DNA of 64,000 nucleotides. Source: Allochromatium tepidum (GTDB taxonomy: Bacteria; Pseudomonadota; Gammaproteobacteria; Chromatiales; Chromatiaceae). The notes beneath the pieces are model-generated. The model was given only the letters and a program-made list of their open reading frames with translations. It had not been told where the DNA came from and did no database searches. Both the position numbers and the translations under genes were made by a program. Shown piece by piece: positions 1 through 64,000 of this stretch. Position 1 is the first letter of the stretch, and the number at the start of each line of letters is the position of its first letter. The DNA lies in assembly GCF_018409545.1 (NCBI RefSeq), contig NZ_AP024563.1, positions 2,626,001 through 2,690,000 of the forward strand, in the 5' to 3' direction.

Positions 1-593
1 GTGGCGCGGTCGCGGATCTCGTATTTGTAGAAACCGCCCGGCTCCAGCCCTGGGATGAACAGCTCCCAGACGCCCGAACCGCCGCGCACCCGCATCGGAT
101 TGGCGCGTCCGTCCCAGGCGTTGAAATCGCCCACCACGCTGACCCGCTCGGCATTCGGCGACCAGACGGCGAAGCGGATACCGGGCACGCCCTCGACCTC
201 GACCGCGTGCGAGCCGAGGATGCGGTAGATGTGCCAGTGCTTGCCCTCGCCGAACAGATGCAGGTCGAGATCGCCCAGCAACGGCGGGAAGCAATAGGGA
301 TCGTATTGGACATGGGTAAGGCCGTCGGCATCCGTCCATTCGACCTGGAAGCGTTGCGGCAACTGTTCGGCCTCGCCCTCCCAGACGAAGAAATCACTGC
401 CCTCGATACGCTCCATCGGCGCGTCGGGTTCGACCAGTCTCACCTGCTCGGCCTGGGGCAGGAAGACGCGCGCGACCGCTCGCCCGTTGTCCTCATGGCG
501 TCCGAGAACCTCGAAGGGATCGTGGTGACGCGCCTCGACGATACGCTGCAAGGGTTCCGGGAGCTTGGGGGCAGAGCTGATCGCGTTGGCCAT
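1..593 (-). CDS. glgB: 1,4-alpha-glucan branching enzyme, N-terminal part
   Basis: Branching enzyme of glycogen synthesis, which makes alpha-1,6 branches in the cytoplasm. Only the first 197 codons lie in the window and the catalytic GH13 domain is beyond the left edge. The protein begins [18 protein letters not shown] and has the family motif [10 protein letters not shown] near residue 24. From about residue 140 it enters a CBM48 module ([20 protein letters not shown], then [11 protein letters not shown]). The ATG at 593 is preceded by AGGAACG, a reasonable ribosome site. It is divergent from glgC across a 94-base gap, so both glycogen genes probably share this control region. Identity is secure; the rest of the gene is not visible. 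Confidence 0.95.
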
Positions 594-687
594 GTCGTTC
601 CTGTACCTCTGGGGATTGGAATACGCGGGGATGGTATCATAAGGAGGTTCCCAATCCTTTGCAGGCCGTCGTCAAACAGGAGGAGCC

Positions 688-1959
688 ATGCCCCACACCA
701 ACCCCAGGTTCATCAGCCGCCTGACCCGCAACACGCTGGCGCTCATCCTGGCCGGGGGGCGTGGCTCACGTCTCAAGCAACTGACCGCCTGGCGTTCCAA
801 GCCGGCGGTGCCCTTCGGCGGCAAGTTCCGCATCATCGATTTCCCGCTCTCCAACTGCATCAACTCCGGCATCCGGCGTATCGGCGTGCTGACCCAGTAC
901 AAGGCCCATTCGCTGATCCTGCATATCCAGAAGGGCTGGGGCTTCCTGCGCGGCGAGTTCGGCGAGTTCGTCGAGCTGTGGCCGGCGCAGCAGCGCGTGG
1001 CCGAGACCGCCTGGTATGCCGGCACGGCGGACGCGGTGTTCCAGAATCTCGACATCATCCGCGACCATGATCCCGAATACATCCTGATCCTGGCCGGCGA
1101 TCACATCTATAAGATGGACTATGGCGCCATGATCGCCCATCACGTCGAGACCGGCGCCGACATGACGGTCGGTTGTCTGGAGGTCGATGTCGAGCGGGCG
1201 CGTGAGTTCGGCGTCATGTCGGTCGACAGCGACGGCCGGGTGCGCCGCTTCGCCGAGAAGCCGGCCAATCCCGAGACCATCCCCGGACAGCCCGAACGCT
1301 GCCTGGCATCGATGGGAATCTATGTGTTCAATCGCGGTTTTCTATTCGAGCAGCTGTTCAAGGACGCGGACATGCCGGGGTCGAGCCATGACTTCGGCAA
1401 GGACATCATCCCCAACGTCATCAAACTCTATCGGGTCATGGCCTATACCTTCCGCGATCCGCGCAGCGGCGATCAGGCCTACTGGCGCGATGTGGGCACG
1501 CTGGATGCGTTCTGGGAGGCCAATCTGGAGCTGATCGGCGTCACGCCGCCGCTGAATCTCTATGACCAAAACTGGCCGATCTGGACCTATCAGGAGCAGT
1601 TGCCGCCGGCCAAGTTCGTGTTCGACGACGATGACCGGCGCGGCATGGCGGTCGACTCCATGGTCTCGGGCGGCTGCATCATCTCGGGCGCGACGGTGCG
1701 CCATTCGCTGCTGTTTTCGAACGTGCGAGTGAACTCTTACAGCCAGGTGAGTGACTCAGTGATCCTGCCGGACGTGGAGATCGGGCGAAACTGCATCGTG
1801 CGCAAGGCGATCGTCGATCGTTTTTGCCAACTGCCAGAGGGCACGCGGATCGGACTGGATCCCGAGGCCGACCGGCGTGCCGGTTTCCATGTGAGCGAGG
1901 GCGGCGTCACCCTGGTGACGCCCGAGATGCTCGGGCAGGACGCCAATCAGGTTCGCTGA
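688..1959 (+). CDS. glgC: glucose-1-phosphate adenylyltransferase
   Basis: Makes ADP-glucose from glucose-1-phosphate and ATP, the committed step of bacterial glycogen synthesis. The 423 residues match the usual GlgC length. The nucleotide-binding motif [11 protein letters not shown] lies at residues 23-33, followed by [20 protein letters not shown], the GTADAVFQN substrate loop and the SMGIYVF segment. The C-terminal third has the pattern of a left-handed beta-helix ([20 protein letters not shown]). A strong AGGAGG ribosome site at 678-683 fixes the ATG at 688. It is divergent from glgB. GlgC enzymes of this type are usually under allosteric control, which cannot be judged here. Confidence 0.97.
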
Positions 1960-1998
1960 GACCCTGTTCGTTTTCAGCGTTTCGTCACGGATTCCATC

Positions 1999-2199
1999 AT
2001 GAAGATCATCTTGAACGGAGCACCCCGCGAGATCGCCGACGATATGCGCGTGTCGGAGCTCGTCGAATATCTGGAACTGCTCGGCCAGCGCTTCGCCATC
2101 GAGGTCAATGCCGAACTGGTGCCGCGTAGCCGCTTCGCCGAGCATCGGCTCGCCGTCGGCGACAGGGTCGAGATCATCCAGGCCGTCGGCGGCGGGTGA
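1999..2199 (+). CDS. thiS: sulfur carrier protein ThiS
   Basis: Small ubiquitin-like sulfur carrier for the thiazole part of thiamine. The 66 residues end in AVGGG; the terminal Gly-Gly is adenylated and then thiocarboxylated. The body (MKIILNGAPREIADDMRVSELVEYL and following) fits the beta-grasp fold. It starts 39 bases after glgC and is followed 60 bases later by thiG, its acceptor enzyme. No TPP riboswitch is visible in the short gap upstream, so thiamine control, if any, is not local or lies further upstream. Confidence 0.93.
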   Translation: MKIILNGAPREIADDMRVSELVEYLELLGQRFAIEVNAELVPRSRFAEHRLAVGDRVEIIQAVGGG

Positions 2200-2259
2200 G
2201 TCGAGCGCGCCGTCGTTTCCAATACCCAATTTCCGAATCGCCACCTCTAGAGTCATTGC

Positions 2260-3057
2260 ATGTCCACACCCGCCCCCACTTCCGATCGTCTCATCATCGC
2301 CGGCAAGGACTACGGCTCGCGCCTGCTGGTCGGCACCGGCAAATACAAGGACATGGACGAGACCGCGCAAGCCATCGCCGCCAGCGGCGCCGAGATCGTC
2401 ACCATCGCCGTGCGCCGCACCAACATCGGCCAGAACAGCGACGAGCCGAACATCCTCGACGTGTTGCCGCCGGATCGTTACACCATCCTGCCCAACACGG
2501 CCGGCTGCTATGACGTCGACACGGCCGTGCGCACCTGTCGGCTGGCGCGCGAGCTGCTCGACGGTCACAACCTGGTCAAGCTCGAAGTGCTCGGCGACGA
2601 GAAGACGCTGTTCCCCGATGTCATGGCCACGCTCAAGGCCGCCGAGATCCTGGTCAAGGACGGCTTCGAGGTCATGGTCTATACCAATGACGATCCCATC
2701 GTCGCGCGCGAGCTGGAGGCGGTCGGCTGCGTGGCTGTGATGCCGCTGGCGGCGCCGATCGGCTCGGGGCTGGGCATTCGCAATCCGCTCAACATCCGCA
2801 CCATCGTCGAGAATGCCAAGGTGCCGATTCTGGTCGATGCCGGTGTGGGCACGGCTTCGGATGCGGCGGTCGCGATGGAGCTGGGCTGTGACGGCGTGCT
2901 GATGAACACCGCGATCGCTGCCGCCAAGAATCCGGTGCTCATGGCGAGCGCCATGCGCAAAGCGATCGAGGCCGGGCGCGAGGCGTTCCTGGCGGGGCGG
3001 ATGCCGGCCAAGCGTTTTGCCTCGGCGTCTTCGCCGATCGAAGGGTTGTTCTTTTGA
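2260..3057 (+). CDS. thiG: thiazole synthase ThiG
   Basis: TIM-barrel enzyme that forms the thiazole phosphate ring from deoxyxylulose phosphate, dehydroglycine and the ThiS thiocarboxylate. The 265 residues are a normal length. Family segments include [10 protein letters not shown] near the N-terminus, [25 protein letters not shown] around the Schiff-base lysine, and the phosphate-binding [16 protein letters not shown]. It follows thiS and overlaps trmB by four bases, so the three genes are probably one transcript. Confidence 0.96.
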
Positions 3058-3770
3058 GCCGGACGGCGATGGAGGATGTCACCGACGGACACCCGCGCCG
3101 CGCCATCCGTAGCTTCGTGCTGCGCGAAGGGCGTCTGACGGCGGCCCAGGAGCGCGCATTCAGTGAACTCTGGCCGCGCTTCGGCCTGGACTGGACGCCG
3201 GGCGCGCCGCTCGATCTCGCGGCGCTGTTCGGCAACGACCGGCCGGTGGTGCTTGAGATCGGCTTCGGCAACGGCGAATCGCTGGCCGAGATGGCCGAGC
3301 GCGATCCGGAGCGCAACTGGCTCGGGATCGAGGTCCATCGTCCGGGTGTCGGTCATCTGCTGCTGGAGATCGAGCGGCGGGGTCTGACCAATCTGCGCGT
3401 GATGCGTCACGACGCCGTCGAGGTACTGCGCGAAGGGATCGAACCGGGCGCGCTGGAGGCCGTGCAACTGTTCTTCCCCGATCCCTGGCCGAAGAAGCGT
3501 CATCACAAGCGGCGGATTCTGAGTCCGGAGCTGGTCGGGTTGCTGGCGCGCGTCATTCGTCCTGGCGGGATCTTCCATGCCGCGACCGACTGGGCGCACT
3601 ATGCCGAGCAGATGCTCGAGGTGCTCGACGGCGCGGCGGATCTGTTCGAGAACACCGCCGGAACCGGTGCCTATGCGCCCCGCCCGGCTTTCCGGCCGCT
3701 GACCAAGTTCGAGCAGCGCGGCGAACGGCTCGGGCATCCGGTCGCCGATCTCATCTACCGGCGGCGCTGA
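3054..3770 (+). CDS. trmB: tRNA (guanine-N7-)-methyltransferase
   Basis: Methylates G46 of tRNA at N7 with S-adenosylmethionine. Motif I is [10 protein letters not shown] and the TrmB signature [13 protein letters not shown] follows, then [10 protein letters not shown]. Two starts are possible. TTG at 3054 overlaps the thiG stop (TTGA) and has AAGGG about nine bases upstream, so it was chosen. An in-frame ATG at 3069 has no clear ribosome site. The product is 238 residues from TTG or 233 from ATG, both normal. Cotranscription with thiG is likely. Confidence 0.95.
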
Positions 3771-3782
3771 GGCGGCATCCAC

Positions 3783-4406
3783 ATGGCTAGCCTGCGACTC
3801 GACGGACTCTCGCATCGCACGCTGGCGCCCGTGGATCTCGCACTCGCGGCCGGCGAGCGGGTGTTCGTCTCCGGCCCGTCCGGGTCGGGCAAGAGCCTGC
3901 TGCTGCGCGCCATCGCCGATCTCGACCCGCATCAGGGCGAGGTCTGGCTCGACAACGAGCCGCGCTCGCGGATGGCCCCGCCCGTCTGGCGACGGCGGGT
4001 CGGGCTGCTGCCGGCCGAGTCGTTCTGGTGGGCCGAGACGGTCGGGGCGCATCTGCCCGCGATCCAGGCATCGGACCCGGATTTCGAACGCTTGAGCGGC
4101 CGGCTGGCCGGACTGGGTTTCGAGCCGGATGTGCTCGACTGGTCGGTCACGCGGCTGTCGACCGGCGAGCGCCAGCGTCTGGCGTTGGTTCGGCTGCTGG
4201 CGCAAGGCCCGGCGGCACTGCTGCTCGACGAGGCGACCGCCAACCTCGATCCAGCCAACCGCGATCGGGTCGAGACCCTGGTCGAAACCTATCGCGGCGA
4301 ACAAAAGGCGTCCGTGCTCTGGGTCAGCCATGATCCCGAGCAGCGCGCACGCCTTGGCGGTCGTGCTTTCGTCATCCGCGATGGACGCTTGGAGCCTGAG
4401 ACCTGA
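3783..4406 (+). CDS. fetA: ABC transporter ATPase, FetA/YbbL type
   Basis: ATP-binding subunit of a two-gene ABC system related to E. coli FetAB (YbbLM), which is linked to iron export and oxidative-stress resistance. The 207 residues carry Walker A GPSGSGKS at 31-38, the ABC signature LSTGERQR, Walker B ALLLDEA and the switch histidine in VSHDPEQ. Its last base is the first base of the fetB ATG region, so the two are coupled. Substrate is inferred from the family only. Confidence 0.85.
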   Translation: MASLRLDGLSHRTLAPVDLALAAGERVFVSGPSGSGKSLLLRAIADLDPHQGEVWLDNEPRSRMAPPVWRRRVGLLPAESFWWAETVGAHLPAIQASDPDFERLSGRLAGLGFEPDVLDWSVTRLSTGERQRLALVRLLAQGPAALLLDEATANLDPANRDRVETLVETYRGEQKASVLWVSHDPEQRARLGGRAFVIRDGRLEPET

Positions 4407-5233
4407 TGGACGCGAACGCCCCCGCCAACCCAACCATCGGCCTGATCGAACTCTCACCCTGGGATCTGTCGCTGGCCTCGCTGCTGGTGCTGTTGTTGGC
4501 GGCCCTGTCCTGGCGACTTCGGCTCGGCGTCGAACGGCGCGTGCTGATCGCCGCCGCGCGCAGTGCGGTACAGCTCACCCTGGTCGGTCTGGTGCTCAAG
4601 CTGCTGTTCGCCCAGACCAGTCTGCCGCTGATCGGACTCATGGCCCTGGTCATGCTCTCGGTCGCCGGTTTCGAGGTCATGCAGCGCCAGACGCGCCGCT
4701 TCGGCGGTCCCTGGGGCTACGGCATCGGCGCCGTGTCGATGTTTCTGTCCTCGTTCAGCGTCACCCTGCTGGCGCTCAGGGTCGTCATCGGGGTCGAACC
4801 CTGGTATCAGCCGCAATATCTCATCCCGTTGCTCGGGATGCTGCTCGGCAACACCATGAGCGGCGTGGCCATCGCGCTCGACAACCTCACCCGCCATGCC
4901 TGGGAGTCGCGCGGCCAGATCGAAGCGCGCCTGCTGGCCGGTCAGGATTGGGAGCAGGCCATCGAACACATCCGGCGCGAGGCCCTGCGCTCGGGACTCA
5001 TCCCCATCATCAATGCCATGGGCACGGCGGGACTGGTCAGTCTGCCGGGCATGATGACCGGCCAGATCCTCGCCGGCAGTCCGCCGATGGACGCGGCCAA
5101 GTACCAGCTGCTCATCATGTTTCTGATCGCCGCCGGCACCGGACTCGGCGCGATGGTCGCCGTCTGGATGGGCTCGCGGCGCCTGTTCGACGAGCGCCGG
5201 CGACTGCGGCTCGATCGACTGAAACCGGCTTGA
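4406..5233 (+). CDS. fetB: ABC transporter permease, FetB/YbbM (UPF0014) family
   Basis: Inner-membrane partner of the preceding ATPase. The 275 residues hold about seven hydrophobic segments, starting with LASLLVLLLAALSW. The conserved UPF0014 stretch MGTAGLVSLPGMMTGQILAG is present, followed by a region rich in Ala and Met. E. coli FetB is reported to help export iron; the metal handled here is not shown by the sequence. The gene is followed by a 165-base gap with a palindrome before mqo. Confidence 0.86.
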   Translation: MDANAPANPTIGLIELSPWDLSLASLLVLLLAALSWRLRLGVERRVLIAAARSAVQLTLVGLVLKLLFAQTSLPLIGLMALVMLSVAGFEVMQRQTRRFGGPWGYGIGAVSMFLSSFSVTLLALRVVIGVEPWYQPQYLIPLLGMLLGNTMSGVAIALDNLTRHAWESRGQIEARLLAGQDWEQAIEHIRREALRSGLIPIINAMGTAGLVSLPGMMTGQILAGSPPMDAAKYQLLIMFLIAAGTGLGAMVAVWMGSRRLFDERRRLRLDRLKPA

Positions 5234-5257
5234 TCAGCACGCGCTTTAATTGAGTGT

Positions 5258-5271
5258 TTTAATGCATTAAA
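5258..5271. promoter_or_regulatory. perfect 14-bp palindrome upstream of mqo
   Basis: TTTAATGCATTAAA is a perfect inverted repeat in an AT-rich patch, 127 bases before the mqo start and 25 bases after the fetB stop. The AT content stands out from the surrounding GC-rich DNA. It could be a repressor site or part of the mqo promoter. No regulator is assigned. Confidence 0.4.
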
Positions 5272-5398
5272 TGCAAGCCCCGGCATTCTCTTGGATCTCA
5301 ACTTCAGCTAACGTGACGGTTATGTTGCGCTGCATCATGGGCCAGATCGGCCCAATCGCGGCGATCGGCGTCCGCACCGCCGTTGGAGACCAAGAACC

Positions 5399-6799
5399 AT
5401 GTCCGCTTCGACCCATTACGACGTCCTGATCGTCGGCGCCGGTGTCACCGGCACCGCCCTGCTCTATGAACTGGCCAAGTTCACGGATCTCAACCGGCTG
5501 TGTCTGATCGAGAAATACGACAGCGTCGCCCGCGTCAACTCGCACGCCCACAGCAACAGCCAAACCATCCACTGCGGCGACATCGAGACCAACTACACGC
5601 TCGACAAGGCCCGTGTCGTCAAGCGCACGGCCTATATGGTCATCAACTACGCCACCAAGCTCCAGGCGCGCGATCGCGACCGTATCCTCTTCCGCATGCC
5701 CAAGATGCTGCTCGCCGTCGGCAAGGATGAATGCGATCTGGTGCGCAAGCGCTATGAGAGCTTCAAGGAACTCTTCCCCCGGATGCAGCTCCTGGAGCGC
5801 CAGGACATCGCCGACCTGGAGCCGAACGTCGCCCTGGTCGACGGCGCTTGGCGCAAAGAGGAGATCGTCGCCACCGGGACCCCGGACGAGTATTGCGCAG
5901 TCGATTTCCAGGCGTTGGCCGAGTCCTTCTCGCGCGAATGCGTGCGCATCGAACGCAGTTCCAGCAAGCAGATCAGCCAGCTCTTCTCGACCAAGGTCGA
6001 CCGCATCCGCCGCGTCGACGACGGCTATCTGGTGGAGACCAGTCGCGGCCCGCTCCAGGCGCGCGCCGTAGTGGTCTGTGCCGGCGGGCACTCGCTGCTG
6101 ATGGCCCAGGAGATGGGACTCGGGCTGGAATATTCCTGTCTGCCCGTGGCCGGCTCCTTCTATTTCGCTCCCGAGGCGCTCAACGGCAAGGTCTACACGG
6201 TTCAGAACCCCAACCTGCCCTTCGCCGCCGTGCATGGCGACCACGACGTCAAAGAGCGCGGCAAGACCCGCTTCGGACCGACCGCGCTCATGCTGCCGAT
6301 GCTCGAACGGCGCAATCCGGAATCGATCCGCGAGTTCTTCAAGGTGCTGCGCTTCGACCGCCAGGTGGCGGGTGTGGTCTGGGATCAATTCAAGGTCCGT
6401 GACATCCGTCACTACATCCTGCGCAACTTCCTCTACGAGGTGCCGCATCTCAACCGACGTCTGTTCGTCAAGGAGATCCGCAAGATCGTGCCCTCGATGA
6501 CGGTCGAGGACATCCACTATGCCGAGGGCTTCGGCGGCATCCGGCCGCAACTGATCGACAAGGCCGCGCGCAAGCTGCGCATGGGCGAGGCCAAGATCAG
6601 CGATGGCCATGGCATCATCTTCAACATGACCCCATCGCCGGGCGGCACCAGTTGTCTGGGCAGCGGCGAGAATGACATGCGCACCCTCGCCCGCCATCTG
6701 GGTGCGCGCATCGACGAAGCGGCCTTCGAGCGCGAGCTGCTGATGGGACACGAGGACACGCGCGCGCCCGCGTCGATCCTGACCGAGGACGCGGCCTGA
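5399..6799 (+). CDS. mqo: malate:quinone oxidoreductase-like FAD enzyme
   Basis: Peripheral membrane flavoenzyme expected to oxidise malate to oxaloacetate and pass electrons to quinone. The 466 residues open with YDVLIVGAGVTGTALLYELA, the FAD-binding GxGxxG motif at residues 13-18. The segments NSHAHSNSQTIHCGDIETNY and the C-terminal MTPSPGGTSCLGSGENDM match the shorter Mqo branch best known from epsilonproteobacteria, not the E. coli branch. Substrate is inferred from family resemblance; a related 2-hydroxy-acid oxidase role cannot be excluded. The gene stands alone after fetAB. Confidence 0.82.
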   Translation: MSASTHYDVLIVGAGVTGTALLYELAKFTDLNRLCLIEKYDSVARVNSHAHSNSQTIHCGDIETNYTLDKARVVKRTAYMVINYATKLQARDRDRILFRMPKMLLAVGKDECDLVRKRYESFKELFPRMQLLERQDIADLEPNVALVDGAWRKEEIVATGTPDEYCAVDFQALAESFSRECVRIERSSSKQISQLFSTKVDRIRRVDDGYLVETSRGPLQARAVVVCAGGHSLLMAQEMGLGLEYSCLPVAGSFYFAPEALNGKVYTVQNPNLPFAAVHGDHDVKERGKTRFGPTALMLPMLERRNPESIREFFKVLRFDRQVAGVVWDQFKVRDIRHYILRNFLYEVPHLNRRLFVKEIRKIVPSMTVEDIHYAEGFGGIRPQLIDKAARKLRMGEAKISDGHGIIFNMTPSPGGTSCLGSGENDMRTLARHLGARIDEAAFERELLMGHEDTRAPASILTEDAA

Positions 6800-7043
6800 A
6801 GCCGCCGACCGAAGCAGGCCGGCATCCGACCGGCCCCATCGATCTTCACGCCTTCAATCCTTTCAATTGGGTTTGAAGACCCCGGCTCGACTTGGCGTAC
6901 CGGCTTCCGGTGGGTATCTTGCACGGTGGCCCGTGGGGCCGTCCTTCGAGGACGCACCAGGGCCGTCGACGCACAGTCCCACGCGCGCGGCTTGTTCACC
7001 GCCGCGTAGGAACCGCCCACTGCTCCCACGAGAGGCCCGCTTC
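6800..7043 (+). other. 244-base leader before nhaD, possibly structured
   Basis: No convincing gene lies here. An open frame continues upstream of the nhaD ATG but its residues are low-quality translation of GC-rich sequence. The stretch contains a hairpin GGCCGG...CCGGCC near 6820, a short perfect hairpin CGTCC TTCGA GGACG near 6941-6955, and several GGGCC repeats. It may be a long 5' leader for nhaD. No known riboswitch could be matched by eye. Confidence 0.3.
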
Positions 7044-8453
7044 ATGCCCCCCGTTCAACGTCTACTCATCGGACTCTTCGCCTTACTTGTTCCGACCCTG
7101 GCCCTGGCCAGCGGTGAGACCGCCGTCCTCCAGGCCATCGACCTGACCGACCACACCGTCGGTTATCTCGCGCTCCTGATCTTCGGCATCGCCTACGCCC
7201 TGGTCATGGCCGAGGAATTCCTACACCTGCGCAAATCCAAGCCGGTCATCATCGCCGCCGGCCTCATCTGGTGCTTGATCGCCTACGTCTACATCCAGCA
7301 GGGCCAGCCGCACGCGGCCGGCGAGGCGGTGCGCCACAACCTGCTCGAATACGCCGAGCTGATGCTGTTCCTGCTGGTCGCCATGACCTACATCAACGCC
7401 TTGGAGGAGCGGCGGGTCTTCGATGCACTGCGTGCCTGGCTCATCAACAAGGGCTTCGGCTTGCGCACGCTGTTCTGGATGACCGGCACCCTGGCCTTCT
7501 TCATCTCGCCGGTCGCCGACAACCTGACCACGGCGCTCCTGATGTGCGCGGTGGTGATGGCCGTCGGCGGCGACAACCGCACCTTCGTTACCCTGTCCTG
7601 CATCAACATCGTGGTCGCGGCCAATGCCGGCGGCGCCTTCAGCCCCTTCGGCGACATCACGACGCTCATGGTCTGGCAGAAGGGCGTGCTCGATTTCTTC
7701 ACCTTCTTCAAGCTCTTCGTACCCTCGCTGGTCAACTATCTGGTGCCGGCGATCCTCATGTCCTTCGCCGTGCCCAACATCAAGCCCGAGGCCCAGGACG
7801 CCAGCGCACACATGAAGCGCGGCGCACGCCGGATCATCGTGCTCTTCGTTCTGACCATCGCCACGGCGGTGAGCTTCCACAACTTCCTGCATCTGCCGCC
7901 TGTGATCGGTATGCTCACCGGGTTGGGTTATTTACAGGTCTTCGGCTTTTTCCTGCGCAAGACGCATCAGAGTTGGCACCAGCGCAACAGGGATCGCGCC
8001 GCACTGGTCGGCGACATGACGCCATTCGATGTGTTCAACAAGGTCGCGCGCGCCGAATGGGATACGCTGCTGTTCTTCTATGGCGTGGTGCTCTGCGTCG
8101 GCGGACTGGGTCAGATCGGTTACCTCTCGCTGGCCTCGGAGCTGATGTATGAGCAATGGGGACCGACGCTGGCCAATGTCGCGATCGGCGGCCTCTCGGC
8201 CATCGTCGACAACATCCCGGTCATGTTCGCAGTGCTGACCATGATGCCGGAGATGAGCGAAACCCAGTGGTTGCTGGTGACGCTGATGGCGGGTGTCGGT
8301 GGTTCGCTGCTGTCGATCGGCTCGGCGGCGGGTGTGGCGCTGATGGGACAGGCGCGCGGTACCTATACCTTCTTCGCGCATCTGGAATGGACGCCGGCGA
8401 TCGCGCTGGGCTTCCTGGCGAGTATCGCCGTTCACTTCTGGATCAACGGTTGA
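7044..8453 (+). CDS. nhaD: Na+/H+ antiporter NhaD
   Basis: Inner-membrane sodium/proton antiporter of the NhaD/ArsB superfamily, used in sodium tolerance and pH control. The 469-residue product has a hydrophobic N-terminus (LLIGLFALLVPTLALASG) and about twelve further membrane segments. Characteristic pieces are FFISPVADNLTTALLM, NAGGAFSPFGDITTLMVW and IVDNIPVMFAVLTMMPEM, the duplicated half-helix motifs of this fold. The ATG at 7044 was preferred to an upstream in-frame start because it follows AGAGG and gives a normal N-terminus. Confidence 0.93.
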   Translation: MPPVQRLLIGLFALLVPTLALASGETAVLQAIDLTDHTVGYLALLIFGIAYALVMAEEFLHLRKSKPVIIAAGLIWCLIAYVYIQQGQPHAAGEAVRHNLLEYAELMLFLLVAMTYINALEERRVFDALRAWLINKGFGLRTLFWMTGTLAFFISPVADNLTTALLMCAVVMAVGGDNRTFVTLSCINIVVAANAGGAFSPFGDITTLMVWQKGVLDFFTFFKLFVPSLVNYLVPAILMSFAVPNIKPEAQDASAHMKRGARRIIVLFVLTIATAVSFHNFLHLPPVIGMLTGLGYLQVFGFFLRKTHQSWHQRNRDRAALVGDMTPFDVFNKVARAEWDTLLFFYGVVLCVGGLGQIGYLSLASELMYEQWGPTLANVAIGGLSAIVDNIPVMFAVLTMMPEMSETQWLLVTLMAGVGGSLLSIGSAAGVALMGQARGTYTFFAHLEWTPAIALGFLASIAVHFWING

Positions 8454-8477
8454 GGTGACGGACCGTTAAGCCGCCGG

Positions 8478-8514
8478 ATCGCAAGCGGGCATGGACAAAT
8501 GCTCCGCTTGCGAT
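8478..8514 (+). terminator. 11-bp stem hairpin after nhaD, overlapping the tRNA promoter
   Basis: ATCGCAAGCGG (8478-8488) pairs perfectly with CCGCTTGCGAT (8504-8514). It lies 25 bases after the nhaD stop and is followed by TATAATT in place of a clean T run. It may stop nhaD transcription, and its second half is also the spacer of the tRNA-Ser promoter. Confidence 0.5.
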
Positions 8515-8520
8515 TATAAT
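8492..8520 (+). promoter_or_regulatory. sigma-70 promoter for tRNA-Ser
   Basis: TGGACA at 8492-8497 and a consensus TATAAT at 8515-8520 are separated by exactly 17 bases. The predicted start near 8527 lies about 36 bases before the mature tRNA 5' end, a normal leader length. The promoter sits inside the hairpin that follows nhaD. Confidence 0.75.
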
Positions 8521-8562
8521 TCCTCGCTTATCGCCGGCCACGTCCGTTGGTCGGCACTGCCC

Positions 8563-8652
<90 letters not shown>

Positions 8653-8793
8653 TATATTTTCGCAAGTCGCTGATAGGCAAGGGAAAGCAAGGCGCCGAAT
8701 GGATTCCGCCCCCCTTCTCGAAGCTGTTTGGCCTTCCGCCACGGCCGACGGTTGATTCCGTCATTCTAACGGCCCCTGATCCCGCTCGACCTT

Positions 8794-9072
8794 TCAGGGC
8801 CGCAATGCCTCGGGATGCCGCGCAGCGACCCGCAGTAGCGCCAATGCCGGGCCGCGCGGATGGCGGCGGCCTTGCTCCCAGCCTTCGAGGGTGCGGCGAC
8901 TGACACCCAACAGGGCGGCGAACGCTTCCTGGGTCAGCCCCATACGTTCGCGGATCGCGCGGGCGTCCGGCGTGGAGACCTCGAAGGTCCGCAAAGCCAC
9001 CTCTCCGCGCTGATGGGCTTTGATCTCTCGCAGACCGTCCAGGATCTCGCGTCCGATGTCACGTTGACTCAT
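8794..9072 (-). CDS. HigA/NadS-like XRE antitoxin
   Basis: A 92-residue helix-turn-helix protein. Residues about 38-75 hold the HTH (IRERMGLTQEAFAALLGVSR then RTLEGWEQGRRHP), typical of antitoxins encoded after a RelE/HigB-type toxin. It should bind the toxin and its own operon promoter. The ATG at 9072 was chosen; a GTG lies just before it at 9075. GGAGG is located 9 bases upstream of the ATG, inside the end of the toxin frame, and the two genes overlap by 14 bases. The toxin partner is frameshifted, so this antitoxin may now be an orphan. Confidence 0.85.
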   Translation of the reverse strand: MSQRDIGREILDGLREIKAHQRGEVALRTFEVSTPDARAIRERMGLTQEAFAALLGVSRRTLEGWEQGRRHPRGPALALLRVAARHPEALRP

Positions 9073-9386
9073 CACTGATTTCCTCCGCGATTGCCCGCAG
9101 GATGTGGGGCGGGATGTTCGTCTGTTCGTTCTTGGCGTAGAGGGTCAGCATCCAGACCTGCCCTGCTCGGTTGCGCCAGTAGTAGATGATCCGCAGACCT
9201 GTTTTTTGCTCCACGCTTACCCCGGCCGCTCCCACGCCAGCGCAGTTTGCGCACACCTCCACTTCCAGGTATCAGGTCGCCGGCCTCCGGGTGCAGGATC
9301 AGGGTCGCTTGCAGGGCGGCGTACTCATCATCACTGAGATGCTGAGAGACGAGCCGGGTGAAGAGGGATGTTTCGATGAAGACCAT
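9059..9386 (-). pseudogene. RelE/HigB-type toxin, frameshifted at an A6 run
   Basis: The first part, MVFIETSLFTRLVSQHLSD through VRKLRWRGSGRGKRG, is in one frame. The second part, TGLRIIYYWRNRAGQ through YAKNEQTNIPPHIL and ending SDEST, is in another. Together they give the usual 108-residue toxin. The frames meet at a run of six A on the coding strand (six T at 9202-9207 on the plus strand). Removing one A restores the gene. Without the shift the first frame ends near 9072. A real mutation, a sequencing error or transcriptional slippage could each explain it. It is the upstream member of the pair with the antitoxin. Confidence 0.75.
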
Positions 9387-9429
9387 AACCGGATGATACG
9401 CCAAAGGCGGAGTGTGCGGACATCACATC

Positions 9430-9454
9430 CGGGCTTGGGGTGTCGCCAAGCCCG
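9430..9454. terminator. 9-bp perfect hairpin between toxin and mutase genes
   Basis: CGGGCTTGG (9430-9438) pairs with CCAAGCCCG (9446-9454) around a seven-base loop. It lies just past the mutase stop on the minus strand and before the toxin start. There is no T run on either side, so it may be a weak or factor-assisted terminator. Confidence 0.4.
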
Positions 9455-9482
9455 CGTGCTCGACGGCTTTGGCATGAGTCGC

Positions 9483-10991
9483 TCACCCATTCCGCCATGT
9501 AGCCAAGGTCTCTAAGGCCATCCGCGTCATGGCCTCAGCACGCTCCGGGCTGTCGGCCTCAGCATAGGCGCGCAGTTCGGGCGCATTGCCGGACGGGCGC
9601 AGATGCAGGATCTCGCCGCTCTCGAAGGTGATGCGCAGTCCGTCGGTGTCGTCGAGCGTGGCGACCGGGCCGAAGGCATCGCCGAACTCGGCTTCGATGG
9701 CCGCTTTGTCGGCTTCCCGCTTCCCCGTATTCAGGGCGGCGAGCCGTACCCGGCTGAGTTCGGTCGGAAAATCCTTGATCCGATCGCTGTGGGTGAAGCG
9801 TGGCGGCAGGTCGGCGGCCAGGGCCGAGACCGGCTGGCCGCGTTCCACGGCGTCGAGCAGGATGGTGACAACGACCACCAGCGCATCGCGTGTCGGTAGA
9901 TTCGGCAGGAAGCGTCCTTCCAGCTGCGGCCCCTCGGTTCGGCAGAGATCGGTGGCGAGCAGGAAGCCGCCATTGGCCTCATAGCCGGCGACCGACTCCA
10001 GGCCGGCGTCCATCAGACGCTGCATCCCCTCGATGACGAAGGGCGAGCCGATGCGGGTACGTAAAACCCGCTCGAAGGCCCCACAGCGTTCGACCACCGT
10101 GTTGCTGCTGACCGGCGTGGCCAGTGCCTTGATGCCGAGCCGGCGCGCGCAGAGCACGCCGGCCACATCGCCGCGCAGCCACTGACCGTGCTCGTCGGCG
10201 ATCAGCGGACGGTCGCCGTCACCATCGGCTGAGACCAAGGCATCAAAGCGACCGCTCGCCGCCCACTCGCGCGCGAGTGCCTGATCCTCTGGGCGCACCG
10301 CCTCGGTGTCGACCGGGACGAAGACCTCGGAGCAACCGAGCCGCGTGACTTTGGCACCGAGTCGGGAAAGTACGGCGACATAGGGTTCGCGCGCGACACT
10401 GGAGTGTTCGTAGACCCCGACCCGAAGGCCCTTGAGACAGTCACGCGGGAAGAAGTCCAGATAGCGCTCGATGTACAGCTTCAGGGCTTCGGGCCGGCGC
10501 TCCGGTAGTGCATCGGACTGATCGGCGACGAAGAAACCGGCGGCATCGAACAAACCTTCGGGCCGTGCGATCGTCTGAGCGCGGATGCCCTCTTCATCGT
10601 GCTTGAGGATTTCGCCATTGGGCAGGTTGAACTTGATGCCGTTGCGATCGTCCGGGATGTGGCTGCCCGTGACCATGAGGGTCGGGATCGACCGCCCGAA
10701 GCCATAGGCCGCCACCGCCGGGCTGGGGATGAAGCCCAGATCGATCGGCTGCCCTCCTTTGTCGCGCACGGCGCGTGCGCAGGCCGTCATGATGCGCGGG
10801 GTGCTGGGGCGCAGATCGCCGCCGATACCGACCTCCGAGCCGGGCGACCATTCCGAGATCTGCTCCAGATAACTCAGGAAACCGAGCGTATAGGCATAGC
10901 AGACCCAGTCGGTCATCCGGTCGGCCAGACCACGCGCGCCGCTGGTGCCGAATCCGACCCCACTCTCGGCCATCAAGTCGCCAATGTGCAT
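9483..10991 (-). CDS. phosphoglucomutase/phosphomannomutase family protein
   Basis: Alpha-D-phosphohexomutase that moves phosphate between the 1 and 6 positions of a hexose. All four family motifs are present in the 502 residues: the phosphoserine loop VTGSHIPDDRNGIKF (Ser110), the metal site SADGDGDRPLI, the sugar loop GYEANGGFLLATD and the phosphate loop LRPSGNAPELRAYAE. The phosphoserine loop is unusual: TGSHIPDDRNG in place of the common TASHNPxxxNG. The preferred sugar cannot be told. It lies 32 bases downstream of the EF-hand gene on the same strand and may be cotranscribed. Confidence 0.88.
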   Translation of the reverse strand: MHIGDLMAESGVGFGTSGARGLADRMTDWVCYAYTLGFLSYLEQISEWSPGSEVGIGGDLRPSTPRIMTACARAVRDKGGQPIDLGFIPSPAVAAYGFGRSIPTLMVTGSHIPDDRNGIKFNLPNGEILKHDEEGIRAQTIARPEGLFDAAGFFVADQSDALPERRPEALKLYIERYLDFFPRDCLKGLRVGVYEHSSVAREPYVAVLSRLGAKVTRLGCSEVFVPVDTEAVRPEDQALAREWAASGRFDALVSADGDGDRPLIADEHGQWLRGDVAGVLCARRLGIKALATPVSSNTVVERCGAFERVLRTRIGSPFVIEGMQRLMDAGLESVAGYEANGGFLLATDLCRTEGPQLEGRFLPNLPTRDALVVVVTILLDAVERGQPVSALAADLPPRFTHSDRIKDFPTELSRVRLAALNTGKREADKAAIEAEFGDAFGPVATLDDTDGLRITFESGEILHLRPSGNAPELRAYAEADSPERAEAMTRMALETLATWRNG

Positions 10992-11023
10992 TCTGAACTC
11001 CTCTGGTTTCCAGGCGTGTGTGA

Positions 11024-13408
11024 TCAGTTTGCCGGCTCGGCCGCCGGCTTGTCCGTTGCCGGTGTCGACTCAGCCGAATCGGGCGCCGCCTCGTCCGTGC
11101 TCGGCGCGACAGGCTCGGGCGTTTCCGCCGGTGCTTCAGTCGCGGGCTTGGCCGTTGCCGGCGCTTCGGTCGCGGGTTCGCCCGACTCGGCCACGGGCGC
11201 CGCCGGTTCGACTGCCGGCGTCTCTGCGGCCTGCTGCAGCATCAAGCGCTCGATCCGGGCGGCCAGATAGCCTTCGCGCCAGGCCAGGATCAGTCCGGCG
11301 AGCAGGGCGAGGAGCACCAGATAGGTCTTCCAGGGACGTTTCTTCTCAGCGAAGGGATCGCGCAACGAACGCGCCGCCCCCTTGGGCAACTGCGCCGTAC
11401 TGGTGAGCATAGCGCCGAACGGGATACTGATCTTGGCCTGGGCATTGACCGCCCAGCCGTTGGCATCCAGTAGCGGAGCCAGATTGCGCTGACGCAGCTT
11501 GAGATGCGCCAGCAGCATCGACGGCCCCGAGATCGCCAGCATCAGCCCGAGCAGCGCCAGCGGGATCTGCCACCAGCTCAAGGACAGCAGCCCCGTCATG
11601 ACCGAGGCCAGCGCCGTGCCGATGGCGCCGACCGCCAGACCGATGGCGGCGAAGATACCGGCAAACTTGGCGATGTCGAACGGAGCCGGAGCCGGACCAC
11701 CGGCCGAAGGTTCCTGGGCCTTGGTCGCCAGTGTCGTCACGCCCTGCTCGGCGCCGGTGTCGACGGCCTTGTCGCGCGCGCCGGCGAACTTCTCGATCTG
11801 CTGCGAGATCATCCGCCCCAGCCGCTTGTAGGGCGACCAGAACGCCTGCCCGGCACTGATCGGATGCTCGACGATCTTGACGATGGTGGCGTCCCAGTCG
11901 TCGCCGTTGCGGTCGTAGAAGACGCCGTTGCGCCCAACCATGAGATTGTCGCCGTCACCGGCCGTGAAAGCCGCCGCGATGGTCAGGGTCTCGGTGCCGC
12001 CGCGCCGTCGGCAGTCGCAGTAGGCCAGATAGATCTGACTGAGATTGGCCAGGGCCGCATGTTTGGCCGGGTCGTCGACACGCACGCAGAGGTCGCACGC
12101 GCGCCCGTCCAGATAGAGGGTGCCGGCCTGGAAGACCGCCTTGCGTCCCGGCGTGTAGAAGTCGCGCAGTGAGACGAAGTTCTGGAGCAGCGGCTCCAGG
12201 TGTTGGTAGTAGTGCACCAGCCGGTCGACCGACTCGATGGCGTCCGACACCCCGGCCAGTTCCAGATCCTGCTCGATCAGGTCGGCGATCGCGGCCTGGA
12301 ACGGTCCCTCGACCAGTGCCCGGAGGCGGGTCGCGCCCAGCGGGGCGACCAGGGCGCCGCGCCGGTGCGAACGCCAGACCGAGTGGGCCTCGAAGCGCTT
12401 GCTCAGATCCAGCCATTGCGTCTCGCTCAGACTGTCGATGTCGCCGAGCAGCGGCGCCACCACCCGCGTGCGGAAGGCGTCCAGATCTCGCGCCCAGCGC
12501 GGATTGACCATCTGACGCAGCGGCAGCGCACGCCCCGGCTCGACCCGCGCCAGCGGAAAACCCGCCAGATCCTCGGTCTCCAGCGACAGGGTGCGGCCGG
12601 CCAGGGCGGCATAGTCGCTCTCGGCCGGATTGAGCAGCTCGGCGGCGCGCTGGTCGTAGTCGGCCAGCCGGGCGCGGGTGAAATAGTCGTCGATCTTGGT
12701 CTTGACCGACTCGAAGAGTTCGGCGGCCGACTCTGTGTCCTCGCCGAGCGGCAGGATGTTGGCCGCGTCGGCCTCGGCTTGTGCCCACCATTCGAGATAC
12801 TCGCGCGCCTCGGCGAAGAAGCGGTCGCAGAGCGCCTGATCGATGCCGTCCTCGCCGCTGCGATCGGGCAGCGAGCCGACACAGCGCATGATGTCGCTGA
12901 TCGCCTGGGCGACCGACTCGTCGCGGGCCGCGCTCGGCTGCACCACGCCATCGCCGTTGAAGCGCGATCCGGCGAAGATCTGGGTCGTATTAGCCGTCTC
13001 CGCCGCCGTGATGACGGTCGACTCGGTGCGCCCCAGGTTGTCGAGGATGCGCCAGGCCGAGGCCATGATCAGGCGCCCTTCCTCGGTGCTGTCGTCGATG
13101 GCGTCCAGCGGCAGACCGGCCCCGTGCTTGAACAGATCGCCCGGATCCTTGAGCCGGCGGCAGGTCCAGTGCACGGCCTCCTTGATCTCGTCGATGCGGA
13201 TGCGTCCGTCGCCGTCGGTATCCAGCAGGGCCAGGGTGTGGCTGTCGAACTCCAGTCCCGAGGTCGGGCAGCTCAGGGCGGCCCAGAGCTTGGGGTCGAG
13301 TTCGGGCAGATGACGGATGTCCTCGCCCGAGTCGATCATGACCTGATCGAAACCGCCGAGTCGATTGAAGCGCCAGCGATGCGCCGGCCGGTGCGTGTCC
13401 GCAGACAT
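11024..13408 (-). CDS. large EF-hand membrane protein of unknown function
   Basis: A 794-residue protein not assigned to a characterised family. Residues 63-74 (DTDGDGRIRIDE) form a textbook EF-hand loop, so calcium binding is likely. Weaker loops appear at FNGDGVVQPSAARDE and DRNGDDWD. The middle is soluble and mostly helical, with a cysteine cluster (CDLCVRV, then YCDCRRR). Around residues 590-660 there are two hydrophobic segments (FAGIFAAIGLAVGAIGTALA; IPLALLGLMLAISGPSMLL) and another at about 705 (YLVLLALLAGLILAW). The last 75 residues are rich in Pro, Ala, Glu and Thr. The phosphohexomutase follows. Confidence 0.75.
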   Translation of the reverse strand: MSADTHRPAHRWRFNRLGGFDQVMIDSGEDIRHLPELDPKLWAALSCPTSGLEFDSHTLALLDTDGDGRIRIDEIKEAVHWTCRRLKDPGDLFKHGAGLPLDAIDDSTEEGRLIMASAWRILDNLGRTESTVITAAETANTTQIFAGSRFNGDGVVQPSAARDESVAQAISDIMRCVGSLPDRSGEDGIDQALCDRFFAEAREYLEWWAQAEADAANILPLGEDTESAAELFESVKTKIDDYFTRARLADYDQRAAELLNPAESDYAALAGRTLSLETEDLAGFPLARVEPGRALPLRQMVNPRWARDLDAFRTRVVAPLLGDIDSLSETQWLDLSKRFEAHSVWRSHRRGALVAPLGATRLRALVEGPFQAAIADLIEQDLELAGVSDAIESVDRLVHYYQHLEPLLQNFVSLRDFYTPGRKAVFQAGTLYLDGRACDLCVRVDDPAKHAALANLSQIYLAYCDCRRRGGTETLTIAAAFTAGDGDNLMVGRNGVFYDRNGDDWDATIVKIVEHPISAGQAFWSPYKRLGRMISQQIEKFAGARDKAVDTGAEQGVTTLATKAQEPSAGGPAPAPFDIAKFAGIFAAIGLAVGAIGTALASVMTGLLSLSWWQIPLALLGLMLAISGPSMLLAHLKLRQRNLAPLLDANGWAVNAQAKISIPFGAMLTSTAQLPKGAARSLRDPFAEKKRPWKTYLVLLALLAGLILAWREGYLAARIERLMLQQAAETPAVEPAAPVAESGEPATEAPATAKPATEAPAETPEPVAPSTDEAAPDSAESTPATDKPAAEPAN

Positions 13409-13714
13409 GATCGTGTGTCCCCTTGATGGATGGCGGCCTCAGTCGGCGGTTCGGCCGGATTCTTCTACGTCCTGGGATGGCCGTGGTCCGCAAGGTCGAG
13501 GCTCGGATCGGATTGTCGGTCCATTGGAGTGGGTCGAGCAAGGGCAAGGGCCAATGCCGGGGCGGTTCAGTTGTCGGCGCAGAAGATGTAGAAAGCGATG
13601 ACACCAGTCGAGGTAGGGCTGTTCGGTACGGGTCGAAGGCTTTTTAGATTATCTCCAAACCGATTAACGCTAACGGTATCCATAATACCCATCCTCGGTT
13701 GTACGGAAATGCCG
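13409..13714. other. 306-base intergenic region, partly AT-rich
   Basis: No gene is supported. A short segment near 13517-13543 resembles the 3' end of pabB (both contain TTGGAGT..., then TCGAGCAAGGG on the plus strand), as if the end of pabB had been partly duplicated. An AT-rich patch at 13640-13690 has TATTAT-like and GATAAT-like boxes on the minus strand and may hold the promoter of the EF-hand gene. A small GCCGC/GCGGC hairpin overlaps the pabB stop. Confidence 0.4.
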
Positions 13715-15088
13715 CTAAGTCGCGGCGTTATGTTGAACGGCCGATTGGAGTAAATCGAGCAAGGGTGCCGCCTTGTGATAGGTCTCGCGATACTCGGACT
13801 CGGGGTCGGAGTCGATGACGATGCCGCCGCCGGACCAGAAGCGGACGAGGCCCTCAGCGTAAACCAGGGTACGAATGACGATATTGGTATCCATCGCCCC
13901 ATCGAAGCCCAAATAGCCGATGGCCCCGCAATAGACACCGCGCCTGTTGGGTTCCAGTTCCTCGATGATCTCCATCGCGCGGCGCTTGGGCGCGCCCGTG
14001 ATCGAACCGCCGGGGAAGGCCGCGCGCAGCAGATCGAGCGCCGTGCGTCCGGCGGCCAGCCGCCCCGTGACCGTGCTGACCAGATGATGCACGCGGGTGA
14101 AACGCTCGATCTCGAACAGCGCCGGCACCCGAACGCTCCCGGTCGCACACACCCGCCCCAGATCATTCCTCAGCAGATCGACGATCATCACATTCTCGGC
14201 GCGATCCTTGGCACTCAGACGCAGCGACTCGGCCAGATGCGCATCCTCAACCGGATCGGTCGAGCGCGGGCGCGTGCCCTTGATCGGCCGGGTCTCGACC
14301 CATCCGTCCCTGACCTGGAGAAAGCGCTCAGGCGAAGAGCACAGGATCCGGACATCCGGCATGCTCAGATAGGCGCTGAAGGGTGCGGCGTTGAGCGCCC
14401 GCAGTCGCTGATAGGCCGTCCAGGGATCGCCCGTGGCCGGAGCGGCGAAGCGCTGGGCGAGATTGACCTGATAGCAGTCGCCGGCGATCAGATAGTCCCG
14501 AATCCTTGCCAACGCCTGAAGATAGCCCATGTGCGTCAGATTGGATTCGACCGGGCCGAGCGTCCGGAACGGCTCGCGAACCCGGCGCGCGCCCGGCGCC
14601 GACAGCCGCGCCGCCCAGGTATCGAGCCGACGCGCATCCCAGCCGACCAGACAGGCGCGCCGTTCGACGTGATCCAGGATCAAGGCCCAGTCATAGACCC
14701 CCACAGCCAGCTCGGGGAGGCGTTCGGCATCGAGTGCGAGATTCGGCAGCGGCACGAAACGGCGCGCCAGATCATAGCCGAAATAGCCGATCGCCCCGCC
14801 GACGAAGGGCAATCCGGGGACGGTCTCACGCTTCGGCCCCAGGAGTTCGCCCAACAGATCGAGCGGATCGGCGTGCGAGCGCCCCGTCGAATCACCGGCA
14901 TACCACGTACTTTCGGCACCGCGCGTGACCAGTGTCGCGACCGGATCGGCCGTGAGGATGTCGAAACGCCCCTGATCGCTGAACGGACGCCCACTATCGA
15001 GCCACACCGGCCGGGGATGGTCGAGCAGCCGTTCCATGTAGGGGCCGGCATCGGGTCGATAATCGAAATCGCGAATCAGAGGGGTCAT
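13715..15088 (-). CDS. pabB: aminodeoxychorismate synthase component I
   Basis: Converts chorismate and ammonia to 4-amino-4-deoxychorismate for folate synthesis. The 457 residues match E. coli PabB. The chorismate-binding domain shows TRPIKGTRPRSTDP, in which the PIKGT lysine is diagnostic of PabB, followed by GGSITGAPKRRAMEIIEELE and CGAIGYLGFDGAMDTNI. The frame opens further upstream but ATG at 15088 (MTPLIRDFDYRPDAG) gives the family N-terminus. No pabA or pabC is in the window. It is divergent from the chemoreceptor gene. Confidence 0.93.
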   Translation of the reverse strand: MTPLIRDFDYRPDAGPYMERLLDHPRPVWLDSGRPFSDQGRFDILTADPVATLVTRGAESTWYAGDSTGRSHADPLDLLGELLGPKRETVPGLPFVGGAIGYFGYDLARRFVPLPNLALDAERLPELAVGVYDWALILDHVERRACLVGWDARRLDTWAARLSAPGARRVREPFRTLGPVESNLTHMGYLQALARIRDYLIAGDCYQVNLAQRFAAPATGDPWTAYQRLRALNAAPFSAYLSMPDVRILCSSPERFLQVRDGWVETRPIKGTRPRSTDPVEDAHLAESLRLSAKDRAENVMIVDLLRNDLGRVCATGSVRVPALFEIERFTRVHHLVSTVTGRLAAGRTALDLLRAAFPGGSITGAPKRRAMEIIEELEPNRRGVYCGAIGYLGFDGAMDTNIVIRTLVYAEGLVRFWSGGGIVIDSDPESEYRETYHKAAPLLDLLQSAVQHNAAT

Positions 15089-15280
15089 CGAGCGGAGGGA
15101 TCGTATGAACGGGATGTCGCCGACTGTGCGCGCCTCGCATCCGCCGAGGCTTGTCGGTTCGGGCGGTCCATCGTAGCATGATCGCCCATCGGTCTCGGCC
15201 CGCCGGATGGCTTGATAGCTGACGATCACTGGTCAGGCGCATCGATTCCTTCCCCGACCCATCTCGCACAGGACTCGTCC

Positions 15281-16729
15281 ATGACACACTCGCCCCTGCA
15301 ATCGAGGATCTCATGGCTGCTCTGGTCGCTTGCGAGCCTGACCCTGGTCGCGCCGGTGCTCGTCTGGCTCGCTCCCGCACTCATTCCCTGGACGGCCTTG
15401 ATCCTGGTGCCGGCCATCGGCCTCGCCGGTTGGGGCCAGCGAACGCTGGGGCGCAGTCTCGCGCCCCTGCCGCGTCTGACCCAGGTCATCGAACAGGCCG
15501 GTCGCGGCCGGTTCGTAAAACGCATCACCCATCTCGAGTGCGAGGACGAGATCGCCCGCCTCTGCTGGGGCGTCAACGACCTCCTGGATCGTCTGGAGGT
15601 CTATTTCCAGACCCCGACCGGCGGGAGCGCCGCCGGCCTCGAAACCCTCAGACAACAGCTCGACCGCGACTGGTCGGGCGACTTCGAACAGGCACTGCAA
15701 AAATGCGAGCGACTGCGCGCCGAATGTGCCGAACGCGAGCGCACGCATGGGCGCTACCGGCTGCTCGAACGCACTCAGGCGCTCAACAGTACCAACCTGC
15801 TGTCCAACCTCGCCTCCAGCCAGCAGGATCTGGCGAGCGTCAACCAGGAGATGCAGTCGGTGCTCGACATGGCCACCGCCACCGCGCGCGAGGCCGAGGA
15901 CGGCCAGGCCACCGTCGGTCAGGTCGTGACCTATCTGCAGGCGATCGCCGAGCGCATCAACCATGTCGCCGATGCCGTGGCACGACTCAACGCGCGCAGC
16001 CAGGAGGTCACGGACGCCGTGCAGCTCATCACGACGATCGCCAACCAGACCAATCTGCTCGCGCTCAACGCCGCCATCGAGGCCGCGCGCGCCGGTGAGG
16101 CCGGACGCGGCTTCGCCGTGGTGGCCGACGAGGTGCGCAAGCTCGCCGAGAGCAGCCGGCGCGCCTCCGAGTCCATCGGACTGGTCATGAGCGAGCTACG
16201 CGGCGAGAGCGAACGGATGCTCGAAGACTCGGACGCCATGCGCGAAATGGCCGGCCAGTCGAGCGCGGTCATCGGCGAGATGGAGGATCGCTTCGCCCGG
16301 TTCGCCGGCTCGGCGCGCGAAACCCAGTCGCGCGCCCGACATGCCCGCGACATGGGCTTCGGCACCCTGGTGAAGGTCGATCACATGATCTACAAGCAGC
16401 GCGCCTACATGGCCATCCTCACCGATGGACGCGAGCGCGAGCATGTCGAGGCCATCCGCGTCGATCACCGGAGCTGCCGTCTCGGTCGCTGGTACGCGAC
16501 GAGCGGGCAGGAACTCTTCGGCGAGACGCGCGCCTACGCCGGCCTGGACAAGCCACATGCGCGCGTACACGAGAGCGTGCATCGGCTGCTGTCGTTGCTG
16601 GGCGGCGGCTGGGAGGATCGCCCCGAACTCCAGGAGACCATCCTCCAGGCCATGCGCGCGGCCGAGGAGGCGAGCCTCCAGGTCATGCGCGAGGTCGACC
16701 GGATGCTGGCCGAGAAGCACGGGGCCTGA
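15281..16729 (+). CDS. methyl-accepting chemotaxis protein with CZB domain
   Basis: A 482-residue chemoreceptor. Two hydrophobic segments at about 11-31 and 34-51 are joined by almost no loop, so there is no periplasmic ligand domain. The signalling tip is [20 protein letters not shown] then [19 protein letters not shown]. The C-terminus is a chemoreceptor zinc-binding (CZB) domain: H near [10 protein letters not shown], then [20 protein letters not shown] domains bind zinc through a Cys-His3 set and can sense oxidants or metal. Output should go to CheA/CheW, which are not in the window. The ATG at 15281 was chosen over an upstream start because it gives a clean N-terminus. Confidence 0.9.
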
Positions 16730-16752
16730 GTGCCCTCGGAACGTCAGACGCT

Positions 16753-17091
16753 TCAGTGCGGTGCGCGATCGTCGAGATTGGCCGGACAGAGCACCTCGCG
16801 CATGATGCCGATGAGATCGAGCAGCTGCGCGTTGCGGATGCGGTAATAGATCCGGTTGGCCTCCTTGCGCGCGACCACGATGTTCTTGTTCCTGAGCTGT
16901 TCGAGATGCTGCGAGATGTTGCTCTGCGAGGTGCCGGTGCGCTCGACGATCTCGCCGACCGACAGCTCGCTCTTGCCGAGCGAACAGAGGATCTTCCAGC
17001 GTAGCGGATGGGCCATCGCCTTGAGGGCGTTGGCGGTCAGGGTGGTGTCTTCGTCCTCTTCGGGGACTTCGGGTGTGCTCGAATCGTTCAT
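16753..17091 (-). CDS. ArsR-family repressor with SqrR/BigR-like cysteine pair
   Basis: A 112-residue winged-helix repressor. The DNA-recognition region is VGEIVERTGTSQSNISQHLE and the wing VVARKEANRIYYRI. Its two cysteines are C36 (KILCSLG) and C102 (EVLCPAN), 66 residues apart. The sulfide/persulfide sensors SqrR (C41/C107) and BigR (C42/C108) have the same spacing. In those proteins the pair forms a polysulfide link that releases DNA. No metal-binding ArsR cluster is seen. The gene starts 16 bases after the response-regulator stop, so it probably belongs to the kinase-regulator operon. Sulfide sensing is inferred. Confidence 0.85.
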   Translation of the reverse strand: MNDSSTPEVPEEDEDTTLTANALKAMAHPLRWKILCSLGKSELSVGEIVERTGTSQSNISQHLEQLRNKNIVVARKEANRIYYRIRNAQLLDLIGIMREVLCPANLDDRAPH

Positions 17092-17107
17092 CCTTCACTC
17101 CTTTACT

Positions 17108-17950
17108 TCAATCGGTCTCGATGCGGGTGTAACCCGTCATGTCCTTGGCGATACAGATGATATCGCTGATCCGGCCCTCGGCGTCCTTCACCGCCGTGCG
17201 CGAGAACAGGATCGGCACCCGCCGCCCGTCGCGGGCGATGAAACGCGCCTCGATCTTGCTCAGCGCCCCGGTGCGGATCAGCGCCTCAAGCCAGGTGCCC
17301 ATGAAGGCGCCGGCCTGCTCGTCGCCCTCCTCCTCGAACACGTCACCGATCGCCAGACCGAGCAGCTCCGCCTCGCTGTACCCCAGCAGACGCCGCGCGG
17401 CCGGATTGGTCAGCTTGATGCGTCCGTCCGGCTCCAGCACCAGCAGCGCCTCGCCCATGTGGTTGAGGATGTTCTCCAGATACTGCCGCGCCTCGGCCAG
17501 CTCGCGCGTGCGCTCGGCGACCTTGAGTTCCAGGGTGCGGTTGAGTTCGCGCTCCTTCTCGATCAGCCGGAAATAGGTGCTGATCTTGTTGATGAGTTGG
17601 GCGTCCTCGATCGGCTTGAGCAGATAGTCCGCCGCGCCGACGGCGAAACCCCGGCGCTGGAACTCCTCGGACTTGAAGGCGGCGGTCAGGAAGATGATCG
17701 GGATGTCGCGCGTGCGCTTGCGCAGCTTCAGGAGCGAGGCGGTCTGGAAACCATCCATCTCGGGCATCTGCACATCGAGGATGATCAGATCGATGTCCGG
17801 ATGCGCATGGGTCAGATCGATCGCCTCCTGACCCGAACCGGCCTCCAGCACACTGACGTCGAGATGGCTCTCGATGAGCGTGCGCAGGGTGAAGAGGTTG
17901 TGGGCGTGATCGTCGACGATCAGGAGTTTGAAGTCGGCGTAGCGCGTCAT
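17108..17950 (-). CDS. response regulator with PAS domain, no DNA-binding domain
   Basis: A 280-residue two-component regulator. The receiver is at about 8-125 with acidic pair D14/D15 ([10 protein letters not shown]), phospho-acceptor D59 ([13 protein letters not shown]) and K112 (LLKPIE). A coiled coil ([20 protein letters not shown]) leads into a PAS domain at about 150-275 ([20 protein letters not shown], then [17 protein letters not shown]). There is no output domain, so it probably signals by protein contact, perhaps back to the kinase. It overlaps the kinase gene by four bases and is followed by the ArsR gene. Confidence 0.9.
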
Positions 17951-20394
17951 GTCCTCTCCGTTGCCTGACGACGGGCGGATGCCCGGCCGTGTTCATCGCT
18001 CAGCGGCTCTAGGGGTTCGGACGCCGCTCGCCCCAGCACCTGCACCAGCAGCGCCGTGAGCGCCTCGGATTCGACCGGCTTGTCCAAGCGGGCGACGGCG
18101 CCGCCGACGAGACAGTCATCGAGTCGCGGGTCGGACTCCGGCGTCCCCATGACCGCCACCGCCGGATGCGGCCCCAGGGTCTCGGCCAGAAGGGCCTGGA
18201 TCGTATCACAGGTCGTCTCGGTCGACACCTGAGCGGCCAGCAGCACCAGGGCGCAACCCTCGCCCTCCTCGCGCAGCGTCTCCAGCGCCTCGTCGAGATC
18301 GGCGGCGGTCTGGACGCGCAGACCGCGTCGCGACAGCTCCGAGGTGAGCCGAACCAGTGTCCTGACGTCTCGCTCGATGATGAGCACCCAGGGCGCGCCC
18401 GGCTCGGACAAGGACTCGGAGTTGACCTCCACCTCACCGGCGTCCCCATCGACCGCGTCGAGCGGCCCGGAAGCCACCGGCACAGATTCAGGCCGAATCT
18501 CAGGCGCCGGGCTCTCAGCGTCCGGCGATAGCGACAGCGGCAACAGCAGCGAAAAGCGCGAGCCGACTCCGGGCGTACTCTCGACCTCGATGACGCCGCC
18601 GAGCAGGGTCGCCAGCTCGCGACTGATCGCCAGACCCAGCCCGGTGCCGCCATAGCGGCGGCGCGTCGAGCCGTCGGCCTGCTGGAAGGCCTCGAAGATG
18701 ATCTCCTGCTTGTCGGGCGGGATGCCGATGCCGGTGTCGAGCACGCTCAGCACCAGCGGCCGGACCGACTCCGCGCGCGTGCCGACCTCGACCCGCACCT
18801 CGCCGCGCTCGGTGAACTTGATGGCATTGGCGAGAAAGTTCTTGAGGATCTGGCGCAGTTTGTCACGATCGGTCCGGATCGACTCGGGCGCGCCCGGCTC
18901 CATAAGTAGACTCAGCTCGACCGATTTGTCGGCGAGCTGCGGACTGAAGAGTTCGATCAGATCCTCCAGCATCGGCCGCAGCTCGACCGGCTCCGGATTC
19001 AGGCTGAGCCGTCCGGACTCGATGCGCGAGATGTCGAGGATGTCGTCGATCAGCGCCCGCAGATCGCGTCCGGCCTCGTGGATGACCTGGGCCTGACGGC
19101 GCTGGATCGGACTCAGACCATTGCCCTCGGCACCGAGCATCTTCGACAGCAGCAGGATGGAATTGAGCGGCGTGCGCAGTTCATGGCTGACATTGGCCAG
19201 GAACTGCGACTTGTAGCGGTTGGACTGTTCCAGCTCGCGCGTATGGGCACGCGCCGCGCGCAGATGCTCGGCATGGGTCGCGGCCAGCTCGGTGAGTCGT
19301 TCGCCGAGTTCACGGAGTTCGCGCGGCCCGGTCCAACTGAAACGCAACGGTTGCCCGTCGTGCAGGATGCGCTGGATACCACCGAGCAGCTCGTGCCCGA
19401 AGTGCTCGACGCGCGCCGCGATCCAGCGCGCCAGCCCCATCACCGCCAGCACCAGCACGGCGATGATGGTCAGCACCCGCACGATCAGCTCGTTGCGGAA
19501 GGCATCCAGCGGCGAGGGATCGACCACGCGCCCGACCCAGAGCGGAAAGCCGTCCTCGGTCAGGAACATGGGCACCCACAGCATCTGCCGCCCCTGACCG
19601 CCCTTCCACAGCGCCAGCTTGCCCTCGGCGAAGATCGCCGCCAGTCCCGGAAAGGTCTCGAAGGCTTCCGGCTGACCGCCGGCCGGCCGGCCGGGGCGCA
19701 GATAGCTGCCGTCGTGATTGACCCAGAGCGTGTTGCGGTAGAACTGCGCCAACCCGCCGACATCGATGGTCAACACCACCACGCCCGGCTCCGGGTCGCC
19801 ATGCTCGCCGCCGATCCGGCTGACCAGATTGAGGGTCATGAGCCGGCGCGGATCATCGACTCCGGTGCGGGCGTCGACGCGGATGCGGCTGACCATGACC
19901 GCGCCGGCCTGACTCCGCAACCCGGCATCGATGAACTGACGGTTCGGAACCTGGGGCGGCTGGGCGGTCGGGCGCCATTCCTGGGTGTGCGCGTCACGCA
20001 CCAGCCAGAAGCGCTCCTGCCCCTCGGCGTCGACGAACAGGATCTGGATGACGTCGTGCTGATCGGCCAGGATCTGGTTGATCCAGGTGGTATAGCGCGC
20101 GCGCGCCGGATCGATCTGATCCGATTCCCCTCGCGCGCCCAGGATCAGTCCAGGCTCGGGCAGTTTGGCCAGGAAGCGGATCATCTCGTGACGGCTGGCC
20201 AGATGCTGGTCGAGATCGCGGAAGTCCGCGCGCAGATTCTGCAAGTAGGCGCGCTGATAGAAGAGCGCGGTGCGATCGAGCACCAGCGGCAGATTGATGA
20301 GCGCGGCCAGGATCAGCGGCATCAGGCCGAAGATCAGCAGGAACAGCAGGATATAGGCGCGCAGTTTGACGCCGGACGCGCGGGCCGGGGACAT
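17947..20394 (-). CDS. sensor histidine kinase with a degenerate receiver domain
   Basis: An 815-residue membrane kinase. TM1 is at about 10-33 ([20 protein letters not shown]), a periplasmic sensor of about 290 residues follows, then TM2 ([19 protein letters not shown]). The kinase core has the H-box [16 protein letters not shown]-box [15 protein letters not shown]1 [11 protein letters not shown] and G2 [10 protein letters not shown]. The last 130 residues look like a receiver ([19 protein letters not shown]), but the phospho-Asp position reads [11 protein letters not shown], so it cannot be phosphorylated in the usual way. The lysine of LDKPVE remains. It overlaps the response regulator, which has an intact receiver. 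Confidence 0.92.
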
Positions 20395-20400
20395 CCGGAG

Positions 20401-20880
20401 TCAGAGCGCGCGCACCAGGTCGAGCACCTGGGCGGCGTGGCCCTTGGGCTTGACGTCGTAGAGCGCGTGCCGGACGACGCCGGATTTGTCGACGACGAAG
20501 GTCGAGCGCAGGATGCCGAGCCGCTTCTCGCCGTGCGCTTCCTTCTCGCGCCAGACGCCATAGGCTTCGCAGACCTCGCCGTCGCTGTCGGAGAGCAGAT
20601 GGATGGAGAGTCCGTATTTGTCGCGGAAGGCGCCGTGGCGGGCGCAACTGTCGCGGCTGATGCCGAGGATCTCGGTGTCGGCGGCCTCGAACTCGGCTTG
20701 CAGGTCGGTGAATTCGAGCGCTTCCATGGTGCAACCGGGCGTGTCGTCCTTGGGATAGAAATAGATCACGCAATGACGCCGCCCGCTGAGCGAGGCGAGA
20801 CTCACCGGCTCCATGTCGGCGTTGGGCAGGGCGAAATCCGGGGCGCGATCGCCGGGTTGCAGCATGGGTGAGTGCTCCAT
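20401..20880 (-). CDS. bcp: thioredoxin-dependent peroxiredoxin Bcp/PrxQ
   Basis: Reduces hydrogen peroxide and organic hydroperoxides with thioredoxin. The peroxidatic C50 lies in DDTPGCTMEALEF. The usual resolving Cys five residues later is Ala here, so this is not the E. coli Bcp subtype. C79 (SRDSCARHG) might replace it, or the enzyme may be of the one-cysteine kind. Other family parts are VIYFYPKDDTPG and RSTFVVDKSGVVRH. An in-frame ATG at codon 6 (MLQPGDRAPDF) is an alternative start. The kinase gene follows seven bases later. Confidence 0.93.
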   Translation of the reverse strand: MEHSPMLQPGDRAPDFALPNADMEPVSLASLSGRRHCVIYFYPKDDTPGCTMEALEFTDLQAEFEAADTEILGISRDSCARHGAFRDKYGLSIHLLSDSDGEVCEAYGVWREKEAHGEKRLGILRSTFVVDKSGVVRHALYDVKPKGHAAQVLDLVRAL

Positions 20881-20994
20881 CGACAGGGTTGAACGATGTC
20901 GCGAATGTAGGCATGACGACGCAGGTCGTCAACTCTCGCGCCCGCCTCGCGGCGGATGGTCGAAATCAGGCGCAGAAAATTCAATAATTTATTG

Positions 20995-21000
20995 TATTAT
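20995..21000 (+). promoter_or_regulatory. possible -10 box for the 21.0 kb RNA
   Basis: TATTAT in an AT-rich stretch (20979-21005) between bcp and the downstream convergent gene. A -35 box is not convincing. Its position would start an RNA near 21007. Confidence 0.35.
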
Positions 21001-21006
21001 GAATTT

Positions 21007-21109
21007 CTGTAAAACGACTGATGCACGACCCCTGGATGGGGCTGCAATGAGCAGCAAGCCCTTGGGTCGCCACGGCAGTCACACACCCTGCCGTCGCGGC
21101 CCTTTTTTA
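21007..21109 (+). ncRNA. candidate small RNA ending at an intrinsic terminator
   Basis: About 103 bases between bcp (minus) and a minus-strand methyltransferase, so no plus-strand gene follows. CGACCC (21026-21031) can pair with GGGTCG (21064-21069), enclosing a GCTGC/GCAGC hairpin. CCCC TGGA TGGGG exposes a GGA in a small loop, a CsrA-like feature. The RNA would end at the terminator described separately. Start and expression are predicted, not shown, and no known RNA family was recognised. Confidence 0.45.
21064..21109 (+). terminator. rho-independent terminator on the plus strand
   Basis: A long hairpin with core ACGGCAG / CTGCCGT is extended by GGGTCGC / GCGGCCC with one mismatch and a wobble pair. 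It is followed directly by TTTTTT. The T run is on the plus strand only. No plus-strand protein gene precedes it, so it most likely ends a small RNA. The 5' half of the stem also pairs with CGACCC upstream, so two folds compete. Confidence 0.7.
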
Positions 21110-21697
21110 CGCGCGCTGGGCGAGAGCCACGGTGTAGTGCGCGCCCTGCTTGAGCTTGTCGTAGTTGCCGAAGACCTCGGTGAGATTGCGCTCCATGTAC
21201 TGGCGCAGTCCGTTGATCGTGACCAGATAGAGCCGACCGCCGGGACGCAGGCGGGCGTGGGCGTCGTGCAGCAGGATCGCCAGCAGTTCCTTGCCGACCT
21301 TGGCCGGGACGTTGCTCGCGATCAGGTCGAAGCGGCGTTCCGGCTCGATCTGGTCGAAGCCGTTGCTCAGCCGTGCCTCGGCGTTGTCGAGCCGGTTGAG
21401 TCGGGCGTTACGGTTGGCATAGTCGACGGCGACGAAGTCCTTGTCGACCAGGAGCGTGCGACCCTGGGGGGCCAGCGCCGCCAGGGTCAGGCCGATCGGA
21501 CCATAGCCGCAGCCGAGATCCAGACAGTCGTCGCTCGGCTCGATGTGCAGATGATCGAGCAGCAAGCGCGTACCCTCGTCGATCTCGCGCGGCGAGAACA
21601 GACCCCAGGTACTGCGGAATTCGAGGGTGCGGCCGCCGAGTTGGGCCGAGAACCGGATGTCGCGGCGCAGACCGGCGAGTTGTTCGGGAGTGAGCAT
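21107..21697 (-). CDS. class I SAM methyltransferase, RsmC-like
   Basis: A 196-residue methyltransferase. Motif I is DLGCGYGPIGLTLA and the acidic residue after it is in LLVDKDF. The catalytic motif, NPPF in RsmC/RlmG rRNA guanine methyltransferases, reads SNVPAKVGKEL here. The frame runs further upstream, but ATG at 21697 (MLTPEQLAGLRRDI) gives the natural start. The substrate is probably RNA by family, though a small molecule is possible. It converges on the candidate small RNA and is divergent from hypC. Confidence 0.8.
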   Translation of the reverse strand: MLTPEQLAGLRRDIRFSAQLGGRTLEFRSTWGLFSPREIDEGTRLLLDHLHIEPSDDCLDLGCGYGPIGLTLAALAPQGRTLLVDKDFVAVDYANRNARLNRLDNAEARLSNGFDQIEPERRFDLIASNVPAKVGKELLAILLHDAHARLRPGGRLYLVTINGLRQYMERNLTEVFGNYDKLKQGAHYTVALAQRA

Positions 21698-21873
21698 GGT
21701 AGAGAACGGCTCTGAATCTGGAATGGAAGACGATCGATGATGACGGACCCGGACAGCATGTCCGATCCGTCCGCGCGGCTCAACCCCGGACTTCCGATGT
21801 TCAGGCATTGAGTCGGCGCCTGGATCGTAGTCCAATGCCGGACCCAAGACCCACAGTGTTCTAGGAGTCCATC

Positions 21874-22149
21874 ATGTGTCTCGCCATTCCGGCTCGCGTC
21901 ACCCATGTCACTCGCATCGATCCGGCCATCGACACGGCGGTGGTCGATCTGGGAGGGGTCTCGCGCGAGGTCTCGATCGCGCTGGTTCCGGAGGTGGAGG
22001 TCGGCGACTATGTGCTGGTGCACGTCGGCTATGCGCTCAACCGGATCAGCGAGGAGGAGGCCCAGGAGACGCTGAAGCTCATGGCCGAGATGACGCGCCT
22101 GCTCGACGAAGAGATGGGTAACGCCGACGTGGTCGCCAAGCCGGCATGA
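21874..22149 (+). CDS. hypC: hydrogenase maturation chaperone HypC
   Basis: Small chaperone that carries the Fe(CN)2CO group with HypD and delivers it to the NiFe-hydrogenase large subunit. The 91 residues begin MCLAIPARV; the cysteine at position 2 is the essential residue. The region VVDLGGVSREVSIALVPEVE and YVLVHVGYALNRISEEEA is typical. It overlaps hypD by four bases. HypC/HybG/HupF paralogues look alike, so the exact partner hydrogenase is unknown; no hydrogenase structural genes lie in the window. Confidence 0.95.
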   Translation: MCLAIPARVTHVTRIDPAIDTAVVDLGGVSREVSIALVPEVEVGDYVLVHVGYALNRISEEEAQETLKLMAEMTRLLDEEMGNADVVAKPA

Positions 22150-23276
22150 AATACGTCGACGAATTCCGCGACCGGCATCTGGCGCGTCAACTGGCCGCCG
22201 CCATCGCCGCCGAGGTCGATCCCGAACGCGAATACCGCCTGATGGAGTTCTGCGGCGGACACACGCACGCCATCTTCCGCTATGGCATCCAGCAATTGAT
22301 GCCGCCCAATCTGCGCTTCGTCCATGGTCCGGGCTGTCCGGTGTGCGTGCTGCCGATGACGCGGCTCGATCAGGCCATCGCCATGACGCGCGAGCATGGC
22401 GTGACGCTCTGCACCTATGGCGATCTGATGCGCGTGCCGGCGAGCGGACGCCGGACGCTGCTCAAGGCCAAGGCGGCCGGCGCCGATGTGCGCATGATCT
22501 ATTCGACCCAGGACGTGCTGCGGATCGCGCGTGATGAACCCGAGCGCCAAGTGGTCTTCATGGCCATCGGCTTCGAGACCACCACCCCGCCCACGGCGGT
22601 CGCCATCCTCCAGGCGCGCGCCGAGGGGCTGAAGAACCTGTCGTTCCTCTGCAACCACGTCCTCACGCCGCCCGCGCTGCGCGCCATCCTGTCGCTGGCC
22701 GGACCCGAGGGCGTGCGGCTCGACGGCATCCTGGGGCCATCGCATGTGAGTACGGTGATCGGTACGCGACCCTATGAGTTCGTACCGAACCAGTTCGGCA
22801 TTCCGGTCGTGATCGCCGGTTTCGAGCCGCTCGACGTCATGCAATCGGCGTTGATGCTGGTGCGCCAGATCAACGACGGGCGTCGTGAGGTCGAGAACCA
22901 GTACAGCCGCGCCGTCGGCGAGGGCGGGAATGCCCGGGCGCTCGAACTCATGGCCCGCGTCTTCGTCACCCGCCCGAGCTTCGAGTGGCGCGGACTCGGC
23001 TTCCTGCCCGAGAGTGCGCCGGCACTCGCCGAGGACTATGCCGATCTGGACGCCGAGCGCCGCTTTCCGGTCACGGTCGAAACGAGCCGCGAGATCAAGG
23101 GCTGCGAGTGTCCCGCCATCCTGCGCGGCCTCAAGGAGCCGACCGAGTGCAAGCTGTTCGGCGCCGTCTGCACGCCGGACAACCCGATGGGCGCCTGCAT
23201 GGTCTCGTCCGAGGGCGCGTGCGCGGCCTACTGGAGCCATCGAACTCACATGCCATCTTCAGGACTGAACCGATGA
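22146..23276 (+). CDS. hypD: hydrogenase maturation factor HypD
   Basis: Iron-sulfur scaffold on which the Fe(CN)2CO unit is built. The 376 residues show the family cysteine motifs MEFCGGHTHAIFRYG and HGPGCPVCVLPM, and the C-terminal cluster ligands in CECPAILRG, CKLFGAVC and PMGACMVSSEGACAAYW. It starts in an ATGA overlap with hypC and ends in an ATGA overlap with hypE, so HypC, HypD and HypE should be made together. Confidence 0.97.
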   Translation: MKYVDEFRDRHLARQLAAAIAAEVDPEREYRLMEFCGGHTHAIFRYGIQQLMPPNLRFVHGPGCPVCVLPMTRLDQAIAMTREHGVTLCTYGDLMRVPASGRRTLLKAKAAGADVRMIYSTQDVLRIARDEPERQVVFMAIGFETTTPPTAVAILQARAEGLKNLSFLCNHVLTPPALRAILSLAGPEGVRLDGILGPSHVSTVIGTRPYEFVPNQFGIPVVIAGFEPLDVMQSALMLVRQINDGRREVENQYSRAVGEGGNARALELMARVFVTRPSFEWRGLGFLPESAPALAEDYADLDAERRFPVTVETSREIKGCECPAILRGLKEPTECKLFGAVCTPDNPMGACMVSSEGACAAYWSHRTHMPSSGLNR

Positions 23277-24319
23277 CCGACGGATCACGCTTTTCCGCCC
23301 GGCTGGATCTCGAACAGGGCCGGGTCGACATGAGCCACGGCGCCGGCGGACGCGCCATGGCCCAGCTCATCGACGAACTGTTCAAACAGGCGCTCGACAA
23401 CGAATGGCTGTCCCAGGGCAACGATCAGGCGCTGTTCAGCGTCCCGCCCGGCCGGCTGGTGATGAGCACGGATGCCCATGTGGTCTCGCCGCTGTTCTTT
23501 CCGGGCGGGGACATCGGCTCACTGGCGGTGCATGGCACCCTCAACGATGTCGCCATGTCGGGCGCGCGACCGCTGCATCTGGCCGCAAGCTTCATCCTGG
23601 AGGAAGGCTTCCCGCTGGCCGATCTGGCGCGCATCGTCGCGAGTCTGGCGCAGGCCGCGCGTGAGGCCGGCGTCGCCGTCGTGACCGGCGACACCAAGGT
23701 CGTCGAACGCGGCAAGGGCGACGGGGTCTTCATCACCACCACCGGAATCGGCGTGGTACCTGAGGGTATCGCGATCTCGGGCGACCGGGCGCGGCCGGGC
23801 GATGTCATCCTGATCAACGGCCACATCGGCGACCACGGGATCGCCATCCTGTCCCAGCGCGAGAACCTCGGCTTCGAGACGGCGATCCAATCGGACTCAG
23901 CCGCCCTGCATGGACTGGTCGCCGACATGATCGCGGCCGTGCCCGACATCCACTGTCTGCGCGACCCGACCCGCGGCGGTCTGGCGACCACGCTCAACGA
24001 GCTGGCCCAACAATCCGGGGTCGGGATGCGCGTGCGTGAAACCGATATTCCGGTCCGCGAGGCGGTCTCGGCCGCCTGCGAACTGCTCGGACTCGATCCC
24101 GCCTATGTCGCCAACGAGGGCAAGCTGGTCGCGATCTGTCCGGCCGATCGGGCTGAAACCCTGCTGGCGACCATGCGCGCCCATCCGCTGGGCGCACAGT
24201 CGGCCATCATCGGCGAGGTCGTCGAGGATTCGCTCGGCTTCGTCCAGATGCAGACCCGCTTCGGCGGGGAGCGTCTGCTCGATTGGCTCACGGGCGAGCA
24301 ACTGCCGCGCATCTGCTGA
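23273..24319 (+). CDS. hypE: hydrogenase maturation factor HypE
   Basis: Dehydrates the thiocarbamate on its own C-terminal cysteine to make the cyanide ligands. The 348 residues start MTDGSRFSARLDLEQGRVD, include the conserved SHGAGGRAMAQLI and VVTGDTKVVERGKGDG, and end PRIC with the required terminal Cys. The ATG at 23273 overlaps the hypD stop; a long upstream extension of the frame is a shadow of hypD. hypA, hypB and hypF are not in the window. Confidence 0.97.
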   Translation: MTDGSRFSARLDLEQGRVDMSHGAGGRAMAQLIDELFKQALDNEWLSQGNDQALFSVPPGRLVMSTDAHVVSPLFFPGGDIGSLAVHGTLNDVAMSGARPLHLAASFILEEGFPLADLARIVASLAQAAREAGVAVVTGDTKVVERGKGDGVFITTTGIGVVPEGIAISGDRARPGDVILINGHIGDHGIAILSQRENLGFETAIQSDSAALHGLVADMIAAVPDIHCLRDPTRGGLATTLNELAQQSGVGMRVRETDIPVREAVSAACELLGLDPAYVANEGKLVAICPADRAETLLATMRAHPLGAQSAIIGEVVEDSLGFVQMQTRFGGERLLDWLTGEQLPRIC

Positions 24320-24329
24320 CCTCGGACGC

Positions 24330-24689
24330 TCAGGCGTCCTCGGACTCCGCATCCTCGGCGGGGGCGTGATCCGGCTGCGACTGGGCGAGCTTCAACAGCG
24401 TGTCGCGACCACGCTCATCGGTGCGGCGGAAGTGATCGATCAGTTCCAGCTCGCGATCCGACAGCGGACCCCGGTCGTCGAGACACAGCAGATAGGTCGG
24501 CGTGACCGTGCCCAGGGCCACGGACAGTTCATGCGCCTCCTCCAGTCCCATGCGGCGGATGCCCTGCTCGTAGTTGCTGATACGCGACTTGGACAATGAG
24601 TTGGTGCGAGCCGACAGGTCGGCGAGACTGAGCTTTTGCTCATGCCGGGCCGAGCGCAGGCGCTGGCCGATACGTTTCGTCAGGTCCAT
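24330..24689 (-). CDS. XRE-family transcriptional regulator
   Basis: A 119-residue helix-turn-helix protein. The HTH is at about 8-60 (SLADLSARTNSLSKSRISNY, then EQGIRRMGLEEAHEL), and a short acidic tail follows. It ends 10 bases from hypE in convergent orientation. No C-terminal ligand domain is visible. The ATG at 24689 was chosen; a TTG start would add seven residues. Targets are unknown. Confidence 0.82.
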   Translation of the reverse strand: MDLTKRIGQRLRSARHEQKLSLADLSARTNSLSKSRISNYEQGIRRMGLEEAHELSVALGTVTPTYLLCLDDRGPLSDRELELIDHFRRTDERGRDTLLKLAQSQPDHAPAEDAESEDA

Positions 24690-24881
24690 GGTGATCTTGA
24701 TGTTATGCAAGACTGTCTCTTTGAGGTGATTCTAGGTCGATGAATGTGAACGATGCCCGCCCACCCGACGAACGGGCAGACACACATCCTTGATGCAGGT
24801 ACGGATACATCGGACAGCCATCCGGCGCGGGCGGATCTCGGCCCGGCGCGCTCTGGCTCGGATCAAGCCTTCCGGGGCGCT

Positions 24882-25877
24882 TCAGCCCAGGAGGGCGTCT
24901 TCCCATTCGGTGTCGCCGGCGGTCTGCGGCTGAGGTTGCGGCAGCGGCTCGACGATGCGATCGGCGAAGGCGCGATCGAGCGTCTTGATGAAACACTTGG
25001 TTTGCGGGGAGAGGAATTTACCACGACGTTGCACGATACCGTAACTGCGTCTTGGAAAATACTGCCCGATCGGAATACGGCCCAGCTTCTCCTCGCCCGT
25101 GAGGCAGACGTCGGTGACGATCGAGATGCCGAGACCCAGCTCGACATACTTCTTGATCACCTCCCAGCCGCCGGCCTCCATGGTCACGCGATAGCCCAGG
25201 TTGTGCTGCTTGAACACCAGGTCGACCATGCGCCAGGTGCTCAGATGCCGTGGCGGCAGGATCAGGCCATAGGGCGCGATCTCCTCCAGCGTCACCCGCT
25301 CCTTGCCGGCGAGCGGATGGTCGAGCGGCGTGATCAGGGTCGGCTGATAGGTCACGAACGGCCGATAGGTGATGTCGTCCGGGATCTCCAGCATCGACCC
25401 CACCGCCAGATCCACCTCGTCGGCGCGTAGCATGGCCAGACCGTCGCGCCCGGTGACATTGTGCAGCTTCAGTTCGATGCCCGGATACTGCTCGACGAAG
25501 TCCTGAATCGGACCGGGCAGGATGTAGAGGATGGTCGACTCACCGGCGGCGATGTTCAGCACCCCCTGATCCACGCGCCCGGCCTGGGTGGCGAAGGCCT
25601 CGTGGAGTTTGTCCATGCCTTCGACCAGAGGTTCGGCCATCTGGAACAGCAGATCACCCTCGGGCGTGAGCTTGATCTTGGGTCCGCGGCGCTCGAAGAG
25701 CACGGTCCCGAACTCGCGCTCGAGCGCCTGGATCTGGAGCGACACGGTCGGCTGACTGAGAAAGATCTTCTCGGCGGCGGCACTGACGCTGCCGGTGCGC
25801 GCGGCATGACAGAAGGCGCGCAGCTGCTTGAGTCGGTTTTGCTTGTAATGAATCTGGGAGCCTGAGCCCACGGTCAT
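24882..25877 (-). CDS. LysR-family transcriptional regulator
   Basis: A 331-residue regulator with an N-terminal winged HTH (RLKQLRAFCHAARTGSVSAA, KIFLSQPTVSLQIQALE) and a two-lobed effector domain (RVDQGVLNIAAGESTILYIL, LGISIVTDVCL). It resembles CysB-type regulators in layout but the N-terminus differs, so the effector is left open. ATG at 25877 follows AAAGGTGG, which favours it over the GTG five codons upstream. It lies downstream of tatC on the same strand but has its own AT-rich promoter region. Confidence 0.87.
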   Translation of the reverse strand: MTVGSGSQIHYKQNRLKQLRAFCHAARTGSVSAAAEKIFLSQPTVSLQIQALEREFGTVLFERRGPKIKLTPEGDLLFQMAEPLVEGMDKLHEAFATQAGRVDQGVLNIAAGESTILYILPGPIQDFVEQYPGIELKLHNVTGRDGLAMLRADEVDLAVGSMLEIPDDITYRPFVTYQPTLITPLDHPLAGKERVTLEEIAPYGLILPPRHLSTWRMVDLVFKQHNLGYRVTMEAGGWEVIKKYVELGLGISIVTDVCLTGEEKLGRIPIGQYFPRRSYGIVQRRGKFLSPQTKCFIKTLDRAFADRIVEPLPQPQPQTAGDTEWEDALLG

Positions 25878-25927
25878 ACCCACCTTTGGCACACGGATTA
25901 CAATTGATGGTATACCACAAGATTCAT

Positions 25928-25944
25928 TGATAAAAGCAATATCA
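25928..25944 (-). promoter_or_regulatory. TGATA-N7-TATCA, possible LysR box
   Basis: A perfect inverted repeat with a seven-base spacer, 51 bases before the lysR ATG in an AT-rich stretch. Its spacing includes the T-N11-A pattern of LysR-type operators. LysR proteins commonly bind such a site in front of their own gene, so autoregulation is inferred. Confidence 0.5.
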
Positions 25945-26001
25945 GCATTTACTGCACAAAAAATCCAATCGCTCGATCGTGTTTCGTAACATACATCACA
26001 C

Positions 26002-27162
26002 TCAGTGTTCGTCGAGTTGGCTCAGGATGTTGCGCGCGACCTGACGCTGGCCCGCATCGCCTTCTTCCAGCACCTGATAGAGCATCTGACGCGCGGCGAA
26101 GTCGTTGCCGAGATCGCGCAACTGATTGGCGCGACGGATCTTGTCTTCGACCGCATCGGTCGGCGTCGCTGAAGTCTCTGCCATCTCGGACGACTTGGAT
26201 GGGATCGGCGCGGCTTTGGCGGCCTTGGCCTCCTCGGCGTCGATCAGATCCAATTCGGCCTCCATCTCGGCGTCGGTCATGGGGTGCCGGCGATCCGGGT
26301 CGTCGAAGCCGGGCGACAGCTCGCGGCCGACAGCGCCTCCACCCGCGCTTGGAGCGACGGGCAGCGGCTTGGGCGCAGCGCCTGCCGGCGGTCCGGCGGG
26401 CGGCGTGTCATCCTCGGCGCGTCGGCCCTTGAGCACCAGCTTGGAGAACAGGACGCCCAGCTCGAACAGCATCCACATCGGCACCGCCAGCAGGGTCTGC
26501 GAGATCATGTCGGGCGGGGTCAGGAACATGCCGATGACGAAGGCGCCGACGATCACGTAAGGGCGCTTGTTGGCCAGATCCTCGGGTGTCACCAGGCCGA
26601 TGGCCACCAGCAGGATGGTGGCGATCGGGATCTCGAAGGCCAGACCGAAGGCCAGGAACAGCGTCAGCACGAAATCGAGATAGGCCGAGATGTCGGTCAT
26701 CATCGCCACACCCTCGGGGGTGGTAGCGGCGAAGAAGGCGAAGATCAGCGGAAAGACCAGGTAATAGGCAAAGAGCATCCCCAGATAGAACAGCAGGATG
26801 CTGGAGACCAGGAGCGGGACGGCCAGCCGTTTTTCATGCTGGTACAACCCCGGCGCGATGAAGGCCCAGAGCTGATAGAGCAGATAGGGCATCGACAGGA
26901 ACACCGCCGCGATCAGCGCCAGCTTGAGCGGGGTCAGGAGCGGCGAGGCCACCTGGGTGGCGATCATGGTGTTGCCCGCGGGCAACTGCGCCACGAGCGG
27001 CGCGGCCACGTAGGCATAGAGCTGGTTGGCGAAGGGCAGCAACACCCCCGCCATCACGCCGACAGCGATCAACATGCGGATGATCCGATCGCGCAACTCG
27101 ACCAGATGCGAGATGAACGGCTGTTCGGCGCCCGGATCGTCGGGCTGCATCGCGAGAGACAT
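26002..27162 (-). CDS. tatC: TatC translocase subunit with a FimV-like C-terminal extension
   Basis: Receptor core of the twin-arginine protein export system. Residues 1-250 hold the six membrane segments and family motifs ([42 protein letters not shown]). Typical TatC ends near residue 250, but this one has 386. A Pro/Ala-rich linker is followed by an acidic stretch ([19 protein letters not shown]), and then at residues 336-386 by [19 protein letters not shown] and [17 protein letters not shown], which look like the C-terminal domain of FimV. tatA and tatB are about 15.6 kb away. The hisE gene precedes it by 37 bases on the same strand. Confidence 0.93.
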
Positions 27163-27199
27163 GGTTTGGATCCTTGGTTGAACGGGGGATTCGGCGTAT

Positions 27200-27517
27200 T
27201 CAGCCGGTTCGGTTGGCCTTTTCCTCGAGTCCCGAGAGTCCGAAGCGCCGGTCCAGTTCGTCGAGCACCTGACGCGGTCCCAGCCCCTGCTGGGCGAGCA
27301 GCACCAGGGTATGGAACCAGAGATCGGCGACCTCGTAGACGAGCTTATCGGGCACGCCGTCCTTGGCCGCCATCACGGTCTCGGTGGCCTCCTCGCCGAC
27401 CTTCTTGAGGATGGCATCGAGGCCCTTGGCATAGAGCTTGGCGACATAGGAGGAGCCCGGGTCGGCGCCCTTGCGCGACTCCAGGACTTCGGCGAGTCGG
27501 TCGAGTACGTCGGTCAT
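27200..27517 (-). CDS. hisE: phosphoribosyl-ATP diphosphatase HisE
   Basis: Second step of histidine synthesis; removes pyrophosphate from phosphoribosyl-ATP. The 105 residues hold [33 protein letters not shown] and [19 protein letters not shown], the acidic metal-binding helices of the family. The ATG at 27517 lies 14 bases after the hisI end, so it is in the his operon. It is a separate gene here and not fused to hisI, unlike in E. coli. Confidence 0.95.
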
Positions 27518-27530
27518 GTGATCCTGTTCC

Positions 27531-28682
27531 TCACTTCGAGCCGCTTCCGCTATAGATGGCGTTCGGATCTTTGAGCACGGGCGCGATCTCGACCCAATCG
27601 CCGGTCGTGTCCAGCGCGCGGTAGAAGCAATCGTGACGCCCGGTATGGCAGGCGATACCGCCCTTCTGCTCGACTTCCAGCAGCACCACGTCGGCATCGC
27701 AGTCCAGGCGGATCGAATGGACCACCTGCTGGTGGCCGGACTCCTCGCCCTTGTGCCACAGCCGCGCGCGCGAACGCGACCAGTAGACCGCATGCCCGGT
27801 CTCGCGCGTCAGACGCAGTGCCTCGCGGTTCATCCAGGCCAGCATCAGCACGCTTCCGGTTCCATGCTCCTGAGCGATGGCCGGGATCAGACCGTCCGGA
27901 CCCCAGGCGATGGCATCGAGCCAGGCGTCGTTCGCCGTCATGCGCTCACTCCCCCCACTCAGGATATCGGCCAGACGCTGCCCCTCGGCGAAGTCGAGCG
28001 TCCCCTCGTAGATGGCGCGCCCCGTGATGGCGGCGGTGATGCCGCCGGCCTCGGCCAGGGCGCGGATGTCGTCGATATTGGTGATGCCGCCCGAGGCGAT
28101 GACCGGGATGCGGACGGCCTCGGCCAGGGCGCGCGTGGCCTCGACGTTGGGACCGGAGAGCATCCCGTCGCGCCCGATGTCGGTATAGACGATGGCCGTC
28201 ACGCCGTCGTTCTCGAAGCGCCGCGCCAGATCCTCGACCCGATGTTCGGTGATCTCGGCCCAGCCGTTGATGGCGACCTGTCCGTCCCTGGCGTCGAGTC
28301 CGACCATGATGTGTCCCGGAAAGGCACGGCAGGCGCGGGCGACGAACTCAGGCTCACGCACGGCCTGGGTGCCGATGATGCAGTAGCGCACGCCGGCCTT
28401 AAGATAGGCTTCGATGGTCGCCTCGTCGCGGATGCCGCCGCCGACCTGGAGCGGCAGCTCGGGATAGGCCGCCGCGATGCCGCGAATGGCCGCGCCGTTG
28501 ACCGGCTCGCCGGCGAAGGCGCCGTTGAGGTCGACCAGATGCAGCCGGCGGGCGCCTTCGTCCAACCAGCGCCCGGCCAGCTCGACCGGGTCGTCGGAGA
28601 AGACGGTCTCGTCGTCCATGCGGCCCTGACGCAGCCGCACGCAGCGGCCATCCTTCAAATCGATCGCGGGAATCAGCAGCAC
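27531..28682 (-). CDS. HisA-HisI fusion: ProFAR isomerase and phosphoribosyl-AMP cyclohydrolase
   Basis: One open frame of 383 residues covers two histidine enzymes. Residues 1-247 are HisA, a TIM barrel with [32 protein letters not shown] and [14 protein letters not shown]. Residues 248-383 are HisI with [14 protein letters not shown] and the zinc motif [14 protein letters not shown]. The two join at [13 protein letters not shown], where the coding strand has a run of six G. With five G, hisA would stop at TGA overlapping the hisI ATG (ATGA). The same G tract could serve as hisI ribosome site. So it may be a true fusion or two genes with a one-base change. Confidence 0.9.
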
Positions 28683-28741
28683 CGGATTGCTCTCCGCTGT
28701 ATGGCTGTGGGATGTCGAATGAACGGTTCGGGAGCGATGTC

Positions 28742-29344
28742 TTAGAGCGCGCCCTTGGTCGAGGGCGTGATGCCGGCCATGCGCGGGTCCGGTTCGATGG
28801 CCATGCGCAACGCGCGACCGAAGGCTTTGAACATGGTCTCGGCCTGATGGTGCGAATTGACGCCGCGCAGGTTGTCGATGTGCAGGGTCATGCCGGCATG
28901 GTTGACCAGTCCCTGGAAGAACTCCCGGAACAGATCGACATCGAAGGCGCCGATCCGGGCGCGGGTGAAGGTGACGCCATAGACCAGCCCCGGTCGTCCC
29001 GAGAGGTCGATGACCACGCGCGAGAGTGCTTCATCCAAGGGCACATAGGCGTGACCATAGCGGCGGATGCCCTTCTTGTCGCCGAGTGCCTTGGCGAGCG
29101 CCTGACCGAACGTGATGCCCAGATCCTCGACCGTGTGATGATCGTCGATGTGCCGGTCGCCGACCGCCTCAATGTCGAGATCGATCAGACCGTGGCGTGC
29201 GACCTGATCGAGCATGTGCTCCAGGAAGGGCACGCCGGTTGCGAAGGACGCCCGACCCTGACCGTCCAGGTTGAGACTGACACGGATCCGGGTTTCGAGC
29301 GTGTGGCGCTCGACTTCGGCACGACGGGGTGTATCCAGTGACAT
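28742..29344 (-). CDS. hisB: imidazoleglycerol-phosphate dehydratase HisB
   Basis: Sixth step of histidine synthesis. The 200 residues hold the manganese-binding repeats [35 protein letters not shown] and [18 protein letters not shown]. It is the monofunctional form without the phosphatase domain. The ATG at 29344 ([13 protein letters not shown]) gives a normal start. Only 59 bases separate it from hisA, where hisH is often found, and hisH is absent. The nuclease remnant and the restriction island lie just upstream. Confidence 0.96.
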
Positions 29345-29465
29345 GGGCTTGGCAATGCTCGCTACGCTACGCGGCGCGCCGGGGCGCTCCAAAAGACGGC
29401 ATTAAACCACAGCTTTACACTGGATCATACGCGCCCGAACGCGAATATGACGGCGCGGCGCCGAA

Positions 29466-29600
29466 TCAAGCCCGCATCACACGAATCCGCCGCCCCGGCG
29501 GGCTGGTCGTCTCGGCGTTGTGCGTGCGTTCGCGGATCGGCGGCTGTCCGGTGCGACGGTCGAAGATGACCCGCCAGCCTCGGTCCAGTGTCAAGTTCCC
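29466..29600 (-). pseudogene. remnant of the C-terminal nuclease domain of an ATPase-type protein
   Basis: The last 40 or so codons read DRGWRVIFDRRTGQPPIRER and end PPGRRIRVMRA. This matches the tail of the remnant at 52313-52681 (FGWLVIFDRRSGQPPIEAR, ending AGRCVTLIRA) and has clear DNA similarity to it. Sequence upstream of about 29600 no longer matches, so only the 3' end survives. Between 29345 and 29465 lies the hisB control region, with no gene. From 29601 to 29709 nothing was recognised. Confidence 0.6.
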
Positions 29601-29709
29601 GGAGATTGCAGACCGCTTGATAGCGTCCCTCAAGGTTGAGGTGATCCATGCGGATCGGGCCTTCGGCGTTGAAAAACGCATTTTTTGTCCCGGTTGGCGG
29701 CTATCACAG

Positions 29710-30276
29710 CTATTGATCACCAAATGTCCGGCGCAACGCTTCATACACTTCTTTTTGAACTGAGCGACTTTGCTTGCGAATGCGGGCGATTAGATTTTTA
29801 GCGGTCTCGGTCGGCGGCTGAATGTTCGCTCGCGCCTGATTACAAGCCGTGCAGAGTACTCGCAAATTTGACCTATCATTCGTTCCGCCTTGCTCAATCG
29901 GAATTTCATGATCAATAACAAGGCGCACTTTTCGTGTCGGGTCGCAAGGGTCTGCATCACCCCCTGTTCTTCCACAGAGTTGGCAGGTAAAACCGTTCCT
30001 TTCCAAAATCTCCATGCGAAGCCGGCTGGAGATTCCACGTTCGATAGCCGGAAGTCTTTCGAGACTTACAAGAACGTACTCGCTCGGCTTCAAGTCCATG
30101 CTGTCTTTATATGAGTGAATTTGCATTCCTTCTTCGTTTCGCAATTCACGGATGCGGCGCTGATAGTCACGGATTCCGGCAACCTCGCTGATTTGCTGCG
30201 TGGTTACGATTTTACCGACGTTTGCCTCAAGAAAAGCCCTGATTTTTGCTCGCGCACCAACTTTTTCTTTAGTCAT
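29710..30276 (-). CDS. HNH endonuclease, probable restriction enzyme
   Basis: A 188-residue nuclease. An N-terminal winged-helix-like part (RAFLEANVGKIVTTQQISEV) is followed by a C-terminal HNH fold: CQLCGRTGG, VIDHEIPIEQGG, NLRVLCTACNQARAN, with four zinc cysteines and the catalytic His after Asp. It overlaps vsr by eight bases, and the C5 methyltransferase follows upstream, so it is the likely restriction subunit of a type II system. The recognition sequence cannot be read. The gene is AT-rich compared with its surroundings. Confidence 0.83.
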   Translation of the reverse strand: MTKEKVGARAKIRAFLEANVGKIVTTQQISEVAGIRDYQRRIRELRNEEGMQIHSYKDSMDLKPSEYVLVSLERLPAIERGISSRLRMEILERNGFTCQLCGRTGGDADPCDPTRKVRLVIDHEIPIEQGGTNDRSNLRVLCTACNQARANIQPPTETAKNLIARIRKQSRSVQKEVYEALRRTFGDQ

Positions 30277-30700
30277 TCTCAGCAATTTCCTCGCCTTTTA
30301 TAAATTGATTCAAATTCCGCCGCAGCTTTTCCAAGTCCTTCATTTCACACTGCCATATCACCAAAAGATCCCAACCTGAATTCTTCAGTTCGGCTTGTGC
30401 TTTTTTATCTCTTGCCATGTTTTCATCAATTTTTTTATTCCAAAAATCCGCATTGGATTCCGGCCTTGCTGCACGGCGGCAACCTGCGTGACCATGCCAA
30501 AAACAACCGTGAATGAAAATAGCTTTGCGGTACTTCGGCAGAACAATGTCTGGTTTGCCAGGTAATTCATTTCGATGGAGCCGAAACCGATAGCCCATCG
30601 CGTGCAGCAAACTGCGAACAACTTTCTCAGGTTTCGTATCTCGCCCCTTCACGAGGGACATAATGCGGCTTCGTTCTTGAGGTGTGAAGCGGTCGGGCAT
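30269..30700 (-). CDS. vsr: very short patch repair endonuclease Vsr
   Basis: Nicks next to T:G mismatches that arise when 5-methylcytosine deaminates. The 143 residues show RSRIMSLVKGRDTKPE, the catalytic GKPDIVLPKYRKAIFIHGCF, the zinc-site WHGHAGC, and FWNKKIDENMARDKKAQ. It overlaps the methyltransferase gene by 52 bases, the classic dcm-vsr arrangement, and protects sites methylated by that enzyme. Confidence 0.94.
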   Translation of the reverse strand: MPDRFTPQERSRIMSLVKGRDTKPEKVVRSLLHAMGYRFRLHRNELPGKPDIVLPKYRKAIFIHGCFWHGHAGCRRAARPESNADFWNKKIDENMARDKKAQAELKNSGWDLLVIWQCEMKDLEKLRRNLNQFIKGEEIAEND

Positions 30701-31941
30701 GGCTCAAGAACCTCCATAACTTGACGCCTGCGACACAGCAATTCCCTAACACTGCGTGCGACGGCGGCAGCCAAAAGCGGCGGCACGGCATTACCTATTT
30801 GCTTGGCAATTTCAATTTTAGAACCGTGAAATACAAAGTCGTCGGGAAAAGATTGCAAACGCGCCGCCTCTCGGTGAGTGATTGGACGATGCTCGCATGG
30901 ATGGAGATAGCGGCCTTTCTCCGGCTTGAAAAACTCGGTGCGAATCGTGAATGCCGGCTTGTCCCACCACAAGCGCCCGAAAAGGTCTGTACCGCCTGAT
31001 GTTTTACGAATCCAGCAATCGGGCGTGAGCTCAGGTGCGCGGCGTTGCAAGTCAAAACGGTTCATTCCTTCTTCCGGAATTGCCTTGTACCTTTCCAAAC
31101 TGTTTGCTGTTGGGGTTCGTCCAAAATGTAAATCATACGGCGGCTCAACTTCACGCATCTCCGTTCCAACCGGCGGCTTTAAGTCTCCGATAGCATCACG
31201 CACGGTTCGCCATGCAGGAAGTACTCCGCTTGTGCCCTTTGCGAATAAATCATTTACTTTTTTTTGTTCCTTCGGATTGCGATGCGTAGGAAGCGGCGGA
31301 AAAAATTCTTGCGGATCGAAAAAACGACAGCCGAGAATAAAGGCGCGGTGACGAGTTTGCGGAACACCGTAATCTGCGGCGCATAATTTGGCGCAGGCAA
31401 TTTTAAAACCCATTTCCCGCGCTCGTTCGGCAATGGCCAAGTACTCCGGCGAACCGAGCAATTGCGGTACATTTTCAATCAAAAAAATGTCGGCGCCGGC
31501 TCTTTCCACAACCTCTAAAAAAGGCCGCCACATTTCTTTTCGAACATCGTTCTCGCGGTTTTTGTTGAGGAGTGAAAAACCCTGACAAGGCGGACCGCCG
31601 ATGACGACATCGGCAGAGGGTATTTTCGTGTGCGGGTCGGCAAGCAGCTCCAAAATATCGCCGTGTGTGCAATGCCCGCCAAAATTGGCATTATAAGTTT
31701 CAGCCGCATAGGCGTTGAAATCGTTCGCCCAAATCGGTTGGAAGTCGTTGCCGAATTTTTTTGTAAAACCTAAAGTCAGTCCGCCTGCGCCGGCGAACAA
31801 ATCTATAACCTTGAATTGATCCGAGTCTCGCATTTTTCCCTCTCGTTTGGGCACAGCTTCGCGAATCTGCCAGACTTTCAATTCAATGAAAGCATTGTCG
31901 ATTAACAAGCGGCAAATGTCGTGAATGGTAACAGGCGGCAT
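30649..31941 (-). CDS. DNA (cytosine-5-)-methyltransferase of a type II system
   Basis: A 430-residue C5 methyltransferase. Motif I is DLFAGAGGLTLGF at 47-59, motif IV GGPPCQGFS holds the nucleophile Cys, motif VI is IENVP, motif VIII QTRHRAFILG and motif X QIGNAVPPLLAAAV. The target recognition domain between VIII and X is about 100 residues and includes HFGRTPTANSLERY. The ATG at 31941 (MPPVTIHDICRLL) was chosen; upstream residues look like GC-rich shadow. With vsr and the HNH gene it forms an operon on an AT-rich insert. Confidence 0.93.
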   Translation of the reverse strand: MPPVTIHDICRLLIDNAFIELKVWQIREAVPKREGKMRDSDQFKVIDLFAGAGGLTLGFTKKFGNDFQPIWANDFNAYAAETYNANFGGHCTHGDILELLADPHTKIPSADVVIGGPPCQGFSLLNKNRENDVRKEMWRPFLEVVERAGADIFLIENVPQLLGSPEYLAIAERAREMGFKIACAKLCAADYGVPQTRHRAFILGCRFFDPQEFFPPLPTHRNPKEQKKVNDLFAKGTSGVLPAWRTVRDAIGDLKPPVGTEMREVEPPYDLHFGRTPTANSLERYKAIPEEGMNRFDLQRRAPELTPDCWIRKTSGGTDLFGRLWWDKPAFTIRTEFFKPEKGRYLHPCEHRPITHREAARLQSFPDDFVFHGSKIEIAKQIGNAVPPLLAAAVARSVRELLCRRRQVMEVLEPCPTASHLKNEAALCPS

Positions 31942-32038
31942 GTTTTCACTGTAAAAACACACCGCAATGTTGTCGATCTGGAAACGGAAGACCGACCTCA
32001 AGATCACGCCATAACAGCGCCGCCGGAAGCCGCTCCTC

Positions 32039-32067
32039 TCTCCGCCCCCGACAGATCGAGGGCGGAG
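32039..32067 (-). terminator. GC-rich hairpin downstream of gatB
   Basis: CTCCGCCC and GGGCGGAG form an eight-pair stem just beyond the gatB stop on the minus strand. No T run follows, so rho-independent termination is doubtful. It marks the border with the AT-rich island. Confidence 0.35.
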
Positions 32068-32074
32068 CAAAGGC

Positions 32075-33508
32075 TCAGGCGTTCAGTTTGCGCTTGAGGA
32101 TTTCATTGACCTGCGCCGGATTGGCCTTGCCGCCGCTCTGCTTCATCACCTGACCGACGAAGAAGCCGAACACCTTGTCCTTGCCGGCACGGTACTGTTC
32201 GACCTGCTCCGGGTTGGCGGCGACGATGGCCTCGATCATGGCCTCAATGGCGCCGGTGTCGGTGATCTGCTTGAGACCCTGGGCCTCGATCACGGCATCG
32301 GCCTCGCCGCCGCCGTTCCACATGCCCTCGAACACCTGCTTGGCCAGCTTGCCCGAGACCGTGCCGTCCTGGATGCGTGCGATCAGACCGGCCAGGGCGC
32401 CGGCCGACACCGGACTGGCGCCGATCTCACATTCGCTCTTGTTGAGCGCCGCCATCAGCTCGCCGCTCACCCAGTTGGCCGCCAGCTTCGGCTCGCCGCA
32501 CGCACGGGCCACGGTCTCGTAGTAATCGGCCAGCTCGCGACCGGCGGTCAGCAGATCGGCGTCGTACTCCGACAGCCCGTACTCGGACTGGAAGCGCGCG
32601 CGCTTGGCGTCCGGGAGTTCCGGCAGATCGGCGGTCGCCTCGGCCAGAAAGGCGTCGTCGATCTCCAGCGGCAGCAGATCCGGATCGGGGAAATAGCGAT
32701 AGTCGTTGGCCTCCTCCTTGGTGCGCATCGAGCGCGTCTCGTCCTTGACGGCATCGTACAGCCGCGTTTCCTGGACCACGGTGCCGCCGCCCTCGATCAG
32801 ATCGATCTGGCGCTCGACCTCGAAGGCGATGGCCTTCTCCAGGAAGCGGAAGGAGTTGACGTTCTTGATCTCGGTACGGGTACCGAACTCCTTCCGGCCG
32901 ACCGGACGCACCGAGACGTTGGCGTCCATGCGGAAGGAGCCTTCCTGCATGTTGCCGTCGCTGATGCCGATGTAGCGCACGATCTGGTGGATCTTCTTGG
33001 CATAGGCCACGGCCTCGGCCGGCGAGCGCAGATCCGGCTCGGAGACGATCTCCAGCAGCGGCGTGCCGGCACGGTTCAGATCGATGCCGGTGAAGCCGTG
33101 GAAGTCCTCATGCAGCGACTTGCCGGCGTCCTCTTCCAGATGGGCGCGGGTGACGCCGATGGTCTTGACCGTGCCGTCGTCGAGGACGATCTCGACCCGG
33201 CCCTTGCCGACGACCGGCAGCTCGTACTGGCTGATCTGGTAGCCCTTGGGCAGGTCGGGATAGAAATAATTCTTGCGCGCGAACACCGAGCGCGGCGCGA
33301 TCTCGGCGTCGATGGCCTTACCGAAGCGCACCGCGAGGCGCACCGCCTCGACATTGAGCACCGGCAGCACGCCCGGCAGCCCCAGGTCGATGGCGCAGGC
33401 CTGGGTGTTGGGTTCGGCGCCGAAGGCGGTCGGCGCGCCGGAGAAGATCTTGGACTGGGTCGCGAGCTGGGTGTGGATCTCGAGACCGATGACGGTTTCC
33501 CACTGCAT
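32075..33508 (-). CDS. gatB: aspartyl/glutamyl-tRNA amidotransferase subunit B
   Basis: Subunit of GatCAB, which turns Glu-tRNA-Gln or Asp-tRNA-Asn into the cognate amide form. The 477 residues begin [20 protein letters not shown] and include [38 protein letters not shown] and [12 protein letters not shown]. The C-terminal helical YqeY-like domain ends [15 protein letters not shown]. gatA and gatC are not adjacent; tldD lies upstream. A CTCCGCCC/GGGCGGAG hairpin follows the stop at 32039-32067. Confidence 0.96.
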
Positions 33509-33628
33509 GGTCGGTCCTGTTCGATGGATGTCGATTCGATCCGCGATGTTACAGGCGAGTCAGGATTACGGCCAGTTTTCGGCAGATCCGGGCCGCCCCA
33601 GAGGAGCGACCGAGCGAACGCGGGAAAT

Positions 33629-35071
33629 CTACTGACTGGTGCCGCCGACGGTCAGGCCGTCGATGCGCAGCGTAGGCTGACCGACGCCGACCGGGACGCT
33701 CTGGCCTTCCTTGCCGCAGGTGCCGACGCCTTCGTCGAGCTTGAGGTCGTTGCCGATCAGGCTGACGCGGGTGAGTACGTCCGGGCCGTTGCCGATGAGG
33801 GTGGCGCCCTTGACCGGACGGGTGATCCGGCCCTTTTCGATCAGATAGGCTTCACTCGCGGAGAACACGAACTTGCCCGAGGTGATGTCGACCTGACCGC
33901 CGCCGAAGTTGACGGCATAGAGTCCCTTGTCGACCGAGGCGATGATCTCCTCCGGATCGCGCTCGCCGGCGAGCATGTAGGTGTTGGTCATGCGCGGCAT
34001 CGGCAGATGGGCATAGGACTCGCGCCGGCCGTTGCCGGTCGGCGTGGTGCCGGTGAGCCGGGCGTTGAGCTTGTCCTGCATGTAGCCGCGCAGGATGCCG
34101 TCCTCGATCAGCACGGTGTTCTGGGTCGGGGTGCCTTCGTCGTCGAGATTGAGCGAACCGCGCCGTCCCGGCAGCGTGCCGTCGTCGACCACGGTAACAC
34201 CCTTCGCGGCGACCCGCTGCCCGAGGCGTCCGGCAAAGGCCGAACTGCCCTTGCGGTTGAAGTCGCCCTCCAGACCATGACCGACGGCCTCGTGCAAGAG
34301 CACGCCGGGCCAGCCCGAACCGAGCACCACGGTCATGGTCCCGGCCGGGGCTTCGACGGCATCGAGATTGACCAGCGCCAGCCGCACCGCCTCGCGCGCG
34401 AAGGCCAGCGCCCGATCCTCGACCAGGAAATAGCCGAGATCGGCCCGCGCCCCGCCGCCGCTCGATCCCTGCTCGCGCCGCCCGTCCTGCTCGGCGATGA
34501 CGCTGACGTTCAGCCGCACCAGCGGACGCACGTCGGCGGCCAGGGTGCCGTCGTCGGCCAGCACCAGCACCGTGTCCTGCACCGCGACCAGACTGGCGAT
34601 GACCTCGCGCACGCGCGGATCGGCGCGCCGGGCCTCGGCATCGACCCGTTGCAGCAGCGCGACCTTGTCGGCGTCCGGCAGACTGCCGATGGGATTGAGC
34701 GGTTCATAGAGCCGCCGGGCGATCGGCGGCTGACCGATGCGCACCCGCCCTTCCTGTCCGCCGCGGGCGATGGCCCGCGCCGCGGTCGCCGCCTCGATCA
34801 GCGCCGGGAGCTGCAACTCATCGGAATAGGCGAAGCCGGTCTTCTCGCCGCTGACGGCGCGCAGTCCGGCCCCCTGCTCGATGCTGAAGTTGCCGTCCTT
34901 GAGGATGCCGTCCTCCAGCACCCAGGATTGCAGCCGGCTGTACTGGAAATAGATGTCGGCCGCGTCCACCGCCGCGCTGGTCAGATGTCCGAGCAGACGG
35001 TCGAGTGCGGACTCGTCCAGTCCGGCCGGAGCGAGGATGCTGTCACGGGCGATGGCAATGGAATCAATCAT
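33629..35071 (-). CDS. tldD: metalloprotease TldD
   Basis: Zinc protease that works with PmbA/TldE on modified peptides. The 480 residues match E. coli TldD. The metal site is [20 protein letters not shown]. Conserved N-terminal pieces are [20 protein letters not shown] and [17 protein letters not shown]. The frame opens at 35182, but ATG at 35071 ([13 protein letters not shown]) aligns with the family start; the upstream version would add a low-complexity stretch. It follows the nitrilase-like gene in a common gammaproteobacterial order. Confidence 0.94.
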
Positions 35072-35198
35072 GGGTTCGGAAGCGGGCGGACTCTTGGATT
35101 CAGTGGCGGGAGGTTCGTGGCCGGCCGGGACGCGGGACGACACGCGGATCGTCCGGTCGTGCGCCCCAACCGTGCCGTTCATGGTTGGACTTGCGGCC

Positions 35199-36029
35199 TC
35201 AGGCGTCGCATTTCAAACGCCGGTGGCGGATGGTCGGGAAGCTGCGCCGCACCGACTCCAGGAACTCGTGATCGATCGTGGCCTGGACATGCCCGGAGCC
35301 GCGCGGCACTTCGGCCAGCACCGTGCCCCAGGGATCGACGATCAGGCTGTGCCCGTGGGTCTCGCGGCCGTTGACATGGAAACCGCCCTGAGCCGCCGCC
35401 ACCACATAGGCCAGATTCTCGATGGCGCGCGCCCGTAGCAGCGATTCCCAATGCGCCTTGCCGGTGACGGCGGTGAAGGCCGCCGGGACGACCAGGATCT
35501 CGGCGTCCTCGTCGAGCAGCCGACGATAGAGTTCGGGAAAGCGCAGATCATAGCAGACCGAGAGACCGATCCGCCCGAAGGGGCTGTCGACCACGACCGG
35601 CTGGGAGCCCGGCTCGATGACCGCCGACTCGTGATAGCGCTCGTCGAGACCGGGCAGGTTGACGTCGAACAGATGGATCTTGTCGTAGCGGGCGACCCGC
35701 TCGCCGCGGTCGTCGAAGACCAGGCAGGCGGCGCTCACCCGGTCGGGATTCGTGGCCTCCAGCGGAATGGTGCCGCCGACCAGCCAGATCCCCAGTTGTT
35801 TGGCCAGCCGCGCCAGGAAGGCTTGCAGCGGCCCGTCGCCGTCGGCCTCGCGGATCGCGAGCTGATCGCGGTCCTCCTGGCCCATGAAGGCGAAATTCTC
35901 GGGCAGGACCACCAGCTCGGCCCCCTCCTCCACGCTCTCCCTGACCAGACGCTCCACCTCGAACAGGTTGGCGCTGACATTGGGGCCGGTCGCCATCTGG
36001 ATGGCCCCGATCTTATGTTTTTCTTTCAT
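35199..36029 (-). CDS. carbon-nitrogen hydrolase, Nit-type deaminated glutathione amidase candidate
   Basis: Nitrilase-superfamily amidase of 276 residues. The catalytic Glu-Lys-Cys set is visible in [25 protein letters not shown] and [13 protein letters not shown]. The length and the [19 protein letters not shown] segment match Nit1-like enzymes, which hydrolyse deaminated glutathione as metabolite repair. Between yhdP and tldD is its usual place. A TTG start six codons upstream is possible. Confidence 0.85.
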
Positions 36030-36174
36030 GTTGTCTGAACTACTCAATCCCGCCCAGACCCCGGCGCGGATGTCTCTACCTCAGCCGGCGACCGATCGCC
36101 GCCGTCCCACTCGAAAGCCGTTTCATTCGATCTTTGCAACAATACTACCAGAGCCGGTCGACCGGAACCGGCAC

Positions 36175-39100
36175 TCAGGGGACATCGAGGAAATGGTTGG
36201 TCGGGCGCGGCGGTTTCCCGTCCTCGTTCGCCGGTTCTCGACGCTCACCGAGACCGCTCAGCGGCTCCCAGCCCAGTCGCGTCCACTCCGGCTCGGTCCA
36301 GGGGCCGGTGACCCGATACTGATAGCGTCCGAGCCGGTCGAGGGTGTTGCCGGTCGCGCGATCGACCAGATAGACGGCTGCGCCCACCACGGGCCCGCCC
36401 GCCACGGCGCCGGCCAAGGCCAGGCTCGTGCCCAGCTTGGGTTCGACCGTGACCAACTGGTCGAGCCGCCGGCCGACGAGATCCGCCGCGCCGCCGACCA
36501 TGACACGCCCGGCCGGTCCCTCGATCGAGACGTCTTCGAAACGCGCCCGCCCCTGCCCGATGGCGATGCGTCCGCCCAGACGCTCGAAGGCGAAACCCTG
36601 GCCATAGAGATCCGAGAAATCGAGCGCCAGCCGCCGCCCGATGGAACCGATGTCGATGAACCCGAGCAGACGCCCGACGCCCGGCTCGGCCTCCAGCAAG
36701 CGTCCCGGATCGACGCCGATGTCGAGCACACCCTCGGCCCGCGCCCAGGCGAAGCGCGTCGGCCCGCCGGGCCAATGCAGTTGGACGCGCGCCCGCGCGC
36801 CCTTGGCCTCGATGGCCGTCGGCTCGTCGAGCAGCGTCAGGACGCCGCGCAGATCCGGAGTCTCGGCCTTCAGGTCCAGACGGCTGCGTCCACCCTCGGA
36901 TGCCCGGACCCATTCGCCCGTACCTTCGATGTTCAAGAGTCCGGACCGGCTCAGACGCAGACGCGGCAGGCGCATCCCCAGGGCATCGCGATGCAGGGAC
37001 AGATCGAGCGTGCCCAATGCGCGCTCGCCCCAGTCGAGCCGGGCGACGCGCAGGTCGAGCGAGGGGAGTTCGGTGATCGGGTCGGGCGCACGATCCGGAC
37101 TCGGCGCGGATACGCGCGGCGTCGGCGGCCCGGCGGACTCGGGATGCGCCACGAACGCCTTGAGATCGAGCCGTTCGAGATCGAGATCCAGCCGCGTCCC
37201 GGTGTCCGTGTCGGCCGGACGGATCAGCCCGGCGACCTCGCCGGCATCGACGCGAAACCGCCAGCCGGATTTGCCCGGCGTCCCCCTGAGCTTGAAGGCG
37301 TTGAGCGTCCGCTCGCCGAGACTCAGGCGGTCGACGTCGAACTCCACACCGGCCAGCGCGATGCCGTCCTTGACCGCCGCGCTCTGGCCAAGCTGGGTCG
37401 CCTTGGCCCAATCGCTCCAGTCACTCAGATCCAGCGCGTCGATCCGTCCGGCCAGATGGAGTCCGGAATCCTGGGTACGCAGTGACAGTTCGAGCGGTCG
37501 GCCCGAAAGCTTGGCACCGACCTTGGAGGCCTGGATCCCGCGTTCGTCGAAGCGTACCGCGCCGCTCAGGCCCGAGAGCCGGATGGCCGTCCCGCGCACG
37601 CCCAGCGTGGCCGGCGCCGGCCAGCTCAGGACACCCGACACGCCCAGCGTGCGCTGTTTCACGAACGGCAGATCGATGTCCAGCACCAGTTGTGATTGAC
37701 CGCTGACCTGGAGGATTTCGGCGAGTCCGCCCAGCTTTTCAGACAGTGGGGTCTCGGCCAGGGTACGCCGACCGTCCTCGAAGGGGCCGCGCGCCTCACC
37801 GTGGATGCGCATCTGCTCGACATGCGCGAGATCGGGCAGATCGACCCGGCCGGCGCGGAAATCGCTATCGAGGAGACGCCCGCGATCGACCCGGATCGTC
37901 AAGCCCTCGTCGAGAAAGCGCAGATGACCGGCGGCCGACGTGATGGCGGGCCATCCCGGCTGATAGTCCAGCCGCAGATCTTCGAACTCCAGCTTCAGCT
38001 CGAAACGGCCCTGACGCCGGCGGAAGGGATGATCGGCCAGGGCGCCGCGAAAGAGCGCGTCGCCCTGGGTGACGCGCCCGGAGACGATCGCGGCGTCGAG
38101 CCAGTCGACCAGTTGCGGCTTCATGATCCCAACCGGCAGGTAGAGACGCACATTGGCGGCATTGGCGTCCCGGAAGCGTGCGCGCAGATCCAGGAAGGGC
38201 CGTCCGTCGGCGCCCGGCAGTTCCAGCGCGAAATGCGCCTGACCGCTGAGATCGGCGTTCTCCAGCGCCAGTTCGTGCGCCGCGAGGCGCCAGCCGCCGG
38301 ACGGACGGCGCGTCCAGTCGAGCCGGCCGCTGAACTGGTCGAGCCGCAACGGGCGATCGAAGAGCGGATTCAGGTCCAGATCCAGTCCCTCGGACCCGAG
38401 CCGCACCCAGCCGCCGTCCTGATCGCCGGCGAACCGCAGATCCAGGCCGGCGAAACCGGGCTGTCGTTCGCGGCGATCGAGACCCAGACCGGACAGCCGG
38501 CCCGAGACCTGCCAGCGTGACTCGACACCCGTGCCGGCCGGCTCGAAGCGTACCGCCAGATCGTGCGCGCTTCCGCGTGGGTGGCGCTCCAGGAGTGAGT
38601 TCAGCGCCTCGGGCAGCGGCCAGGGACTCGCCCGCCGCATGGCGCTCAGATCGTCCAGGTCCAACTGAGCGAGGCGTCCGCCCAGACCCAGCAGCCGTCC
38701 TTCCGGACTCAGACGCAGATCCAGACCCAGGCCCGAGACGGCCACGTCGTCGAATCCGGCCTCCAGTCCGGCGATCCGGGCGCTCCAGCCGGATTGCTGC
38801 GAACGCACGCGCGCCATCCCGCTCAGATGCCAGGCCGGCGACCGCTCGCGCGCGGCATCATCCGACGTCTGTGTCTGTCCAGGCGTCTCATCGGACGCCA
38901 GCCGCACGCCCCGCAGATCGGCCCGGATCAGCGCCTGTTCGAGTCGGCCCGCCTGGAAGTCGAGCCAGCTCTCGACGTCGGCGCGCTCGGTATCCAGCCG
39001 ACCATGTGCCGGCACAGCCGCCGGCAGCAGCAGACCGAGATTGGCGACATCCAGATGCAGATAGCCGCGCCCGCTCCAGGAACGCGGATCGGACGCCGGA

Positions 39101-39801
39101 CCATTCAGCCGCAGGGCCAGTTGGAGACAGGGTTTACAGGGTTCGTCCGCGCCGCTGGGCGCCTCATCGGTGGCGAGCACGAGCGGATCGGGCGACACCG
39201 GCCGTGCGGAGAGATCCAGCCAATGGCGCTCGCCGCTGTTCTCCAGTCGCAGGCGTGTCTCGACCAGACGCAGCTGCTTGCCGCCGCGCGCCGGATCGAC
39301 GAACAGGATCTCGCTCTCGATCAGATCGAGCCGACCCCGATTCAAGAAGCCTTCGAGCACGCGCGGATCGTCGCTCGCCAGTGCGTCCAGTCCATGCACG
39401 CGCAGACGTCCATCCTCTCCGCGCTCCAGGACCAGACGCGCCCCGACCAGCGTGATGCCCGAAATCCGGACCGAACGGCTCAGGAGCGAGGCTTGGAGAT
39501 TCAGATCCAGCTCGATCGCCCTCAACGCCGGCGCCCGCGTGCCGTCGTCCGGACGATCGAGCGCGACGCCTTCCAGCCGCAGACGCGGCTGCAAGCCGGA
39601 CAGGCCGAGTCGCAACGTCCCGATCGACAGCCGATACCCGAGACGCTCGGACAGCCTTCCGGCGATGGCGTCCCGATACTCGCCGGTCAGCGGCGGCGTC
39701 AGACGCAAGACCGAGACCAACAGCGCCAGGAGCACCAGCCCCAGGAGCATGGAGGTCGTCAGCAAGGCCGTGAGGCGTCTGAGCAGGGACATGGGAGACA
39801 T
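36175..39801 (-). CDS. yhdP: YhdP-family AsmA-like protein
   Basis: A 1208-residue AsmA/DUF3971-type protein with one N-terminal membrane anchor (LLTTSMLLGLVLLALLVSVL). The long body is beta-rich with repeated short leucine-aspartate patterns, as expected of the bridge-like lipid transporters. In E. coli YhdP helps move phospholipid to the outer membrane. The C-terminal domain includes GRIAIGQGRARFEDVSIEGP and GAAVYLVDRATGNTLDRL. The exact start is uncertain: ATGs at 39801 and 39792 fit, and the frame extends to 39864. It follows rng and precedes the Nit gene. Confidence 0.9.
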   Translation of the reverse strand: MSPMSLLRRLTALLTTSMLLGLVLLALLVSVLRLTPPLTGEYRDAIAGRLSERLGYRLSIGTLRLGLSGLQPRLRLEGVALDRPDDGTRAPALRAIELDLNLQASLLSRSVRISGITLVGARLVLERGEDGRLRVHGLDALASDDPRVLEGFLNRGRLDLIESEILFVDPARGGKQLRLVETRLRLENSGERHWLDLSARPVSPDPLVLATDEAPSGADEPCKPCLQLALRLNGPASDPRSWSGRGYLHLDVANLGLLLPAAVPAHGRLDTERADVESWLDFQAGRLEQALIRADLRGVRLASDETPGQTQTSDDAARERSPAWHLSGMARVRSQQSGWSARIAGLEAGFDDVAVSGLGLDLRLSPEGRLLGLGGRLAQLDLDDLSAMRRASPWPLPEALNSLLERHPRGSAHDLAVRFEPAGTGVESRWQVSGRLSGLGLDRRERQPGFAGLDLRFAGDQDGGWVRLGSEGLDLDLNPLFDRPLRLDQFSGRLDWTRRPSGGWRLAAHELALENADLSGQAHFALELPGADGRPFLDLRARFRDANAANVRLYLPVGIMKPQLVDWLDAAIVSGRVTQGDALFRGALADHPFRRRQGRFELKLEFEDLRLDYQPGWPAITSAAGHLRFLDEGLTIRVDRGRLLDSDFRAGRVDLPDLAHVEQMRIHGEARGPFEDGRRTLAETPLSEKLGGLAEILQVSGQSQLVLDIDLPFVKQRTLGVSGVLSWPAPATLGVRGTAIRLSGLSGAVRFDERGIQASKVGAKLSGRPLELSLRTQDSGLHLAGRIDALDLSDWSDWAKATQLGQSAAVKDGIALAGVEFDVDRLSLGERTLNAFKLRGTPGKSGWRFRVDAGEVAGLIRPADTDTGTRLDLDLERLDLKAFVAHPESAGPPTPRVSAPSPDRAPDPITELPSLDLRVARLDWGERALGTLDLSLHRDALGMRLPRLRLSRSGLLNIEGTGEWVRASEGGRSRLDLKAETPDLRGVLTLLDEPTAIEAKGARARVQLHWPGGPTRFAWARAEGVLDIGVDPGRLLEAEPGVGRLLGFIDIGSIGRRLALDFSDLYGQGFAFERLGGRIAIGQGRARFEDVSIEGPAGRVMVGGAADLVGRRLDQLVTVEPKLGTSLALAGAVAGGPVVGAAVYLVDRATGNTLDRLGRYQYRVTGPWTEPEWTRLGWEPLSGLGERREPANEDGKPPRPTNHFLDVP

Positions 39802-39870
39802 CAAGCCAATGGAGCCATCGGTGCGCGTTTTTCGGCGAGCGGCGCGTCCTGGCGCACGCTCCATGCAGCG

Positions 39871-41325
39871 TTAGATGAGCACGACGTCGTATTGCTCCTG
39901 AGTGTAGAGCGCCTCGGCCTGGAGCCGGATCGGGCGGCCGATGAACTCCTCCAGCTCGGCCAGATGCGCCGACTCCTCGTCGAGCAGCCGGTCGACGACC
40001 TCCGGCGAGGCCAGAACCAGCAGGGTCTCGACCTCGAACTGACGCGACTCGCGCAGGATCTCGCGGAAGATCTCGTAGCAGGTCGTCTCGGCGGTCTTGA
40101 TCGAACCGCGCCCGCCGCAGCAGGGACAGGGCTCGCACAGCACATGCTCCAGCGACTCGCGGGTGCGCTTGCGCGTCATCTCGACCAGGCCGAGCGAGGA
40201 GACCTCGGTGATGTGGGTCTTGGCATGATCGCGGGCGAGGCATTTTTCGAGCGCGCGCAATACCTGGCGCTTGTGCTCGTCCTCGGTCATGTCGATGAAG
40301 TCGATGATGATGATGCCGCCGAGATTGCGCAGTCGCAGTTGACGGCAGATGGCTTGGGCGGCCTCCAGGTTGGTCTTGAAGATGGTCTCTTCCAGATTGC
40401 GATGGCCGACGAAGGCGCCGGTGTTCACATCGATGGTCGTCATGGCCTCGGTCTGGTCGATGACCAGATGACCGCCCGACTTGAGGCTGACCTTGCGCTG
40501 GAGCGCCTTGCGGATCTCCTCCTCGACGCCGTAGAGATCGAACAGCGGGCGCTCGCCCTGGTAGTACTCGATGCGCTCCCGGATCTCGGGGATGTACTTG
40601 GCGGCGAAGGAGACGGCCTTGTCGAACATGGCACGCGAGTCGATGCGGATGCGCTCGACCTCGGGCGTCACCAGATCGCGCAGTGCACGCAGGGCTAGGG
40701 CCAGATCGTCGTGGATCAGCCCGATCTGGTCGACATGGGTGCAACGCTCCTTGATGCCGCGCCAGAGCTTGGCCAGAAAGGCCATGTCCTTCTCCAGCGC
40801 CTCCTCGCTCACGCCCTCGGCGGCAGTGCGGGCGATGAAACCGCCCTCGCCCTGATGGGCCTCGACATAGCGCAGCAGGATCTCGCGCAGACGGCGGCGC
40901 TCGTCCTCGTCCTCGATCTTCTGCGACACGCCCGTGGTCGCCACCGCCGGCATGCACACCAGATAGCGCGAGGCGATCGAGATGTTGGTGGTCAGACGCG
41001 CGCCCTTGGTGCCGAGCGGATCCTTGACCACCTGGACCACGATCATGTCGCCCTCGCGCACCAGCTCATGGATCTGGTCGCCGCGCGACTCGCCCGGCGT
41101 GCCGATGATGTCGGAGGCGTGCAGAAAGGCCGCGCGTTCCAGACCGATGTCGACGAAGGCCGCCTGCATCCCCGGCAGCACGCGGCAAATGCGCCCCTTG
41201 TAGATGTTGCCGACCAGACCGCAGCGCTCGGCGCGCTCGATGATGATCTCCTGCACCACGCCGTTCTCGACCACGGCGACCCTGGTCTCGGGCGGGGTGA
41301 CATTGATGAGAATCTCTTCACTCAC
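39871..41325 (-). CDS. rng: ribonuclease G
   Basis: Endonuclease that matures the 5' end of 16S rRNA and helps degrade mRNA. The 484 residues have an N-terminal S1 domain (GNIYKGRICRVLPGMQAAFV), the catalytic Asp pair in TTIDVNTGAFVG and IIIIDFIDM, and the zinc-link CEPCPCCGGRGSIK. The start is GTG at 41325 with AAGGA upstream. It sits between maf and yhdP as in E. coli. Confidence 0.95.
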   Translation of the reverse strand: MSEEILINVTPPETRVAVVENGVVQEIIIERAERCGLVGNIYKGRICRVLPGMQAAFVDIGLERAAFLHASDIIGTPGESRGDQIHELVREGDMIVVQVVKDPLGTKGARLTTNISIASRYLVCMPAVATTGVSQKIEDEDERRRLREILLRYVEAHQGEGGFIARTAAEGVSEEALEKDMAFLAKLWRGIKERCTHVDQIGLIHDDLALALRALRDLVTPEVERIRIDSRAMFDKAVSFAAKYIPEIRERIEYYQGERPLFDLYGVEEEIRKALQRKVSLKSGGHLVIDQTEAMTTIDVNTGAFVGHRNLEETIFKTNLEAAQAICRQLRLRNLGGIIIIDFIDMTEDEHKRQVLRALEKCLARDHAKTHITEVSSLGLVEMTRKRTRESLEHVLCEPCPCCGGRGSIKTAETTCYEIFREILRESRQFEVETLLVLASPEVVDRLLDEESAHLAELEEFIGRPIRLQAEALYTQEQYDVVLI

Positions 41326-41360
41326 TCGATACGTCCTTCAATAGCTGGATTCTGAACATT

Positions 41361-41391
41361 GAAACCGCAAAGGCGCGAAGGACGCAAAGCA
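41361..41391 (+). repeat. dispersed-type repeat, copy A (AAACCGCAAAGGCGC motif)
   Basis: GAAACCGCAAAGGCGCGAAG followed by GACGCAAAGC lies just after the maf stop. A diverged copy in the opposite direction is at 42041-42072, on the other side of maf. Motifs of this kind recur between genes in many proteobacterial genomes; their role is unknown. Confidence 0.6.
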
Positions 41392-41419
41392 ACCGCCCAA
41401 GGATCGCCTGGAAATCGGC

Positions 41420-42028
41420 TCAGGAGAGGCGATCACGGTCGAGCAGGACGATCCCGGCGTGATGCAGCAGGCGCCCGGTTTCATAGAGCGGCAGTCCCAT
41501 GACGCCTGAGTAGCTACCCTGAAGCTCGGCGACGAAGAGCGCGCCAAGGCCCTGGATGCCGTAGCCGCCGGCCTTGTCCTGCGGTTCGCCGCTCGCCCAG
41601 TAGGCCAGTCGCTCGCGGTCGTCGATGGCGCGAAAGCGAACCCGGCTCGTGCTCAGCGCGTACCGAACCTCACCGGCCTGGGCAAGCGCCACCCCGGTCA
41701 GCACCTGATGCGTGCGCCCGGACAGACGCGCCATCATGAGCAGGAAATCGGGTCGGTCGAGCGGTTTTCCCAGGATCTCGCCGTCGATGATCACGGCGGT
41801 GTCGGCGGCCAACACCGGGCGCGGGTCTCCGGTCGGAATCCCCAATCGGCCCGCCTGAGCCTTTTCAATCGCGATCCGCCGCACATAGTCCTCGGGCGAT
41901 TCGCCCGGACCCGGAGTCTCGTCCACGTCCGCCGCGACCTGAGCGAAGCGCACTCCGATCTGGTTCAGCAACTCGCCCCGGCGCGGCGAGCGCGAGGCCA
42001 GATAGAGATGATGGTCGGTTTCGCTCAT
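41420..42028 (-). CDS. maf: Maf-family nucleotide pyrophosphatase
   Basis: House-cleaning enzyme that hydrolyses non-standard or modified nucleoside triphosphates (YhdE/YceF type). The 202 residues contain YLASRSPRRGELLNQIG, VLAADTAVIIDGEILGKP and DKAGGYGIQGLGALFV. The ATG at 42028 (MSETDHHLYLASR) was chosen. An upstream extension, MNRKGAKYAKEF, is only the translation of the flanking repeat. It is bracketed by inverted copies of that repeat between rng and rlmH. Confidence 0.93.
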   Translation of the reverse strand: MSETDHHLYLASRSPRRGELLNQIGVRFAQVAADVDETPGPGESPEDYVRRIAIEKAQAGRLGIPTGDPRPVLAADTAVIIDGEILGKPLDRPDFLLMMARLSGRTHQVLTGVALAQAGEVRYALSTSRVRFRAIDDRERLAYWASGEPQDKAGGYGIQGLGALFVAELQGSYSGVMGLPLYETGRLLHHAGIVLLDRDRLS

Positions 42029-42040
42029 GCTGGAGACGAA

Positions 42041-42072
42041 CTCCTTGGCGTACTTGGCGCCTTTGCGGTTCA
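42041..42072 (-). repeat. dispersed-type repeat, copy B, inverted relative to copy A
   Basis: On the minus strand this reads TGAACCGCAAAGGCGCCAAG followed by TACGCCAAGGAG. It shares ACCGCAAAGGCGC with copy A at 41361-41391. The two copies face each other across maf. Confidence 0.6.
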
Positions 42073-42085
42073 AAACACGGCTCGA

Positions 42086-42559
42086 TCACCCAGCCCGATG
42101 ATAGGGATGTCCCTGGGTCAGACTCCAGGCACGATAGATCTGCTCGGCGAGGATGACGCGCACCAGCGGATGCGGAAAGGTCAGGGCCGAGAGCGACCAG
42201 CGCTCGCGCGCCTGCGCCAGACAGTCCTCCGACAGCCCGTCGGCCCCGCCGACCACGAGCGCCCGATCACGCCCATCGGCCAGCCAGTCGCGCAGCCGGC
42301 CCGCCAGCGTCTCGGTACTCCAGGAACGCCCGCGCTCGTCGAGCACGATCACATCCGCGCCCTTGGGGATGGCCTTGAGGATGCGCCGCCCTTCTTCTTC
42401 GCGCGCCTGACGCACATTGGTGGTCTTGGCGCGATGGACCGGGTCGATCTCGACCAGATGCAGGGCGCACTCGGGCGGCAGCCGCTTGGCGTATTCGCGA
42501 TAACCCTCTTCGATCCAGCCCGGCATCCGCCGGCCGACACACATCAGATGAATCCGCAT
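42086..42559 (-). CDS. rlmH: 23S rRNA (pseudouridine1915-N3)-methyltransferase
   Basis: SPOUT methyltransferase that modifies helix 69 of 23S rRNA in the assembled ribosome. The 157 residues start MRIHLMCVGRRMPGWIEEGY and include VVGGADGLSEDC, LTFPHPLVRVILAEQIYRAW and a C-terminal TQGHPYHR, the trefoil-knot hallmarks. The frame is open far upstream, but only this part is real. It heads the maf-rng-yhdP block and is divergent from tatA. Confidence 0.96.
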   Translation of the reverse strand: MRIHLMCVGRRMPGWIEEGYREYAKRLPPECALHLVEIDPVHRAKTTNVRQAREEEGRRILKAIPKGADVIVLDERGRSWSTETLAGRLRDWLADGRDRALVVGGADGLSEDCLAQARERWSLSALTFPHPLVRVILAEQIYRAWSLTQGHPYHRAG

Positions 42560-42808
42560 ACGACACTCGATTTCGATCAGTCCCGACATCATCCTCCATC
42601 CCGGTGCCCGACGTAAACGCGCGCCGACCGAGACCCAAACGCACCCCCCGACCTGAGCGGGCGCTTTCAGCGTCCATCCGCTTGCGTTATGATCGCCGTT
42701 CGCGAATTTCGAATCCCGTCCGCGTCGCGACCTCGGTCCAGGCACACGGACGGAACAGACCAGCACATCCCGAGGTCGACGCACGACCACGGGCAACGGA
42801 GAAACACG

Positions 42809-43078
42809 ATGGGCGTCGGTGGCATCAGTATCTGGCAACTCCTGATCATCCTGTTGATCGTCGTCTTGCTGTTCGGCACCAAGCGGCTGAAGAGCATCGG
42901 CTCGGATCTCGGCGAGGCCATCCGCGGCTTCCGCAGCTCCATGTCGAACTCCGACAAGAGCGATGAAGACAGCGCCCGCGAGAGCGCGACCATCGCCCAG
43001 TCCAACGAGGCGCGTCCGGGTGATACGAGCACCCAGTCGCGTCCGGCCGATACTGCCGCCAATCGCGATCGCCCCTGA
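42809..43078 (+). CDS. tatA: Sec-independent translocase subunit TatA
   Basis: Pore-forming subunit of twin-arginine export. The 89 residues have one N-terminal membrane helix ([17 protein letters not shown]), the [20 protein letters not shown] hinge and amphipathic helix, and a polar tail. It is followed 48 bases later by tatB, but tatC lies at 26.0-27.2 kb on the other strand. Confidence 0.95.
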
Positions 43079-43126
43079 GCCGATCGTCCCGCCAACCGGA
43101 TGCGTGATCCGCTGGACCTGACCTAG

Positions 43127-43453
43127 ATGTTCGACGTCGGCTTTCAAGAACTGATCCTGGTGGCGATCGTGGCCCTGGTCGTGGTCGGCCCCGAGCGCCT
43201 GCCGCGCGTGGCGCGCGTGGCGGGCAAGTGGGTCGGGCACGCACGGCGCACGCTGGCCAACGTCAAGCACGAGATCGATCGCGAGCTCAAGGCCGAGGAA
43301 CTCAAGAAGATCCTCGACGAGCAGGCGCGACACAATCCGCTCCAGACCATCCTGGAAGAACCGGCGAAGACCATGCCCCGCCCGGCGACCACGACCGAGC
43401 CGCAGACGACTCAGAGCGGCTCGTCTCCGTCGAACGACCCGCTCGCCAAGTAA
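43127..43453 (+). CDS. tatB: Sec-independent translocase subunit TatB
   Basis: Partner of TatC in binding twin-arginine signal peptides. The 108 residues start MFDVGFQELILVAIVALVVV followed by GPERLPRVAR, the TatB-type glutamate and proline in the hinge. A long amphipathic helix (KHEIDRELKAEELKKILDEQ) and an unstructured tail follow. In tandem with tatA. Confidence 0.93.
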   Translation: MFDVGFQELILVAIVALVVVGPERLPRVARVAGKWVGHARRTLANVKHEIDRELKAEELKKILDEQARHNPLQTILEEPAKTMPRPATTTEPQTTQSGSSPSNDPLAK

Positions 43454-43640
43454 GGCGATCTGCGAGAAAGAATCGACTCCGTGCAGCATGTGGTGAGCGC
43501 CGCGAACCGCATCAGTCGCGGTCGATGCGGTTCGTTCCTCACCGCATCCTACGGGTAGAGGCCCTTGTTCCGGCCCACCGGACGCCGCATCTTGTCGGGG
43601 TCGAGCCAATCTCAACCCCCAACGAGCCCAGACCCGATCC

Positions 43641-44819
43641 ATGCCGCGCCGTATCCTGCCGATCCTGATCCTCGCTCTGGGGGTCGGGATCTTCGTCGCC
43701 CTCAAGGCGACCCGCCCCACCCCGCATCCCGTCCAGCCCAGTGAACGGATCTGGCGTGTGGAAGTGACTCAGGTCACGCCCGCCGATCATCGCCCGATCC
43801 TGGCGCTCTTCGGTCGGGTCGAGGCGCCGGATCGCCTCCAGGCCGCCGCGCCCGTGGCCGGACGGCTGCTGGAGGTTCATGTCCGCGACGGTGATCGCGT
43901 TGCGATCGGTGCCCTGCTGGCGCGGCTCGATCCGAACGATCTCCAGCCGCGTCTGACCAGGGCGCGCGCCGATCTGGAGAAAGAGCGTCTCAAACTGAGC
44001 CACGACCGTCAGGCGCTGGAGCAGGAACGCGAGATCCTGCGTCTGGCCCGACAGGCGCTGGAGCGCGCCGAGACCGTGCAGTCCAAGCAACTCGGCTCGG
44101 TCTCCAGCGTCGACGAGGCGCGCGAGCAATACGCCCGCGCCCAGCTCGCCGTGACACTGCGCGAGCAGTCGATCGCCGAACATCCGGCGCGGCTGGCGGC
44201 CCTGGAAGCGGCGCTGGCCGAAGCCGAACGCGATCTGGCGCGCGGCACCATCCACGCGCCCTTCGACGCCCGCATCGGCGTGGTCGCGGCGGCGCCGGGC
44301 GATCAGCTCCAGCCCAACCAGACCATCCTCACGCTCTATCCGCTCGATGGACTCTATGTGCGCGCCAAGGTGCCGGGCGTGCACAGCGAGGAACTGCGCG
44401 CCGCGCTCGACGGCGGCGAGCGCCTGACGGCCACCGGCTCGCACGCCGGCCGCCCGGTCAGGGCCGTGCTCGAACGGCTGGCCGGCGAGGCCGACGCGCG
44501 CGGCGTCGATGCCCTGCTGCGACTCGATCCCGAATCCAGCCTGCCGCTCGGCGCCTTCGTCGATCTGCGGCTGGAACGCCCGGTCGCGCCCGACACCATC
44601 GCCCTGCCCTTCGCCGCCCTGCATGGCGGAGATCGCGTCTTCGCGGTGCGCGACGGGCGGTTGAAAGGGCTGCGCATCGAACGGGTCGGCGAACTCGACA
44701 CCGGTGCCGGCGAGGGCCGCGTCCTGCTGCGCGTGCCCGAACTCCAGCCCGGCGAGCCGGTGATGCGCACCCACCTGCCCAATGCCATCGACAGCCTCAA
44801 GGTCGAGATCGTCGAATGA
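43641..44819 (+). CDS. RND efflux periplasmic adaptor (membrane fusion protein)
   Basis: A 392-residue HlyD/AcrA-type adaptor that links an inner-membrane RND pump to an outer-membrane channel. An N-terminal anchor (ILPILILALGVGIFVAL) is followed by a lipoyl half (AAPVAGRLLEVHVRDGDRVA), a coiled coil at about 110-190, the second lipoyl half (GTIHAPFDARIGVVAAAPGD) and a beta-barrel. It overlaps the pump gene by four bases. No outer-membrane channel gene is adjacent. Substrate unknown. Confidence 0.93.
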   Translation: MPRRILPILILALGVGIFVALKATRPTPHPVQPSERIWRVEVTQVTPADHRPILALFGRVEAPDRLQAAAPVAGRLLEVHVRDGDRVAIGALLARLDPNDLQPRLTRARADLEKERLKLSHDRQALEQEREILRLARQALERAETVQSKQLGSVSSVDEAREQYARAQLAVTLREQSIAEHPARLAALEAALAEAERDLARGTIHAPFDARIGVVAAAPGDQLQPNQTILTLYPLDGLYVRAKVPGVHSEELRAALDGGERLTATGSHAGRPVRAVLERLAGEADARGVDALLRLDPESSLPLGAFVDLRLERPVAPDTIALPFAALHGGDRVFAVRDGRLKGLRIERVGELDTGAGEGRVLLRVPELQPGEPVMRTHLPNAIDSLKVEIVE

Positions 44820-47800
44820 ATACGAGTCTGATCGCCGTCTTCGTCCGTCATCCGCTGCTGGCCAATCTGCTGATGGCCGGAATGCTGATCCTGGGCGCCA
44901 TCAGCCTGACGCGGATGAACATCCAGTTCTTCCCGACCTTCGCGCTCGACATCATCTCGGTGCGCGTGGTCTGGAGCGGGGCCTCGGCCGAGGACGTCGA
45001 GAGCGGCATCGTCATCCCGCTGGAAGAGCGGCTCAAGACCGTCGACGGACTCAAGAAGCTGACCGCGACCGCCGCCCAGGGCATCGCCAGTCTGTCGGTC
45101 GAACTCCAGGAGAACACCGACCCGCTGCTCGCGCTCGATCAGGTGCGCCAGCGGGTCGACGAGTTCCGCAATCTGCCCAGGGACGCCGAAACACCCCAGA
45201 TCAGCCGTATCTCGCGGTATGAGCCGGTGGCGCGGCTGCTGGTCTCCGGCCCGAGTCTGGCCGATCTGCGCCCCTGGGTGCGCCAGTTCGAGCGCGAGCT
45301 GCTGGCGCGCGGCATCGATCGCGTCGACCTCTCGGGTCTGCCCGAGGAGCGCATCGCCATCGAGGTGCCGGGGCGGGCGCTGGAGACGCTCGGACTCTCG
45401 CTCGACGGCATCGGCGAGCAGATCGGACGGATCGCGCGCGACCTGCCGTCCGGCATCGCCGGCGAGGCCGACGGCGCGCGCGAGCTGCGCAGTCTGGAAC
45501 AGCGTCGCGACCCGCTCGCCTTCGAGGATCTGGCCATCGTCAGCGACGAACGCGTGCTGGTGCGTCTGGGCGACGTGGCCGCCATCGTGCGCGAGGCGCG
45601 CCCGGCGAGTCTGACGCTCGAACCCATCCCGGTGGGACTCGACCCCGAGCCGCTCGCCGACAAACCGGCGAGCGTGGAACTGCTGGTCCAGCGTGCCGAA
45701 CAGGGCCATTCGCTCAAGGCGGCCAAGATCTTCGACGACTGGCTCGCCGACACCCGTTCGACCCTGCCGCCGGCGATCGATCTGCGCGTCTTCGATGCCC
45801 AGTGGGAAGTCATCGCCGACCGTATCGACCTGCTGATCCGCAACGGACTCCAGGGGCTGACCCTGGTGCTGATCCTGCTGTTCGTCTTTCTGCCGGGGCG
45901 GGTCGCCTTCTGGGTGGCGATGGGCATCCCGACCGCCTACATGGCCACGCTCGCCCTGCTCTGGGCCTTCGGCGGCAGCATCAACATGATGAGCCTGTTC
46001 GGGCTGCTGCTCACGCTCGGCATCATCGGCGACGATGCCATCGTGGTCGGCGAACATGCCGAAACGCGCTACCGTCTGGGTCTGCCGCCGGCGGAGGCCG
46101 CGCTGGTCGGCGCGCAACGCATGTTCTGGCCGATCGTCGCCTCGGGGCTGACCACCATCGCCGCCTTCCTGCCGCTGATGCTGGTCGGCGGCATCATGGG
46201 CAATATCCTCGGCGACATCCCCTTCGTGGCCATCATGGTGCTGGCGGCCTCGCTGCTGGAAGTCTTCTTGGTCATGCCGATGCATCTGCGTTCGGCCTTC
46301 GAGCATCACAAGGACGCGACCGTGCCGCGCTGGCGCGAGCGGGTGAACGCCGGATTCGATCATTTCCGCGATCAAATCTATCGGCCGCTGGTGGTCTGGG
46401 CGCTGCACTGGCGCGGGGTCACGGTCAGTCTGGTGGCTGTGTTCATGCTGCTGGCGATCGGGCTGCTGGCCGGCGGACGGGTGCCCTTCGTGTTCTTCCC
46501 CACGCCTGAGTCCCAGGTGGTCTTCGCCAACGCGACCTTCGTCGCCGGGACGCCGCGCGAGCAGACGGCGGCGTTCGTCAAGGAACTGGAACGCGCGCTG
46601 ATCGCGACCGATGAACAGTTCGGCGGCGGGCTGATCGAATCGGCGGTCGCCCGGCTCGGGTCGACGATTTCGGTGGGTGTCGGGGCGGGCGCTGCGGGCG
46701 ATCAGCTCGCCTCGATCCTGGTGCAGTTGGTGCCGTCGGAGTATCGCGAGGTGCGCAACGAGCCATTCCTCGCCGCCTGGCGCGCCAACACCCGGATGCC
46801 GGCCGGGCTGGAGAGTCTGGTGATCTCGGCACAGCGCGCCGGGCCGCCGGGGCGCGATCTGACGCTGCGGCTCATGGGTCAGGATGCCGACCGGCTCAAG
46901 TCCGCCGCGCTGGAGCTGGCGCAGAGTCTGGAGAGCGTGCCGGGCGTCTCGGACATGGTCGACGACATGCCGTTCGGGCGCGAACAGCTCATCTATCGGC
47001 TGACGCCGGCCGGTCAGGCGCTGGGTTTCACCACCGAGTCGCTCGGCCGCCAACTGCGCGCGGCCTTCGACGGCTATCCGGCGCAACTGGTCCAGGTCGG
47101 ACAGGACGAGCTGGAGGTGCGGGTGCTGCTTCCGCGCGCCGAGCGCGTCCGGCTCAATACCCTGGAACAACTGCTGGTGCGCGCGCCGGACGGGCGGTTC
47201 GTGCCCCTGACCACGGTGGCGAGCTGGGAGACCCGGCGCGGCTTCGAGGCCCTGCGTCACGCCGACGGACGGCTCGCCGTCGAGGTCTCGGCCGACATCG
47301 ATCGCGCGCTGGCCACGCCCGACAACGTCCGCGAAGCCCTGGAGCGCGATCTGCTGCCGCGTCTGGTGTCGCACTACGGCATCGACTACAGCTTCGAAGG
47401 CCGCGCCGCCGATCAGCGCGAGACGCTCGGCGACATGCGGCTGGGGCTGGTCCTGGGGTTGGTGCTGATCTATATGATCCTGGCGGCGGTGTTCGGAAGC
47501 TGGGGCTGGCCGCTGGTGGTGATGACCGCCATTCCGCTCGGCTTGGTCGGCGCGATCGGCGGGCACTGGATCCTGGGACTGGATCTGACGCTGCTGTCGC
47601 TGTTCGGGCTGTTTGGACTCTCCGGGATCGTGGTCAACAATGCCATCATCCTGGTCAGCATGTATCACGGGCTGCGCGAGGAGGGGATGGAGGTCGATGA
47701 GGCGCTGGTGGAGGCGGCGGTGTCGCGTCTGCGCGCGATGCTGCTGACCTCGGCGACGACGGTGGTGGGGCTGGGGCCGCTGATCTTCGAGACCAGTCTC

Positions 47801-47980
47801 CAGGCGCAGTTCCTGATCCCGATGGCGGTGTCGCTGGCGTTCGGGGTCGGCTTCTCGACCGTGCTGGTGCTGATCTTCACCCCGGCGCTGCTGTCGCTGC
47901 ATGAGAGTCTGCATCGGCGTCTGGCGCGCGGTTGGGCCTGGCTCAATGGTCGGCCGTATCGCCCTCAACAGGCTCGCTAG
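44816..47980 (+). CDS. RND efflux pump, AcrB type
   Basis: A 1054-residue inner-membrane pump driven by the proton gradient. It has the twelve-helix layout with two large periplasmic loops. Typical segments are FFPTFALDIISVRVVWSGAS, GIIGDDAIVVGEHAETRYR in TM4 with the acidic pair, and GLFGLSGIVVNNAIILVSMY in TM10-11. The N-terminal start and the length are normal. Sequence alone does not tell which compound it exports. Operon with the adaptor. Confidence 0.94.
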   Translation: MNTSLIAVFVRHPLLANLLMAGMLILGAISLTRMNIQFFPTFALDIISVRVVWSGASAEDVESGIVIPLEERLKTVDGLKKLTATAAQGIASLSVELQENTDPLLALDQVRQRVDEFRNLPRDAETPQISRISRYEPVARLLVSGPSLADLRPWVRQFERELLARGIDRVDLSGLPEERIAIEVPGRALETLGLSLDGIGEQIGRIARDLPSGIAGEADGARELRSLEQRRDPLAFEDLAIVSDERVLVRLGDVAAIVREARPASLTLEPIPVGLDPEPLADKPASVELLVQRAEQGHSLKAAKIFDDWLADTRSTLPPAIDLRVFDAQWEVIADRIDLLIRNGLQGLTLVLILLFVFLPGRVAFWVAMGIPTAYMATLALLWAFGGSINMMSLFGLLLTLGIIGDDAIVVGEHAETRYRLGLPPAEAALVGAQRMFWPIVASGLTTIAAFLPLMLVGGIMGNILGDIPFVAIMVLAASLLEVFLVMPMHLRSAFEHHKDATVPRWRERVNAGFDHFRDQIYRPLVVWALHWRGVTVSLVAVFMLLAIGLLAGGRVPFVFFPTPESQVVFANATFVAGTPREQTAAFVKELERALIATDEQFGGGLIESAVARLGSTISVGVGAGAAGDQLASILVQLVPSEYREVRNEPFLAAWRANTRMPAGLESLVISAQRAGPPGRDLTLRLMGQDADRLKSAALELAQSLESVPGVSDMVDDMPFGREQLIYRLTPAGQALGFTTESLGRQLRAAFDGYPAQLVQVGQDELEVRVLLPRAERVRLNTLEQLLVRAPDGRFVPLTTVASWETRRGFEALRHADGRLAVEVSADIDRALATPDNVREALERDLLPRLVSHYGIDYSFEGRAADQRETLGDMRLGLVLGLVLIYMILAAVFGSWGWPLVVMTAIPLGLVGAIGGHWILGLDLTLLSLFGLFGLSGIVVNNAIILVSMYHGLREEGMEVDEALVEAAVSRLRAMLLTSATTVVGLGPLIFETSLQAQFLIPMAVSLAFGVGFSTVLVLIFTPALLSLHESLHRRLARGWAWLNGRPYRPQQAR

Positions 47981-48120
47981 CGACCCCGAGATCACAGGCT
48001 CGAATCGCTCACGTCACACCGGCAACGCTTGCTTGTGGCGTGCTATCCGGCGTGGGATGATCGCGCCGGCAACCTCCCGATGCGTCCTCGATCCATTCGG
48101 CCTCAACGCCCCAGACCACC

Positions 48121-50775
48121 ATGATGTCCTCCCTCAAGACAGAGTCCGCCCGGCTGCACGACGATCACAATCCAAGCGCCATCTCGCTCCTCGGCTGGCT
48201 GCGCCGCGCCGTCCCGCCGCTGCTGATCCTGGTGACGGTGCTCGCCGCCTGGAACGAGCTCCAGGGGTTCGACGTCCACGCCCTGCACGAGAGCGTGCGC
48301 CGACTGCCGGTCGGTCTGCTGATCGGGCTGCAATTGCTCGCATTCGCCGCCGTCGCCCAGATGATCCTCTACGACTGGTGGATGGCGCGCTGGCTCAAGC
48401 TGGATCTGCCGCTGCCCAAGCTCGCCCGCTATAGCTGGGTGGCCAACACCATCAACAACCTGGTCGGACTCTCGGGTCTGGCCGGTTCCGGCATCCGCCT
48501 CCTGCTGCTCACGCGCGAGGGGGTGGCGACCCGCACCGCCTCGATCTATGCGGGCTTGATCATGCTCTCGATCCCGGTGGGACTCTCGGTGCTGATCCTG
48601 TTCGCGCTGCTCCAAGGGTATACCACGCTGGTACCGGGGATCATTCCGCAATGGGCCGTGAGCGCCGTGCTGATCGCCTATGCCGCCTATCTGCCGGCCT
48701 TCCTCGTGCTGGTGGGCAGTCGGGCCGTGCTGCACCGGGTGCTGAGCGGCGAGACCCGACTCGGCTGGTCGTGCGGATTGGGGCTGGTCGCGCTCTCGGT
48801 GATCGACTGGCTGCTGGCGGTGCTGGTCGCCTGGTGCTGTCTGGCCGCCACGGGCGCGCCCATCGCGCCGGGTCTCTTCCTCGCCGCCTTCACCTTCGCG
48901 GCGACCCTGGGCGTGGTGAGCCTGATCCCCGGCGGGATCGGCGTCTTCGATGCCGCGCTGCTGGTGATGCTGACGGGCGCCGGCGCTCCCGCCGAGGCGT
49001 CGGCGGCGGGGGTGCTGATCTTCCGGCTGGTCTATTACCTGATTCCCTGGCTGACCGGCGTCTATCTTGGGAGCGGACTGCTGACCTCGACCGAGTCGCC
49101 GGTCCTGACCCGGTTCGCGCGGCACTGCCAGGACAATCCGCTGCTCGGTCTGCTGCGGCTGTCGCTCCAGATCGTCTCGCATCTGGGCATGCGCCTGCTC
49201 GCCCTGCTCACCTTCGCCACCGGACTGCTCCTGCTCGCCTCCGCCGCCCTGCCGACCCTGGAGGAGCGCCTGGAGCGCCTGCTGCTGGTGCTGCCGCAGG
49301 GCGCCATCGAACTGTCCCATCTGCTCTCGGTGGGCGTCGGGGTGCTGCTGATCGCCCTGGCGCGTGGGATCGGAAAACAGGTGCGTAGCGCCTACCGGAT
49401 CTCGCTTCCGCTGCTCCTGGGCGGCGCCCTGCTCAGTCTGTTGAAGGGCGCTGCGGCAGAACAGGTGGTCTTCCTGCTGGTCGTGGCCGGACTGCTCCGG
49501 CTGAGACGCGAAGCCTTCTACCGTGTCTCCTACCCGCTGCTCGGCCCGCGCAGTCTGCTGTGGCTGCTGGCACTCCTGGCCAGCGTCGCCGGTTATGTCC
49601 TGTTCGGCGCCTGGCTGCACGCCGAGGGACTCGGCGACCCCGGACTCTGGCTCCAGTCCGGACCCGATCAGCACAGCGCCCGCTTCCTGCGCTCGCTGCC
49701 GCTAGCGATCCTGGTGCTGGCCGGCTGGCTCGCCTGGGGGCTGTTCCGCATGCCCCGGCCCGAATTCCCGCCGACCGATCGCGCCGCGCTCGTCCAGGCA
49801 CGCGACTGGCTCGAAGCCAACGACGGCGGAACCTTCGCCCATCTGCTGTTCATGGGCGACAAGCATCTGCTCCAGGCCGCCGATGGGCGCTGTCTGATCC
49901 AGTACAAACGGATACGCAATCGTCTGGTCGCCCTGGGCGATCCCATGGGAGACACGCAATCGCTGGCGCGCGCGCTGCTCGAATTCCGCGATCTGGCCGA
50001 TCAGCACGACCTCGACCCGGTGTTCTACGAGATCGGCAACGCGCATCTGCATCTCTATCACGACTGCGGCTTCGCGCTGTTCAAGGCCGGCGAGATGGGG
50101 CTGGTGTCGCTGGCCGATTTCACGCTTGCCGGACAGCGCAACAAGAGTCTGCGCACCAAGGTCAATCGCGCCGTGCGCGACGGCTTGACATTTGAGGCGC
50201 TGCGGACGCCGCCGGACGAGCCGACCTGGGCCGAACTGGAATCGGTGTCGAACGCTTGGCTGAGCGAGCGCGGCAGCGGCGAAAAAGGCTTTTCATTGGG
50301 CACCTTCGACCGCGACTATCTGTCCTGGGGACCGCTGCTGCTGGTGCGTCAAGGTGGGCGCCTCATCGCCTTCGCCAGTCTGATGCCCTCTTATCGCGGT
50401 CGTCAGGAGATAGGGATCGACCTGATGCGGTATCTGCCCGGCGTCCCCTATGTGACCATGGACTTCCTGTTCACACGGGCGATCGAGTGGGCGCGCGACG
50501 AGGGTTACGCCTGGCTCAATCTGGGCATGGCGCCCCTGAGCGGTGTCGGCAAGATCCGCTATGCCCGTCCCGACGAACGTCTGGCGCGACTGGCCTACGA
50601 CTATGGCAACCGGCTCTACAACTACAAGGGACTGCGCGACTTCAAGGAGAAATTCCACCCGGTCTGGCAGAGCCGCTATATTGCCTATCCGTTCTATCGT
50701 TCGCTGCCGACGCTCCTGATCGATCTGGCCGCCCTGATCGCCGGGGGCTACGGACGCCTCCTGATCAAACCCTGA
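48121..50775 (+). CDS. mprF: MprF-type phosphatidylglycerol aminoacyltransferase/flippase
   Basis: An 884-residue two-part protein. The N-terminal part has about fourteen membrane segments and matches the flippase domain (NTINNLVGLSGLAGSGIRLL, LIPGGIGVFDAALLVM). The C-terminal 330 residues are the soluble GNAT-like synthase domain (FMGDKHLLQA, QYKRIRNRLVALGDPMGD, WLNLGMAPLSGVG, YNYKGLRDFKEKFHPVW). It adds an amino acid, usually lysine or alanine, from tRNA to phosphatidylglycerol and flips the product. acvB follows 9 bases later. Confidence 0.93.
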   Translation: MMSSLKTESARLHDDHNPSAISLLGWLRRAVPPLLILVTVLAAWNELQGFDVHALHESVRRLPVGLLIGLQLLAFAAVAQMILYDWWMARWLKLDLPLPKLARYSWVANTINNLVGLSGLAGSGIRLLLLTREGVATRTASIYAGLIMLSIPVGLSVLILFALLQGYTTLVPGIIPQWAVSAVLIAYAAYLPAFLVLVGSRAVLHRVLSGETRLGWSCGLGLVALSVIDWLLAVLVAWCCLAATGAPIAPGLFLAAFTFAATLGVVSLIPGGIGVFDAALLVMLTGAGAPAEASAAGVLIFRLVYYLIPWLTGVYLGSGLLTSTESPVLTRFARHCQDNPLLGLLRLSLQIVSHLGMRLLALLTFATGLLLLASAALPTLEERLERLLLVLPQGAIELSHLLSVGVGVLLIALARGIGKQVRSAYRISLPLLLGGALLSLLKGAAAEQVVFLLVVAGLLRLRREAFYRVSYPLLGPRSLLWLLALLASVAGYVLFGAWLHAEGLGDPGLWLQSGPDQHSARFLRSLPLAILVLAGWLAWGLFRMPRPEFPPTDRAALVQARDWLEANDGGTFAHLLFMGDKHLLQAADGRCLIQYKRIRNRLVALGDPMGDTQSLARALLEFRDLADQHDLDPVFYEIGNAHLHLYHDCGFALFKAGEMGLVSLADFTLAGQRNKSLRTKVNRAVRDGLTFEALRTPPDEPTWAELESVSNAWLSERGSGEKGFSLGTFDRDYLSWGPLLLVRQGGRLIAFASLMPSYRGRQEIGIDLMRYLPGVPYVTMDFLFTRAIEWARDEGYAWLNLGMAPLSGVGKIRYARPDERLARLAYDYGNRLYNYKGLRDFKEKFHPVWQSRYIAYPFYRSLPTLLIDLAALIAGGYGRLLIKP

Positions 50776-50784
50776 TCCACGACC

Positions 50785-52308
50785 ATGCGCCTCATCTCCA
50801 TGCCCTTCCGGATCATCCGGTTCGCGCGACGGCGGCCGATGCTGCTGTGTCTGCTGGCGTTCGCCGCCCCGGCGCCCGCCGTCGTCCACGAGCAGACCCT
50901 GAACCACGCTGGGCGGGCGCTGCATCTGGTCTACCCGCAAGACGCGCCGCAAGGGATGGTGCTCTTCCTGCCGGGTTCAGCAGGCTGGGACGATGCCGCA
51001 CGCTCCAGGGCGCGCGAAGTCGCCAATTTGGACTATCTGGTCGTCGGGATCGACTGGTCGCATCCGGCGCCGAAACCGCCCTGGTGGGATCTGGGGTCGC
51101 ATCTGGCGCGCGGTCTGCACTGGCTCGACAGACGCTGGGCCGGGCAACCGGACGTGCCAACGGACACGGCCTGCTGGGACATGGGCGCCGAGCTGGCCGA
51201 AACGGCGCGCTGGTCGCGGGCGCGCGTTGCACTGCCCAAGGGCCGGCTGCCGATCCTGCTGGGCCAGGACGAGGGCGCGGCCCTGGTCTACACGGCGCTG
51301 CTGCAATCGCCCCCGCGCCGATTCCATGCGGCGCTGAGCCTGGATTTCCGTCCGCGCTGGCCAGTCGCGACGCTGCCCTGCGAATGCGCCGGCTGGAGCG
51401 CCGCGCGACTGGAGGGCGACCAGTTGAAACCCGCCCCTCAGGTTCCGGCGGCCTGGTTCCTGTTCGAGCAGAACGGCTCGCCGGACGACTCGGAACGCGC
51501 CGCCGCCTTCATCGATGGGATGGGCAATGCGCGTCTGGCGAGCGAGGCACCGCTCCCGGCGTCCACAGCGCCGGCAGAGACGGATCAGACGAGCGATACC
51601 GAGCCGCTCTCGCCGTTCCTCTCGCTCCTGCAATGGCTCGATCCGCGCATCCCCGATCAGGTCGGGGTGGTCTCGGCCCAGGCCGACACCGCCGGTCTGC
51701 CGCTCACCGAGGTCCGGGCCGAGCACGAAGACCCCACGACCTTCGCCATCATGCTCTCGGGCGACGGCGGCTGGGCGGCGCTCGACCGGAGTGTGAGCGC
51801 AACCCTGGCCGAACAGGGTGTCAGCACGGTCGGCTGGGATGCGTTGAGCTATTTCTGGAAACCGCGTTCACCGGACGAGACGGCGGCGGATCTGACACGG
51901 GTGCTGCGTCATTATCTGGAGACCTGGCACAAGGAGCGGGTGGTCCTGATCGGCTACTCGTTCGGCGCCGAGGTCATGCCCTTCATGGCCAATGGTCTGC
52001 CGCCCGAGCTGCGTTCGCGCGTCTCGCTCGTGGCTTTGCTCGGGCTCGGGCCGACGGCCGTGTTCGAGTTCCACATGAGCGACTGGCTCGGCGGCGCGCG
52101 CGGCGAGCAGGCCCGTCCGGTGCGTCCTCAGATCGAGCAGCTCGGCTGGACGCGCACGCTCTGCATTCATGGGCTGGAGGAAGAAAACAGCCTCTGTCCC
52201 GAGTTGCAACCACTCGGCGTCAGGGTCGAGGGCGTCCCCGGCGATCATCACTTCGACGAGGACTACGCGGGAGTCGCGCGGCTGATATTGAGAGGTCTGG
52301 CGCCCTGA
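50785..52308 (+). CDS. acvB: AcvB/VirJ-family periplasmic alpha/beta hydrolase
   Basis: A 507-residue exported protein. The N-terminus carries a signal peptide (MLLCLLAFAAPAPA). Two hydrolase-like halves follow; the second has GDGGWAALDRSVSATLAEQG and the nucleophile elbow IGYSFGAEVMPF, then a late histidine in GDHHFDEDYAG. In rhizobia and Agrobacterium acvB is cotranscribed with the mprF homologue lpiA, and AcvB is reported to hydrolyse lysyl-phosphatidylglycerol. The same pairing is seen here, so this protein probably removes or recycles the lipid. Confidence 0.9.
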   Translation: MRLISMPFRIIRFARRRPMLLCLLAFAAPAPAVVHEQTLNHAGRALHLVYPQDAPQGMVLFLPGSAGWDDAARSRAREVANLDYLVVGIDWSHPAPKPPWWDLGSHLARGLHWLDRRWAGQPDVPTDTACWDMGAELAETARWSRARVALPKGRLPILLGQDEGAALVYTALLQSPPRRFHAALSLDFRPRWPVATLPCECAGWSAARLEGDQLKPAPQVPAAWFLFEQNGSPDDSERAAAFIDGMGNARLASEAPLPASTAPAETDQTSDTEPLSPFLSLLQWLDPRIPDQVGVVSAQADTAGLPLTEVRAEHEDPTTFAIMLSGDGGWAALDRSVSATLAEQGVSTVGWDALSYFWKPRSPDETAADLTRVLRHYLETWHKERVVLIGYSFGAEVMPFMANGLPPELRSRVSLVALLGLGPTAVFEFHMSDWLGGARGEQARPVRPQIEQLGWTRTLCIHGLEEENSLCPELQPLGVRVEGVPGDHHFDEDYAGVARLILRGLAP

Positions 52309-52312
52309 TCGA

Positions 52313-52681
52313 TCAAGCCCGAATCAGGGTGACACACCGTCCGGCCGGGGTCTGGCGCTCCAGACTGGTGGTACGCGCCTCGATCGGCGGCTGACCGGAT
52401 CGGCGATCGAAGATCACCAGCCAGCCGAAGTCCAGCCCCAGATCGGCCAGATAGTCGTCGAGCCGGCGCAAACCCTCGGGGAGCGGGTCGGGCCGTCCGT
52501 CGCGCCAGACCTTGAGTTCGATGCCCAAGGTCAGGGACGCATAGCGCAGGCAAAGATCCATCCGTCCCGAGCCGATGGCGTATTCGCGCGCTCCAGGCTG
52601 CCGACCCCTCAGGTTATCCCGCAGAGTTCTGCCTATGCGCGAGACCCCTCCAGCCCCAGCGTCCCGCTTCGATTCCGCCAT
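52313..52681 (-). pseudogene. PD-(D/E)XK-type C-terminal fragment of an ATPase-like protein
   Basis: From about codon 33 the frame reads REYAIGSGRMDLCLRY, LGIELKVWRDG, LADLGLDFGWLVIFDRRSG. This is the C-terminal nuclease-like part (Asp, then Glu-x-Lys) of a family usually led by an AAA ATPase domain, which is missing here. The first 30 residues are unrelated, so the gene is cut at the 5' end. A shorter cousin lies at 29466-29600. It sits between acvB and recG, tail to tail with acvB. Confidence 0.65.
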
Positions 52682-52831
52682 GGTCGCCGCCGGAATCGCG
52701 GAGAATCATCGGCCATATTTTCGCCGCCGGCTGCGGTTCTATCCGGACTTTTGCCGGAAGTACCAACAAGACTCCACCCATCATTCAAGCCTCACCGCCT
52801 TCGACGCCAAGCTCCGGGACCAAGCCCCCTG

Positions 52832-55015
52832 TCAAACCCCGCCATAATGCTCCCGCTCCCCCAGCCACCGATCAATCAACGGCGTAACGAGTTCGGGATA
52901 CCCCACGAGCAACAGATCCGCCGCCCGCTGCGCCTCGGCAATCAGCGGCTGATCCCGCAACGGATCGGCAATCCGGAACTGAATACTCCCCGTCTGGCGC
53001 GTCCCCAACACCTCACCCGCCCCCCGAATCGCCAAATCACGCTCGGCAATCTCAAACCCACTGGTCGAATCACGAATGATCCCCAGCCGCTCACGCGCAA
53101 TCGCCGACAGCGGCGCGTGATAGAGCAGCAGACAATAACTCTCCACCGACCCACGCCCAACCCGCCCGCGTAATTGATGCAACTGCGCCAAACCCAACCG
53201 CTCCGGATTCTCGATGATCATCAAACCGGCATTCGGCACATCGACCCCGACCTCGATCACCGTGGTCGCCACCAGCAGATCCAGCGCACCGGACGCAAAC
53301 GCCGCCATCACCGCATCGCGTTCCTGGCTCTTGAGCCGACCATGCACCAACCCGACCCGCAATCCATCCAGACACTCGCTCAACTGGCGCGCCGTATCCT
53401 CGGCCGCCTGACACTCCAGCACCTCCGACTCCTCGATCAGCGTACAGACCCAATACGCCTGACGCCCCGCCAGACACGCCTGACGCACCCGCTCAATGAC
53501 CTCGTCGCGCCGCGTATCCGGCACCGCGCGCGTGACGATCGGCGTGCGTCCGGGCGGCAGCCCGTCGATCACCGACAGATCCAGATCGGCATAGAGCGTC
53601 ATCGCCAGCGAGCGCGGAATCGGCGTCGCGGTCATGATGAGCTGATGCGGCGCCCTGTCCTCGCCCCCGCCCTTCTCGCGCAGTTTCAACCGCTGATGGA
53701 CGCCGAAGCGATGCTGCTCGTCGATGATGACCAGCCCCAGATCCTGAAACGCCACGTCGTCCTGCAACAGCGCATGGGTGCCGACCACGATCGGCGCCGC
53801 GCCCGAGGCGATCGCCGCCAGCCGTTCATCACGCTCGCGCCCCTTGTGACGCCCGGCCAGCCACATAGGTTCGAGCCCGAGCGCACCGAGCCAGCCGCTC
53901 AGACTGCGATGATGCTGCTCGGCCAGCAGCTCGGTCGGCGCCATGAGCGCGGCCTGACAACCCGACTCCAGCGCCTGGAGCGCGGCCAGCGCCGCCACCA
54001 CCGTCTTGCCCGCGCCCACGTCGCCCTGGAGCAGCCGCTGCATCGGCCGCGACTGCGCCAGATCGGCCGCGATCTCGGCCACCACCCGCTCCTGAGATTC
54101 GGTGAGCCGGAACGGCAGACTGGCCCGCAAGCGCTTGCGCAAGCCGCCATCGCCGCCCAGCACCGGCGCCGAGACGCGCCGCTGTTCCAGCCGCATCCGG
54201 CGCAGACTCACCTGATGCGCGACCAGTTCCTCGAAGGCCAGCCGGGCGAAGGCCGGATGCCGACCCTCAGTCAGATCCTGGAGCGGCGTACCGACCGGCG
54301 GACGATGCAGAAAGGCCAGCGCCTCGGTCAGGGTCGGCAGCTTCATGGATTCGAGGATCTCGGGCGGCAGCAGCTCGGCCGGCGCGGTGCGCTCCATGAG
54401 CGCCAGTGCCTGATCGGTCAGGCCGCGCCAGCGCGTTTGCTGAAGCCCCTCGGTCGAGGGATAGATGGGGGTCAGACAGGCCGCGATCGGCTCATCGGCC
54501 TCGGGGCGCAGGAGATGGTATTCGGGATGCACCATCTCCAGCGACTGCGGCCCCTGACGCACCTCGCCATAGCAGCGCACCCGCTCGCCGGGTTTGAGCG
54601 CGGCGGCCTGCTGGGGCGAGAAATAGAAGAAGCGCAACAGCAACCCGGCGCCGAGCGCGTCCCCGATCCAGACCTTCAGCGAGCGCCGCCGCCCGAGACC
54701 GATACCGGACTCCAGGATCTCGCCCTCGACCCAGGTCTCGACCCCGACCTCGATCTCGGTCAGCGGCGTCAGCCGGGTGCGATCCTGATAGCGCAGCGGC
54801 AGATGGAACAGCAGATCCTGGACCGTGCGAATACCGAGCCGTTCGAGCCGCTCGGCGATCTTCGGCCCGACCCGGTCGAGCGTGCGCGCCGGAATCCGGT
54901 CCAGCCCCTGATTCACGGCCCCGGAATCCGGCGCCACGGGCGTCACACCGGATGGGCCGGCGATGATCCCGGCTTCGGACATGTCGTCGCGGACTCCCTC
55001 AGTCATCGGCGCCAC
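52832..55015 (-). CDS. recG: ATP-dependent DNA helicase RecG
   Basis: Branch-migrating helicase that reverses stalled forks. The 727 residues have the wedge/OB domain (LTEIEVGVETWVEGEILE), Walker A LLQGDVGAGKTVVA, the DEQH box LVIIDEQHRFGV and motifs QLIMTATPIPRSLAM, VVATTVIEVGVDVPNA, LHQLRGRVGRG. The N-terminus is uncertain, with Met codons at 1, 4 and 12. The last 220 codons, from about 53490 down, use more G and T at third positions and look different from the first part. Confidence 0.95.
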   Translation of the reverse strand: MAPMTEGVRDDMSEAGIIAGPSGVTPVAPDSGAVNQGLDRIPARTLDRVGPKIAERLERLGIRTVQDLLFHLPLRYQDRTRLTPLTEIEVGVETWVEGEILESGIGLGRRRSLKVWIGDALGAGLLLRFFYFSPQQAAALKPGERVRCYGEVRQGPQSLEMVHPEYHLLRPEADEPIAACLTPIYPSTEGLQQTRWRGLTDQALALMERTAPAELLPPEILESMKLPTLTEALAFLHRPPVGTPLQDLTEGRHPAFARLAFEELVAHQVSLRRMRLEQRRVSAPVLGGDGGLRKRLRASLPFRLTESQERVVAEIAADLAQSRPMQRLLQGDVGAGKTVVAALAALQALESGCQAALMAPTELLAEQHHRSLSGWLGALGLEPMWLAGRHKGRERDERLAAIASGAAPIVVGTHALLQDDVAFQDLGLVIIDEQHRFGVHQRLKLREKGGGEDRAPHQLIMTATPIPRSLAMTLYADLDLSVIDGLPPGRTPIVTRAVPDTRRDEVIERVRQACLAGRQAYWVCTLIEESEVLECQAAEDTARQLSECLDGLRVGLVHGRLKSQERDAVMAAFASGALDLLVATTVIEVGVDVPNAGLMIIENPERLGLAQLHQLRGRVGRGSVESYCLLLYHAPLSAIARERLGIIRDSTSGFEIAERDLAIRGAGEVLGTRQTGSIQFRIADPLRDQPLIAEAQRAADLLLVGYPELVTPLIDRWLGEREHYGGV

Positions 55016-55065
55016 TGTGATTCGAGTCGGTTGCTACACCCTGGCGCCGTGGCAGTATTCGCCCG

Positions 55066-56133
55066 TCACCAGGTCGAACTGACGCGCGTCCCGTCCGGAG
55101 CGTCCTTGCGCGAACGGATCGCCTGGGCGAGCTGATGCACGGCCATGGCGTAATAGGTGCTGTGATTGTAGCGTGTAATCACGTAGAAGTTCTTGAGTCC
55201 CAGCCAGTATTCATAGCCGCCCTGGGCGTCGAGTTCGAGCAGGCTGACGGTGCCGGTACGACCGAGCGCGCGCGTGGGCTTGATGCCGCGTCCGGCAAGC
55301 TCGTTCAAGCCGTAGCTGGTGTTGAAGCCGCTCTTCAGCGCTCGCGCGGCCGCCGGTGATTCGACGCTCGCACGCACGGCCACCGCCTCGCCCGGCTGCC
55401 AGCCGTGGTGGCGGAAATAGTTGGCCACGCTGCCGATGGCGTCGGCCGGATTCCAGAGGTCGCGATGGCCGTCGCCATCGTGATCGACCGCATGATCGCG
55501 GAAGCTCGACGGCATGAACTGCCCCAGCCCCATGGCGCCGGCGAAGGAACCGCGCGGTGCGAAGGGATCGATGTTCTCCTCGCGCGCCATGATCAGGAAA
55601 TTCTCCAGCTCGCCGGTGAAATACTCGGCGCGACGCGGATAGGCGAAGGCGAGCGTGGCCAGGGCATCGATGATGCGCGTCTTGCCGGTGAAGCCGCCGT
55701 AGCGCGTCTCCACGCCGATGATGGCGACGATGTATTCGGGCGGAACGCCATAGTGCGCGGCGGCACGATCGAGCGCCGCCTCGTTGCGACGCCAGAAGGC
55801 CACGCCGTTGTTGATGGAGTCCTCGCCGAGGAACTTGGCCCGATAGCGCGTCCAGGCCCCGGTCGGGCCGGTGCTCTTACTTGGCGCCTGCTGGTCCATC
55901 AGATCGATGATGGACTGCTGACGCCGTGCACCCGAAAGGATCGCCGCCGTGCGCTCAGGTGAATAGCCATGCTGGCGCATACGCGCGATGAAAGCGTCGA
56001 CGCCGGGCGCACCGGCAAAGTCACCGCTGACCGGGACGTGCATGGCGTTATAGGCGCCATCGTCGCGCGTCGACGACGTACCGCAACCGACCAGCAGCAG
56101 CGCCAGCAAAGGGATGAATCTCAATATGGACAT
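55066..56133 (-). CDS. mltB: membrane-bound lytic murein transglycosylase B
   Basis: Outer-membrane lipoprotein that cleaves peptidoglycan. The 355 residues have a lipoprotein signal with lipobox LLVGC near residue 17. The catalytic glutamate is in IVAIIGVETRYGGFTGK, and GLGQFMPSSFRDHAVDHDGD is the family signature. ATG at 56133 (MSILRFIPLLALLL) was preferred over the upstream start since it gives a proper signal peptide. ridA lies immediately upstream. Confidence 0.93.
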   Translation of the reverse strand: MSILRFIPLLALLLVGCGTSSTRDDGAYNAMHVPVSGDFAGAPGVDAFIARMRQHGYSPERTAAILSGARRQQSIIDLMDQQAPSKSTGPTGAWTRYRAKFLGEDSINNGVAFWRRNEAALDRAAAHYGVPPEYIVAIIGVETRYGGFTGKTRIIDALATLAFAYPRRAEYFTGELENFLIMAREENIDPFAPRGSFAGAMGLGQFMPSSFRDHAVDHDGDGHRDLWNPADAIGSVANYFRHHGWQPGEAVAVRASVESPAAARALKSGFNTSYGLNELAGRGIKPTRALGRTGTVSLLELDAQGGYEYWLGLKNFYVITRYNHSTYYAMAVHQLAQAIRSRKDAPDGTRVSSTW

Positions 56134-56174
56134 GATGGAACGGCCTCCAGGCGCGCGGAACGACACAGGTATTT

Positions 56175-56558
56175 TCAATCGAGCACCAGGATGGCATCCA
56201 TTTCGACCTTGGCGCCCTTGGGCAGGGCCGCCACGCCGATGGCCGCACGCGCCGGATAGGGTTCCTGGAAATACTCGGCCATGATCTGATTGACCAAAGC
56301 GAAGTCGTTGAGGTCGGTGAGAAAGACATTGAGCTTGACGATATCGCTCAGATCGCCGCCGGCCGCCTGGGCGACCGCGCGCAGATTGTCGAAGACGCGC
56401 CGGATCTGGGCGCTCATGTCGCCCTCGATCAGTTCCATGGTCTCGGGCGCCAGCGGAATCTGGCCGGAGAGATAGACGGTCCGATCGACGCGGACGGCCT
56501 GTGAATAGGTGCCGATGGCGCGCGGTGCCTGATCGGTGCGGATGATCTGTTTGCTCAT
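56175..56558 (-). CDS. ridA: enamine/imine deaminase RidA
   Basis: Hydrolyses reactive 2-aminoacrylate-type enamines released by PLP enzymes. The 127 residues include [38 protein letters not shown] and [20 protein letters not shown] with the conserved arginine. The ATG at 56558 ([13 protein letters not shown]) is the family start. It is divergent from purC across 127 bases. Confidence 0.94.
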
Positions 56559-56649
56559 AGTGTCGGTCTCTCTCCAGTCAGGGTCAGGACGCGAACAGCC
56601 GTTGCCGGCAGTATCGGCGGTTATTGGGCGCGGTATCGCCATGGCGGTT

Positions 56650-56655
56650 TATAAT
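56650..56655 (+). promoter_or_regulatory. TATAAT box before purC
   Basis: A consensus -10 box 31 bases before the purC ATG. The best -35 candidates (TTATTG or TTGGGC) are at poor spacing, so strength is uncertain. Confidence 0.4.
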
Positions 56656-56685
56656 CGCAGTCTTATCGATTCCGGATCAACCGCC

Positions 56686-57567
56686 ATGCCCGCTCTCTAT
56701 CAATCCAATCTGCCCCATCTCGAACTGATCGCGCGCGGCAAGGTCCGCGATCTCTATCGCATCGACGACGATCATCTGCTGGTCGTGGCCAGCGACCGGC
56801 TGTCGGCCTTCGACGTGGTGCTGCCCGATCCCATCCCCGGCAAGGGCGAGGTGCTGGCGCGGTTGTCGCGCTTCTGGTTCGCGCGCACGGCCGACATCAT
56901 CCCCAATCATCTCACCGACATTCCGGTGTCTTCGGTCGTGACCGATCCGCAGGCGCTGGCCGAACTCGGCGACCGTGCCATGGTGGTGCGCCGCTTCGAG
57001 CCGCTGCCGGTCGAGGCCATCGTGCGCGGCTATCTGATCGGCTCGGGCTGGAAGGACTATCAGGCCACGGGTTCGGTCTGCGGCATCGCCCTGCCGTCGG
57101 GTCTGCGTCAGGCCGACCGGCTGCCCGAGCCCATCTTCACGCCCTCGACCAAGGCCGAGCTGGGCGCGCACGACGAGAATGTCGATTTCGCCCACACGGT
57201 TAGGCTGATCGGTCGCGCGCTGGCCGAGCAGGTGCGTGATACCAGTCTGGCCATCTACCGGCGCTGCGCGGCCCATGCGCTGGAGCGCGGCCTCATCATC
57301 GCCGACACCAAGTTCGAGTTCGGACTCGACGACGACGGACGGCTGTATCTGATCGACGAGGCCCTGACGCCGGATTCGTCGCGCTTCTGGCCGGCCGACG
57401 ATTATCAGCCGGGCATGAGTCCGCCGAGCTTCGACAAGCAGTTCGTGCGCGACTATCTGGAGACGCTCGACTGGGACAAGACCCCGCCCGGTCCCAAACT
57501 GCCCCCGGAGATCATCGAGCGCACAGCGGCCAAATATCGCGAGGCCGAAGAACGGCTGACAGCCTGA
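56686..57567 (+). CDS. purC: phosphoribosylaminoimidazole-succinocarboxamide synthase
   Basis: Joins aspartate to CAIR in purine synthesis. The 293 residues are of the longer ADE1-like type. Segments [41 protein letters not shown] and [16 protein letters not shown] and [12 protein letters not shown] carry the ATP and substrate motifs. The ATG at 56686 ([17 protein letters not shown]) was chosen; an upstream in-frame ATG at 56536 reaches into the ridA gene. Confidence 0.96.
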
Positions 57568-57651
57568 GACCCGCCAACCTTCTAAGGAGCACGGCACCGT
57601 CGCTGTCCGGCGCCCGGCTCCACACACTTAAGTCGTACCTCTCAATCGACC

Positions 57652-60134
<2,483 letters not shown>

Positions 60135-60164
60135 CCGAACAGCTCCGGCGGTTCACGGCCAACC

Positions 60165-60749
60165 TCAAAGATCGAACGCCTCGGGCGCCGGCCAGTCGAT
60201 CCGTACTCCAGGCAGGGCGGCGACCTCGGTACGCCCGATCAATTCCAGCAGCTCGGGAGCACCGTAGCGGCCATCCTCGCCAAGGCGGTACAGCGTCAAC
60301 AGCCGGTCAACCGGATGGATGAGCCAGTATTCACGCACGCCATGGCGTTCATAGAGCGCGCGTTTGTGAATCTGATCCCTCGCCGCCGTCGCCGGGGAGA
60401 GGATTTCGATCACCCAGTCCGGCGCGCCCCGAGCGCCCTTGTCGTCTAGGCGCGTGCGATCGCAAAACACCGCGATATCCGGTTGCACCACGGTATCGAC
60501 CCGCTCGTCGGCCTCGTCGGTCTTGGGCAGACGTACATCGAAGGGCGCCACATAGAGACGGCAGCCTGTACCCTTGAGCTGCGGATGAATCTGGGCGACG
60601 CATTCGGTGATGAATTCCTGATGCAGGCGCGTCGGCGCCGGGCACATGGCGAAGGCTTCGCCATCGATCAGCTCCCAGCGCTCGTCCTCGGGCCAGCGGC
60701 AGTAATCGGCATAGGTGAATTGGCCTGTCTTTGCACCCAGTTGCGGCAT
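60165..60749 (-). CDS. Uma2 (DUF820) family protein, PD-(D/E)XK fold
   Basis: A 194-residue member of the Uma2 family, best known from cyanobacteria and common as scattered copies. Key residues are in VVQPDIAVFCDRT (Asp) and PDWVIEILSPATAARD (Glu), with the YADYCRWPEDERWELIDGEA N-terminus. Uma2 proteins have the fold of restriction nucleases; their function is not established. It is convergent with murU. Confidence 0.88.
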   Translation of the reverse strand: MPQLGAKTGQFTYADYCRWPEDERWELIDGEAFAMCPAPTRLHQEFITECVAQIHPQLKGTGCRLYVAPFDVRLPKTDEADERVDTVVQPDIAVFCDRTRLDDKGARGAPDWVIEILSPATAARDQIHKRALYERHGVREYWLIHPVDRLLTLYRLGEDGRYGAPELLELIGRTEVAALPGVRIDWPAPEAFDL

Positions 60750-60831
60750 CTCAAGCTCCTCAAGACGTATGAGTCTTCAGAAATTCCTCGAACGCATTGA
60801 CCGGTAAGGGACGCCATATCCTATGCGATCC

Positions 60832-61075
60832 GGGGGTAGTCCTGCAAAAAGTAGTGGGAACGCAGTACAATAAATCCCATGCCAATCAAAGAGCGAATAC
60901 GTAGCCATGATTTGTCCACGCTGTCATTCTTCCAAAGTGGTTAAAAACGGCAGTATTCATAACGGCAAGAGAAAATTTGCTTGTCAGGATTGCGGACGGC
61001 AATTTGTTGAAAAACCCGAAAACGAAATTTCACAGGAAAAAAAGATTTAGTTGATAAGCTCTTATTAGAACGGAT
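60832..61075 (+). mobile_element. 5' remnant of an IS1-family insertion sequence
   Basis: Low-GC block in GC-rich surroundings. An ATG at 60907 opens a 47-residue frame: ICPRCHSSKVVKNGSIHNGK then FACQDCGRQFVEKPE, a zinc ribbon as in the N-terminus of IS1-type InsA. It stops at 61050. A -1 shift at 61038-61044 continues as DLVDKLLLERI, the expected transposase sequence, before similarity stops near 61075. The left end is probably near GGGGGTAGTCCTGC at 60832. No right end or catalytic domain remains, so it is inactive. Confidence 0.75.
61038..61044 (+). other. A_AAA_AAG slippery heptamer, -1 frameshift site
   Basis: In the frame of the IS1-type ORF the codons read GAA AAA AAG. A -1 slip on this heptamer moves ribosomes into the DLVDKLLLER frame. 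IS1 elements make their transposase by -1 frameshifting, so this is likely the preserved programmed site. Confidence 0.6.
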
Positions 61076-61280
61076 CGTCGGCGCGCGCTATTTTCGGCTG
61101 GAGGATGGCGAATGGCGTCTGCGCCGCTGTCTCATGCCGTCCCATGCTCACCCGCGACGAGACCGTGATCCGCCAGGACTGTCTGTGCTATCTGATGGAG
61201 CGCTATCAGACACCGTCCGCCGCTTGGTAAGGGTTCAACAACGCCTTGGCTGTGGCGGTTCTTTCTCCCCCTTTCCCCAA
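61076..61280. other. GC-rich region after the IS remnant, no supported gene
   Basis: Several short frames cross this stretch. One reads ARYFRLEDGEWRLRRCLMPS and another, MLTRDETVIRQDCLCYLMER, ends YQTPSAAW at 61231. Both look like pieces of decayed genes; neither could be matched to a family. Nothing else was recognised before the hairpin at 61281. Confidence 0.35.
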
Positions 61281-61309
61281 CCCCTCTCCCGCGAGGGGAG
61301 AGGGGTTCA
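61281..61309. repeat. CCCCTCTCCC/GGGAGAGGGG palindromic repeat
   Basis: AACCCCTCTCCC and GGGGAGAGGGGTT form a stem of about twelve pairs with a GCGA loop. This is a common intergenic palindrome type in proteobacteria. It lies 26 bases past the lipA stop, where it might stop transcription from the right, though no T run follows. Confidence 0.6.
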
Positions 61310-61335
61310 GGCGGATACGTTCCGTCACTCAGGAT

Positions 61336-62310
61336 TCAGCGCACCAGATCACCGGCCTGCCGGTCGGCGTGATAGGACGAGCGCACCATGGCGCCGCTGG
61401 CCACATTGGAGAAACCCATGTCCTCACCGGCCCGGTGCAGGGCGTCGAACTCGTCCGGGGTCCAGTAGCGGCGCACCGGCAGATGATCGCGCGAGGGCTG
61501 GAGATACTGCCCGAGCGTGAGCATGTCGCAGTCGTGGGCGCGCAGATCGCGCATGACGTCGAGCACCTCGTCCTGGGTCTCACCGAGTCCGAGCATGATC
61601 CCGGATTTGGTCGGAACCGAAGGATGACGCGCTTTGAACGCCTGGAGCAGTGTTAGGGAACCGGCATAATCGGCCCCCGGACGCGCCTCGCGATAGAGAC
61701 GCGGGACGGTTTCGAGATTGTGATTGAAGACGTCCGGCACGGCTTCGCCCGCGAACTGATCAAGCGCCACCGACTCGCGACCGCGAAAATCCGGCACCAG
61801 GCATTCGAGCCGGGTATCTGGATTTCGTGCACGGATAGCACGCAGACAGTCGGCGAAGTGCCCTGCCCCGCCATCGCGCAGATCGTCGCGATCGACCGAG
61901 GTGATGACCACATAGCGCAATCCCAGGAGCGCGATCGACTCGGCCAGATGCGCCGGTTCGTCCGGGTCGGGCGGCTGAGGGCGACCGTGCGCGACGTCAC
62001 AGAAGGGACAGCGACGGGTGCAGACATCGCCCAGGATCATGAAGGTCGCCGTGCCATGCGCGAAGCACTCGCCCAGATTCGGACACTGAGCCTCTTCGCA
62101 GACGGTCGCCAGCTTGCTCTCGCGCAACAGCTTCTTGATCCGCGCCACGCCCGGACCGACAGGCGCACGCGCACGAATCCAACTCGGCTTGCGCAGCACA
62201 GGAGCATTGGTCTCGACCTTGATCGGGATGCGCGCGAGCTTGTCCCGGCCGCGCTGGTGGGTGTCGGGTGTGGCGCGTGAGGGCGCGTTCAGAGTATCCG
62301 GCGTTGACAT
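61336..62310 (-). CDS. lipA: lipoyl synthase
   Basis: Radical SAM enzyme that inserts two sulfurs into octanoyl groups on lipoate proteins. The 324 residues have the auxiliary cluster motif [12 protein letters not shown] and the radical SAM motif [10 protein letters not shown], then [20 protein letters not shown]. The ATG at 62310 gives [16 protein letters not shown]. lipB, often adjacent, is not present. Confidence 0.97.
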
Positions 62311-62353
62311 GGCGTCCTGGTCGAGCGGCGGGGAGCCGCAAAAGCTGAGTAAA

Positions 62354-62926
62354 TCAGTCGCTCAGCATACGCTCGACGAGCAGCTTGAACCAGGGGGTGA
62401 ACCACTCGGGATGCCGGCGCAGGGCGCGCTTGATCGCCGGCACCGACATCCAGCGCCAGGCGCCGACCTCGGTCGGATCGGGACGCGGAGTCTCGGTATG
62501 GACGCCGTAGAAGACGTGCAGATATTCGTGCTCGATCAGCCCGCTCGCCTGATCCGCGGCCCGGTAGACGAACTCGGCGCGCTCGTTCAGCGGCACGCGG
62601 ATGCCGAACTCTTCCTTCAGCCGCCGACCGGCCGCCATCGGCGTGGTCTCGCCCGGACGCGGATGACCGCAGCAGGTGTTCGACCAGCGTGAGGCGAAGT
62701 GATACTTGCTGTCGGCCCGGCGCTGCAACAGCAGCTCGCCCTCGGCATTGAAGACCAGGATCGAGAAGGCACGATGCAGTTGGCCGAGTTCATGCGGTTC
62801 GAGCTTACCGGCGACACCGATAGGGCGATCCTGCTCGTCGACCAGGATCAACTTCTCGGCGGCATCGCGCTGGGCGGCACGCTCCAGATCACCCGCTGCC
62901 GGCAGGGGCACGATGTGAGCCGTCAA
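62354..62926 (-). CDS. idi: isopentenyl-diphosphate delta-isomerase, type 1
   Basis: Interconverts IPP and DMAPP for isoprenoids such as carotenoids, quinones and bacteriochlorophyll tails. The 190 residues have the NUDIX-like fold with [32 protein letters not shown] carrying the active Cys, and RRLKEEFGI, then [10 protein letters not shown]. The start is TTG in a TTGA overlap with the upstream RuBisCO-like gene, with GGAGGT five bases before it. This overlap indicates translational coupling. Confidence 0.93.
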
Positions 62927-64000
62927 CTGTCACCTCCAGCCGCATTCGCTTCGGAGGCCGGATCAGACGACTGAGGCGATGCAGCTTGATCATGCGCCGG
63001 CCTGCCGAAGGCCGCGATCGCCGCGCTCAGCTCGGGATGACGCTTGGCCCATTCCTCCAGCGTCTCGCCGGCGACGATCGCCTCCCAGGCCTGACGGATA
63101 CTGGCCGCCCCGGCACGCGGTCCCATCGGATGCCCGAAGACACCGCGTCCCGGCACGAAGCCGAAATCGACCGTGCCGAGCTTTTCATAGAGCGGACGCA
63201 GGGTACCGGCCCAATCGCTGCCGCCCGGAACCGGCAGACTCGGCTTGATCGGCCCCATGGGTTCGAGACAGGCCGTCGCACAGGCGCGCACCTCGTCATC
63301 CGTCATGTGCATGCGTGGCCCGAAGCCGGGCATGATGATGACGTCATAGCCCGCCAACCGTTGCAGCTTGGTGAAGACCCGCGTGTGGACACCGAAGCGT
63401 TCCAGCCGCGCAAAGGGTGCGATGAATGGAAAATGCGCCATCAGCGGCACCTGGGCGTGCTTGCGCAGCATCCGCACCGCGCTCAGCCCCGTCGGCATGG
63501 CATTGATCAGCAGCGCATTGGCACCGCGCGCGACGGCGCGATCATGCAGCTCGACCAGCCGATCGACCTCGTCGGTGATATTGGCCAGATAGATCTTGGG
63601 TACCCCCGTCGCGACCTCGGCCCGCCGCCGCGCTTCACCCAGAAGTTCGGCGCGCCGGTCGAGCGGGCACCAGTCGGTGTCGGTCAGCATCTCGTCATCC
63701 TTGGCAATATCGAGCCCGCCCAGCCAGCTTTCATAACCCAATTCGGCAAAGGCTTCGGGCGGAAGTCCGATATTGGGCTTGATGACGCCGAAGAAGATCG
63801 GCCGATCATGGACCTGCAACCGCTCGCGCAAGCCCGCGACGCCGAACTGAGGGCCTTGGAAGCAGGCCAGATAGGTCTCGGGAAACTCGATGTCGAGCAG
63901 CTTGACGATGGGCGCGCCGGGCGAGAAGAACGTCCCCTCGCCACAGATCGCACTCAGCAGGTTCGGCAGACGCGGGCCGAAATTGCCGTGCGGATGGGCG
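62923..64000 (-). CDS. RuBisCO-like protein, form IV type, C-terminal part
   Basis: The last 358 residues of a RuBisCO large-subunit homologue; about 75 N-terminal residues lie past the right edge. [10 protein letters not shown] keeps the carbamylated-lysine region and [20 protein letters not shown] keeps the phosphate-binding end. However, [11 protein letters not shown] has Asn where RuBisCO has the second catalytic Lys, and loop 6 reads GFGPRMHM in place of GKLEG. It therefore should not fix carbon. Form IV proteins of phototrophs are linked to sulfur metabolism or to enolase-type reactions; the function here is not shown. idi follows with a TTGA overlap. Confidence 0.9.
62932..62937 (-). 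promoter_or_regulatory. ribosome binding site for idi inside the RuBisCO-like gene
   Basis: GGAGGT on the minus strand lies five bases before the TTG start of idi, within the last codons of the upstream gene. It is the reason for choosing the TTG. Confidence 0.65.

Follow-up and report, generated by a model that had tools for sequence, protein, structure and literature searches.

The window, the 64,000-nucleotide stretch of Allochromatium tepidum DNA analysed here, carries on its minus strand three closely packed genes. The first (17947..20394) specifies a membrane hybrid histidine kinase (HK) which, from Pfam matches and a predicted model, comprises a double-Cache-like periplasmic sensor, HisKA and HATPase domains and a C-terminal receiver. 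The second (17108..17950) encodes a response regulator, REC-PAS, identified by Pfam and alignment as possessing an intact receiver. The third (16753..17091) encodes a 112-residue ArsR-type winged-helix protein, ArsR1, recognised from its translation, a Pfam match [PF01022, 50 bits against a cut-off of 22] and a predicted model. The spacing is as the initial annotation gave it: kinase and regulator overlap by four bases (17947–17950), and the ArsR1 gene starts 16 bases past the REC-PAS stop. The cysteines which it placed at residues 36 and 102 are likewise present in the translation (minus-strand codons 16984..16986 and 16786..16788, respectively), and both are invariant in our alignment A2.

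A gene for a bcp/PrxQ-type peroxiredoxin (20401..20880, minus strand; Pfam, NCBIfam), which that annotation does not mention, stops 6 bp short of the kinase gene and is likely the head of an operon bcp-HK-REC-PAS-ArsR1. Since several relatives open with MLQPGD, its true start is probably the ATG at 20865. Within 16600–21150 every promoter-like site on the minus strand is 5′ of bcp, and the TTGACG box of the sequence TTGACG-17-TACATT (20904..20932, minus strand) recurs in 12 of the 13 upstream regions of bcp inspected, counted by eye. An AT-rich imperfect dyad (20978..21005, minus strand) is also located 5′ of bcp, with similar sequences in the closest species only.

The three genes constitute a conserved module common to many sulfur-oxidising bacteria. 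A survey of 147 genomes of the order detected REC-PAS in 132 and ArsR1 in 130, and none of the 147 yielded ArsR1 in the absence of REC-PAS. Of the 130 genomes which have both genes, 128 carry them side by side on a single contig and strand, separated by 7–319 bp (median 64.5 bp). Contig ends cut the genes in G087 and G149, where they nonetheless lie together; G125, where they occupy separate contigs, is a true exception. REC-PAS without a detected ArsR1 was encountered in 1/132 order genomes (G159), where neither the 950 bases downstream nor a genome-wide scan gave an ArsR1 match. Across the class REC-PAS is present in 26 of 369 genomes, four of them within the order and the rest in scattered families, and ArsR1 is directly downstream in all 26. 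Named genomes contributed at least 24 loci with a full-length REC-PAS of at least 65% identity; ArsR1 follows in 24/24 and HK precedes in 23/24. The order, class and named-genome sets overlap in part. Elsewhere HK adjoins the pair at 20 of 22 loci (one with an insert between) and in 22 of 26 genomes class-wide. It is missing in G015, which belongs to all three sets, and in G026 and G271, and two of the four class-wide misses are contig ends. Since HK is missing at some loci, REC-PAS and ArsR1 look like the core of the module. This pairing supports a shared pathway well beyond a single genome.

Holders of the module among the matches listed include Thiocapsa, Thiodictyon, Thiorhodococcus, Sedimenticola, Thiohalocapsa and Ca. 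Thiosymbion. The closest named relative among these matches, from which the window's own record was possibly left out, is Allochromatium humboldtianum, with a REC-PAS 98% identical. Besides the module itself, the recurrent neighbours at 18 loci were bcp (9/18), an antisense frame over REC-PAS (5/18) and one large protein (5/18), a count in which some genes are hidden by overlapping frames. Of the 80 REC-PAS loci listed from named genomes, the examination of neighbours covered those other than L247–L285 (39 loci).

The genome from which the window derives has reaction-centre genes 3.3 kb past the window end and possesses dsrA; soxB was not found in it at E 1e-50. Within the order 15 genomes are without REC-PAS, 14 without dsrA and 10 without both (p 3e-9), and class-wide dsrA is present in 23/26 REC-PAS genomes against 96/343 others (p 1e-9, uncorrected for lifestyle or relatedness). 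In nine order genomes dsrA, RuBisCO and the module are all missing, and six are RuBisCO-positive but module-less. When the ten RuBisCO-less genomes are removed, dsrA is missing from 1/6 module-less and 4/131 module-carrying members of the remaining 137 (p 0.20). We therefore rejected a link of the module with dsrA in the order, and attribute their co-occurrence to lifestyle. soxB gave a signal similar to that of dsrA, being missing in 11/15 module-less versus 17/132 module-carrying order genomes, eight of the soxB-less ones being known from the tally only. Phototrophy, scored through PF00124, gave no significant association: the module is missing in 3/59 genomes with it and in 12/88 without (p 0.10). 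As far as these comparisons reach, the module tracks a sulfur-oxidising, CO2-fixing lifestyle, and in the order it does not track dsrA, soxB or phototrophy independently.

The HK sequence was identified as possessing HisKA [74 bits] and HATPase [103 bits] domains. Its C-terminal receiver falls below the Pfam cut-off and, by eye, has lost the acceptor Asp in the window and near relatives; the residue is still at this site in L035, L053, L062, L063, L066 and L068. The sensor model is double-Cache-like [pLDDT 83], its best Foldseek match being a putative histidine kinase sensor [E 1.7e-9, TM-score 0.51]. A profile search of the sensor against PDB sequences gave E-values of 0.35–0.57 only, and Pfam assigned HK_sensor_dom_bact to 6 and dCache_1 to 1 of 20 members, together with 11 chance-like PI_PP_I matches.

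In REC-PAS the receiver residues D13, D14, D59, T89 and K112 are invariant in 25/25 aligned sequences, and mean column identity over these 25 rows (alignment A1) is 80%; the rows left out include L065, which has an in-frame stop, L068, L070, L073, L092 and L098. Pfam found receiver and PAS matches and neither an output nor a DNA-binding domain, in agreement with the initial annotation on the latter. The nearest REC-PAS stretches read outside the module, L230 and L231, are parts of multidomain kinases; L230 shares the same REC-PAS front part at 40% identity but has kinase domains of its own. At 17 loci with less similar REC-PAS matches, kinase-like matches lay nearby in 15 and an ArsR match was found at none.

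In the predicted model of ArsR1 [mean pLDDT 82] C36 is situated in helix 2 (residues 29–38) and C102 in helix 5 (residues 88–105). The two cysteines are 66 residues apart in 43/43 homologues read (22 + 21, the window's own not counted), four of which have a third cysteine, and they align with the cysteine pairs of HlyU and BigR. The metal-binding CxC motif of helix 3 is absent: ArsR1 reads ELSVGEI where the arsenic-type ArsR of this genome (L002) has ELCVC. The initial annotation took ArsR1 to be of SqrR/BigR type and proposed alignment with SqrR, BigR and YgaV as the check. By phmmer its relatives in the PDB are NolR [68 bits], HlyU [60], BigR [58], YgaV [57], Rv0081 [48], SqrR [48] and SrnR [47], followed by SmtB [45], CzrA [28] and the arsenic ArsR proteins [25–23]. 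On these scores ArsR1 would seem to belong with the two-cysteine group rather than with the metal types, HlyU, BigR and YgaV outranking every metal sensor; the score of SqrR is level with those of Rv0081 and the nickel sensor SrnR. NolR, the top-scoring solved relative, lacks both cysteines. The best NCBIfam equivalog is that of BigR [NF040642]; since ArsR1 reaches 70.2 bits, far below the cut-off of 155, it is judged from sequence to be BigR-like and not BigR. It also passes NF033788 “metalloregulator ArsR/SmtB” [86.8 bits, cut-off 55], a broad model which is no proof of metal binding.

The ArsR1 model matched solved ArsR structures, but the comparison did not separate the sensor classes. A tree comprising 72 proteins unites ArsR1 in one group (99/99) and ArsR1 with its sister, the paralogue ArsR2, in another (99/97); it is built on few columns, and its long branches, weak deep forks and unsettled bootstrap counsel caution. 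A 66-residue distant fragment (L054) was dropped from it, and the 98% identical L059 stands in for the window's ArsR1; the duplicates L075, L076, L087, L093 and L094 were removed from the alignment and tree rows, and L069, with an in-frame stop, from alignment A3. In its fold, its helix 2/5 cysteine pair and its want of a metal CxC motif ArsR1 resembles SqrR, BigR, YgaV and HlyU, and by virtue of these features it shows the structural traits of a reactive-sulfur ArsR protein, as far as these are computable from a predicted model. It differs from the four in being 28–38% identical to them in structural alignments, in falling into a separate clade, and in its gene context, which is a kinase and REC-PAS rather than sqr, pdo or sox; its own response to sulfur is a putative one. 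SoxR/sHdrR are further repressors of this kind, beyond the four compared.

The literature on reactive-sulfur ArsR proteins (cluster 4 of a sequence similarity network) places the two cysteines likewise in helices 2 and 5, and lists rhodaneses or sulfurtransferases, together with sulfur transporters, among the gene neighbours (PMC10509353). One might suppose that the pair in ArsR1 senses peroxide or disulfides, or has a structural purpose, and that only lifestyle connects the protein with sulfide. This seems to us quite unlikely, given the invariance of both residues in all the homologues and the behaviour of HlyU, whose identical pair is described as reactive towards persulfides but towards neither peroxide nor glutathione disulfide (PMC10509353). 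ArsR1 is likely, to judge from its sequence, a sulfane-sulfur sensor.

The same genome encodes the paralogue ArsR2, which is 60% identical to ArsR1 over 91 residues, has the same cysteine pair and shares SQSNISQHL in the DNA-binding part. Its gene differs in lying before rhodanese-secB-gpsA, in having its own conserved operator-like palindrome and in the lack of a kinase. ArsR2 precedes the rhodanese gene in 16/17 loci, and its cysteines are 66 residues apart in 17/17.

Autoregulation is common in ArsR families, and a peroxiredoxin gene at the head of the operon with an AT-rich dyad 5′ of it in the closest species would suit an ordinary autorepressor. Persulfide would then derepress bcp-HK-REC-PAS-ArsR as a whole, and the kinase system would be output rather than input. 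We regard this as improbable, for bcp lies within 200 bp before HK in just 12/22 loci (3 others have it at another place in the stretch), and 23 regions upstream of the module share no operator-like palindrome, the best motif being the bcp start codon region, whereas the same kind of run on 17 ArsR2 upstream regions did recover a conserved one; species-specific operators are possible.

The ArsR2 operator was considered as a target of ArsR1 and rejected: with up to 3 mismatches TTTATNATTGTANNNTNATAAA occurs at a single place in its own genome, 5′ of ArsR2. A second palindrome, CTATCCC-N4-GGGATAG, precedes dsrA in 19/20 genomes, two of the 19 with weaker matches, and its core TATCYC-N4-GRGATA is found at one place only, before dsrA, in each of the 8 genus genomes searched. 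As an operator specific to ArsR1 it was rejected too, matches at 12 or more of the 14 positions being present in 10/20 module-carrying and 11/20 module-less dsrA genomes class-wide (20 drawn from 23 and 20 from 96, respectively). In the order the corresponding figures are 9/17 and 2/3; in this comparison one module-carrying stretch is just 105 bases long, and control shuffles reached 12 in two stretches. The shuffles for all of the motif runs (module, ArsR2 and dsrA) kept base composition only and ignored relatedness. Because no operator is shared before the module and that of ArsR2 matches only 5′ of ArsR2, the sequence supports neither autoregulation by ArsR1 nor any ArsR1 target.

The anatomy of the module, its conservation, the gene pairing, the cysteine pair and the receiver residues are established computationally. 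We infer a route HK to REC-PAS to ArsR1 from the gene pairing and from the missing output domain of REC-PAS. Our preferred reading, which we advance tentatively and would put somewhat short of an even chance, is that the three proteins form one signalling unit in which ArsR1 is also a sulfane-sulfur sensor. The double-Cache-like sensor of HK would respond to a periplasmic signal, and HK would phosphorylate the receiver of REC-PAS. Because it lacks a DNA-binding domain, REC-PAS would act by contact. The simplest candidate for its partner is ArsR1, because REC-PAS has no output of its own and hardly ever occurs without that protein. ArsR1, presumably a dimeric repressor, would read cytoplasmic sulfane sulfur by forming a C36–C102 bridge and leaving the DNA, and might thereby merge the external signal with the internal sulfur state in the control of genes of sulfur lithotrophy. 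The adjacency of REC-PAS and ArsR1 is also compatible with plain co-expression.

A system with some of these properties is described in Bacillus licheniformis, where the two-component system NreBC and the sulfane-sulfur repressor YrkD act on one cluster (PMC9918477). Like the components of the module these are clustered, and both serve sulfur oxidation. NreC has DNA sites of its own, as described there, whereas REC-PAS has no output domain, and the module itself is without sulfur enzyme genes. YrkD is a CsoR-type protein, a family other than ArsR. By analogy ArsR1 might repress genes elsewhere in response to sulfane sulfur while the two-component pair addresses a different partner without direct coupling, the operon being shared since both parts serve sulfur lithotrophy, as with YrkD and NreBC, each of which has its own signal within one cluster (PMC9918477). 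REC-PAS could then be a mere phosphate relay, as the L230 and L231 stretches in multidomain kinases would suggest. We hold this doubtful, though less so than autorepression, as NreC binds sites of its own (PMC9918477) and REC-PAS, lacking an output domain, is without a detected ArsR1 in G159 only, among the 132 order genomes that have it.

Returning to a coupled unit, in the titles and abstracts shown by our search of the open-licence literature we found no description of an ArsR repressor that has a kinase and a REC-PAS regulator as partners. One account of the neighbours of such regulators lists sulfur enzymes and transporters, the word “kinase” being absent from its main text (PMC12423496), and the main text of PMC11267869 mentions no ArsR. 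The initial annotation considered a pathway of this kind new for a sulfur oxidiser; this may hold, but a cluster of two-component system and sulfane-sulfur repressor is already published for B. licheniformis (PMC9918477). With somewhat less assurance than the unit itself, we suggest a new class in which an output-less REC-PAS, phosphorylated by HK, would directly control a sulfane-sulfur ArsR, so that periplasmic and cytoplasmic sulfur signals would meet on one DNA-binding protein in sulfur-oxidising Gammaproteobacteria. If the coupling is true, a repressor family noted for its thiol chemistry would gain control by phosphorylation. Little is known of how purple sulfur bacteria and other sulfur lithotrophs switch their sulfur oxidation, and a compact unit in which sensor, relay and DNA-binding protein are all defined, its REC-PAS carried by most sampled genomes of the order, offers a testable entry point.

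Two irregularities of individual loci may be recorded. In-frame stops occur inside the matched stretch of ArsR1 in G017, G057 and G132 and of REC-PAS in G013. In G026, which has no kinase next to the module, the gene directly 5′ of REC-PAS is a small rhodanese-like one, a single case.

Upstream of dsrA we found a palindrome, CTATCCC-N4-GGGATAG, in 19 of 20 genomes (L118 to L136), which in the Allochromatium tepidum genome itself (G000) lies at positions 1559173–1559188 of contig C1. Its core was present as one site per genome in all eight genomes of the genus that were searched, and the palindrome also occurs in genomes which lack the module of kinase, REC-PAS regulator and ArsR1. It looks like a dedicated dsr operator, putatively that of some regulator. 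The A. tepidum genome possesses dsrA, RuBisCO and reaction-centre genes, while a search of the whole genome for soxB gave no match at E 1e-50.

The paralogue ArsR2 is specified on the minus strand of locus L055 (9686–10159), corresponding to approximately 180.7–181.2 kb of C1 in the same genome. The order ArsR2, rhodanese gene, secB and gpsA is found class-wide, in 16 of the 17 loci. An operator-like palindrome of ArsR2, TTTATCATTGTACGGTGATAAA, is represented by a single site in the A. tepidum genome.

In genome G030 the kinase and REC-PAS genes are each broken by a similar insert of about 1.7 kb (approximately L293 3352–5084 and 6383–8121), the frame of which resembles a transposase; ArsR1 is intact. 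By eye, the phospho-acceptor Asp of the C-terminal receiver of the kinase has been lost in the window (gene at 17947–20394) and in near relatives; an Asp is kept at this position in L035, L053, L062, L063, L066 and L068. Genome G026 has no kinase adjoining the module, and a small rhodanese-like gene (L071 11077–11502, minus strand) is located directly 5' of REC-PAS.

Convergent with the ArsR end of the operon is a gene for a chemoreceptor bearing a CZB zinc-binding domain (window 15212–16729, plus strand), which occupies the same position in loci L056, L057 and L059.
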